Source: a virus. Taken from it: DNA of 36,011 nt. The stretch spans positions 1-36,011 of the IMG/VR virus record IMGVR_UViG_3300024518_002040; one strand, written 5' to 3'. Positions 1 to 36,011 of the stretch are shown here, one piece after another. The position numbers were made by a program, and so were the translations under genes. Position 1 is the first letter of the stretch, and every line of letters begins with the position of its first letter. The notes beneath the pieces are model-generated. The model had not been told where the DNA came from and did not search any database. It saw only the letters and a list, made by a program, of their open reading frames with translations.

Positions 1-276
1 CTGAACACAAACAAGCGCTATCCGTACGGGTGTTTCCTGTAAGCCAGACGAAGTTCCAGACAATCTCCAGACAATCTCCTGTAACTAGAACGGGTGTTTC
101 TTTACGTCTCTAACTGTCTTAGGTGTTCTTTAAGAATCCAACACCACACGAGGAGCACCTCTTCTTCTCGTTACCTCGGAGCACACACAAGTGTTACGGA
201 CGCGAAACCCCTCGAACAGCACGACCCCTAAGCCCCAACGTTTCGCAGACGAAGAACGGCATGATACCATCTAAAC
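1..276. other. Non-coding left edge with short direct repeats
   Basis: No convincing gene lies here. An 11-bp unit CCAGACAATCT is repeated in tandem at 56-66 and 67-77, and ACGGGTGTTTC occurs at 26-36 and 90-100. Both repeats are followed by pyrimidine-rich sequence. The stretch could be an untranslated or control region for the plus-strand genes that start at 277. Nothing recognisable as a tRNA or attachment site was seen. Confidence 0.5.
262..276 (+). promoter_or_regulatory. Extended -10 box, probable leaderless start for 277
   Basis: The sequence TGA-TACCAT (262-270) fits an extended -10 element. It is followed by 6 nt (CTAAAC) and then the ATG at 277, so transcription would begin at or next to the start codon. 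No Shine-Dalgarno sequence precedes this ATG. The same spacing recurs at about nine other starts in the window. Confidence 0.5.
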
Positions 277-564
277 ATGTCAACGACACAACCAACCAAA
301 ATCACGAGAATCGCCGGAGCCCTCACCGTAACCACGCTCCTCTTCACCACCATCACCCCATGGCTATACGCTGCATACGACGTCTCGCCCTCATGGTACG
401 CCCCATACGCCATCACCGTAGCGACACTCTGGTTCATAACCCTCAGTGCCGCATCCGCAGCAAGGCAACTACAAGTAGCCCTCGCAGAACAAGCCGCAAG
501 CCAAATCCTAGAACAAGTAGCAGAACAAGTAGCAGCAACAGACCAGACAAACTCGTACCGATGA
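277..564 (+). CDS. Small membrane protein, unknown function
   Basis: A 95-residue protein with two hydrophobic segments, at about residues 10-32 (rich in Ala, Leu, Thr) and 42-60. They are followed by an Ala/Gln/Glu-rich helix at about 62-90 with repeated EQ-AA patterns that could form a coiled coil. It is probably an inner-membrane hairpin with a cytoplasmic tail. The start is supported by the -10 box 6 nt upstream. Its stop overlaps the next start (ATGA at 561-564), so the two are probably translated together. The opposite-strand open frame here is valine-rich and looks like a shadow. No family was recognised. Confidence 0.55.
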   Translation: MSTTQPTKITRIAGALTVTTLLFTTITPWLYAAYDVSPSWYAPYAITVATLWFITLSAASAARQLQVALAEQAASQILEQVAEQVAATDQTNSYR

Positions 565-797
565 TACTCAACATCAAAGTCACATCCCCAGCCTACACAG
601 ACCACAACGACGACGAACAACCCGAATGCGGATTCACGTTCCCCGCACCACAAGAATACATACAACACATACAAGACTTCACCTACCTGATCTTCATGAT
701 CGACAACCAATACGCCCACCAAACCACCTGCCCCCGCAAACTATGGAAATGGGAAGCAATCACCAAACTCGAAGAAACACCCCATGAAAAACCTTAA
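561..797 (+). CDS. Hypothetical 78-residue protein
   Basis: This protein starts at the ATG of the ATGA overlap with the membrane protein gene and ends inside the start of the next gene. A longer frame begins at 123, but its first part overlaps gene 277 in another frame, so the coupled start at 561 is preferred. The protein is acidic and aromatic, with an N-terminal ILNIKV strand, no membrane segment and no recognisable motif. Coding sequence is strongly enriched in A and C on the plus strand, like its two neighbours. Function unknown. Confidence 0.5.
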   Translation: MILNIKVTSPAYTDHNDDEQPECGFTFPAPQEYIQHIQDFTYLIFMIDNQYAHQTTCPRKLWKWEAITKLEETPHEKP

Positions 798-1083
798 ACG
801 ACCCCTAAGGGCCAACCAACTAAACATAAACACCCAAACAACAACCCCCCGAACACCACGCACCCTCACAATCCACCACCCACCGACACCACCAAACATC
901 AAACAACTACAAAACCTTGCCGAAGCCGTAAAAGACGGAGAATGGTTACGACACGCAGCAAACAACATCTCGCCAGCCCTACCAGCAGGAATACGACAAG
1001 GCCTAAACGCCTACCTCACCAAAATAGCCGACCAAGCAGACATCTACGCCCAAACCCCCAAAACAAACGCCCCCAAACCATAA
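784..1083 (+). CDS. Hypothetical 99-residue protein
   Basis: The third gene of the plus-strand trio overlaps the preceding gene by 14 bp (784-797). The N-terminal half is low-complexity and rich in Thr, Pro and Asn; its DNA around 815-920 almost lacks G. The C-terminal half (about residues 42-90) is predicted helical, with AEAVKDGEW and a GIRQGLNAYL segment. No membrane segment, zinc site or known domain was seen. Assignment as a gene rests on the overlap pattern and shared composition. Confidence 0.45.
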   Translation: MKNLKRPLRANQLNINTQTTTPRTPRTLTIHHPPTPPNIKQLQNLAEAVKDGEWLRHAANNISPALPAGIRQGLNAYLTKIADQADIYAQTPKTNAPKP

Positions 1084-1239
1084 TCCGGGAACACACCCCC
1101 CGAATATTAGAGAACCAAAAAAGAAGAGGGGGCGGATACTCGGCGGGAATCGGTCGAAACGCCCAATATAGACCTATAAACATATGTTTGTAGTTCGGTT
1201 GACGGCGATTGTGCATACATGACGTCAACCTAGCTACCC
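1084..1239. promoter_or_regulatory. Intergenic control region with perfect palindromes
   Basis: Three symmetric elements lie after the plus-strand trio. A C-run (1096-1101) and a G-run (1128-1132) could pair around an A-rich loop as a weak terminator. AAACATATGTTT (1178-1189) is a perfect 12-bp palindrome. GGTTGACG (1197-1204) and CGTCAACC (1223-1230) form a perfect 8-bp inverted repeat with an 18-nt spacer. The last two look like binding sites for dimeric regulators. No regulator can be assigned. Confidence 0.4.
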
Positions 1240-1830
1240 GGAATTAAGGGGGTTATCCCCGCCCGAATGGCACCCAAAGCCCTTGATTTGCTCTTAGGGA
1301 ATACTAGTGGTGTGCTGCACGGAACTCTAGCGTCGTTTCCCTGAGATCCCCTACGGGTTTCTGGTCGACTCTGAGGGGATGAAGGTTCCTCCCAGATCGG
1401 TAAGTGGGTGCACCGGGAATATTGTAAGCTCATCCTGTGAGGTGGGATAGGTTTCTCTAGTTGTTGGAATCCTTGACTGTGCTCCTTGTATTAGAAGAAC
1501 ACCTTGACCTTCTTTATGGTGTCTTTGAGATCCGAAACTTCTCGGTTGTCTTACCCGGTTAAGGGTTTGGATCTTGAATGTAAGACTTCGATTTCGGCGT
1601 TCTCGTCGGCCTTAATATCCTGAACCTCTCTACAGCGCTTCACCTGTAGCCCCCTCTCGAGACTTCTAAGCTGCCTCGGGTACTTGTCGCACACGAAATT
1701 ACCGGCGCTCTAACGGCCACACAGGGGCACCTAATGACGGGGGGAAGTTCACCGCCCAGAGCAAGACCCCTCACCAATCCCTCTCCTCAGGTGTGCTAGG
1801 CACCTTACTGATCTGCTCCGACACAGTGTA
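1240..1830. ncRNA. Candidate large structured non-coding RNA
   Basis: About 590 bp without a credible reading frame but with many pairing segments. Examples: GGGG-TTAT-CCCC at 1249-1260; AGGGAA 1296-1301 with TTCCCT 1337-1342; ATCCCC 1346-1351 with GGGGAT 1375-1380; CTACAG 1630-1635 with CTGTAG 1644-1649; and AGGTG 1789-1793 with CACCT 1801-1805. AGATCC (1528-1533) pairs with GGATCT (1569-1574), interleaved with GTCTTAC (1548-1554) and GTAAGAC (1580-1586), giving a possible pseudoknot. Large ornate RNAs such as GOLLD and ROOL are known from phages, but I cannot assign a family or even the strand. No tRNA T-loop signature was seen. Confidence 0.35.
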
Positions 1831-1870
1831 TCATGTTTGAAAGAATGAACGGCGAACAACCACGACCGTA

Positions 1871-1879
1871 TGGTATGCT
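1871..1879 (+). promoter_or_regulatory. Possible extended -10 promoter
   Basis: TGG-TATGCT (1871-1879) resembles the extended -10 TGG-TATACT found at 31069-31077 in the divergent control region. No good -35 is visible. It would drive the nuclease gene that starts at 1933. Confidence 0.3.
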
Positions 1880-1932
1880 AAACACGTCGAGATAAACGCA
1901 CTATCTAATGTGCACCTTTACACAAAGGGGGC

Positions 1933-2301
1933 ATGATGAGTACAGCCGAAGGAAGAGTCCTAGAGAACAGGCTACTACCCAAACTACGCTACATCTTCGG
2001 TCGGCATGTAGGCCTATCTAAGAAGAACACTGAATCAAACGACTTCACCGCACCCTATCCTATAGAAGCGAAACGTCGTAAGCAATGGTCGCTACAAGCA
2101 TGGGTGCGTAAGATTCGCATGGTATCAGATGATCACAAATGGGCGATCTTCATCAGCCCCAAGAATCTTCACGAAGACAAAGACCTAGGGCCAGTAATGG
2201 TAGTAAGCGAACAGTTTGGCATAGAACTACTGGCAGCGCACCAACAGGCGCAACGTACAAGCGTCACCCACGTCGTTAACTTAGACCGGGATCAACCCTA
2301 A
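1933..2301 (+). CDS. PD-(D/E)XK nuclease, Holliday-junction-resolvase-like
   Basis: A 122-residue protein with the layout of a small PD-(D/E)XK nuclease: Glu11 in the first helix, Asp37 in SNDF, and Glu45-Ala-Lys47 in the strand PIEAKRR. This is the E...D...ExK metal-binding set of resolvase-like enzymes. The C-terminal half is probably the rest of the core (WAIFISPK, VMVVSEQFG). Phages use such enzymes to resolve branched DNA, but the assignment is by motif only, and another nuclease role is possible. AAAGGGGG at 1924-1931 is better spaced for the second ATG at 1936, so translation may begin there. Confidence 0.55.
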   Translation: MMSTAEGRVLENRLLPKLRYIFGRHVGLSKKNTESNDFTAPYPIEAKRRKQWSLQAWVRKIRMVSDDHKWAIFISPKNLHEDKDLGPVMVVSEQFGIELLAAHQQAQRTSVTHVVNLDRDQP

Positions 2302-2327
2302 TACGCTAACCGATTTCGCTCGACTCC

Positions 2328-2345
2328 CAACCTATAATAAGGTTG
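2328..2345 (+). promoter_or_regulatory. TATAAT box inside an inverted repeat, leaderless GTG start
   Basis: TATAAT at 2333-2338 is followed by exactly 6 nt and the GTG start of the HNH gene at 2345. CAACCT (2328-2333) and AGGTTG (2340-2345) form a perfect 6-bp inverted repeat flanking the box, so a repressor binding here would block RNA polymerase. This favours the GTG at 2345 over the internal ATGs at 2363 and 2366. Confidence 0.55.
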
Positions 2346-2716
2346 TGGCAATAACAGATACTATGATGAAGAGATGCAAACTCTCCTCTTACACCGGCGA
2401 CACCACTCGCTGTAGATGGTGTGACGAAACGCTCTCCGGTCGCCAGAAGCGTTGGTGTTCAAACTTTTGTAGCGGGCAAGCTCGCACTCACCACTGGTAT
2501 CCCGACGCACGTAAAGTTGCTATAGCTCGTGATGGGCGCAAGTGTTCCAAGTGTGGTGGTAGCCGTCTTCTTGAAGTCAACCATGTGAAGCCTGCTCTCG
2601 GGAGACATTCTCAAGCTTCCTGCATTCATCACCCTAGCAACCTCATGATACTATGCAGGGAACACCACCTGCTAGTTACACAGGCTCAACGCAAACGAGG
2701 GATGTTGAAGAAATGA
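2345..2716 (+). CDS. HNH endonuclease with zinc-binding sites
   Basis: A 123-residue protein. A first cysteine cluster (CRWC at 23-26, CSNFC at 38-42) is followed by the HNH core: CSKC at 67-70, EVNH at 77-80 and NLMILCREHH at 99-108. The His80, Asn99 and His108 pattern and the Cys pairs fit the HNH family of metal-dependent endonucleases. In phages these are usually homing endonucleases or packaging-associated nickases; which applies here cannot be told. The GTG start is supported by a TATAAT box 6 nt upstream. Its stop overlaps the next gene (ATGA at 2713-2716). Confidence 0.8.
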   Translation: MAITDTMMKRCKLSSYTGDTTRCRWCDETLSGRQKRWCSNFCSGQARTHHWYPDARKVAIARDGRKCSKCGGSRLLEVNHVKPALGRHSQASCIHHPSNLMILCREHHLLVTQAQRKRGMLKK

Positions 2717-2856
2717 AAGAGACCGACATCCGCAAGCTAGAGGAACTAAACCTCGCCCGACCAAAGACCGCCTGTTGTGCCCCCACCAACATCAAAAAGG
2801 CCGATCGAGAGTTAATTGAATTACTCTCCCAATTCAAACGACCTACCTCAAGTTAA
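2713..2856 (+). CDS. Hypothetical 47-residue protein
   Basis: A small charged protein that starts at the ATG overlapping the HNH stop codon, which suggests translational coupling. The same frame is open further upstream, but that part lies within the HNH gene. It has predicted helices at both ends and a Cys-Cys pair at residues 21-22. No known domain was recognised. It is the last plus-strand gene before the strand switch. Confidence 0.5.
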   Translation: MKETDIRKLEELNLARPKTACCAPTNIKKADRELIELLSQFKRPTSS

Positions 2857-2868
2857 TCGCACTAACTT
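2850..2868. terminator. Small inverted repeat between converging genes
   Basis: AAGTTA (2850-2855) and TAACTT (2863-2868) form a perfect 6-bp stem with a 7-nt loop, between the plus-strand gene ending at 2856 and the minus-strand gene ending at 2894. It is AT-rich and has no T-run, so a role as a bidirectional terminator is only a guess. Confidence 0.25.
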
Positions 2869-2893
2869 AAGTCATGCTTGGTTGATCTACTGT

Positions 2894-3034
2894 CTAGCGG
2901 TTACGCTTCCTAGCCTGCTTCTGGGCTTTACGTTTTTTCTTATGCCGATCTTTAGCTCTCTTTTCTTCGGCGTAGGCTGAAGCTAGGTCTCGCTTAAGTA
3001 TTTGAGAGCGGCTCAGGCTTTCATTATTCTGCAT
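2894..3034 (-). CDS. Small highly basic protein, 46 residues
   Basis: This reading frame codes for a 46-residue protein whose C-terminal half is mostly Lys, Arg, Gln and Ala (for example KKKRKAQKQARKRNR at the end). The upstream AAAGG lies 5 nt from the ATG, and the start overlaps the end of the 3024-3377 gene. The strong positive charge suggests binding to nucleic acid or to an acidic protein. It is the last gene of the minus-strand run. Confidence 0.5.
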   Translation of the reverse strand: MQNNESLSRSQILKRDLASAYAEEKRAKDRHKKKRKAQKQARKRNR

Positions 3035-3377
3035 GATTTCCTTTTCGTTCGGTATACCTACGCTCAGTTGCGCTATTTATTTCCGTATCGGTAGCCTCTA
3101 TGGCTACAATCCTGTGCTCTCCCTTATAAGGAACTGCTCGGCCTACCGACAGATCCTCGAAGGAGATGCACAACCATTCGCCAGACTCGTAAGGGCCACG
3201 CTGAACTTCGGTGACCTCCTTGAGAGTTTTCATAATCTCTTCCCCGAGGTCAAGATCATCAGCAAACGGATTGTTGACGCTCATGATAGCCCGAATAAAT
3301 GCCTGAGCTAGAAGTTCTTTACCATCCAATTTGCGGGCGTGGTCTGGATCAAAAAGTGGGGCGTTAGGATCAACCAT
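3024..3377 (-). CDS. Hypothetical 117-residue protein
   Basis: The start overlaps the preceding gene by 8 bp (ATGGTTGA). The N-terminal third (LDGKELLAQAFIRAIM) is probably helical; the central part is acidic (FADDLDLGEEIMKTLKEV). The second half contains EWLCISFEDLSVGRAVPYKGEHRIVAIEAT, here cited as a beta-rich stretch at about residues 68-97. No signal peptide, membrane segment or known motif was seen. Function unknown. Confidence 0.6.
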   Translation of the reverse strand: MVDPNAPLFDPDHARKLDGKELLAQAFIRAIMSVNNPFADDLDLGEEIMKTLKEVTEVQRGPYESGEWLCISFEDLSVGRAVPYKGEHRIVAIEATDTEINSATERRYTERKGNHAE

Positions 3378-3849
3378 TGAGATAGTGCCCCACGGTTGAT
3401 TCTAGGGCGTCGAAAGCATGATCGAATAGATCACTGTCGCCATCCTCTTCTGCCGCCACAAGCGCTATCGACGCAGAAACGATCCTCATGGCCCCTTCGA
3501 GGTCATATGTGTGCCCCTCAGCACCTTCAAGCTGATCTTGACACATTCTCTTCACGGCATCCAAACGGGCTTTAACATGCTTCCTAAACCGGAGAGCACG
3601 ATTGCGCCACAGGTTATGACCTGCTTTGATTTCCTCGATCGCCAAATCGGTTCCATGCTGCTCCAGATCTTCAAGCTCGTAGCTGTACTCTTCATCCTTA
3701 AGGTCAAGCTGCGCGTTCACCTCATCGATGACGGAAAGAAGACCGTCACGCCAATCAAATACGTTAGCCTTCAGACAGGCATCTTCTTCGGGCGTGGAAT
3801 CACCACGAACTTCCGACACTGCAATATCGTACAGAGGGTGCTTTATCAC
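3370..3849 (-). CDS. Hypothetical acidic helical protein, 159 residues
   Basis: The GTG start is preceded by GGAG at a 6-nt spacing. The protein is acidic and appears almost wholly alpha-helical, with heptad-like stretches around residues 35-100 that may form a coiled coil. No catalytic motif or membrane segment is visible. It overlaps the next gene by 8 bp, so the two are probably co-translated. It is unlike any family I can name. Confidence 0.6.
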   Translation of the reverse strand: MIKHPLYDIAVSEVRGDSTPEEDACLKANVFDWRDGLLSVIDEVNAQLDLKDEEYSYELEDLEQHGTDLAIEEIKAGHNLWRNRALRFRKHVKARLDAVKRMCQDQLEGAEGHTYDLEGAMRIVSASIALVAAEEDGDSDLFDHAFDALESTVGHYLNG

Positions 3850-3902
3850 ATTTACTCCATTAGTTTAGGGTTACCCCCTTATTGTAACAGAGCGTGCTTC
3901 GC

Positions 3903-4079
3903 CTAGAGATTGGCCTTGCGGAAGTTGGATCTAACGGAGTTTAGGGCCTTGCGAGCCGACCATGCTGAATGAATATCACCGTTCGCTGCAATCGCTTTGA
4001 GGGTGTCGTGGCAAAGGTCGAAGTTCATTTCGACCTGCTTCACTCTGTGGGTATCGGTGCTTATTTTACGGTTACTCAT
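3903..4079 (-). CDS. Small hypothetical protein, 58 residues
   Basis: A 58-codon frame that begins MSNRKISTDTHRVKQVEMNF and ends in a basic segment (SVRSNFRKANL). AGGGG lies 5 nt before the ATG. TATAGG ends 7 nt before the ATG, so a leaderless start is also possible. The frame fills what would otherwise be a gap of 400 bp between genes on the same strand. Composition is that of a soluble helical protein. Function unknown. Confidence 0.5.
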   Translation of the reverse strand: MSNRKISTDTHRVKQVEMNFDLCHDTLKAIAANGDIHSAWSARKALNSVRSNFRKANL

Positions 4080-4108
4080 AATGACCCCTATAAATATGGG
4101 GATAAGGG

Positions 4109-4128
4109 CAGTAGTACGGGTACTACTG
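4109..4128. promoter_or_regulatory. Perfect 9-bp inverted repeat, probable operator
   Basis: CAGTAGTAC (4109-4117) and GTACTACTG (4120-4128) are exact inverted copies with only 2 nt between them. This is too tight for a hairpin loop but ideal for a dimeric DNA-binding protein. The site lies 30 bp upstream of the 58-residue gene at 4079. Confidence 0.45.
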
Positions 4129-4200
4129 ACGCCCCTTCATCCCATCCGACGGGAAGTTATTCCCTTCTACTATTCTGCCACAACGCCAGAAAACTAGAAA

Positions 4201-4227
4201 GGCTACTGGGCTTTACGCCCAGTAGCC
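4201..4227 (-). terminator. Strong hairpin terminator after the wall-anchored protein gene
   Basis: GGCTACTGGGC (4201-4211) and GCCCAGTAGCC (4217-4227) form a perfect 11-bp stem with a 5-nt loop. On the minus strand it is followed by a T-rich tract (TTTCTAGTTTTC). It lies 25 bp after the stop codon of the 4252-5844 gene, so it fits a Rho-independent terminator for that transcript. Confidence 0.75.
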
Positions 4228-4251
4228 GATCCAGCTATACTTCTACCTTTG

Positions 4252-5844
4252 TCAGGCGAGCTTAGGGCGACGGAAGAACAAGATAGCTCCTCCAATAAGA
4301 GCCATCAAAGCTCCTAGCCCGAACAAGAAGCTCTGCAACCCGCCAGTGTAGGCAAGCTCTGTAGCTTTACGCTCAGGAACCCCACACGAAATCCCATCGT
4401 TTTCGGGATCAAGGTAATCCACGTAGAACGGGCTTCCCTTCAACTGTGGCGCAATACCCAACGCTGCAAGATCGGTACAGAAGACCTTCTCTACTACAGT
4501 CGTCGGAACCGTTGTTGTGATTTCAGGAACCGTCGTCGTTGGTGTCGGAACCGTTGTAGTGGTTTCGGGCACCGTTGTTGATGTAGTTTCTGGAACCGTT
4601 GTTGATGTGGTTTCAGGTACTGTCGTTGACGTGGTTTCTGGAACCGTAGTTGACGTAGTGGTTGTCGGCTCAGTTGTCGTGGTAGTTGTAGTTGTGCAAG
4701 GATCGGTATTCGCATTCGCCTTGTCAACCGTCTTCCACCCACCATTAGACTTCTGGGCTTGGAGCTTCACGTTGTCGCCACCAAAGGTAGTCTGGAAGTT
4801 CTTGTTACCAACCCCGAGGAAACCAAGGTTCTTGATATTGGAACCCTTCTTCACTCGGAAAGTTCCAGCAGTAGAAATCTCTGCCTTCCAACGGTACTTA
4901 CCTTCGACCTTCTGGCACTTAGGAATAAGTTCGCCATCGCCACGAGGAACCGTAGTAGTAGTTGTTGTCGGCTCAGTCGTAGTGGTAGTTGGCTCAGTCG
5001 TTGTGGTTGTTGGCTGAGTCGTTGTGGTTGTTGACGTAGTGGTAGTCGTCGGAGTCACACAGGCAGGGCCATGTGAGAGATTAAACTGACCACCCCAGCC
5101 ACCATAAATGGTTGCCGTTGCACTCGTCACGTTTGCAACAAGGTTGGCAGTAGTGGCATAGTGCGCCACCTTGCCAGTGAACTTGTCAAGCGGCACGTTG
5201 GCAGAGTTACCATTGCTCCACTCAACGAAGATCGAAGCTGGAGCGTTACCTTCAGCATCCACCTGAGTGATAACAAAGTGCCACTCACTATTGTCGATCT
5301 CGTGATCGCAAAGTGCCTTAGCTGAAATCTGCTTTGGGGCAACAGTAGTGGAAGTTGTCGTCGGCTTCTCGGTAGTAGTTGTCGTCGTCGACGTAGTTGT
5401 TGTCGTTGGGCAAGGAACCTCTACTGACTCAGTTCCGTTCTGATACTCACCAACTACAACGTAGCGGTACTCTCGGTACCACTCCGTCTGAGACTTCTGG
5501 TTGCTACTCGTATCGGTGCCTCTACCATGAAAAGCAGGGCCACGATTACGACCATCATCGTTCACGGAGCCAGCACCGGGCCAATCAGCCCAATCGTCAT
5601 AGTCAGACCAGTTAGACCAGTCACCCCACCGAAACCGCTTGCTAAGTCGCGTTCGAGTGCGAGTCCTTGTGTGGGTTTCCTTTTCGATGACATCCCCATA
5701 AGTGGGAACTTCTTCGTAACACGTTTGCGGTGTGTCCCCTTTATGTTTTGCCCCGGCAGGGGAAGCAACGAATCCGCCAAACACAGACAGAACCATCGCT
5801 ACAACACCTACTATAAGCAGTGATACTGCGCCTCGCTTATTCAT
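4252..5844 (-). CDS. LAYTG sortase-anchored threonine-rich surface protein
   Basis: A 530-residue protein. An N-terminal signal peptide (MNKRGAVSLLIVGVVAMVLS, probable cleavage after SPAGA) is followed by several small extracellular domains separated by long Thr-rich linkers. An excalibur-like calcium-binding domain comes at about 455-490 (DPENDGISC). The end has LAYTG (497-501), a hydrophobic segment and the basic tail RRPKLA. This is a cell-wall sorting signal; LAXTG is the motif of class E sortases of high-GC Gram-positive bacteria. The start is set by AAGGAG 6 nt upstream rather than the frame start at 5874. The Thr-rich stalk could be O-glycosylated. It probably sits on the host surface during infection or lysogeny; its ligand is unknown. 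Confidence 0.8.
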   Translation of the reverse strand: MNKRGAVSLLIVGVVAMVLSVFGGFVASPAGAKHKGDTPQTCYEEVPTYGDVIEKETHTRTRTRTRLSKRFRWGDWSNWSDYDDWADWPGAGSVNDDGRNRGPAFHGRGTDTSSNQKSQTEWYREYRYVVVGEYQNGTESVEVPCPTTTTTSTTTTTTEKPTTTSTTVAPKQISAKALCDHEIDNSEWHFVITQVDAEGNAPASIFVEWSNGNSANVPLDKFTGKVAHYATTANLVANVTSATATIYGGWGGQFNLSHGPACVTPTTTTTSTTTTTQPTTTTTEPTTTTTEPTTTTTTVPRGDGELIPKCQKVEGKYRWKAEISTAGTFRVKKGSNIKNLGFLGVGNKNFQTTFGGDNVKLQAQKSNGGWKTVDKANANTDPCTTTTTTTTEPTTTTSTTVPETTSTTVPETTSTTVPETTSTTVPETTTTVPTPTTTVPEITTTVPTTVVEKVFCTDLAALGIAPQLKGSPFYVDYLDPENDGISCGVPERKATELAYTGGLQSFLFGLGALMALIGGAILFFRRPKLA

Positions 5845-5909
5845 TACTTTCTCCTTCAATAGATTGCAACTCATACCATATCACGCATTTCTTCGAAAGA
5901 AAACCGAGC

Positions 5910-6401
5910 CTACATGGGTGAAGGCGGTATAAGTTGCTCTACGGTGACATTAAAGCAATTAGCTTGGAAGTTCCAAGAGGGTCGATCGGGGTCAGGAGTA
6001 CCCTTCCGATAGAATTTCGCCACCTCAAAGAACTCATCTTTACCTAAATACCCCAACAGGAACGCTTTAGAAAAACATTCCGTCACACGTACAAAGTAGT
6101 AGTAGTCACACTTTTGGGTGATGCTAGATTCCGCCACGGTGCAATTCCAATCAAGTTGAGGAACCGCTGCCGTGCGCCTAGTCTTGACATCGGTAGTCAA
6201 TAGCCCTTCGACCGAGCTGAAATCAAAGTCACGGGCATGACTTCTAATCCACTCACCCTCGTAAGCGTGAGCGAACATCACTTCCCCAAGAGCGTCATAG
6301 ACGCTAGTACACTCTTCAGCGATACTGTTGTTCAACACTCCAAAACCGTACCATCGTTTAGCAGTTTCAACTTGCTCAGAGGTTACGTCGAGCGTTAACA
6401 C
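5910..6401 (-). CDS. Putative PD-(D/E)XK-like nuclease fold protein
   Basis: A 163-residue protein from the GTG at 6401 (AAGGG about 9 nt upstream). The longer frame from 6476 adds a Cys/Arg-rich stretch that looks spurious. It has Glu40 in ALGEVMF, Asp58 and Asp60 in RDFDF, then Asp71-Val-Lys73 in TTDVKTRR. That resembles the acidic and D/E-x-K residues of PD-(D/E)XK nucleases. A conserved-looking C-terminal part includes CDYYYFVRV and KDEFFEVAKFYRKG. It follows ThyX on the same strand. Its upstream region contains a 32-bp copy of its own internal sequence. Function is an inference from motif layout. Confidence 0.5.
   Translation of the reverse strand: MLTLDVTSEQVETAKRWYGFGVLNNSIAEECTSVYDALGEVMFAHAYEGEWIRSHARDFDFSSVEGLLTTDVKTRRTAAVPQLDWNCTVAESSITQKCDYYYFVRVTECFSKAFLLGYLGKDEFFEVAKFYRKGTPDPDRPSWNFQANCFNVTVEQLIPPSPM
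5994..6025. repeat. 32-bp direct repeat, internal copy
   Basis: AGGAGTACCCTT at 5994-6005 begins a 32-bp segment that matches 6403-6434 at 31 of 32 positions. This copy encodes the VAKFYRKGTP segment of the 5910-6401 gene (read on the minus strand). Confidence 0.8.
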
Positions 6402-6402
6402 T

Positions 6403-6434
6403 AGGAGTACCCTTTCGATAGAATTTCGCCACCT
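6403..6434. repeat. 32-bp direct repeat, upstream copy
   Basis: Second copy of the segment at 5994-6025, with one difference. It lies immediately upstream of the GTG start at 6401 and supplies its ribosome-binding site (AAAGGG on the minus strand). The same peptide would be read here in a different frame from the downstream gene. Confidence 0.8.
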
Positions 6435-6472
6435 ACAGCAGCACACAAATCTCCGTTTACCACTTGGAGTGG

Positions 6473-7348
6473 TCACCAGATGAAGAAATCTTCCCCTGCA
6501 ACCTCGTGGCGAAGCTGCTTCCAGCCGGTCAAGTTCCCAAGAATAGGCACTTCGCGCACCGTACCCTCCTTGTGGTTCTGAATGAAAGCAATGTTGCGGT
6601 CACTTGGAGTGGCGACATGTTCAAGGGGAGAAGAATGAGGCGGCTGTGCCGTCACAAGCCTCTCATACAACTCAAGATCCTTGTCGATGTTACGCTCCCC
6701 GTCGTGTGTGAGATAAGACACACGAGCACAACGGGCCGCAGAAATCTTCTTGCGAGTCTCAGGAGAGAGATCCATCTCATCTTCCTGAATGTAAGGAGTA
6801 TGCCAGAAACCTTCGGCAACCTGTGTCGGCTCAGAAGCTTCGTAGGCGTCACGCATCATCTCAGCAGCAATCCTAATCTCGGGCTGCGCCAAAGGAGAGC
6901 AACGCTGACTAAAGAAGTTGCTATAGTCTGTGGCAGTTACGATCACTGTATGCCACATCCACGGTTCCAGAACACGATTCGTTACCTGCTTGTGAACGCC
7001 AAGTTCCTCGGCAAGAAACCGGGCAGTATCAACACAGGTATGATTGGCCTTCACCCAAGAGTAGGCTGCACGGTCAGCATCTTCACCTTCAAGAGGCTCT
7101 GCTGCCTGCATGCCGGGTTGATTTGCACCCCACTCGTAAGGCATCGCAGGATTCGTGCTAACTGTCTCCAATTGCTTGCGGGTAGGAATCGCCCTACTGC
7201 TAGCGGAGTTGCGACTGAAAACACGGTGAGTGTTGAACTCTGCAAGTACATAGCGGTGGAAGGTGACTTCCATTGTGGTCAACCTAAAGTCGTTGAAGCT
7301 GATTGAATCAGCGATCACCTTAGCTGAAGTTGTTTTGCGTTCGCTCAC
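6473..7348 (-). CDS. thyX: Flavin-dependent thymidylate synthase (ThyX)
   Basis: A 291-residue protein that makes dTMP from dUMP with methylene-tetrahydrofolate, FAD and NADPH. The family signature is present as THRVFSRNSASSR at residues 40-52 (the RHRxxSxNxxSxR motif with Thr for the first Arg). A second ThyX block is at the C-terminal end (NLTGWKQLRHE). It is longer than typical bacterial ThyX (about 220-250 residues), as is common in phage versions. The GTG start overlaps the stop of the AAA+ ATPase gene (GTGA at 7345-7348). Together with the reductase and dNMP kinase it supplies thymidylate for phage DNA. Confidence 0.93.
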   Translation of the reverse strand: MSERKTTSAKVIADSISFNDFRLTTMEVTFHRYVLAEFNTHRVFSRNSASSRAIPTRKQLETVSTNPAMPYEWGANQPGMQAAEPLEGEDADRAAYSWVKANHTCVDTARFLAEELGVHKQVTNRVLEPWMWHTVIVTATDYSNFFSQRCSPLAQPEIRIAAEMMRDAYEASEPTQVAEGFWHTPYIQEDEMDLSPETRKKISAARCARVSYLTHDGERNIDKDLELYERLVTAQPPHSSPLEHVATPSDRNIAFIQNHKEGTVREVPILGNLTGWKQLRHEVAGEDFFIW

Positions 7349-8469
7349 AGGTACTGCCCAGTCGCTATTGGTGCGGCTTTGGTTTCCACGACCTTCTCCA
7401 TTTGCCCATTCTCCTCATATAGCTCAGCGAGCATCATGCTCCCGTCAGCGTTGCTACCCAACCACTCTGATGCTTCGGCCTGTGAGAGAGCATCGAAGTC
7501 GATGTTCGCCATACAGCGACCGGGCCGCTGGAGAGCGGGGTGCATCTGAGAGAGGGGTTCGTTAGTGGTGAGTAGAATTAAGATATCCATACCCTGACCG
7601 AGAAGGCCGTCAGCGAGGTTAAGAAGACGGCTAAACCCTTGCCCCGTTGTAGCTGCCGCATCCCTTGTTAAATAGGAGCCTGCATCCTCAACGATGATCA
7701 GACGCCATCTGTTCTCACTAGGATCTTCGACAAAATCCCCTGCATCCTCGGAGTACCTTAAGGGGGGCTGGTAATTCATGACTGCGAGCATGTAGTTGGG
7801 GTCGCCAAAGAAGTTCTCGGGGTCGACGATGTAGTCATAAGAGCACCAGTCTTTCCACTCCCCAGTAAGCGCCTGAATGGCGTGCGTCTTCCCTCCCCCC
7901 GGATTTCCCCTCCAGATAATCAATTTGCCCCCCGAATCAGGAGCGCTTGACTCCATAAGACTTTGTAAGCCCTTTTTCGATTCAGCGGAATAGTTGCGCT
8001 CGATAGAATCCCACTCGTGGCTCTCTATGTGGCGAACCTGACTTGACGGTCCTTGTGCAGACCCGCTCCAGAAGCGCATCTTGGTTTTCCCTTCCACCTC
8101 GTATTCGGGTTGGGGCGGGATGGCATCTCTGACCCTTTGGGGGAAAGGGTGGTCATCGAGGGATTCCGAGTGAGCCATATACACTTGGATGCTGTGAGAG
8201 GAAACGATAACCATAGCGTTACCACCATCCTTCAAATTAAGGATAGTTCCAATCGTCCTGCCGTCAACGGAATGGAAGTGCTCAACATCCTCACCTAGGC
8301 TTTCCATACTATTCTGGTTGATGATAACGTCTGGGGTTTCGACCTTATACTTGAACTCGCGATTGAACTTCAAATCCAAAATGGTTTCGTTCCATTTCAT
8401 CCACAGGGATTCCATCACCCCTGCTTCAGCGGTTCCCATATAGAGGCTCGTTGAGCGTTTAATTACCAC
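7345..8469 (-). CDS. AAA+ ATPase
   Basis: A 374-residue protein. The C-terminal half is an AAA+ domain: Walker A GNPGGGKTH (188-196), Walker B in RLIIVEDAG, sensor 1 in LLTTNEPL and an arginine-finger-like RPGRC. The N-terminal 170 residues are a separate domain with Met/Trp-rich and beta segments that I do not recognise. AAA+ proteins of this type remodel protein or DNA complexes; the substrate is unknown. The GTG start at 8469 is supported by TGA-TATAGT ending 7 nt upstream, with no Shine-Dalgarno. The gene ends inside the thyX start, so the two are probably co-translated. Confidence 0.8.
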   Translation of the reverse strand: MVIKRSTSLYMGTAEAGVMESLWMKWNETILDLKFNREFKYKVETPDVIINQNSMESLGEDVEHFHSVDGRTIGTILNLKDGGNAMVIVSSHSIQVYMAHSESLDDHPFPQRVRDAIPPQPEYEVEGKTKMRFWSGSAQGPSSQVRHIESHEWDSIERNYSAESKKGLQSLMESSAPDSGGKLIIWRGNPGGGKTHAIQALTGEWKDWCSYDYIVDPENFFGDPNYMLAVMNYQPPLRYSEDAGDFVEDPSENRWRLIIVEDAGSYLTRDAAATTGQGFSRLLNLADGLLGQGMDILILLTTNEPLSQMHPALQRPGRCMANIDFDALSQAEASEWLGSNADGSMMLAELYEENGQMEKVVETKAAPIATGQYL

Positions 8470-8476
8470 GAGATCG

Positions 8477-8482
8477 ACTATA
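8477..8482 (-). promoter_or_regulatory. Extended -10 box for leaderless AAA+ gene
   Basis: On the minus strand TGA-TATAGT is followed by 7 nt and the GTG start of the ATPase gene at 8469. This is an internal promoter within the long minus-strand block. Confidence 0.5.
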
Positions 8483-8492
8483 TCACCCGAAT

Positions 8493-8720
8493 CTACGAAT
8501 CGAGGTGTTCTAGGAGCTTTCGAGCTTCTTCGAGTAGCCGGATCTGCGACTCGTGGTCGTCAAGCTCGCTCTGGAGTTTCATTTTCTCGACACGAACCCA
8601 AGCATCCATTAGGATACGGATCTGGTTGCTGACAGTGACTTCATGCTTGTCGCACATTTCGCGCCACTCTTCCCGTTTCGCGGGATCTACGCGCAAAGAG
8701 AGGATAGGGGTAACACTCAC
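8493..8720 (-). CDS. Ribbon-helix-helix DNA-binding protein
   Basis: A 75-residue protein whose first 45 residues fit the MetJ/Arc fold: a short strand (PILSLRVD), a helix (AKREEWREMCDKH) and a second helix (SNQIRILMDAWVRV). The remaining 30 residues form a charged coiled coil (LDDHESQIRLLEEARKLLEHL). Such proteins bind operators as dimers. The GTG start overlaps the stop of the upstream gene. It could regulate this region, and the inverted repeats elsewhere in the window are possible targets; that link is inference only. Confidence 0.65.
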   Translation of the reverse strand: MSVTPILSLRVDPAKREEWREMCDKHEVTVSNQIRILMDAWVRVEKMKLQSELDDHESQIRLLEEARKLLEHLDS

Positions 8721-9409
8721 GGCTCCCAGCTCCCTTCTTCTTCGTCATCGTAACTGTCAATGAACTCGGGCGGCTCGACATACTTTTCTTCAAGCTCGAG
8801 AAGTTCATCGACTCCCTTCCCACTCTCCCCATCCTCAACAACTTCGGCATCAATAACGACTGCCGTAGAGCCAACGAGATCCCTGAAAGCATCGTCGTCA
8901 ATAACTCCGGCCTCCTTGAATACCTGAAAGAGGTGTTTCGCCTCCTCTTCTGGTGTGCGCTCACTGTCTTGATCCTCCTTAGAAGAAGATAAGACGGGCA
9001 TATTGGCAACATTCTGAGTAAGGTTGATTTCTATGCTATTGTCACCGCTCTGGTCGAACCCAAGTAGCTTAGCCCTATGTGTCATCAACTTCAGCACCAT
9101 ATTCGCTGCGTCGATGTTCGGTGGAATCTCTACCTCACCCCCATCAGGGGTATCCATCTTCTTGGTGCGGGTAAGAGGTAAGAAGGATGCGAGCATACCG
9201 TCGACCCTCTGGAGGTCAAGCAAGAACTCTTGCCCATGATCAACTGCAAGTTGACGAACAATCCGGTCGGAGGTTCGTTTACAACCACGGTAAGCGGTCT
9301 TTTCGCTGACTTGGAGCGCTCTGGCGATCTGTTTGTAGGTAAGCCCTTGCTTACGCATCTCAAACATCGTGGCGTCACGCTCTGTGACTACTGCCTCGGG
9401 AAGCCTCAA
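8717..9409 (-). CDS. Helix-turn-helix protein, terminase-small-subunit-like
   Basis: A 230-residue protein with an N-terminal helix-turn-helix (GLTYKQIARALQVSEKTAYR, about residues 18-37). A central helical part ends in VLKLMTHRAKLLGFDQ, a pattern seen in phage small terminase subunits, and a long acidic tail follows (residues 185-230, rich in Glu and Asp). Small terminases recognise packaging sites on DNA, but no large terminase is in the window, so a transcription regulator is the main alternative. The start codon is TTG with AGGTAGG upstream. The gene overlaps the ribbon-helix-helix gene by 4 bp. Confidence 0.5.
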   Translation of the reverse strand: MRLPEAVVTERDATMFEMRKQGLTYKQIARALQVSEKTAYRGCKRTSDRIVRQLAVDHGQEFLLDLQRVDGMLASFLPLTRTKKMDTPDGGEVEIPPNIDAANMVLKLMTHRAKLLGFDQSGDNSIEINLTQNVANMPVLSSSKEDQDSERTPEEEAKHLFQVFKEAGVIDDDAFRDLVGSTAVVIDAEVVEDGESGKGVDELLELEEKYVEPPEFIDSYDDEEEGSWEP

Positions 9410-9462
9410 TGGATACCTACCTATTCGCTGTACTTACAGCTTAACAGGTAGCCAAGTATACG

Positions 9463-9795
9463 TCACTCGGGAAGCGATTCCCGCGACTGCCTCATCTCCT
9501 GAAAGTTTGCATCGTTGACTGGGATCACCCAGATCGCAGCAAGCTCATCATCTAGGTCGCTATCACCCGGAATACCCACCCAAGCAATCTCCATTATGCC
9601 GTCAACGTCAGCAGTACCGATATTCAGCTCAGGGCCGTACACGCCCAAAAAGCGCGACACCACACAGAAATCCCTACGCCTGTTACAAACAGCCCCACCA
9701 TCATCAAACGGGCAATCAACGCGCTTAATGGAAATAGTGTCACCATCCCAGTGGATAACAACCTTATGACCATCTTCGATCCAGTCAGCTTCCAT
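9463..9795 (-). CDS. Hypothetical 110-residue protein
   Basis: The start is placed at the ATG of MEADWIEDGHK, which overlaps the stop of the annealing-protein gene by 11 bp. A longer frame runs to 9837 but lies inside that gene. The protein has alternating beta strands (KVVIHWDGDTISIKRVD), two Cys residues in CPFDDGGAVC and another in RDFCVV, and a C-terminal acidic part. No known domain was recognised. Its position suggests a role in DNA recombination, by context only. Confidence 0.5.
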   Translation of the reverse strand: MEADWIEDGHKVVIHWDGDTISIKRVDCPFDDGGAVCNRRRDFCVVSRFLGVYGPELNIGTADVDGIMEIAWVGIPGDSDLDDELAAIWVIPVNDANFQEMRQSRESLPE

Positions 9796-10411
9796 CGTTA
9801 GAGAACTCCTTGTAAGCGTCACGAAGATCGTTGTCATCTAAGATGATATCAAAATCTTCCAACGTCACGTTGCCCTTGTCGAGTACTTTGCCGGGAAGGG
9901 CGGTCTTCCACCACTTCTTAAACTCTTCGGTGTCTTCCTCACCCAACTCCTTGATATGGTTCTTAATGAAGCGCTTCTGATCATAAGAGATCTTCTCTGC
10001 TGCTTCCTCACGCTCGATTGCAAGCATGTCTTCGTCGCGTGCGAGATCGAGGGCTACACCAAAAGCCTGTGCTGCTTTCTTGAGAGCGTCGGAGGTTGCA
10101 CCCTTGAATTCATCACCGAGATCTAGCGGGCCGTTGTTGCCCTTCACCTTCTGACCACCCCAACCAATGCGAGTGGTTTCGACACCATCGATGTTAGCGA
10201 CAAGAGTGACTTTGGCGATAACCCACTCAGGGTTAAGCTCGTCACGCCATGCTTCGGAAGCAGTGACATTCCACCCGTTCAAGCCGAGTACGTTATTTAA
10301 GCGTGCAATAACCTCGGAAACGGGAACGTAAGTGAGGGTAGCGCTACCTTTGTTTAGCTGACGGAGCGCTTCATTCGGAAACGCTCCACTTAGATCAGAT
10401 GAAATCGTCAT
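9785..10411 (-). CDS. Rad52-family single-strand annealing protein
   Basis: A 208-residue recombinase of the Rad52-like annealing type. The N-terminal block (residues 15-50) has ALRQLNKGSATLTYVPVSEV then NNVLGLNGWNV. The central block holds GPLDLGDEFKGATSDALKKA and AFGVALDL (94-123), the characteristic Rad52 core. The C-terminal part is charged and helical. Such proteins coat single strands and anneal complementary DNA during phage recombination. It overlaps the upstream acidic-tipped protein by 17 bp, so the two are likely made together. RecA is also encoded in the window, so the phage has two strand-pairing systems. Confidence 0.85.
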   Translation of the reverse strand: MTISSDLSGAFPNEALRQLNKGSATLTYVPVSEVIARLNNVLGLNGWNVTASEAWRDELNPEWVIAKVTLVANIDGVETTRIGWGGQKVKGNNGPLDLGDEFKGATSDALKKAAQAFGVALDLARDEDMLAIEREEAAEKISYDQKRFIKNHIKELGEEDTEEFKKWWKTALPGKVLDKGNVTLEDFDIILDDNDLRDAYKEFSNDGS

Positions 10412-10937
10412 CTTCTATTTCCTTTTCAGGTTCTGTTGGTGGGGCAGAAGGAGCAATTCGAAAGCTCACCCTGCCATCTGACTTCTCGCAATACTGGTCT
10501 GGGTTGATCTTGTGATCCCGAAGTGAAGTCACCTTCCAGCTCAGGCCGGTACAATCGAATGCCTTCTGTACGAGCTGTGAGGGAGGAACCGTCAACGATC
10601 CAGTTTCATCATCGATGACCTCATCGATGATCTTCTCTGCTATCACCGCACGTAACGTTCTGTGATCCCACGTCTTTCGAGTTTGACCTTGCTTCTTCTC
10701 TACGGTTACACCGTAGTCGGAAAGCGAAAGGATGTCACCCACCCCCATATGCTTCTCAAGCAGTTTGCCCATGTAGTCTAGAGAATCCACAGAGGAGCGT
10801 TTTAGGTTATTCAACACTGCATAGAAGGAAGCGACCTCTTCAGGGTCGCGATCGATTTCCATGGTGTACTCTAGCACGGCTTCCTGTAGCTCGTCTAGTA
10901 CCTGTGCTGCTTTTTCCATTTTGTCTTCGATACTCAT
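10395..10937 (-). CDS. Unknown protein with an SSB-like acidic C-terminal tip
   Basis: A 180-residue protein with a helical first 65 residues, a basic middle part (EKKQGQTRKTWDHRTLRAV), a helix-rich region and a Pro-rich linker. It ends in EKEIEDDDFI. This acidic tip with terminal hydrophobic residues resembles the tail by which single-stranded-DNA-binding proteins recruit partners. No OB-fold pattern is visible, so it is not called an SSB. It sits directly upstream of the annealing protein, with overlap, which points to a helper in recombination. Its ATG overlaps the stop of the upstream gene (ATGA). Confidence 0.5.
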   Translation of the reverse strand: MSIEDKMEKAAQVLDELQEAVLEYTMEIDRDPEEVASFYAVLNNLKRSSVDSLDYMGKLLEKHMGVGDILSLSDYGVTVEKKQGQTRKTWDHRTLRAVIAEKIIDEVIDDETGSLTVPPSQLVQKAFDCTGLSWKVTSLRDHKINPDQYCEKSDGRVSFRIAPSAPPTEPEKEIEDDDFI

Positions 10938-11386
10938 TGTTTCTTCTTCCTACTCCGCTCATAACTTTTCATACAGCTACGACAGTAACGTGCTACGCCA
11001 TCCTTAGAGGCGGATCGCTTGTGGAACTCTTCTCTCGGATTCCATAGCTTGCACTTACCACACAGCTTGTTCGCATGGAGGAATTCTTCCACTTCGTCGT
11101 ATAACGATTCTGAGACAACTTCGATATTAGACCATTCCACCCAGATTAGCGACGGGTGCTCACCCAAGCGACAGGCTACTTTATCTGCCTCGTCCACCGT
11201 CAGGCCCTCGGCTCGAAAACGATTCACTAAATCTGTGCAAATACCAAGAATGGCTCCCAGCTCTGTAGCTCTGGTTTCACGCATAATTTCTTCAACCGCT
11301 TGGAAGGAGAACGTTTGTGCGCTCTGTTCCATTAGCAGGTCTACTGCATCTAGGATTTCAGTTTGACTGAAGTTTTGCAAGCTCAT
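10934..11386 (-). CDS. Unknown protein with a C-terminal zinc knuckle
   Basis: A 150-residue protein. The first 105 residues are helical and acidic and not recognised. The end (about 109-150) carries CGKC followed by a REEFHKRSASKDG stretch and CRSC, then a basic tail. This Cx2C...Cx2C module is a short zinc-binding domain that also occurs in the proteins at 28307 and 35152. The start at ATG 11386 is preferred because GGGAGG lies 7 nt upstream; a TTG 6 bp earlier is the alternative. Role is unknown; nucleic-acid binding is likely. Confidence 0.55.
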   Translation of the reverse strand: MSLQNFSQTEILDAVDLLMEQSAQTFSFQAVEEIMRETRATELGAILGICTDLVNRFRAEGLTVDEADKVACRLGEHPSLIWVEWSNIEVVSESLYDEVEEFLHANKLCGKCKLWNPREEFHKRSASKDGVARYCRSCMKSYERSRKKKQ

Positions 11387-11570
11387 CTGCAAGCCTCCCC
11401 ACTTTTCTCTTTAAGCCGGATGAAACGCTTCTTTCGTTCGAAAGATCGGCCAGCAACTTCTCTTGCGTAACGCCCACTCTTTCTTCAATGAACTCCCATA
11501 AGAGGCCACCAGTCTCGGTGTTGATTTTAAGCTCCTCACACTTTTCTTCCCAGTCATTTTTAAGTGTCAT
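11358..11570 (-). CDS. Small coiled-coil protein
   Basis: A 70-residue charged, almost wholly helical protein with heptad-like spacing in the second half (LADLSNERSVSSGLKRKVGR). It overlaps the upstream gene by 11 bp and the downstream gene by about 29 bp, which is normal in this dense block. No catalytic or binding motif was seen. Function unknown. Confidence 0.55.
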   Translation of the reverse strand: MTLKNDWEEKCEELKINTETGGLLWEFIEERVGVTQEKLLADLSNERSVSSGLKRKVGRLADELAKLQSN

Positions 11571-11979
11571 CCGTGGACCTTGTTGCCTCTCTCATCATTC
11601 GAAAATTATTGAACGAGCCGCGGCGAACATCCTTCTCGAAATCGGTTAATGGTTGAGCGGGTTTCTTTACCCCAGCTATCTCGGCTTCGCCTACTTCCAA
11701 GAGTGTGCCGTCGGCTGACAGTGTTCCATGCCCCCCGCAATTTTCACACCCATCCTTGTTGCATTCAGGGCAAACAATAAGCCCCTTGCCCTCTTTGCGC
11801 TTGTCGCAGGAGATGGTGCGGGAATCGTGAGCATACTCTGGAATCCAATGAGTGGCGGTGCCACCCAGCTCCACTAGTTGCACCCCGAGAACGGCAAGGT
11901 CGTCAGGTAGGGCCATTCCGCACGATTGGCAGGAAAATCCTGTATCTGAAACTTCAGGGGAATGTAGATAATCAGTCAT
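11560..11979 (-). CDS. Zinc-ribbon-containing protein
   Basis: A 140-residue protein from the ATG at 11979, which overlaps the preceding stop (ATGA) and has GGAG upstream. Cys pairs are at about residues 16-19 (CQSC), then VCPEC and CENCGGHG at about 80-95. The CPEC...CENCGGHG spacing resembles half of a DnaJ-type zinc-ribbon module (CxxCxGxG). It may bind metal and act as a structural zinc ribbon. The C-terminal part is helical and basic. Function unknown. Confidence 0.5.
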   Translation of the reverse strand: MTDYLHSPEVSDTGFSCQSCGMALPDDLAVLGVQLVELGGTATHWIPEYAHDSRTISCDKRKEGKGLIVCPECNKDGCENCGGHGTLSADGTLLEVGEAEIAGVKKPAQPLTDFEKDVRRGSFNNFRMMREATRSTDDT

Positions 11980-12209
11980 GATGTCTCCGGTTCCATTGGG
12001 TTGTTGGAAACCCACGGGGTTTCCATGTCGTAGCAGTATACACTACTTTCGCCTTCCTTGTAGTAGTTGCACCACTCGGGGAAAGCAAGCCTCAACTTTA
12101 AGGGCGGATGAATAGCAGATACCAGCATTGTATCCCCATCCTTCGGGCCACCACTAAAGGCGATCTCCATGTTGGAAGACCTCTTGGCCTTCTTCTTTTT
12201 ACTTACCAT
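11976..12209 (-). CDS. Hypothetical 77-residue protein
   Basis: A small protein with a Lys/Arg-rich start (MVSKKKKAKRSS) and then FSGGPKDGDTM and a C-terminal part rich in aromatic residues (WCNYYKEGESSVYCYD). The FSGGPKDG start is seen in small phage proteins of unknown role. An alternative start at the internal Met14 would remove the basic leader. It overlaps the RNA ligase gene by 11 bp and the next gene by 4 bp. Confidence 0.5.
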   Translation of the reverse strand: MVSKKKKAKRSSNMEIAFSGGPKDGDTMLVSAIHPPLKLRLAFPEWCNYYKEGESSVYCYDMETPWVSNNPMEPETS

Positions 12210-12798
12210 AATCCTTTATCTTAATTTTGGCTACTGGCTCATCGAAATCCCACCAAACGATCCCCTCAATCCCAGCGTGATCATTGGCTTTGCTTCGTTG
12301 GAGTAACATCCAATCGTACAATTCGTCGGGATCGATCGGGGTGCGACCGAACACCTTCGGGATATTAATAGAAGAAGCGAGGCTTTCCCTCCAAGGGATT
12401 AGGGAAAAGAAGTAGAGTGTGTGGAATTCGAGTTCCAGAGAGTTCCCTTGAATCTTAGGGCCAACCGCTTCAGCGACATGTTCCCCGTTCGGAACCCCAG
12501 CGAAATTCGTGTTGTTTGCTGCATCCCACAGCCAGTAGTCAGACGATTTAACGTTAAGGGGAGCCGCTTCACGATACCACGGGTCTATAATGCCGTCATG
12601 CTTCTGGTCTTTCGAAGGATTACATCGTGCTTCAAGGCGCACGAGAGTACCAGAGCGTACAGTGACACGCACGTTCGCTCCGTTAAGCTTCTCGGTTGCG
12701 AGCCAGTCATTACTGGGTGCTGTCGTTAGATGTGGCGACAGCGTGTCTGTCAAGCGGCCATCGGAGGTTCGCTCGTAGAGGGTGGGCACCTTTATCAT
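12199..12798 (-). CDS. RNA ligase (Rnl2/DRB0094-like)
   Basis: A 199-residue nucleotidyltransferase. Motif I is ATEKLNGAN (34-42), with Lys37 as the expected AMP-accepting nucleophile. Later motifs are LELEFHTLYFFSL (III/IIIa region), EGIVWW (IV) and AKIKIKDY (V). Such enzymes join RNA ends through an adenylated intermediate; in phages they typically repair tRNAs cut by host defence nucleases. No tRNA gene or polynucleotide kinase is in this window. GGA lies about 9 nt from the ATG. DNA ligase is less likely because of the small size and lack of an OB domain. Confidence 0.8.
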   Translation of the reverse strand: MIKVPTLYERTSDGRLTDTLSPHLTTAPSNDWLATEKLNGANVRVTVRSGTLVRLEARCNPSKDQKHDGIIDPWYREAAPLNVKSSDYWLWDAANNTNFAGVPNGEHVAEAVGPKIQGNSLELEFHTLYFFSLIPWRESLASSINIPKVFGRTPIDPDELYDWMLLQRSKANDHAGIEGIVWWDFDEPVAKIKIKDYGK

Positions 12799-12831
12799 GA
12801 GTAGATTCCTGCCTCTGGCTTGCCGTGCCTG

Positions 12832-13602
12832 TTACAGGTAATATGGATTGTGTTCATCCCATGCCTCCGTATCGAATACTGTCCAACTGAACCCAGTTTC
12901 ATTATGGCAATCTAAACCACGAAATAGTGTTCCATCAGCCTTCTGACTGTAATCAATGTGATAGTGGCCGTGGAACAGAACGGTCGGCCTCACCGCTGCA
13001 CGCACACTCTCAAGCTGCTCGCGGTTGTGTTCTGCCTCTTCTACCAGCTTGTAGAAGCGCCCCTTTTTCAGGAGGAGAAGTTCAAGAATCGTTGGCACCG
13101 TTGGAACGTCGTGAGTCAACATGACATCCACCTTCCCGCCCTTGATGGCCCTCTCGACATCAGCGTCGTCTATTACCTCTTCGTAGAAGAACGATTCCCC
13201 TTCTGTACGTTGATCCCTGTCGACCGAGTAGGCCCCGCCTAGAGCGAGGAACGAAACTCCGCCCCACTCCCAACGCGACCCACGTCGCACGTAGGTGAAT
13301 CCATCACTCGCTCCCTTACCGGGAACGAATACGGGAATAAAGTCTTCGCTGCTATCCAAACACAACTGCTTCAAGGCAGCATGATCTTCATGGTTCCCAT
13401 CCAGCCATGCCAACTTGATGCCTGTTTCCTCAACGAGAGAGTAGACATGCTTTAGGAAGCGCACCCCATTGTCCGTTCTCGGCCAGTAGCCCATATCCCC
13501 CAACACGAAAATCTGACTACACTCCCGATGAGCGGCTACCTTGAAGAGATAGGTGAGGTGACTGCGAAATGCATGAGTATCACCTGCTATCAATAAGCGC
13601 AT
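12832..13602 (-). CDS. Calcineurin-like metallophosphoesterase
   Basis: A 256-residue protein with the full metal-binding set of the family: GDTH (7-10), GDM (35-37), GNHED (69-73), a His in MLTHDVP, and GHYH near the C-terminus. Substrates of this family range from nucleotides to DNA ends and phosphoproteins, so the exact reaction cannot be given. The ATG at 13602 has TATAGT ending 6 nt upstream, indicating a leaderless start. It follows the tail genes and may begin a separate transcript. Confidence 0.85.
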   Translation of the reverse strand: MRLLIAGDTHAFRSHLTYLFKVAAHRECSQIFVLGDMGYWPRTDNGVRFLKHVYSLVEETGIKLAWLDGNHEDHAALKQLCLDSSEDFIPVFVPGKGASDGFTYVRRGSRWEWGGVSFLALGGAYSVDRDQRTEGESFFYEEVIDDADVERAIKGGKVDVMLTHDVPTVPTILELLLLKKGRFYKLVEEAEHNREQLESVRAAVRPTVLFHGHYHIDYSQKADGTLFRGLDCHNETGFSWTVFDTEAWDEHNPYYL

Positions 13603-13608
13603 GCGCCT

Positions 13609-13614
13609 ACTATA
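13609..13614 (-). promoter_or_regulatory. -10 box for leaderless metallophosphoesterase
   Basis: TATAGT on the minus strand, then 6 nt (AGGCGC), then the ATG at 13602. It lies in the 7-bp gap after the tail gene ending at 13610, so this block can be read independently of the tail genes. Confidence 0.5.
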
Positions 13615-14542
13615 CAGCAGGTATCTTCGGTTTACAACCGCAACCGCTCTTCTTAGAGAGGTAGGTGTTGCTGCCTCTGCTAGCCCTCAGGGAGTGCTGT
13701 AATGAGGACGATCCCTGCCCCCTGCCCTTAGTTCGGGGGGTGTTGAACGTGTCATCACGCTGTCTCATGCGAAGCGGTGGGGTAATACCAGCTTCTCCAC
13801 AGCAGCCTACGAATGTTGCCCAATGTTCTGCGGCGCTAGTAATGGGTTGATCGGAGAAAAAAGTGAAGTAATAGAACGCTATGTGAGTGAACTCTACTGT
13901 CGTCTGGATGCCAGTAAGCCCCCCAAACAATATGGAGGCTGGGAAGGTACCAGAGAATACATCGTTTTCGTATTCGGAGAAGGTGTTTTGTTCCGTGTCC
14001 TCTCCATCGAGCCACAGAACAGCCGATCCAACGTCGTATGGCACGTAACTCCACCAGATCTGATGCCAGCATCCATCATTTAATACCGTTCCAGATATCC
14101 CTATTGGACCACCGAATCCGACGGCTTCCATCGTACAGGTAATAGTGATGTCAGTTTCAGTAAAAGCTGCCTTAATCTCCCAGTATTGATCGTCGCTGGA
14201 GATGACCTGTTCTCCGCTTGTTGGGATATCCGGGAACCTAACGTACATTTCTAGATCCCAGTCAAATATGCCGGGGAAATACTGTGGGGCAGTGTCTGTG
14301 GATTCTAGGTTAAAATGGTTGATCCCCTCACCCTGACCGTTAATACTAGCGTAAGAAGTACAACCACCGAACGAAGAGCAGACAGTGTTTTGACCGTAGT
14401 CCCCGCCTATCTTCCAATTCAATCCCGATGGGACAGACGGGCCATTGCCAGTGTTCTCGAACTCGTCCGTATTGACAACTTCACACATAAGGAACTGGTA
14501 GTACGGATTTTTAAGATCCTGAAGGTCACTCAAGGCAGTCAT
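13610..14542 (-). CDS. LamG-like minor tail protein
   Basis: A 310-residue protein. The middle (about 75-235) reads as a concanavalin/LamG-like jelly roll: a chain of beta strands with FDWDLEMYVRF, then DGCWHQIWWSYVPYD and a VLWLDGED turn. These domains bind carbohydrate or protein ligands and are common in phage tail fibres. The C-terminus is basic and ends in a Cys/Gly cluster (SGCGCKPK). It directly follows the large tail protein gene with a 4-bp overlap, which supports a virion role. The receptor is unknown but is probably a cell-surface glycan. Confidence 0.65.
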   Translation of the reverse strand: MTALSDLQDLKNPYYQFLMCEVVNTDEFENTGNGPSVPSGLNWKIGGDYGQNTVCSSFGGCTSYASINGQGEGINHFNLESTDTAPQYFPGIFDWDLEMYVRFPDIPTSGEQVISSDDQYWEIKAAFTETDITITCTMEAVGFGGPIGISGTVLNDGCWHQIWWSYVPYDVGSAVLWLDGEDTEQNTFSEYENDVFSGTFPASILFGGLTGIQTTVEFTHIAFYYFTFFSDQPITSAAEHWATFVGCCGEAGITPPLRMRQRDDTFNTPRTKGRGQGSSSLQHSLRASRGSNTYLSKKSGCGCKPKIPAV

Positions 14543-17490
14543 GGGTAATCTCCATAGTAGGCTGGCGTCGGCCTGCTAGCCTGCGAGATCTCCATTGGGT
14601 TTGCGATAGCATCGTCGCTAGCGAAATTAAAGCCAGCGTTCGGCCCCGGATACAACCTACCTGAAATAGCGGTTGTCTGTGTCGCCCAAATACCAATCCA
14701 GATCCACGGTGGTTCCGACGACCAGAAGTTCCATGATGAAGCGTCGACCATTTTGCCACTCAAAACGGCCCCGGCGTCGCTTTCGCTCCACGGGTGATAG
14801 CCACACATCTGGCCGTCAGAACCCCAACCAATGATAAGACCATCATCCTCGGGGTAGTCATTCCACCAGTCGGCTGCCTCAGGGTCACCACCGTTGAGAG
14901 AAGCAAGATAATTCGCTGTGATCGGCCTGTCGTAGACGACAATAGAGAAGGGTGTGGCAGGGAGCACCGTGGTGAACTCAGTCTTGACAACTGTGCCGAT
15001 CTCACCCACAGGGATGCGGATGACGTTCCACAGATTGCCGGGTGTCGCAAAGTAGGGGATGAACCCGGCCTTCGACTCGCAGTCGAATACTACGTTTTCG
15101 TCTTGCGCCTGCTTGGCGCTGGAGTATTTGCGAGTAGCCTTCAGTGGCGGATCACCAATCGACCTATCACGATCAAGCATCGCACCCACAGTCGCAGCGT
15201 CACGACTCTTGGAGTCTATCGTCAAGTCCACCGTCTGGCCTGAGAAGTTCACATTCACGGCAGAAATGTGGAATAGCACATCTTCCCCACGGTACCCTTT
15301 GTACAGGATATTTTCCCCGGCCTGCATGTCAAAGCGCGATCCTTCCTCTGGGTCTATACCCAAAGTCATCGAACCCATGTAGCCGGGGTCGGCGTTTCGT
15401 TTCAACTCGTTTTGCGCTGAAATCGTCGCTTCACGCTTACTGGACTTCTCTCCATAGTTGTTGTACGTTTCGATCCTCATGATCGATTTGTCGTAATTCG
15501 AATTATTCCCAGATATTGAACCATCAGCGCTATACAGGAACGGCTCCACCCGACGGTCAGTAACCAGAGGGGCTATGTAAGCAGACGCTAGATCACCAGA
15601 GTAAGACCCCGGATTAAAGGTAGCGGTCCAAGTTTGAGGGCCAATAATTCCGTCAACTGTGATACCTGCGGCACCCTGAAGGAAACGGCACAAGTTGGCA
15701 TCGTATTCGTCATAGAGCCCATCCGCTTGGATGGAAAATCCAATCTGTTCCATCCTGCGCTGCCAAGTAATCACGCCCGGAGAGGTGTCATTCATACCCC
15801 TCCCTATATAATAGGTCGGCCATAGTGGGGGGTTGTCTTCCTGCCCCGGATAGAAGTTCGGGTATTTAGAGTTGCGCCACTTACAGTTCTTAGAGTCGGT
15901 ACCTTCACCAAAGAACACATTCGGCTGCACCGTGCGGTCGCGAGTGATCGAATGTTCGACACCATGCGTGCCAACGCTCACGGTCCAATCTACCGTCCAA
16001 GTATCCTTAGTTCGGATAACAGGGCGACGACCAGTCAGCTTCGTCATTGTGTACTGTGAAACATTGCCGCCCGCATCTGGTTCAGTCGTGAAACGGGCAT
16101 CTCCGAGATCGGGCTGGTCTCCATGGAAAGAAGTGAAACCATCTGCCTTAAGAAGGATATAGCCTGCCCCGCCATCACTCATAGACATGTCTCTCCATGC
16201 CACTGAAGTGGTTCCCGTGCCAGCAGAATCACCATAGTGGGTTGCTGTACCTTGAGTGTGTACTTTGCCAGAAGTATCTAGGGCGTACAATCCGGTACCA
16301 GCAGCGTTAACTTCTAGCGCCACGAACACGTCGTTCTCTATGTTGAAATCGCCAAAGGAGGCAGCGTCGCCAAAGCTCTGAACTTGGCCGCCCCATGACA
16401 GCAGCCAGTAACCGTTGCCAGAGGGGGTAGGAACCATGTCAAGGAAGATGTCAGGGAAAACGGTTCCGTTGTCGAACGTACGCGACCCCAGCGGGGTGCC
16501 GTCACCATAATGAGTCGCATCACCGAAGCAGCGGACCTGCCCGTAGATGTTCATAATACGGTAGCCACCCATGTTAGTGGTGCCGTGGATGGCGTTCCAG
16601 TACTGATTCGAGTTGATTGGAGGTTCGCCATACCATGGATCGAATCCGGGTACATCCGACTTAAAATCTAGACGACGACCGACGTATCCCCCGCGGGAAA
16701 GATAGTATCCCTCTTTCCGGCCCTTGTCATACCATACGTCAGTGCAGTAGAGGCCGGGATCGTTGAAAAGGTGGATGAAGATGGCGTTCCACCACGTTGA
16801 AGATCCGTGATTGGGCATATATTGACCGAAGGTAGCAAACGTGCCATGATCCCCCATAATCCAGTAGCCATCCTCGGACGTAGCTACAGCGTGCGCTGTC
16901 TCATCGTCGAACATGAACGCTGGCGTATATGAATTCGATAGAAGTTCCTGAACCCAGCCGGTAAGCATCTGGTTCCAAGAACCCTGATTCCTTGTAGGGT
17001 TGGATGAATAGGTAAGCCAGTTCATCTGCTTCAAGCGAAGACCATAGTACTTGGAACGCAAGTTAACTTCGGCAGCAACAGCGAACCCCGAATCCTGTGG
17101 CTGGAATCCAAAGTTGGGAACTTTAGTGAAGAAGTCGATCTGATATAGAGCGCCAACACATTCTATAGAGAGGCCGTTGTCTGACGGACCCAAATCATCT
17201 GTACCCGCTCCAACGAACCCTTCCCACAAGGTTTTAACGAAGTTGTTGTCTTCGTCTAGTAGGTTGATGTTGACGTTTTGGAAATCTTGAACAGGCAGGT
17301 CTACATAATCCTCGAATGAAGTCACACCGGGGAAAAGCAGAGACAATGTTTTATCAGAAAACGGTTCCTCGGAACTCCACCCCTCGACAATGGTTGGAAC
17401 ACCCCGCCACTTTGTCAAGTCGACGTGATCGCAAAGAACTTGGAGGCGACCCCAGATCTCCACCGTGGTGCTAGTCGCTTCATACGTCAT
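14539..17490 (-). CDS. Large minor tail protein with propeller repeats and peptidoglycan-binding domain
   Basis: A 983-residue protein. The first 150 residues resemble the N-terminal part of phage tail hub proteins. Residues 208-465 hold about six repeats of 45-50 residues (GYWIMGDHG, GYRIMNIYGQVRCFGDA, GYWLLSWGGQVQSFGDA, GYILLKADG), as in the FGDA-type repeats common in surface proteins of Acidimicrobiia and other actinobacteria. They probably fold as a beta propeller. Residues 575-625 are a PG_binding_1-like domain (LCRFLQGAAGITVDGIIGPQ). The rest resumes hub-like sequence (SKREATISAQNELKR). It overlaps both neighbours by 4 bp. It probably contacts the host cell wall during adsorption. Confidence 0.75.
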   Translation of the reverse strand: MTYEATSTTVEIWGRLQVLCDHVDLTKWRGVPTIVEGWSSEEPFSDKTLSLLFPGVTSFEDYVDLPVQDFQNVNINLLDEDNNFVKTLWEGFVGAGTDDLGPSDNGLSIECVGALYQIDFFTKVPNFGFQPQDSGFAVAAEVNLRSKYYGLRLKQMNWLTYSSNPTRNQGSWNQMLTGWVQELLSNSYTPAFMFDDETAHAVATSEDGYWIMGDHGTFATFGQYMPNHGSSTWWNAIFIHLFNDPGLYCTDVWYDKGRKEGYYLSRGGYVGRRLDFKSDVPGFDPWYGEPPINSNQYWNAIHGTTNMGGYRIMNIYGQVRCFGDATHYGDGTPLGSRTFDNGTVFPDIFLDMVPTPSGNGYWLLSWGGQVQSFGDAASFGDFNIENDVFVALEVNAAGTGLYALDTSGKVHTQGTATHYGDSAGTGTTSVAWRDMSMSDGGAGYILLKADGFTSFHGDQPDLGDARFTTEPDAGGNVSQYTMTKLTGRRPVIRTKDTWTVDWTVSVGTHGVEHSITRDRTVQPNVFFGEGTDSKNCKWRNSKYPNFYPGQEDNPPLWPTYYIGRGMNDTSPGVITWQRRMEQIGFSIQADGLYDEYDANLCRFLQGAAGITVDGIIGPQTWTATFNPGSYSGDLASAYIAPLVTDRRVEPFLYSADGSISGNNSNYDKSIMRIETYNNYGEKSSKREATISAQNELKRNADPGYMGSMTLGIDPEEGSRFDMQAGENILYKGYRGEDVLFHISAVNVNFSGQTVDLTIDSKSRDAATVGAMLDRDRSIGDPPLKATRKYSSAKQAQDENVVFDCESKAGFIPYFATPGNLWNVIRIPVGEIGTVVKTEFTTVLPATPFSIVVYDRPITANYLASLNGGDPEAADWWNDYPEDDGLIIGWGSDGQMCGYHPWSESDAGAVLSGKMVDASSWNFWSSEPPWIWIGIWATQTTAISGRLYPGPNAGFNFASDDAIANPMEISQASRPTPAYYGDYP

Positions 17491-17840
17491 GACGGCTTAC
17501 CATCCGAATCAATCGTAGGAGTAGGCATGACAGGGCTAACGCGACGAACCATCTCGAACTCTGAAGCGGGATCGTCAGGTGTGGTCGTCACATCCAGATA
17601 GGCCGTTACCTCTAAGGTGATTTTTGCTTCCCTGCCGGTGTCTCCAGTAGGCATACTAATGTGAGCTTCAGAGGGAGTAAGAATTGTCTGTGCCGACGCA
17701 CCGTTGAAGGCAAACGCAGCAGAAGCACCCATCGAAAGCGGGGTGGAGGCGATGCCTTCGCCCGCGAGATACAACCAAGACGCCTTACGTCTTATCGCTC
17801 TTTCTTTTCTTATATTTCGGTTGAATGTCGAAGATGGCAT
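17487..17840 (-). CDS. Small tail-region protein, unknown
   Basis: A 117-residue protein with a basic N-terminus (NIRKERAIRRKASW) and a beta-rich second half (REAKITLEVTAYLDV, EFEMVRRVSPVM). TAGGG lies 6 nt before the ATG. The gene overlaps the large tail gene by 4 bp and is in the tail cluster, so a virion or tail-assembly role is inferred from position. No domain was recognised. Confidence 0.55.
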   Translation of the reverse strand: MPSSTFNRNIRKERAIRRKASWLYLAGEGIASTPLSMGASAAFAFNGASAQTILTPSEAHISMPTGDTGREAKITLEVTAYLDVTTTPDDPASEFEMVRRVSPVMPTPTIDSDGKPS

Positions 17841-17855
17841 TTATAGCCCTACCCG

Positions 17856-18299
17856 CTATTCAACAAATGTCATATTGACAGTGGCATTACAGGAAGCAGG
17901 AGAGTCAATCGTGACCCCTAACCTTCCAGAAACATCCACCGTTGGCTCTTCACCGGGGGCAAATACGATAGCGAAAAGCCCACCGTTTGGGACAATAAAC
18001 CAAGTATAAAGAATCGTACCCGCTGTAGGTTCCGCAGAAGCGTCTTTGCCTGCCGTAGTCGAGCAAGCTGGCGCAGCGGGATCAAGAGGGGCGGGAGTCA
18101 CAGCGGAAGTAGTTCCTGCTGTCGTCTGGCGTATGAGAGTAACTGTTGCAGGTGAAGCGGATGCCGCTCCATCGAATGCCACCGAAATGTACCCAACCTT
18201 AGCGCGATTGCTCGCATCAGTGGCTACCTGTACTACGGTCTTCTCAGTTGCAGCAACAAGAGCTACGCTGCCAGTGCTTACGTTATATGCGTCTGCCAT
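17856..18299 (-). CDS. Probable virion protein, beta-rich
   Basis: A 147-residue protein made of short beta strands rich in Thr, Val and Ala, with patterns such as SVALVAATEKTVVQVAT and PATVTLIRQTTAG. It includes several Cys residues (APACSTT, PASCNATV). The pattern resembles small phage head or tail decoration proteins. AAGGAA lies upstream of the ATG. Sequence does not identify the precise role. It is the second gene of the tail transcript. Confidence 0.6.
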   Translation of the reverse strand: MADAYNVSTGSVALVAATEKTVVQVATDASNRAKVGYISVAFDGAASASPATVTLIRQTTAGTTSAVTPAPLDPAAPACSTTAGKDASAEPTAGTILYTWFIVPNGGLFAIVFAPGEEPTVDVSGRLGVTIDSPASCNATVNMTFVE

Positions 18300-18308
18300 T
18301 TTCGTTCC

Positions 18309-18647
18309 TTAATCACATGTTATGGCGAATGAACCGGGGCTAAAGTAGGGTATATTCCCTGCAATAGGTGAAACAGTCGCGCTTACCTCTCCCCAGAGTA
18401 ACATATTGCCCGCTGTGGGATCGTCGTAAACGGCAACGTAATCTACGTTACCCCATGAATCAATAGCCGTTGGGAACGTAATTGTAGCACCGTTCGACTT
18501 GATTCCTCCTCCGGCATCAGGCCAATTCGTTGAATTGTTCGTGGCTGCGACCCTCGCATACGCAGTACCGGTGGTAGATACTTCAGTACCGCCCCCACCA
18601 TCGTCAGGAATAGAGGTAAATAGAGCAATATATACCGTCGCTGGCAT
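18309..18647 (-). CDS. Phage tail-type protein, start uncertain
   Basis: A 112-residue protein from the only canonical start (ATG 18647). It matches a common phage virion family that has ATVYIALFT near the N-terminus and an AYARVAATN segment later. Family members usually begin about 20-25 residues earlier. Here the frame stays open upstream and encodes SYFENLILNATLGDD, which fits that family, but there is no ATG, GTG or TTG before an upstream stop. An ATC codon at 18719-18717 has AAAGG 7 nt before it and could be an unusual start. It follows a TATAAT promoter at 18763. Confidence 0.65.
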   Translation of the reverse strand: MPATVYIALFTSIPDDGGGGTEVSTTGTAYARVAATNNSTNWPDAGGGIKSNGATITFPTAIDSWGNVDYVAVYDDPTAGNMLLWGEVSATVSPIAGNIPYFSPGSFAITCD

Positions 18648-18735
18648 GTCCGCACCTGCATCATCTCCTAATGTGGCGTTCAGAATGAGGTTCTCGAAAT
18701 AAGATGTGGCGGAGCCGATTGGATTGCCTTTCGAT

Positions 18736-18763
18736 AGTAAGTTACTAGTCCTTACTTATTATA
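18736..18763 (-). promoter_or_regulatory. TATAAT promoter with downstream inverted repeat, tail genes
   Basis: A perfect TATAAT lies on the minus strand at 18763-18758, about 10 nt upstream of the likely transcript start. AGTAAG (18736-18741) and CTTACT (18751-18756) form a 6-bp inverted repeat just after it, a plausible operator. No clear -35 was seen. It would drive the tail block from 18719 leftwards. Confidence 0.5.
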
Positions 18764-18828
18764 CACACTGGGTCGCCTCCGAGCGTTCCCAGTATCACCC
18801 TTAGCGCAAGATACGTAAGGATAACGCT

Positions 18829-18855
18829 CCATTCGGGTAGTTTTAGCCCGAATGG
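18829..18855 (-). terminator. Hairpin terminator at the end of the glycan cassette
   Basis: CCATTCGGG (18829-18837) and CCCGAATGG (18847-18855) form a perfect 9-bp stem with a 9-nt loop. The stem spans the stop codon (18843-18845) of the epimerase gene. There is no long T-run after it. It probably separates the glycan cassette from the tail genes. Confidence 0.55.
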
Positions 18856-19832
18856 AACTGATCATAAATCCACTTGTAGGTTTCCTCAAGGCCGGATCTC
18901 AACGGTACGCTCGGCTCCCAACCTAGCCGTTCGTTGATGAATGTGTTGTCACTGTTCCTACCCCTCACACCCTTAGGGGCATCTAGGTCGTAGGAACGCT
19001 GAAGCTCCACTCCTGCTATGTCTTCAGCAATGGAAACGAGTTCATTGATTGACACTAACTCTGAGCTTCCAAGGTTGATGGGTTCATTCACTTCGCTGCG
19101 AAGGATCGCCTTAGTGCCCTGAATGCAGTCTGTGTGATACATGAAGCTTCTAGTCTGTTCTCCGTCACCCCAAATTTCGATCCGGTGGTTACCAGATTCA
19201 ACGGCCTCTATGACCTTCCTGCAAATAGCAGCGGGGGCTTTCTCTCGGCCTCCAGTCCATGTCGAGCGTGGTCCGTACACGTTGTGGAATCTAGCAGACC
19301 TGCCAACCATGTCGGTTTCTTCGTCGTAATGGAAAGTAGCCCTCTCCGAGAACAGCTTCTCCCAGCCGTAGCCATCTTCTGGCATAGCCGGGTAAGCATC
19401 CGATTCTTTCAAAGCCACAACATCTGCTTCAGTCTGTCGATCTTCAGCGTAGGCGCAGGCAGAGGAAGAGTAAAAGAAGCGCTTCACCCCTGACTGGCGA
19501 GCTGCTTCCAGCATGTTGACTGAAATGAGTACGTTTAACATGCAATCCAGTTTATGGGTTTCAATGAACCCCATTCCACCCATGTCAGCGGCAAGATTGT
19601 ACACCTCTTCGAATGGGCCGAAGGTCATGACGTAATCGCAGTTGCCGCGATCCTTTAGGTCTTTTCGATCCAAGTTGCACACGCCGCGAGTCGAGGGGTT
19701 CACGGCATCCCACTCTTCGATCGGCTTAATATCTACAGCTACAACATCGAAGCCTTCTGCGACCAAAGAGTCCACAAGGTGGCCGCCAATGAATCCACCG
19801 GCACCAGTGACACAGGCTCTCTTGCTTCTCAT
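18843..19832 (-). CDS. GDP-mannose 3,5-epimerase-like enzyme
   Basis: A 329-residue short-chain-type sugar-nucleotide enzyme. It has the NAD-binding GxxGxxG motif (GAGGFIGG, 10-17). Segments closely resemble plant GDP-mannose 3,5-epimerase: AADMGGMGFIETHK, GVKRFFYSSSACAYAE, YGWEKLF, RFHNVYGPRSTWTGGREKAP and GVRGRNSDNT. Expected catalytic residues are present: Cys126, Tyr155, Lys159 and Lys198. The plant enzyme makes GDP-L-galactose (and GDP-L-gulose) from GDP-D-mannose. It is the last gene of the cassette and overlaps the upstream glycosyltransferase (ATGA). A related epimerase/dehydratase with another sugar cannot be excluded, but the match is detailed. Confidence 0.75.
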   Translation of the reverse strand: MRSKRACVTGAGGFIGGHLVDSLVAEGFDVVAVDIKPIEEWDAVNPSTRGVCNLDRKDLKDRGNCDYVMTFGPFEEVYNLAADMGGMGFIETHKLDCMLNVLISVNMLEAARQSGVKRFFYSSSACAYAEDRQTEADVVALKESDAYPAMPEDGYGWEKLFSERATFHYDEETDMVGRSARFHNVYGPRSTWTGGREKAPAAICRKVIEAVESGNHRIEIWGDGEQTRSFMYHTDCIQGTKAILRSEVNEPINLGSSELVSINELVSIAEDIAGVELQRSYDLDAPKGVRGRNSDNTFINERLGWEPSVPLRSGLEETYKWIYDQFHSG

Positions 19833-20629
19833 ATTTGCACGCTTTCTATAGTCATGGAAGCCGCCAACCCTAATAGTACATCATTCAAAGAACCCTTTTC
19901 GACAGGGGCTCTGTTGTAGTTGCTGTCGTCGCCTTCCGTGTAGAAGTGTTCGTATTCGAAGCCATCAACCACCTCAAGCGTTCCACCGCTCTTCAACCAC
20001 TCGAGATTGAAAATGAAAGAATCACAGGCGTCAAAGACTCGACGCCAATGTATCTTCTCCCTTTCACCTTCGTCGGTTCCTAGGAAGTTTGGCATCATGA
20101 GGTCGGCACGCTCGTTCTGGTACCTTCCGAACACTTCCATGTATTTGGCGCGGTTCACGGTCTGGTTGCCAGTGTTCACGAAGCAGTTGAACATGCCACC
20201 CTGCTTGACGGCTTCACCGAAGTTCTCTGCGTGGTAGCTGCCAAGGTATGGCCGGTAGTCGAACTGGGGTTTAGCAAATGAAGGGCAGTACCAAGTCTCG
20301 GAGTCGAGGTTGAGCGACAGTACGAGATCAAGGATCTCGCTACTAAAAACGTTATCGGAATCACAGTTCATGACCCAATCACCCGTAGAATGCGCTACGG
20401 CTGACAGTTTGTTCCCGAATACCCCTAGGTTCTTTATGTTCCTGAATGTCTTGACCTTGGGTACTCCATCAAGAAGACCCACCAATCCGTCGTAGTCAGT
20501 AGAGTGATCGTCGACTACCACGATTTCGTCAATGAGGGGATGCTTGACGGCAGCGTCGATAGAGTCAAGGATAGTAGGCCCACCTCTGCTAGTTTCTTCA
20601 TACGCTGTCACGGCAAATGAAACAGTCAT
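19829..20629 (-). CDS. Family 2-type glycosyltransferase
   Basis: A 266-residue GT-A fold enzyme. VVVDDHSTD (37-45) and NCDSDN (88-93) are the nucleotide- and metal-binding acidic motifs of GT2 enzymes. The later region (NTGNQTVNRAKYMEVFGRY) is less typical. The sugar donor and acceptor cannot be predicted. The TAATG overlap with the upstream gene and ATGA overlap with the epimerase gene indicate one translationally coupled unit. Hydrophobic stretches are absent, so it is a soluble or peripheral enzyme. Confidence 0.75.
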   Translation of the reverse strand: MTVSFAVTAYEETSRGGPTILDSIDAAVKHPLIDEIVVVDDHSTDYDGLVGLLDGVPKVKTFRNIKNLGVFGNKLSAVAHSTGDWVMNCDSDNVFSSEILDLVLSLNLDSETWYCPSFAKPQFDYRPYLGSYHAENFGEAVKQGGMFNCFVNTGNQTVNRAKYMEVFGRYQNERADLMMPNFLGTDEGEREKIHWRRVFDACDSFIFNLEWLKSGGTLEVVDGFEYEHFYTEGDDSNYNRAPVEKGSLNDVLLGLAASMTIESVQI

Positions 20630-21336
20630 TAGATATCTTTCCTCATGGCGTAGTAGTTGACATGCTCTAGGTGGCAGTCATGCGTGGCTTCCAAAGTCTG
20701 AAGGGCTGCCCTTGTTTCGGAAATTACTTCTTCCCTGTGGCCGCCATGAAGGGCGTGGTTGTGAAGCTCTATGACTATGTAGTCCATAGCTCTGACTAGA
20801 TCCATGCCCGCTTCATCCGACCATATAGAATTCTCCCCGCCTTCGCAATCCAGCTTCAAAAGGTACTTTCTACCATCCTTTAGGAATGGAGAAATGATCT
20901 GAGGTAAGGTCCAAGAGGAAACCTCTGACTCGTCAAATATTCCATCCTCCCCCACTGCTTCCAACACCTCATCCTCGGCGTATCCGAGCCCAGTCGTGAA
21001 GTAAACTTCATGGGCTCCATTGAGAGCCCCTCTCTGGTGAAACACTTGCCCGCCTGAACCCAAGGCACCTCTTATGAACGTCATTTTGTCATCGACTTCG
21101 GTGAATTTCTTTAAATGAGTGAAGTTCTCGTAGTCTGGTTCGACAGAAACGACAAGAGCATCAGGGAATACAGATCGTGCGTGACGGGTAAAAACCCCTA
21201 CGTTGGCACCGATATCGAAAATTACATCGGGAGCCCATTCCAAAGTCTTCAGATTGTAGACATCATCTGTGACGACCTCACCGTATAGACCGGCGAACCC
21301 ACCGTTGAGAGTGTCTTCTAACCTGTCGACGATCAT
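20629..21336 (-). CDS. FkbM-family methyltransferase
   Basis: A 235-residue S-adenosylmethionine-dependent enzyme. FDIGANVGVF (40-49) is the SAM-binding motif I, VSVEPDYENF the second motif, and YLLKLDCEGGENS (158-170) the FkbM signature. FkbM enzymes commonly O-methylate sugars or related hydroxyls, which fits the glycan cassette. It starts at an ATGA overlap with the upstream methyltransferase and ends in a TAATG overlap with the next glycosyltransferase. Confidence 0.8.
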   Translation of the reverse strand: MIVDRLEDTLNGGFAGLYGEVVTDDVYNLKTLEWAPDVIFDIGANVGVFTRHARSVFPDALVVSVEPDYENFTHLKKFTEVDDKMTFIRGALGSGGQVFHQRGALNGAHEVYFTTGLGYAEDEVLEAVGEDGIFDESEVSSWTLPQIISPFLKDGRKYLLKLDCEGGENSIWSDEAGMDLVRAMDYIVIELHNHALHGGHREEVISETRAALQTLEATHDCHLEHVNYYAMRKDI

Positions 21337-21869
21337 TTTCTCTCTAACCAGTAGCTGGCATCGTTGATGTCTGCTGTAGGTAGAATGTGAATTTCCAGAT
21401 CCTTCTCTTTCGCGAACTCCCTGACAGCTTTTTCGCAGCCGGGGACCGGGAAGTCGTGGCCCGCCATCATTCCGTTGGCAGTCAACTTAGGCCAGTAGCA
21501 ATGAAGATCTCGGAGAACGTTCTCGTAGTCGTGTGAGGCGTCGATGAAGGCGAACCCTAAAGTACCGTCTTCAATCTCGTCGCACATCTCATAAGACCAC
21601 CCACGAAGCAGTTCATACTGGCCTTCGTAACCTGACAAGTTTTGGATGGTTTGCTGCATCTTGCCCTCATGGGTGTCGGCATCCCACGACGTAAGCTCGG
21701 CATAGCCACCCGGAGAGGGGTTCCAGTAATCTACCAAGTAGACGAAGGGTACTCCCCAACTCAAAATCTGACGGGAAAACCGCCCCTCTGCCACTCCAAC
21801 CTCCACCGCAGGAAGGTCAAGGATGCCTTGTTCCTCTAGTAGCTCACCAAGGTTGTCACGAGTTTTCAT
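21333..21869 (-). CDS. Class I SAM methyltransferase (Methyltransf_24-like)
   Basis: A 178-residue protein from the ATG at 21869, supported by GGAG 6-8 nt upstream and by the ATGA overlap with the preceding gene; the longer frame from 21932 lies inside that gene. EVGVAEGRFS (23-32) is the SAM-binding loop. YLVDYWNP, FIDASHDYE (108-116) and GHDF (137-140) follow the pattern of class I enzymes that methylate small molecules or sugars. The target is unknown; glycan O-methylation is inferred from context. Confidence 0.75.
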   Translation of the reverse strand: MKTRDNLGELLEEQGILDLPAVEVGVAEGRFSRQILSWGVPFVYLVDYWNPSPGGYAELTSWDADTHEGKMQQTIQNLSGYEGQYELLRGWSYEMCDEIEDGTLGFAFIDASHDYENVLRDLHCYWPKLTANGMMAGHDFPVPGCEKAVREFAKEKDLEIHILPTADINDASYWLERK

Positions 21870-22642
21870 TTTGTTTCTCCTGTTTCCCAATTGTAGGTGT
21901 CTGGATCGAAGTCGTCCATATTGTCTGCCCAAACGTAAGGGCCAAGCTTCTTAAAGCCGCTGAACACGGTGATCCCGTTGCCGATGTTCGATTGGTTGTC
22001 GTACTGCCATGCCATGCCGGGAACGAAACAATAGGCGTTAACCTTGTCCCCTAGCTGCATGAAGTTGTGATCGATCCCATCCGAACGATGGCAATTCTCT
22101 TCCAGCAACGACACCACTTTAGCAGCTTTAGTACCGTTGACGAAATATGCGTAGGTTCCCCACATGCCATACACCCGCATAATATGCTTATAGCCAGTAG
22201 GTTCTGCATCAAGACCCCTGTGGCCCCATGAGGCACACTCAGGGTCTTTGTACCACTCTCCGGGAACGTGGAAGGTTGCCCCAAGATAGAACACATCCCA
22301 ATCCTCGGGGAGCGCCTGAGAGGCATACCGGATACGGTCCTCTATGTCGGGGGCAAAACAGATATCATCTTCACAAACAGCGACGACAGAATCCTCAGAA
22401 CAAGTCTTAATGACTTCGATTTGACTTTTGTAGCAACCGATAGCACCGGGAGTTCTGTTTCTAATGCGTTCAACCTGTTCCGGGGGGCCATCCCATTCGG
22501 AAGGCAAGAAGGCTTTGAAGCGATTCGCTTCGATACCTACATTGGCAAACTGTCCTTCAGCGTGCTCCCTGCGGTCTGGCCTAGAATCCAGATTGATATA
22601 CCACCAGTCAAGAGGCTTGCCTTGAAATGCGTTCGTCACCAT
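21866..22642 (-). CDS. Family 25-type glycosyltransferase
   Basis: A 258-residue protein. YINLDSRPDRR (15-25) and the acidic CEDD (90-93) are signatures of GT25 (LPS beta-galactosyltransferase type) enzymes. GAIGCYKSQIEVIK (66-79) lies between them in the usual place. GT25 enzymes transfer galactose or related sugars to glycans or glycoproteins; the acceptor here is unknown. It overlaps the sulfotransferase gene upstream by 7 bp. Confidence 0.75.
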   Translation of the reverse strand: MVTNAFQGKPLDWWYINLDSRPDRREHAEGQFANVGIEANRFKAFLPSEWDGPPEQVERIRNRTPGAIGCYKSQIEVIKTCSEDSVVAVCEDDICFAPDIEDRIRYASQALPEDWDVFYLGATFHVPGEWYKDPECASWGHRGLDAEPTGYKHIMRVYGMWGTYAYFVNGTKAAKVVSLLEENCHRSDGIDHNFMQLGDKVNAYCFVPGMAWQYDNQSNIGNGITVFSGFKKLGPYVWADNMDDFDPDTYNWETGETK

Positions 22643-23277
22643 TTCAGGTACCCCCCAGTTGGGCTAATGCGTTCAAGCGCACAACTTCTTTGTGCGTCGG
22701 AAACGGGGACTCCGATAAAGTCAACCAACGTATCCAAAAAATACTCCCTATTTTGGATAGCCCTTTCGTAACTAACCAACAAAGTTGGCAGTTGCGTGTG
22801 CTTAACGAAATCCCAGTTGGTGGCATACCTATCCACAACATCGTCAATGAGTCCGTCGATAGGCCTGTCGATCCCGTTCTCTGCATCGAAGCGACGTTCC
22901 CCCTGCACAGAGGCAAGCATATCCCTGAACACGAGTATAACCCTAGGATTGCGTAATGCGTAAGTTATTTCCTTCAGGGGGTGGATAGCACCCGGATCTT
23001 TCCAACCCCAAACGTCGTGGGTGGAGTTGTTCTCCCCTATCCGTTCAAGTCGTTCTAACGGATAGGGGCTGTGCATTGCCTGATCTTCGAACGTGAACTC
23101 TTGCAGATCCGTCTTCGGCCCCATATAAACGCCTAGAGCGTGAACGGCTGCTGCAACCATCGTAGTTCCGCCACGAGGCACGCCTGCAACAACTATCGTC
23201 TTGTGTTCTTCGTCGGGAACCTCGGCTATATTCATAGCCATGCAGGGTTCAGGTGTGCCAACGTGCTCGAACTCCAT
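22636..23277 (-). CDS. Sulfotransferase-like protein
   Basis: A 213-residue protein with the P-loop-like PAPS-binding motif PRGGTT (34-39), followed by a helix. The second site FRDMLASV (117-124) is where the family binds the 3'-phosphate. GWKDPGAIHP (91-100) is a further conserved-looking block. Members move sulfate from PAPS to sugar or other hydroxyl groups. It starts at a TAATG overlap with the upstream gene. Its place amid glycosyltransferases favours a carbohydrate substrate. PAPS would have to come from the host. Confidence 0.65.
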   Translation of the reverse strand: MEFEHVGTPEPCMAMNIAEVPDEEHKTIVVAGVPRGGTTMVAAAVHALGVYMGPKTDLQEFTFEDQAMHSPYPLERLERIGENNSTHDVWGWKDPGAIHPLKEITYALRNPRVILVFRDMLASVQGERRFDAENGIDRPIDGLIDDVVDRYATNWDFVKHTQLPTLLVSYERAIQNREYFLDTLVDFIGVPVSDAQRSCALERISPTGGYLKW

Positions 23278-23906
23278 TACAGGATCGCTTTTCTAACGTA
23301 GAAGGCGTCGCCCCATCCGAAGGATTCGATAAGATCGGTTTCAACTCGTTCGTAGTCGGTGAGGAAAGCATCAATCTCTTCCAGAAGGGCGCAGTCTTCG
23401 TATAAGCGTTGAACATTAACCTCGGTATAGATGTAGTCAAACCCTGTCAGGAGCCCGCCAAGCCCCTTCAGGGCTAGTAGCTCGGCTCCTTGGATGTCGA
23501 GGTTGACGAAGTTGACAGTTTCCGGTACCTCATGCTTTGACACCAGATCATAAAGACTTTCAGTGCGACGAGTCTCCGTGTCGACGTAATGGACTTCCGG
23601 GTGGGCCGTCTTATGGGTGCCTAGTTCTAGGATTGAAGAACTCTGCCCGTTATTAGCGATATTGAATGAGACTTCCTGCCCGCTGGTGTCACTCACGACA
23701 GCCGTGATGACGTGCTGGTTCAGGTCGGCAGACAACGAAGCTGTCAGTTTTTCAGCAATCTCCGTGTTTGCTTCCACCCAGTAGACGGGGATGTCACCGA
23801 AGATGCCGTAGGAGGAAAGTTCCTCTGCCTCGTGCGCTCCAACGTGGAGGATTCCCCCCACCTTCATGTCATACTTTTCATTCAACGATTCGATGGTAAT
23901 CAACAT
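23277..23906 (-). CDS. Second FkbM-family methyltransferase
   Basis: A 209-residue protein from ATG 23906, which overlaps the preceding stop (TAATG). The frame extends 21 bp further upstream into the fucosyltransferase-like gene. HVGAHEAEE (21-29) replaces the usual motif I (DIGAN) as in some FkbM proteins. VYWVEANTEI and VNLDIQGAELLALKG (135-149) match the family. It probably methylates sugars. It is only distantly related to the FkbM protein at 20629, so it is not a recent duplication. Confidence 0.75.
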   Translation of the reverse strand: MLITIESLNEKYDMKVGGILHVGAHEAEELSSYGIFGDIPVYWVEANTEIAEKLTASLSADLNQHVITAVVSDTSGQEVSFNIANNGQSSSILELGTHKTAHPEVHYVDTETRRTESLYDLVSKHEVPETVNFVNLDIQGAELLALKGLGGLLTGFDYIYTEVNVQRLYEDCALLEEIDAFLTDYERVETDLIESFGWGDAFYVRKAIL

Positions 23907-24700
23907 TATACTTTTACCTCTGTCCAATGTTCAGGAATGCCTTCACGCCAAGGCGTCCCAGCTAGGGCTGGTCCCCACCAAACGGAAGGGTAGTAGGCGT
24001 GCATGTTCTCGGCAAGATATGCACCCCACCAAGAGAAGGTGGAGTTGGCGATGATATGTTGGTCACAGTTCATCATGGAGAAAAGATCAAGCCAGTCTGT
24101 AGGCTCTCCAATTCTGTCGCACACTTCTACAGGGCGCGCTGTTCCTTCGACGAACTCCACGTTTCCCTCGTCGAGCACGGCAGCGTACACCGCATCGTCA
24201 TGTTCCCACATATTTCGAACGGCTGGGATGTCGTCCGAAAACACGAAGAACTTGGTGTCAGGTGCCAAATCCAGTACCCTCTCCATAGCCCCCTGATAGT
24301 AGGTCTTAGACGGAACGGGAAAGCTTTCCGGGTGGTTCAGATAGTCCCCCATTCGGTAATGTACCGAACAGGTGTCGTCTCGTTCGTTCACCTCGGGAAG
24401 ATACTCGGCCTGACGGACTATCGCCTCAGGTGAGGGCTGGAACATGTTCCAAACGTCATACTCTAGGCCATCCCAGTGGTGAAGCTCCTGATAGTATAAG
24501 GTCTTTCCGTCGGCAACCGGCCCTTTAGGGGCTTCAAAGAAGCGGTCGGGTACGCTGAAGAAAGGGCGGTATTCCCAATCGCTCTTAATTGAGAGAGATC
24601 CATTGGTTTTTGTGGCTTGCCCGTACTGCCAAGCGATCTGCCAAAGCTGATTGCCTAGTCGTCCGTTTCTTTCCAGCCACTCGTAAGTAAAGGTTGCCAT
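23906..24700 (-). CDS. Family 11 (alpha-1,2-fucosyltransferase-like) glycosyltransferase
   Basis: A 264-residue protein with all GT11 hallmarks: GRLGNQLW (13-20), HYRMGDY (114-120, the HxRRxD motif), FSDD (154-157) and IIANSTFSWWGAYL (216-229). Family members transfer fucose from GDP-L-fucose. Because the cassette also encodes a GDP-mannose 3,5-epimerase, the donor here may instead be GDP-L-galactose, which differs from GDP-fucose only by a 6-hydroxyl. It is preceded by a TATAAT box, so an internal promoter may boost this gene and those after it. Confidence 0.85.
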   Translation of the reverse strand: MATFTYEWLERNGRLGNQLWQIAWQYGQATKTNGSLSIKSDWEYRPFFSVPDRFFEAPKGPVADGKTLYYQELHHWDGLEYDVWNMFQPSPEAIVRQAEYLPEVNERDDTCSVHYRMGDYLNHPESFPVPSKTYYQGAMERVLDLAPDTKFFVFSDDIPAVRNMWEHDDAVYAAVLDEGNVEFVEGTARPVEVCDRIGEPTDWLDLFSMMNCDQHIIANSTFSWWGAYLAENMHAYYPSVWWGPALAGTPWREGIPEHWTEVKV

Positions 24701-24729
24701 CTTAGAGCTTTCCAGCGAGGATTAAAATC

Positions 24730-24735
24730 ATTATA
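24730..24735 (-). promoter_or_regulatory. Internal TATAAT box in the glycan cassette
   Basis: A perfect TATAAT lies on the minus strand directly after the stop codon (24738-24736) of the preceding glycosyltransferase gene, 29 bp before the next ATG. The -35 (TTCCAT at 18-bp spacing) is poor. This is the only gap between overlapping genes in the cassette. Confidence 0.45.
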
Positions 24736-25449
24736 TCAAACCGAACCCGTGTTATGGAACCTGTCGAGAGCCAATCGAACCATCTTCTCTTTGTCTCCGA
24801 TAGCGGCTTCATACTCGGCATAAAGTTGCCGGTTGTCTGTAATCATGGGCTGGTGCCAAGTGGTTGCAATGGGGGCTGGATGCCAGAGATGTATGGCGTA
24901 TCCGAAGGGAACTCGTTCGTGTGGGCCGAGTAGGGTGTCGGCTGCAAGTCTGAAAGCGTTGTCTTCGTAACCCCACCCCTCAAACCTTTCGTCGTATCCG
25001 CCCATGGCATGAAGGTCATCCTTCTCCATTATTACTTGCCCTGCCCAAGAAGTAATACGATGTTCGTAGGTGATGTCGTCTGGATGTAGAGCGAAGCCGG
25101 GGATCTGATCGAGTACAAACAGGGCGCTCTTCTCGTCCGTGTTGTAGTATCCCATCTCCCCATACGGGAGAACCCAAGGGGCTCCCTCTTTCACCATCTT
25201 AATTCCACGTTCTATGAATGAAGCGCATGGGACAGTGTCAGCATCAGCGAAAACCAGAAAATCACCCGAGGCAAGCTTCGCCCCATAGTTTCTACTACCA
25301 CCCCGACAGAAAGACTTCTTCTCGTTGTCAGCTAAGATTAGTTCAGCATCAGGCAGGATCTCCCTATACCGTTGGGTTATCCACTCAAGGATGCGGGTTC
25401 TGTAACGATCTCCGGTATCCCTCCACGGGATAACGACAGATATACTCAC
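24736..25449 (-). CDS. Glycosyltransferase, GT2/GT7-C type
   Basis: A 237-residue GT-A protein from the GTG at 25449, in a GTGA overlap with the previous gene; the frame from 25518 is inside that gene. It has VVIPWRD near the N-terminus, FADADT (67-72) for nucleotide-sugar and metal binding, and GYDERFEGWGYED (151-163). The last fits the Glyco_transf_7C pattern of galactosyl- and N-acetylgalactosaminyl-transferases. Donor and acceptor remain open. It is the second enzyme of the cassette. Confidence 0.75.
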   Translation of the reverse strand: MSISVVIPWRDTGDRYRTRILEWITQRYREILPDAELILADNEKKSFCRGGSRNYGAKLASGDFLVFADADTVPCASFIERGIKMVKEGAPWVLPYGEMGYYNTDEKSALFVLDQIPGFALHPDDITYEHRITSWAGQVIMEKDDLHAMGGYDERFEGWGYEDNAFRLAADTLLGPHERVPFGYAIHLWHPAPIATTWHQPMITDNRQLYAEYEAAIGDKEKMVRLALDRFHNTGSV

Positions 25450-26003
25450 GCCCTTTCCTCGCTGATCTTTGCTAGATCCTCGGCGTTCTTGCCCTCGCCT
25501 GATAGCCTGTACTCCCACAGGCGCTTACGTACGGCCATGAACTTAGCACCGGCATCTAGTAACTTCAACCAAAGTTGCCAGTCCTCATATACACCTTCGA
25601 GTGGGAACCCTCCGACGTCGCGGACCATTTGCACTTTGACGCAAGCCGTCACTGGAATAGTGTTGCCAATGCGAAGCATGTCTGGATTGAAGTCAGTGTC
25701 GGGGATTCCCAGAAAGTCCCGCTCACACCATGTATACACGAAATCGAAGTCGTCCAAATAGGGCTGTACGGCTTCATTGTACTGGGGGTACAAAATATCG
25801 TCATCGTCCAAGAAGAGAACCCACTCCGTGTCGACCTTCTCGATTAACTTATTGCGAGTGGCCGCTGGCCCTTCCCTATCATGGTCAATTTGGACAATAT
25901 GATCAGCAAACTCAACCGTCTGGTCCTGCACGGAAGCCTTACACTCGGCCAGCTTTTCGACCCTATCGGATAAGGTCGGAGTAATTACGGTTATGGGTTT
26001 CAT
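25446..26003 (-). CDS. Family 2 glycosyltransferase, first gene of the glycan cassette
   Basis: A 185-residue short GT2 enzyme: TVITPTLSDR at the start, then FLDDDD (64-69) as the acidic nucleotide-binding motif, and WQLWLKLLDAG later. GPAATRNKLI (45-54) is the usual helix before it. It is shorter than most GT2 enzymes (about 230-300), so it may represent a minimal catalytic domain. AGGAT precedes the ATG by 8 nt. All downstream cassette genes follow with short or no gaps. Confidence 0.75.
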   Translation of the reverse strand: MKPITVITPTLSDRVEKLAECKASVQDQTVEFADHIVQIDHDREGPAATRNKLIEKVDTEWVLFLDDDDILYPQYNEAVQPYLDDFDFVYTWCERDFLGIPDTDFNPDMLRIGNTIPVTACVKVQMVRDVGGFPLEGVYEDWQLWLKLLDAGAKFMAVRKRLWEYRLSGEGKNAEDLAKISEERA

Positions 26004-26082
26004 GGAGATTTATCCTATCAACGATATTAAAGATTTAGCCCAAGGGGGAGTCTACTTGGAAGTAAGCCCACTCGACGCTTCA

Positions 26083-26430
26083 TCAAGCCTGCCGGGGAAT
26101 CATATATACCTGTATGGCGGAAGCAGCTAGCCAGACGTAAACCATCTCCAGCCAGTGGTTAGGGGTAAAGAAAAAGAGGCTCAACGAGGTGACCCCGAAG
26201 GCTACCCATATCCCCACGCAAAATTCACAACCAATCAGGTAGGCAGCCCAATATCGGAAACCAGAGTCCCGAAGATCATCATTAGGCATCCTAAGAAGAT
26301 AAAGTTGTAGATTCTCTCGAAGACGATCAGAAATACTGTCAGTCGAAATGAGTCTCGCAACGCGAGAGGTGACAAGGCCAACGAGTACCGATAATACGAC
26401 AAGGCTAAGAAGGCCGGTAGAAACGTCCAT
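26083..26430 (-). CDS. DUF1360-like membrane protein
   Basis: A 115-residue protein with three probable membrane segments, at about residues 5-25, 62-85 and 88-108. Between them are the charged stretch RLISTDSISDRLRENL and the motif YLIGCEFCVGIWVAF. Membrane proteins with an R-x-DxISDxLR block and a C-x-x-C-x-x-W block are grouped as DUF1360 and occur in actinobacteria and phages; their function is unknown. The gene overlaps the HNH gene upstream by 26 bp. Confidence 0.65.
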   Translation of the reverse strand: MDVSTGLLSLVVLSVLVGLVTSRVARLISTDSISDRLRENLQLYLLRMPNDDLRDSGFRYWAAYLIGCEFCVGIWVAFGVTSLSLFFFTPNHWLEMVYVWLAASAIQVYMIPRQA

Positions 26431-26842
26431 ATCGCATTAGTGTACACTGTACTATCTTCGGATCATCCTTAGCTGTTCCGCATGCTCCACAAAGGCATGA
26501 CCAGTTACCTCGTTGGATAAACAGAATGGATTCGTGTTGATGGACTTCCATGTACCCTAATATCGTGTTCCTGCGCTCTTGACAGTAGCGGCTGCGCTTG
26601 AAGGCATCGCCATATGTTCTGCCTTTATAAGAGTTACATGCGTAACAGGATAAAACGAGATTCGACAGGCCCGAAGTCCCGCCCAAAGCCAGAGGATCAT
26701 AGTGATCCAATGTCATTTGACGGCTTCGGATGCCTGTCTCAAAGAGCACTTCACAGTAATAGCAGTTAGGTCCATGAATGTCGAGCAGCTTGTTGTAGAG
26801 AACCTTACGTCGTCTACTGCTTGGTCTGCTTTGCTTCAGCAA
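26405..26842 (-). CDS. HNH endonuclease
   Basis: A 145-residue protein with CYYC (27-30), LDHYDPLALGG (45-55) and NLVLSCYACNSYKG (61-74). That is the standard zinc-stabilised HNH core, with His47, Asn61 and the second Cys pair (66-69). A possible second Cys cluster (CLCGAC) lies near the C-terminus. The start codon is TTG at 26842 because a stop lies just upstream in frame; the gene may otherwise begin internally. It sits just after recA, a typical place for free-standing homing endonucleases. Confidence 0.8.
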   Translation of the reverse strand: MLKQSRPSSRRRKVLYNKLLDIHGPNCYYCEVLFETGIRSRQMTLDHYDPLALGGTSGLSNLVLSCYACNSYKGRTYGDAFKRSRYCQERRNTILGYMEVHQHESILFIQRGNWSCLCGACGTAKDDPKIVQCTLMRYGRFYRPS

Positions 26843-26871
26843 GACTCATCCGCTATTACCATAACTACATT

Positions 26872-27855
26872 CTAGCTCTTGCTCCATTCTAGGATGGCTG
26901 AGCGTAGCTCTTCGGCATACTGTGTATTATTCTTGACGAACTCGATAGCAGCAGGTCTTCCTTGCCCCATCTTCTCTCCATCGCTCGTGGCGTACCAAGC
27001 CCCCGACTTGTTCACAACCCCCGATTCGACTCCCAAATCAACGAGAGCCGCTTCATTGATGAAGCCATGACCGTACAGTAAATCTACTTTAGCGGTACGA
27101 AATGGAGGGGCAACCTTATTCTTAATTATCTTCACATCAACTTCGTTGCCGCTAGCCAAATCGGTTTCCTTATCCTTGGTCTGGCCTCGACGCCTGATGT
27201 CTATGCGGATAGACGAATAGAACTTCATGGCACGTCCACCGGGGGTGACCTCCGGGGAGCCAAACATCACGCCAATCTTTTCACGAATCTGATTCGTAAA
27301 CACGACGATGGTTTTTGTCTTATTCACATTACTAGTGATCTTGCGGAGAGCCTGTGACATCATGCGTGGATGGAGACCAACGTGACTGTCCCCCATCTCA
27401 CCTTTCAACTCGGCAAGCGGAGTTAGGGCGGCAACAGAATCAACCACTACGACTGAGAAGCCTCCAGACCCCACAAGCTCGTCAACGATTTCGAGGGCCT
27501 GCTCACCATAATCTGGCTGGGAGATAAACATCTCGTCGACATCTACTCCAAGGTTGCGCGCATATTCCGGATCAAGTGCATGCTCGACGTCAACAAACGC
27601 TACGGTTCCGCCATCCTTCTGTGCTTGAGCAAGCACATGGAGACAGAAAGTAGACTTGCCAGAAGATTCCGGACCAAACACTTCCACAATCCTACCCTTG
27701 GGTAGACCGCCAACCCCGAGCGCCATGTCAATGGCAGCGTTGCCGGTGGAGATTACCTCCACCTTCATTTCGGCCTTGTCTCCCATCTTCATGATAGAAG
27801 TTTCACCGTACTTCTTGTGAATCACTTCTACTGCATTGTCGACTTCTTTAGACAT
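26872..27855 (-). CDS. recA: RecA recombinase
   Basis: A 327-residue RecA, close to full bacterial length (about 330-350) but with a very short C-terminal tail. Walker A is GPESSGKST (61-69). [12 protein letters not shown] (Walker B), [29 protein letters not shown] (loop L1/L2 region) and [12 protein letters not shown] are all conserved. It binds single-stranded DNA, drives strand exchange and stimulates LexA-type cleavage. The ATG has AAAGAAG upstream and an extended -10-like TGG-TACAGT at 27891-27883. It probably supports phage recombination-dependent replication alongside the Rad52-like protein. Confidence 0.96.
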
Positions 27856-27882
27856 AGGCTTCTTTCGTTTGAGTAGGTGTCC

Positions 27883-27891
27883 ACTGTACCA
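27883..27891 (-). promoter_or_regulatory. Extended -10 upstream of recA
   Basis: TGG-TACAGT on the minus strand, about 28 nt before the ATG of recA. It lies in the 59-bp gap after the lipoprotein gene. No SOS-box palindrome was seen near it. Confidence 0.35.
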
Positions 27892-27914
27892 AAAGGAGGC
27901 ACCATCCCTGAACG

Positions 27915-28274
27915 TTACTTTGTGACCTTACCCCAGCTACTATCGCCTGTGTGGACGCCATCTTCAAAGTAGAAGGAGGTCCACTGATAGCAGCCATTCT
28001 CCTCCCATGTCTGCTCCCACGAATAGGTCGAACGGGTGACAGAGGGTGCCTCGTAGAGATTGATGGTGTACGACCATAAGAGATCAAGTTCTTTCCCTAG
28101 GGTGCCCTCAACCTGCTCCAGAGTCATGCCCTCTCGGACCTTCAAATACTCTGACTCAGCAATCCAGTCACATCCCCTCGCAACCCAATCGGGTTCAACG
28201 GGAGGGGGTGGCGGTTGGCAAGCCGTCAAACTAATGGCGACTGCCGCTACGGCTGTTGCAAGAACCTTTATCAT
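27915..28274 (-). CDS. Small lipoprotein with SmpA/BLIP-like domain
   Basis: A 119-residue protein with a signal peptide ending in the lipobox LTAC (Cys19), then a Pro-rich linker (PPPPPVEP). A C-terminal domain (about 40-119) starts with [14 protein letters not shown], a pattern of the SmpA/OmlA and beta-lactamase-inhibitor-like fold, with YSWEQ, two Cys and a FEDGVH turn. It would be lipid-anchored outside the membrane. Phage lipoproteins of Gram-positive hosts can block superinfection by binding tape-measure or receptor proteins; that role here is inference. The start is supported by TTGAAA (28310-28305), a 17-bp spacer and TAGGAT 7 nt before the ATG. Confidence 0.7.
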
Positions 28275-28281
28275 GTCAACA

Positions 28282-28310
28282 ATCCTACACCATCAATCTA
28301 CGATTTTCAA
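28282..28310 (-). promoter_or_regulatory. Promoter for leaderless lipoprotein gene
   Basis: On the minus strand TTGAAA at 28310-28305, then a 17-bp spacer, then TAGGAT at 28287-28282. The ATG follows after 7 nt. This is the best -35/-10 pair seen in the window and lies partly within the end of the HNH gene. Confidence 0.55.
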
Positions 28311-28897
28311 TCGACTACGTTATCGAGCACCGGATAGCGATAGTCAATGAACCGGGCGTGCTTGGAACAGTTGCATGATCGGCAGAGAGGCTGGACGTTC
28401 CAGATCCAGTTTGTACCACCTAAGCTGAGAGGCACGATGTGATCGGGGCCAAGGTTCTCTGTAGTACCACATGCGAGACATTTGCCTCCGTAGAACTCAA
28501 TCAAGTCTCGTAGCTCGTCAGCGGTGAAAGAACCGGGTGCTCCATCGACAGCAGCTTGACGCTTGTGAACGTAAGCTTTTACGACGCTGGGGTCTTCTTT
28601 GTACTTTGCTCGCCTCTTGGCGTTCACCTTGTCGCGATTCTTGCGACGGTACTCACGCTGACGTTCCAGTTCCTTCTCCCTAAACTCGGGATCTTTTTTG
28701 AACTTCTTGCGAGCTGCCGCGTTGAGATTCTGTCTAGTTTGAGGTGACGGTTTGTATTTGTATCCACGCCTTTTTCTGCGACGTTTGGTGTCTATGCCAT
28801 AACAAGGCTTGCAACGGGGCCGGTAGCCTCCGATACCACTGTTCTCATAGAACTCAGAGAATGACTTCTCCACCCCGCATTCTTTGCAAACCTTCAC
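28307..28897 (-). CDS. HNH endonuclease with N-terminal zinc knuckle
   Basis: A 196-residue protein from the GTG at 28897, chosen because TGA-TATATT ends 7 nt upstream; a TTG at 28906 is the other option. A zinc knuckle (CKEC at 4-7, CKPC at 29-32) is followed by a very basic helical spacer. The HNH domain has CLAC (140-143), DHIVPLSLGG (152-161) and NVQPLCRSCN (167-176). This layout is common in phage homing endonucleases. The last codons repeat the end of the reductase gene (DNVVD against DNVVE), which suggests insertion after that gene. Confidence 0.8.
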   Translation of the reverse strand: MKVCKECGVEKSFSEFYENSGIGGYRPRCKPCYGIDTKRRRKRRGYKYKPSPQTRQNLNAAARKKFKKDPEFREKELERQREYRRKNRDKVNAKRRAKYKEDPSVVKAYVHKRQAAVDGAPGSFTADELRDLIEFYGGKCLACGTTENLGPDHIVPLSLGGTNWIWNVQPLCRSCNCSKHARFIDYRYPVLDNVVD

Positions 28898-28904
28898 ACG
28901 GCCC

Positions 28905-28913
28905 AATATATCA
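28905..28913 (-). promoter_or_regulatory. Extended -10 for leaderless HNH gene
   Basis: TGA-TATATT on the minus strand, then 7 nt, then GTG at 28897. It lies in the 33-bp gap after the reductase stop codon. Confidence 0.5.
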
Positions 28914-28930
28914 CATACATCAGAGTCACG

Positions 28931-30985
28931 TTATTCGACTACGTTGTCGTACTCAATCTCAATCAGGCAAGTGTCGTTCTCGCAGAATTTGCTGTCCGTA
29001 GCATCCTGAGCCTTACCCCCGTCATAGACGGCCTTTAGGTTTACCTTCTTTAGGCCACTACGCATCTCTTTCGCTGTTTCTTCAGTGATCGCTTCGAAAG
29101 GAGCCTGAGCGTACCCACCCTCACCCTGTGGAGGAAGGAACGAGATAGTCTTAAACTGTCCAGCCTTAGAGCGTAATAGATGCTTAATCTGATCCCTCTC
29201 GTCCTCACGGAACGTAACAGTCACAGAGACAGCGTTATCTGCCCACCAGCGCTGCGTAAAGGCCGCTAGCTCTGCTTTCTCCCACATGGACACTTCGTGG
29301 TCTGAGCGCATGTCTAGGCCGGTTACAGGGAAGTCCGCCACCACAGTGGAATCCGGGTCGCCAACATCCGGTTCGATAAAGTAGCCAGCCTTTCGGAGAA
29401 CAACCACAATCGGATCGCTCTTATGGAACCTCATGCGACGCAAGAAGATACCGGCGTTCGTCGGCCAGTGAATCCCCGGAGTACACCCAGCGAGAAGCGA
29501 GGTGCTGCCAGCAGGCTTACTCGTGGTAAGCCTAATAGACGTACGTACACCCAACCATTCGGAATACTGCCTGTCCTTTTCTTTAATGTAATCATACCCA
29601 CTAGTATCATACTTTTTAAGAACGTTCCAACCATGTTCCTCGGCAAACTGAGCGGTGCCAGTCTTAGAGACACCGATGCGACGGTTACGAACGATAACCT
29701 CGTTTGTCTCAGGCCACGGAGTGGGAAGTAGTGTTACAGTCTTTGCATAAAGCATTGCTACCTTGCAAGTAGCAAGAAAGTCGTCCAGATCCTCGGCGTT
29801 GTTGATAAACGTTTCCGAAAGGCAACAAAGCTCATGCGATTCTAGAGATATTTCGGCACATGGATTAACGCCCGTTGCCTTTTCGTCAGCAAAATCCGGC
29901 ACATCACCAAGACGACCGTACTCCCGCACAACATCCATCCACACGATACCCGGTTCACCATTCACCGCAATAGAGTCGATGATGTGATCTAGGTTGGAGT
30001 CAACGTCCGCATATACGGAGTTGTTGGAGAGGTGGGACCAACCGTTAGCACCCGTGCGGGCTTTATTCTTCTTAAGGTTCCAGTCCTTCAACGTGACGTA
30101 ATCATCGTCGTCGGCCTCTCCAAGAGCAAGCTCAGCCGAGCGCCTTGCCCCGCCTGCTACGACTGCCTTGCCTATGAGATTCTGGATGTCCACGATGTCA
30201 CGAGAAGTGATTAGCTCACCTTCGCGATCATTCAGGAGCTTGGCAACCATCTTGTGGAGGGCCTTCAAAGGGCCGGGGCCGGAAGCCGTTCCGCCAAACG
30301 TCTTTAATGGAGCCCCCTCTGGTCGGACCTCGCTGTAGTCGAACTTCACGGGGTGTTGGTTGGGTAGGAAATATCCTTCCAATAATCTGCCAACCGACTC
30401 AGCCCAACCCTCTCGGGTGTCAGGGACAACGAAGATTACAGTGTCCCCCTTCGGCTGTTGCAGGGTGATCTTACCGGCCCCACGAGTATCGAATCCTACA
30501 CCGATTCCCCACATGGACATTTCCATGAGGCGCACAAACGGAAGGGTGGCTTCGTATTTGGAGTGAGAAGTGATCTTCTCGGTAGAAAGCCAGCCGCAAT
30601 TATATAAGGGGGCAGAGTTCTGGTCTTCGTTGACCATCTTCGTACCCATCGACCACATACCTCGACCGGGTGGAGTCCACTTGAATACAAATAGGCGCTC
30701 GTAGGCGTCCTCGGCTGCACGTTGCGCCTTGTGGTCGTTCCAAGGGGTGCGACTCCGATGGCACCAGTCTTTTTGCATAGAGAACATACCCTCGATGCAG
30801 CGACGGCATGTTTCGTGCCAACGTTCCTTTGTCCCATCTTCCTTGATTCTGGAGTATTTACTAATGTAGGTAAGCTCTCCTAGAGAAAGACCAGAGTGGA
30901 TTGGGAATCCCCAGTCAATCTTTTTATCAGCATATTTGGACACGAAGTCATCGGAGAGTTTAAACGAGAGGAAGTTAGCAGACAC
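28931..30985 (-). CDS. nrdJ: Adenosylcobalamin-dependent ribonucleotide reductase (class II)
   Basis: A 684-residue monomeric class II reductase similar to the Lactobacillus triphosphate type. Active-site residues: NPCAE (374-378, Cys376 as the thiyl radical site), Cys130 in LYNCGW and Cys387 in the LCC pair for the redox couple, and a C-terminal shuttle pair at Cys668 and Cys673 (FCENDTC). It converts ribonucleotides to deoxyribonucleotides using coenzyme B12 without oxygen, so it needs host cobalamin. The GTG start has AAAGG 5 nt upstream and a TATAAT promoter at 31026. Cosubstrate specificity (NTP or NDP) is not certain. Confidence 0.93.
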   Translation of the reverse strand: MSANFLSFKLSDDFVSKYADKKIDWGFPIHSGLSLGELTYISKYSRIKEDGTKERWHETCRRCIEGMFSMQKDWCHRSRTPWNDHKAQRAAEDAYERLFVFKWTPPGRGMWSMGTKMVNEDQNSAPLYNCGWLSTEKITSHSKYEATLPFVRLMEMSMWGIGVGFDTRGAGKITLQQPKGDTVIFVVPDTREGWAESVGRLLEGYFLPNQHPVKFDYSEVRPEGAPLKTFGGTASGPGPLKALHKMVAKLLNDREGELITSRDIVDIQNLIGKAVVAGGARRSAELALGEADDDDYVTLKDWNLKKNKARTGANGWSHLSNNSVYADVDSNLDHIIDSIAVNGEPGIVWMDVVREYGRLGDVPDFADEKATGVNPCAEISLESHELCCLSETFINNAEDLDDFLATCKVAMLYAKTVTLLPTPWPETNEVIVRNRRIGVSKTGTAQFAEEHGWNVLKKYDTSGYDYIKEKDRQYSEWLGVRTSIRLTTSKPAGSTSLLAGCTPGIHWPTNAGIFLRRMRFHKSDPIVVVLRKAGYFIEPDVGDPDSTVVADFPVTGLDMRSDHEVSMWEKAELAAFTQRWWADNAVSVTVTFREDERDQIKHLLRSKAGQFKTISFLPPQGEGGYAQAPFEAITEETAKEMRSGLKKVNLKAVYDGGKAQDATDSKFCENDTCLIEIEYDNVVE

Positions 30986-31020
30986 GGAAACCTTTAGGAT
31001 CGAAGTTTGGGTAAGTAATA

Positions 31021-31083
31021 ATTATAGCCGAAGAGTTCTTCGGTTTTGGCTAACTCTCCGAGTTAGTATGGTATACTGGAGAG
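31021..31083. promoter_or_regulatory. Divergent control region with two inverted repeats
   Basis: Minus-strand TATAAT at 31026-31021 faces the reductase gene. Plus-strand TGG-TATACT at 31069-31077 faces the 57-residue gene, with the ATG 6 nt after it. Between them are CCGAAG/CTTCGG (31028-31043) and the perfect 7-bp repeat CTAACTC/GAGTTAG (31050-31066). The repeats are likely operators or RNA hairpins shared by the two genes. No match to a known NrdR box or actinobacterial LexA box was seen. Confidence 0.55.
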
Positions 31084-31257
31084 ATGCCAGAGACTCAAGA
31101 ACTATGCGATGCTATCGACATTATAATGGAAGCTAGGTGCACAAAACCTAAGGGCCACTCTGAGGACGAACCCCATCTAGACGGATCGGACACCGGCTGT
31201 ATGATTAGTTTTCTCGACTCTGGCACCTCAGGGCTAATCGTCGTTGAGCCTAGTTAG
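31084..31257 (+). CDS. Small plus-strand protein, 57 residues
   Basis: The only plus-strand gene right of 2856. Its 57 residues are acidic, with three Cys, and a helical N-terminus (TQELCDAIDIIMEAR). A central stretch, KGHSEDEPHLDGSDTG, has His and acidic residues that could bind metal; a beta-type end follows (GLIVVEPS). GGAGAG and a -10 box (TATACT) both sit just before the ATG, so a leaderless or very short leader is likely. It ends 12 bp before the converging exonuclease gene stop. It may be a regulator of the block opposite; this is inference. Confidence 0.55.
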   Translation: MPETQELCDAIDIIMEARCTKPKGHSEDEPHLDGSDTGCMISFLDSGTSGLIVVEPS

Positions 31258-31269
31258 TCCGTCGTTAGT

Positions 31270-31839
31270 TTAGTCCTCGCGAAAGAAAGTTTCGTAATAG
31301 AACCGAGCTTGCTCCATGGTGTTACCCACATCGTTGAGGGCGCGGTGTGCTACCTCCGCTCGTGGGGGATGGTAGAGTTCCTTAACTTCGTCGAGCCTAC
31401 GGGTTAACTCCATGATCGAGCTAATATCTATGTTCCGGTAGGTGAAGAAATCCTCCAACAGCGGCATGTGCTGCTTCAGAAAATCCCGGTCAAAATGAAC
31501 TGAACTTCCCATGAGGGGTATCGTCTTGCGCTCCACCCCAAATGACCCCAGCCATTCAAGGACATCCTCTTCCACCTTGGCGGGGGTTGAGTGAATCGAA
31601 CTGGCCTTCTCGGCAAGATCATTCAGTAGGCCGCTCTTTGTGTGCATCTCACCCACGATTACATCCAGCGCCCCCAAATCGAACCTACCCGGCCAAACCA
31701 ATAATTCCTTACTAGCTATCGCATCGAGTTTAGAGTCACCTAACGTCAATCCGATCTCCAAGATCACATCTTCGGTAGGTTCAAGACCTGTCGTCTCTAG
31801 GTCCAAGCAAACGAATTTAACTTCGGGCGCTTTTACCAC
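31270..31839 (-). CDS. Oligoribonuclease-like DEDDh 3'-5' exonuclease
   Basis: A 189-residue protein from the GTG at 31839, which overlaps the upstream stop; the longer frame is inside that gene. DLETTG (13-18) is Exo I, GSSVHFDRDFL the Exo II region, and HRALNDV the Exo III DEDDh site with its catalytic His. The pattern and length (about 180-190) fit oligoribonucleases, which degrade 2-5-nt RNA to nucleotides. A short proofreading-like DNA exonuclease is the alternative, as no DNA polymerase is in the window. Confidence 0.8.
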   Translation of the reverse strand: MVKAPEVKFVCLDLETTGLEPTEDVILEIGLTLGDSKLDAIASKELLVWPGRFDLGALDVIVGEMHTKSGLLNDLAEKASSIHSTPAKVEEDVLEWLGSFGVERKTIPLMGSSVHFDRDFLKQHMPLLEDFFTYRNIDISSIMELTRRLDEVKELYHPPRAEVAHRALNDVGNTMEQARFYYETFFRED

Positions 31840-32918
31840 TTCTCTGCTTTTTTGTCCATAGTGAGGATGGGAGCGTTGAAGATGACACCGTTCTCTGGAG
31901 TCGTGACCCAGAATGCCTGACAAGGCTCTTCGTATTCGAAACCCTTCAGGTAGGCGTACTCGTCGTAGCCCTTATTCGCTCCATTCACGATGATGCTCTT
32001 ATACCAAGTCAATTGATGGAAGTGCCCCATAACGAGCCAGTCGTACCGTTGGCCCGTCTCCATCGAAAGCTTACGCTTGCGGGAATCGCCTCGCACGATT
32101 GCGGTGGCGATACCTGCGATGCCTCCACCACCCGTGAACTGATCACCGTGAGTAACTCGGAACGTCGTATCGTAGACATCTACGAGGATGTCAGCGCTCT
32201 CAGGAATAGCGAAGGTCACTTCATCCTTGTCCTTGAAGTCGCGCTCGATCAGCTTATAGATCAACCAGTCGTTGTTGTCGCGAACGCGACCCTTAGTTCT
32301 AGGCTTAAAGGTGTTTCGTCCGTGGTTGCCCACCACTCCTGTGACGTGTACTTTGCCGTAACGTTTACGCAGCATCTCTATGCCTGCTGAAAGCTGCTCC
32401 GACCAGAAGAGAACAGTGTCAGGAAGGTGAGCCTCATTCGACTCAGCTAGGTCATGAAGGGTACCCGTAACCATGTCGCCACCCAGAAAGAGGGTCACTC
32501 CGTCGTATTTGAAGCCTGATAGATAATCATCTGTCAGGCGAATACACTTCTCAAAGGTACGTTGTAGACGCTGTTGTGCAATCTCGCGGTTATAGGCGTT
32601 CAAGCCTTCGATCTCGTCGGGATTGACTACCTCGTCAAAATGGGAGTCAGAAACCATGAGGCAAGCTGTAGCCGTGCTTTGGCCTTTCTTCTTCTTGGGC
32701 TGTAACCAAGTAGGTGAATCCAAACCGGAGTCATTAATGAGCGATAGTTGATCGATCAAGTCCTCTTGGCGCTTGCGCTCGGTCTCCATGCGACCTAGCT
32801 GCAATTTCAGCTTAGTCTTCTCGCGCTTAGTAGCCTCGTGTTTGGCTACGGAAACCGAGAGAACCCCTCCCTCTTCCTTCGCAAGCTCTGCCTCTAGATC
32901 TTCTTCGAAACTACTCAC
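31833..32918 (-). CDS. Metallophosphoesterase with coiled-coil N-terminus
   Basis: A 361-residue protein. The first 65 residues form a charged coiled coil. The catalytic core has DSH (91-93), GGD (146-148), GNHGR (197-201), a HGDQ block and GHFHQ. These are the five metal-binding motifs of the calcineurin-like family, with an arrangement like SbcD-type nucleases. In actinophages such proteins lie among replication genes, so a DNA-end or nucleotide substrate is likely but unproved. It overlaps neighbours on both sides. Confidence 0.8.
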   Translation of the reverse strand: MSSFEEDLEAELAKEEGGVLSVSVAKHEATKREKTKLKLQLGRMETERKRQEDLIDQLSLINDSGLDSPTWLQPKKKKGQSTATACLMVSDSHFDEVVNPDEIEGLNAYNREIAQQRLQRTFEKCIRLTDDYLSGFKYDGVTLFLGGDMVTGTLHDLAESNEAHLPDTVLFWSEQLSAGIEMLRKRYGKVHVTGVVGNHGRNTFKPRTKGRVRDNNDWLIYKLIERDFKDKDEVTFAIPESADILVDVYDTTFRVTHGDQFTGGGGIAGIATAIVRGDSRKRKLSMETGQRYDWLVMGHFHQLTWYKSIIVNGANKGYDEYAYLKGFEYEEPCQAFWVTTPENGVIFNAPILTMDKKAEKW

Positions 32919-33220
32919 TTGGAATCCTCATCCTTGGTTGGCTGATATCTATCAGGCACATGGTAAGTACCATTGCGAAAACGCCGGACCTGATCGTAGG
33001 AGACTTTCCAGTCATTCTTGTGCAAGATGTTCATGATGACGTTTGAGCTAATTTCCTCATTGGCTAGAGCTTTAAGAACCGCCACTCTATCGTCATCTGA
33101 CATAGCGTCAAGAATCTGGACCATACGATTAGGCTTACGAGTAGGATTCTCAATCCTATCCGACTGAGCTTCAGTCATTTCGTCGTACAAGTTACTGCTA
33201 CTCATTTTGCCACCGTCCAT
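32915..33220 (-). CDS. Small helical protein, possibly DNA-binding
   Basis: A 101-residue protein (or 96, if the ATG at 33205 is used). The centre (about 32-85) is helical, with LDAMSDDDRVAVLKALANE and a segment VSYDQVRRFRNG at the end. This looks like a helix-turn-helix in which the second half reads as a recognition helix. A TATACT box at 33243-33238 and AAAGG support the first start. It lies between dnaB and the metallophosphoesterase gene. Regulation or replication initiation is possible. Confidence 0.5.
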   Translation of the reverse strand: MDGGKMSSSNLYDEMTEAQSDRIENPTRKPNRMVQILDAMSDDDRVAVLKALANEEISSNVIMNILHKNDWKVSYDQVRRFRNGTYHVPDRYQPTKDEDSK

Positions 33221-33237
33221 GCCTTTGTGCTGCCTCT

Positions 33238-33243
33238 AGTATA
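33238..33243 (-). promoter_or_regulatory. -10 box before the small helical protein gene
   Basis: TATACT on the minus strand with a 17-nt interval to the ATG at 33220, so a short leader with AAAGG is made. Confidence 0.4.
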
Positions 33244-33256
33244 GCTCATAGTACCC

Positions 33257-34582
33257 CTATAGCCCTTTCGCTATCGTTGCAAATCTCGTTTGTGGCCCTA
33301 TAAAACCCAACTTGACAGCGCCTTTACCACCCTGCCTATGCTTGGAAACAATCACTTCTACCGTCCCTTGTTCTTCGCTTTCTGGATTGTATTCAGAGTC
33401 CCTGTATAGGAACATAACCACGTCCGCATCCTGTTCAAGAGAACCGGATTCACGCAAATCTGAAAGCATCGGGCGTTTGTCTTGTCTACCCTCAAGCGAG
33501 CGGCTTAATTGTGAAAGTGCCAACACCGGACAATTTAATTCCATGCCCAGAATCTTCAATCTGCGACTCAACTCAGAAACCTCCTGCTGTCTTGACTCAG
33601 CCTTTTCTTGGCCGGTCATCAACTGCAAGTAGTCCACTACAATTAGCCCCAGTTGTCCGTAGTGAGCTTGAATTTTACGCGACCTCGATGCTATTCCTTG
33701 GACGGTAATGGTAGCATCCGAATCTACGATTAGTGGAGCACCCTCAATTTCACGAGCCGCATGGTTCAAGCGAACCCAGTCATCGTTAGACAGTTCAAAC
33801 TGTCCATCACGATAATTCAATGAAGTGCGCGCCCGATAAGAGAATATGCGCTGCATGATCTCTTCCGTCTCCATTTCCAAGTTGTAGTACGCTACAGGTA
33901 AACCTTGATCTATGGCTATGTTGGCAGCGATATTCGCAGCGAGGGCAGACTTACCCATTCCGGGCCGTGCCCCCAAGATGACGAGAGCCGACTGCCTCAA
34001 GCCAGACAGCATGTTGTCGATGTCAGGGAACCCACACGGGATACCCACAATTCCATCAGGCTGCAACCACGAATCGGACATATTCTCGATCATGTCCCCA
34101 AGAGCCGACCCAGCTTCAACCATAGAGGCATTGCCAGCATCTGAAGATAGCTTATAGATAGCGTCTTCAGCATTTGCTATCACACGGTCGGAATCCCCCG
34201 AAGTGAACGCTGCTTCGCGAGAGGTGTTACTGATGTCGATCAATGTGCGAAGAGTGGCCTTATTCTTGACGATCTTCATATACGAGGCGATGTTGGAAAG
34301 GGCCGGTGCTACCGTCTGGATGTGCACAAGCTCCATTGCTCCGCCCACCTGCTCAAAGGTACCCTCATCCTTTAGGGCATCAGCAACGGTAAGGGTGTCG
34401 CAGCCCATACCCTCCGCTACCAGCTCCAACATCTTGGTGAACAGAATCCTATGGCTGGGCTTGTAAAAGTCAGATGCCGAGAGATTGTCCTGAACCGTAT
34501 ATACGGCATCTTCGGACAGAAGCATCGACCCAAGTACAGCCTTCTCTGCCTCTAGGTTCTGAGGGGGAATTCTATCAGACAC
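33257..34582 (-). CDS. dnaB: Replicative DNA helicase (DnaB family)
   Basis: A 441-residue protein with a DnaB N-terminal domain (PPQNLEAEKAVLGSML at 6-21) and RecA-like C-terminal domain. Walker A is GARPGMGKS (204-212); LIVVDYLQLM is the Walker B region; LSQLSRSLEGR and DLRESGSLEQDAD are the H3/H4-type motifs. It unwinds DNA at the fork as a hexamer. The GTG at 34582 overlaps the stop of the kinase gene; the frame extends 12 bp upstream. Usual DnaB length is about 440-470, so it is complete. Confidence 0.95.
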   Translation of the reverse strand: MSDRIPPQNLEAEKAVLGSMLLSEDAVYTVQDNLSASDFYKPSHRILFTKMLELVAEGMGCDTLTVADALKDEGTFEQVGGAMELVHIQTVAPALSNIASYMKIVKNKATLRTLIDISNTSREAAFTSGDSDRVIANAEDAIYKLSSDAGNASMVEAGSALGDMIENMSDSWLQPDGIVGIPCGFPDIDNMLSGLRQSALVILGARPGMGKSALAANIAANIAIDQGLPVAYYNLEMETEEIMQRIFSYRARTSLNYRDGQFELSNDDWVRLNHAAREIEGAPLIVDSDATITVQGIASRSRKIQAHYGQLGLIVVDYLQLMTGQEKAESRQQEVSELSRRLKILGMELNCPVLALSQLSRSLEGRQDKRPMLSDLRESGSLEQDADVVMFLYRDSEYNPESEEQGTVEVIVSKHRQGGKGAVKLGFIGPQTRFATIAKGL

Positions 34583-35126
34583 CCTCCACCTCATCCACGG
34601 TACACATGACCTCTTCCATTAGCGCCTCTATACTTCCATCGTTGATGATCCACGCGTCAAAATCGTGTTCGTCTAGGGCTCTTTCACTCGCATGTTCGTT
34701 TGCTGGTTGATATCCGGGCCGCACTATACGAACGTTTGCGCCCCCGGCCATATTAACAGCGTTGTACTCGTTCGGGTATCGACAGTCGGTTATCACCCAG
34801 TTCTTTTGGGCTGGATCGTCCATGATCTTTCCCATTGTGAGTTCGACCCAGATATTTTCACCTAAGATGTTACGACCAACCTCGGTCCCCATCCGCTGAA
34901 GAACGGAACGAACCTCGGGGAAGAGCACCTTTGATTCCTCGTATCCAAATTCCAGTAAGGCTTGTTTGTACCGCAGCCCGCTACTGTCAACAATAGGGTC
35001 AAGGGCCATGACGCACTCACGAAGTACGTCAGCGAACGCTATATCCTTGTACCCACGGTCATCCACAAGAAATTGGGCTGCTGTATTTTTCCCACTACGA
35101 GCGTATCCACTCAAAGCTATTAACAT
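34575..35126 (-). CDS. Deoxynucleoside monophosphate kinase (T4 gp1-like)
   Basis: A 183-residue kinase with P-loop GYARSGKNTAA (7-17), LRYKQALLEFGYEE, and TDCRYPNEYNAV as the D-R/K lid-type signature of phage dNMP kinases. It phosphorylates dNMPs to dNDPs, serving the dNTP pathway with the reductase and ThyX. There is no Shine-Dalgarno; TAGTAT (35139-35134) ends 7 nt before the ATG, so the start is probably leaderless. Its end overlaps dnaB by 8 bp. Confidence 0.85.
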   Translation of the reverse strand: MLIALSGYARSGKNTAAQFLVDDRGYKDIAFADVLRECVMALDPIVDSSGLRYKQALLEFGYEESKVLFPEVRSVLQRMGTEVGRNILGENIWVELTMGKIMDDPAQKNWVITDCRYPNEYNAVNMAGGANVRIVRPGYQPANEHASERALDEHDFDAWIINDGSIEALMEEVMCTVDEVEGV

Positions 35127-35133
35127 GCGAGTA

Positions 35134-35139
35134 ATACTA
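35134..35139 (-). promoter_or_regulatory. -10 box for leaderless dNMP kinase
   Basis: TAGTAT on the minus strand, followed after 7 nt by the ATG at 35126. No clear -35 was seen. Confidence 0.4.
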
Positions 35140-35151
35140 CATGACTCTTCT

Positions 35152-35463
35152 TCACTTCAGGAGGTGCCACCTGCGAGACACTTCTAGACGGTCGGCGTGA
35201 ATGTTGTAGCGTCGTTCGAACTCGGGCCAGTGTGCTTCAACCACTTCTTTGATGGCGGCTTCCCTTGCTTTGCGTAGGAGGTCGTCCCTTCTCATTGGAG
35301 GCGGCTCTACGGGTGGGAGAGCTGCTTTCTCTGGTCTGGCGTTCTTCTGTGACCTGCAAGCCTTACAGGCGCTTCTACTGCCGTCTGGCCTGTTGCGGTC
35401 TTTGTGGAAGTCATCTAGAGATTTGACGTTCCCGCAGGAAGAACAGGTCTTTGCTGGCTGCAT
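35152..35463 (-). CDS. Zinc-knuckle protein
   Basis: A 103-residue protein. The N-terminal zinc knuckle is CSSC (7-10) and CKAC (33-36), with the conserved DDFHKDRNRPDG stretch between. A Pro-rich linker and a basic helical C-terminus (about 60-103) follow. The knuckle is related to that of the HNH protein at 28307 and the protein at 10934, but no HNH site is present. It may be a DNA-binding remnant or adapter. TACACT ends 6 nt before the ATG, as expected for a leaderless gene. Confidence 0.6.
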   Translation of the reverse strand: MQPAKTCSSCGNVKSLDDFHKDRNRPDGSRSACKACRSQKNARPEKAALPPVEPPPMRRDDLLRKAREAAIKEVVEAHWPEFERRYNIHADRLEVSRRWHLLK

Positions 35464-35469
35464 TAAGCC

Positions 35470-35475
35470 AGTGTA
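35470..35475 (-). promoter_or_regulatory. -10 box for leaderless zinc-knuckle gene
   Basis: TACACT on the minus strand, then 6 nt (GGCTTA), then ATG at 35463. Confidence 0.45.
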
Positions 35476-35505
35476 GCAGGCTGTACGCCCACCATAGAAC
35501 CTAAT

Positions 35506-35844
35506 TTACGCAGAAATTATTGCAATCGTTACGGTGTCGACTTGATCGTATGAAACATCAGCGTAGCCGTCGGTCCCTTGGAAGCGAGTCTCCACGATAG
35601 GGCCTATGTACCTGTCTCCGGCAGGCTCAATCGTCACCTCAAGATCGGGGTCGAATGACGCTGAACCTGTAGGCTCTGGGGTGAGTTGGTCGTCAACAGA
35701 GACGACAACAGAACCACTGCCACCGTTCTGGACGTGGAGAAAGACCCTTCGACCCGGTGTTAACTTGTCGCCACCTGACGATGCAGACGAATAAGTGACG
35801 TCAAGTCCAGTTTCCGATACGGTTTGGGTAGAGAGAGTTGCCAT
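35506..35844 (-). CDS. Small virion-type beta protein
   Basis: A 112-residue all-beta protein with PGRRVFLHVQNGGSGSVVV, DRYIGPIVETRFQG and ADVSYDQVDTVTIAII. This pattern is typical of small phage structural proteins found near capsid and head-joining genes. No enzymatic motif is present. TAAACT ends 6 nt before the ATG at 35844, indicating a leaderless transcript. It sits apart from the tail cluster, next to replication genes, so its position is unusual for a virion gene. Confidence 0.65.
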   Translation of the reverse strand: MATLSTQTVSETGLDVTYSSASSGGDKLTPGRRVFLHVQNGGSGSVVVSVDDQLTPEPTGSASFDPDLEVTIEPAGDRYIGPIVETRFQGTDGYADVSYDQVDTVTIAIISA

Positions 35845-35850
35845 AAGACC

Positions 35851-35856
35851 AGTTTA
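35851..35856 (-). promoter_or_regulatory. -10 box for leaderless virion-type gene
   Basis: TAAACT on the minus strand, then 6 nt (GGTCTT), then ATG at 35844. Confidence 0.45.
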
Positions 35857-35961
35857 GGGGGTCGGCCACGCTGCGATTCCTGTGGTGGCCCGTCTTGTCG
35901 GTTTACCTTTTGTTCAATTGCGTTAATCCACTACGTCACATTTACCTTCAAAACTGAAGAA

Positions 35962-35991
35962 GGTGGGCCAAGCAATACTGCTCGACCCACC
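35962..35991 (-). terminator. Hairpin terminator near the right edge
   Basis: GGTGGG (35962-35967) pairs with CCCACC (35986-35991), and AGCA (35971-35974) with TGCT (35979-35982) inside it, giving one long hairpin with a small internal loop. On the minus strand it is followed by TTCTTCAGTTTTG, so it fits a terminator for a transcript that starts right of the window. Bases 35857-36011 hold no gene. Confidence 0.6.
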
Positions 35992-36011
35992 CACTTACTG
36001 AGAGTTTACTC

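Follow-up and report, generated by a model that had tools for sequence, protein, structure and literature searches.

A ten-gene phage glycan cassette as a putative new form of known virion-glycosylation genes

Freeman et al. 2023 reportedly described virion-glycosylation genes of mycobacteriophages, among them gp108-110 of Che8 and further genes in Corndog and Myrna. Within this set, capsid glycosylation has been reported to require Che8 gp110 (PMC12363180). The Che8 glycosyltransferase genes are located at the right end of the genome, outside the head module, and gp108 joins a GT2 domain to a Methyltransf_24/TylF domain. In Dove, a 109 kb mycobacteriophage isolate resembling cluster J, the run gp12-gp21 has the major capsid gene on one side and the head-to-tail adaptor on the other, and holds glycosyltransferases, a methyltransferase and a gene annotated as UDP-glucose dehydrogenase; no literature report on a Dove glycan was found. 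Outside the bacteriophages, chlorovirus PBCV-1 uses its own GDP-sugar synthesis, several glycosyltransferases and a sugar O-methyltransferase to decorate its major capsid protein (PMC7019647). Finally, cyanophages such as S-SCSM1, S-SSM7 and others carry a GDP-mannose 3,5-epimerase (GME) together with a GT11 enzyme in the same genomes.

Here, a 36,011-base stretch of viral DNA (the window) was analysed, which makes up a whole IMG/VR virus record classed as linear and, hence, is probably a genome fragment. At 18843-26003, ten genes on the minus strand, read as a single operon, code for an epimerase, a protein with a sulfotransferase fold, five glycosyltransferases and three methyltransferases; eight of the nine gene junctions overlap, while the remaining one is a 35-nt gap. 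Pfam gives all ten genes their families, with every best match above the curated cut-off, so that a ten-gene glycan cassette of just these families with nearly all genes joined by overlaps, as proposed in an earlier sequence-only reading, is borne out.

18843..19832, minus strand: g1, predicted GDP-mannose 3,5-epimerase (Pfam Epimerase, 1e-39)
19829..20629, minus strand: g2, GT2-family glycosyltransferase, member of the cassette core (PF00535, 6e-15)
20629..21336, minus strand: g3, FkbM methyltransferase (PF05050, 1e-7; TIGR01444, 8e-16, above cut-off)
21333..21869, minus strand: g4, predicted TylF/Methyltransf_24-type sugar O-methyltransferase (PF13578, 6e-15)
21866..22642, minus strand: g5, GT25-family glycosyltransferase (PF01755, 2e-11)
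22636..23277, minus strand: g6, PAPS-type sulfotransferase (PF13469, Sulfotransfer_3, 3e-7, above cut-off)
23277..23906, minus strand: g7, FkbM methyltransferase (PF05050, 4e-11; TIGR01444, 1e-11, above cut-off)
23906..24700, minus strand: g8, GT11-family glycosyltransferase, alpha-1,2-fucosyltransferase family (PF01531, 3e-14; phrog_2644, 3e-26)
24736..25449, minus strand: g9, GT2/GT7-C type glycosyltransferase (PF10111, 1e-9; PF02709, 6e-7; phrog_1721, 6e-25)
25446..26003, minus strand: g10, GT2-family glycosyltransferase, first gene of the operon (PF00535, 7e-9; phrog_14775, 6e-17)

Three of these starts were corrected by homologue alignment: GTG 25449 for g9 (listed ORF 25518), ATG 23906 for g7 (listed 23927) and ATG 21869 for g4 (listed 21932). 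The GC content is 0.51 in the cassette and 0.51 in the remainder of the record, and a scan for sigma-70 promoters gave no excess over shuffled expectation. RecA, RNR, DnaB, ThyX, a tail protein and a Gp80-type fiber protein flank the cassette as phage genes.

In comparison with Che8, the families of gp108 correspond to g10 and g4, the GT2/7C-like gp109 to g9 and the GT25 protein gp110 to g5. The homology of g9 to Che8 gp109 (2e-17) is remote, as is that of the GT25 profile to Che8 gp110 (25 bits, both in PF01755); g9 is also homologous to Dove gp17 (9e-17), and g10 matches Dove gp15 (1e-7, BLASTP). However, Che8 has three genes only, lacks the epimerase, GT11, FkbM and sulfotransferase, and shows remote sequence similarity to the window; likewise, no GME, GT11, FkbM or sulfotransferase was seen in gp12-gp21 of Dove. 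PBCV-1 offers a works-like analogue of the present cassette, but is a eukaryotic algal virus with a GDP-fucose/rhamnose pathway. The cyanophage enzymes are at most 46% (GME, relative to g1) and 29% (GT11) identical, and no relative of the GT25 or GT2 core was detected in the cyanophage sugar-gene clusters.

Among SDR sugar enzymes, GME is closest to g1: PDB entries 8sg0 and 2c59 are matched with about 295-300 bits, compared to 104 bits for the next family, and C126, Y155, K159 and K198 align with C145, Y174, K178 and K217 of plant GME. These four catalytic residues are kept in 62-63 of 63 sequences. As judged from sequence, g1 is a GDP-mannose 3,5-epimerase with a predicted role in GDP-L-galactose / GDP-L-gulose supply. 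Comparable conservation is observed for the HxRxxD motif of GT11 (invariant in 71 viral relatives including g8, for which no PDB relative was found by sequence), the EDD motif of GT25 (invariant in 55 sequences), the first D, last D and N of the GT2 motif DxDN (invariant in 70 sequences) and D144 and Q146 of the FkbM family of g7 (invariant in 60 sequences). Overall, the active-site residues of the cassette enzymes show little or no variation among dozens of viral relatives, which argues for maintained genes instead of chance ORFs. The AlphaFold2 model of g4 (pLDDT 86.9) has MycF, SpnH and NovP as best fold matches, and its modelled fold is that of a sugar O-methyltransferase. For g6, an AlphaFold2 model with a pLDDT of 71.5 was matched by Foldseek to PAP-bound sulfotransferases (best E 7e-6, TM about 0.5).

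Relatives of the cassette were recovered from IMG/VR by an epimerase query and subsequently by alignments, considering seven core families (GT2, GT11, GME, GT25, two FkbM and MT24). At least four of the seven occur in 52 IMG/VR contigs (42 clusters), nearly always on the same strand. GT25 of the g5 type was found at 50 viral loci and the GT2 family of g2 at 48 (A4 alignment as query), while IMG/VR searches that used g6, g8, RNR or the 983-aa tail protein as sole query gave no confirmed relatives. Co-occurrence of GME and GT11 over all loci was computed and left out as evidence, because those same families had been used to collect the loci. Domain fusions among the relatives (GT2-GT11, GT2-sulfotransferase and FkbM-GT25) indicate that the enzymes belong to one pathway. 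GenBank phages are essentially devoid of the core GT25 and GT2 at the sensitivity used, and no pertinent literature report on phage cassettes with FkbM or sulfotransferase was found. In GTDB genomes, a first GT25 scan yielded no relatives and a second one six weak ones at 24-32%, among them a Woesebacteria MAG in which epimerase, MT24, GT25 and GT11 matches occur together. By sequence, the g5 clade is therefore essentially, i.e. almost only, found in viruses, whereas "virus-only" would be too strong in view of this MAG. The cassette is common in environmental phages, with a core of up to seven enzymes, and was not found in named phages; its earlier description as unusual for a phage holds for the latter and fails for the former. 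Phage-borne glycan assembly, also put forward in the sequence-only reading, is supported by the flanking phage genes and by an enzyme set recurring in dozens of viral contigs.

In 35 of the 42 clusters (34 by HMM, one more by PHROGs), the cassette is at most about 5 kb from a gene identified as head, portal, terminase or tail, a closeness that is inflated on short contigs as the viral call in IMG/VR rests partly on hallmark genes. At least seven structural layouts surround the cassette, including MuF|cassette|DUF2213-MCP, ClpP-183aa|cassette|portal, cassette|TerL-portal, cassette|scaffold-MCP and tape measure|cassette. For several cassettes, no virion gene was recognised nearby, and a DnaB-like gene adjoins three short related ones (L103-L105). 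In the window, no MCP, portal or terminase was found among the proteins tested; there, the cassette adjoins fiber and tail genes.

14539..17490, minus strand: 983-aa tail-type protein with peptidoglycan-binding domain (PF01471, 5e-6)
18309..18647, minus strand: Gp80-type phage fiber/head protein gene (PF23140 Gp80, 4e-26; phrog_240 head protein, 9e-12)

The Gp80-type gene lies 195 nt downstream of the cassette on the same strand, and its product is a candidate acceptor or virion-module marker. The 983-aa protein, with tblastn matches to siphophage proteins, e.g. of Pam4 and EBPR siphovirus 6, is part of the virion module neighbouring the cassette.

Taken together, we consider it probable that the operon encodes a soluble cytoplasmic pathway which builds a short, decorated heteroglycan on a virion protein of the phage itself (head, head fiber or tail). 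In this pathway, g1 would convert host GDP-mannose into GDP-L-galactose (or L-gulose), the five glycosyltransferases would add sugars one after another, with GT11 as the likely user of the GDP-L-sugar, and the two FkbM enzymes and the TylF-type enzyme would O-methylate the glycan chain. The sugar laid down by GT2 is probably the one sulfated by the sulfotransferase. The acceptor, sugar identities and step order are suggestions of ours, and the benefit may be shielding, altered adsorption or particle stability. Whereas the sequence-only reading had named host surface or virion as target, the virion is favoured here owing to the recurrent head/tail-gene neighbourhood, the kinship with Che8 capsid glycosylation and the lack of a membrane or lipid-carrier enzyme in the cassette; the host surface is less favoured.

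Remodelling of an envelope glycan of the infected host (capsule, teichoic-type polymer or LPS), which would exclude other phages or alter grazing, is the usual proposal for cyanophage sugar genes. For the present cassette we regard it as unlikely, even though LPS and polysaccharide enzymes occur within the GT25 and GT2 families and host enzymes could provide missing export steps. GME and GT11 are also found together in large cyanophages, e.g. S-SCSM1, where the two were read as cell-wall genes by the authors (PMC9602691). However, the ten cassette genes include no initiating phosphoglycosyltransferase, flippase, polymerase, exporter or membrane GtrA/GtrB-like enzyme, and membrane segments are missing from all ten proteins (19-residue hydropathy maximum of 1.33 compared to 2.28 for a membrane-protein control). 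Moreover, host-envelope remodelling gives no reason to expect that cassettes recur in the midst of virion genes. Thr-rich linkers are typical O-glycan acceptors, and a phage-encoded, putatively secreted 540-aa protein (4252-5874) with 20% threonine, a hydrophobic N-terminal segment, a weak Excalibur domain and a sortase-like tail (C-terminal LAYTG-hydrophobic-RR) might be glycosylated in the cytoplasm and shown on the infected cell like serine-rich-repeat adhesins; this is improbable, as its gene is 13 kb from the cassette, in a search for such proteins that covered the window. Least credible is glycosylation or hypermodification of phage DNA, to which the PHROGs label "DNA methyltransferase" of the g4 family (phrog_2675) and a weak match of g10 to phrog_842 (HMC-glucosyltransferase, 5e-5) would point; the label was dropped, however, since the g4 fold matches MycF, SpnH and NovP and not DNA methyltransferases. 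In addition, neither dCMP/dUMP hydroxymethylase nor DNA glucosyltransferase was recognised among the proteins tested (a subset of the ORFs of a fragmentary record), the thymidylate synthase-like gene in the window is of ThyX type by inspection, and we know of no FkbM, TylF, GT11, GME or sulfotransferase enzyme that modifies DNA.

With virion glycosylation as the preferred reading, the cassette is rated as a new, widespread form of already known virion-glycosylation genes. If this is right, virion glycosylation would be a common strategy of environmental phages and no mycobacteriophage curiosity, phage sugar genes should be annotated for the particle instead of for host cell wall or DNA, and such cassettes would be a source of sugar-modifying enzymes. 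More tentatively, and with less than even confidence, the GT2-GT11-GME-GT25-MT24-FkbM core may be virus-borne, spread across unrelated phage lineages and near-absent from cellular genomes and cultured phages, coating capsids or fibers with O-methylated glycans that contain L-galactose and, in the branch of the window, are also sulfated. To our knowledge, a sulfated glycan on a phage particle would be the first known. A scan with the sulfotransferase profile gave just two contigs, both already known, and a single weak locus, so that sulfation appears limited to a small branch. In one relative, the sulfotransferase is fused to GT2 (L036:11291-12826), and g6 probably acts on a sugar as sulfate acceptor.

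A ten-gene glycan cassette, joined almost throughout by stop/start overlaps, had been proposed in the sequence-only reading, and both claims held: ten open reading frames lie in tandem on the minus strand (18843-26003), each above the curated cut-off of its Pfam family, and eight of the nine junctions overlap, the ninth having a gap of 35 nt.

Genes of the cassette in order of transcription (minus strand, 18843-26003; Pfam, above curated cut-offs; shifted starts from homologue alignment)
g10, first transcribed: GT2
g9, 2nd: GT2/GT7C, start shifted to 25449
g8, 3rd: GT11
g7, 4th: FkbM, start shifted to 23906
g6, 5th: Sulfotransfer_3
g5, 6th: GT25
g4, 7th: Methyltransf_24, start shifted to 21869
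g3, 8th: FkbM
g2, 9th: GT2
g1, last transcribed: Epimerase

The cassette is a real, maintained operon. The whole IMG/VR virus record (36,011 bases, classed linear) is probably a genome fragment. Between 17000 and 28000, 18 terminator-like sites occur on both strands, compared with 9.1 (sd 2.9) in shuffled sequences, and these are mostly intragenic.

On the suggested check for recurrence in other phages, the enzyme set was found again in dozens of viral contigs. Scans with the epimerase, the GT25 alignment (A1) and the GT2 alignment (A4) returned 27, 50 and 48 viral loci, respectively, further cassette genes being present at 5 of the 27. Profile searches over the collected loci gave a recurring core of GT2, GT11, GDP-mannose 3,5-epimerase (GME), GT25, Methyltransf_24 and g7-type FkbM, often accompanied by the second, g3-type FkbM. 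After removal of repeat contigs, at least four of these seven families are found in 52 viral contigs (42 nucleotide clusters): GT2 in 49, GT25 in 48, GT11 and g7-type FkbM in 46 each, Methyltransf_24 in 44, GME in 39 and g3-type FkbM in 11. Except in contigs L043 and L061, all members of a cassette share one strand. The GC content of the cassettes (0.26-0.67) tracks that of the flanks, which suggests many hosts. The GT25 of the window clusters with those of L036 (59% identical), L021, L088 and L038. Small proteins near GME and GT11 in two contigs (L026:7448-7846 and L004:357-785) begin with FVNGCFDILH or FTNGCFDILH and resemble RfaE/TagD-type nucleotidyltransferases, so that some cassettes may make additional sugar nucleotides.

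Among 50,697 GenBank phage records, GT25 gave three remote matches (27%) in uncultured huge phages and g2 none. Two scans of 84,980 bacterial/archaeal species genomes with the GT25 alignment yielded no relatives and six (24-32%), respectively. These absences are relative, because the scans depend on short exact patterns. GME and GT11 are already known from cyanophages. A Woesebacteria MAG contig (L133:4710-12398) carries epimerase, Methyltransf_24, GT25 and GT11 matches in a single run; either this is a related cassette in a cellular genome, or the bin includes viral sequence here.

Where neighbours are identifiable, the cassette sits among particle-building genes.

Layouts observed around the cassette
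TerL-portal-MuF, cassette, DUF2213-MCP
ClpP-183aa, cassette, portal
cassette, TerL-portal; also cassette next to other portal families
cassette, scaffold-MCP
TerL, cassette, tape measure; and tape measure, cassette

By HMM, such a gene lies within 5 kb in 34 of the 42 clusters (on both sides in 17), and PHROGs adds one more (L122), a closeness for which short contigs are skewed, since hallmark genes help to define viral contigs; this bias accounts less easily for contigs above 40 kb and for the precise position between MuF and DUF2213. In the window, the next same-strand gene, 195 nt beyond the cassette, encodes a Gp80-type fiber protein (Pfam 4e-26; phrog_240 head protein); genes for small proteins and for a tail-type protein of 983 aa come after it.

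We consider it probable that the glycan is built in the cytoplasm on a virion protein of the phage itself. GME would convert host GDP-mannose into GDP-L-galactose, the GT2, GT25, GT7C and GT11 enzymes would attach sugars to the virion protein while particles assemble or beforehand, methylation would fall to the FkbM and TylF-type enzymes, and sulfation to g6. The epimerase assignment of g1 is based on 295-300 bits against plant GME (8sg0, 2c59; next family 104), and its C126, Y155, K159 and K198, retained in 62-63 of 63 viral relatives, align with C145, Y174, K178 and K217, the catalytic residues of Arabidopsis GME. The DxDN (g2), EDD (g5) and HxRxxD (g8) motifs are invariant or almost so among viral relatives, and the moderate AlphaFold2 model of g6 (pLDDT 71.5) best matches PAP-bound sulfotransferases (7e-6). 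Fused enzymes usually serve one pathway; hence, the fusions found in related contigs place sulfotransferase and methyltransferases in the glycan pathway. These comprise GT2-sulfotransferase in a single 511-aa ORF (L036:11291-12826; the sulfotransferase half is under the Pfam cut-off, yet alignable with g6), GT2-GT11 (L045:8413-9960; L061:7810-9324) and FkbM-GT25 (L061:9329-10747). An unnamed domain is also fused with GT25 (L053:9320-10753).

The nearest analogue in function is the chlorovirus capsid glycan, made with virus-encoded GDP-sugar enzymes, glycosyltransferases and an O-methyltransferase (PMC7019647). In mycobacteriophage Che8, gp110 is described as an essential glycosyltransferase of capsid glycosylation (PMC12363180, citing Freeman et al. 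2023). This GT25 protein matches the cassette profile, gp109 is homologous to g9 (2e-17) and gp108 combines GT2 with Methyltransf_24/TylF, both present in the window; thus, every Che8 operon family is represented, while GME, GT11, two FkbM, a second GT2 and the sulfotransferase go beyond them. The mycobacteriophage isolate Dove carries glycosyltransferases, one homologous to g9, and a methyltransferase between capsid and head-to-tail genes; within this run, gp13 (L141:6491-7000) is annotated as serine/threonine kinase.

Alternatively, the enzymes could build a host surface glycan, which we regard as unlikely; this reading would not lead one to expect the repeated placement beside particle genes, and membrane-like segments are absent from all ten proteins (peak 19-residue hydropathy 1.33, against 2.28 for the adjacent membrane protein). 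Still less probable as acceptor is the 540-aa Thr-rich protein (4252-5874, minus strand; 20% T), which has a hydrophobic N-terminus, a sub-threshold Excalibur domain and a sortase-signal-like C-terminus (LAYTG-hydrophobic-RR); this putatively cell-wall-anchored product could carry the glycan, and a phage-encoded protein of that kind would be unusual. DNA modification, suggested by the PHROGs label of g4 ('DNA methyltransferase'), is the most improbable reading, the label being contradicted by an AlphaFold2 model (pLDDT 86.9) matching MycF, SpnH and NovP, all three small-molecule or sugar O-methyltransferases.

Elsewhere in the window, the 983-aa tail-type protein (14539-17490, minus strand) has an internal PG_binding_1 domain, repeated GYWLL/FGDA-like motifs and a C-terminal half akin to siphophage proteins; together with a RecA whose nearest PDB relative is mycobacterial, it hints at an actinobacterial host. 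A weak RNA_ligase match under the Pfam cut-off lies at 12199-12798 (minus strand), and a predicted 119-aa lipoprotein with an LTAC lipobox (27915-28274, minus strand) is possibly of the superinfection-exclusion type.
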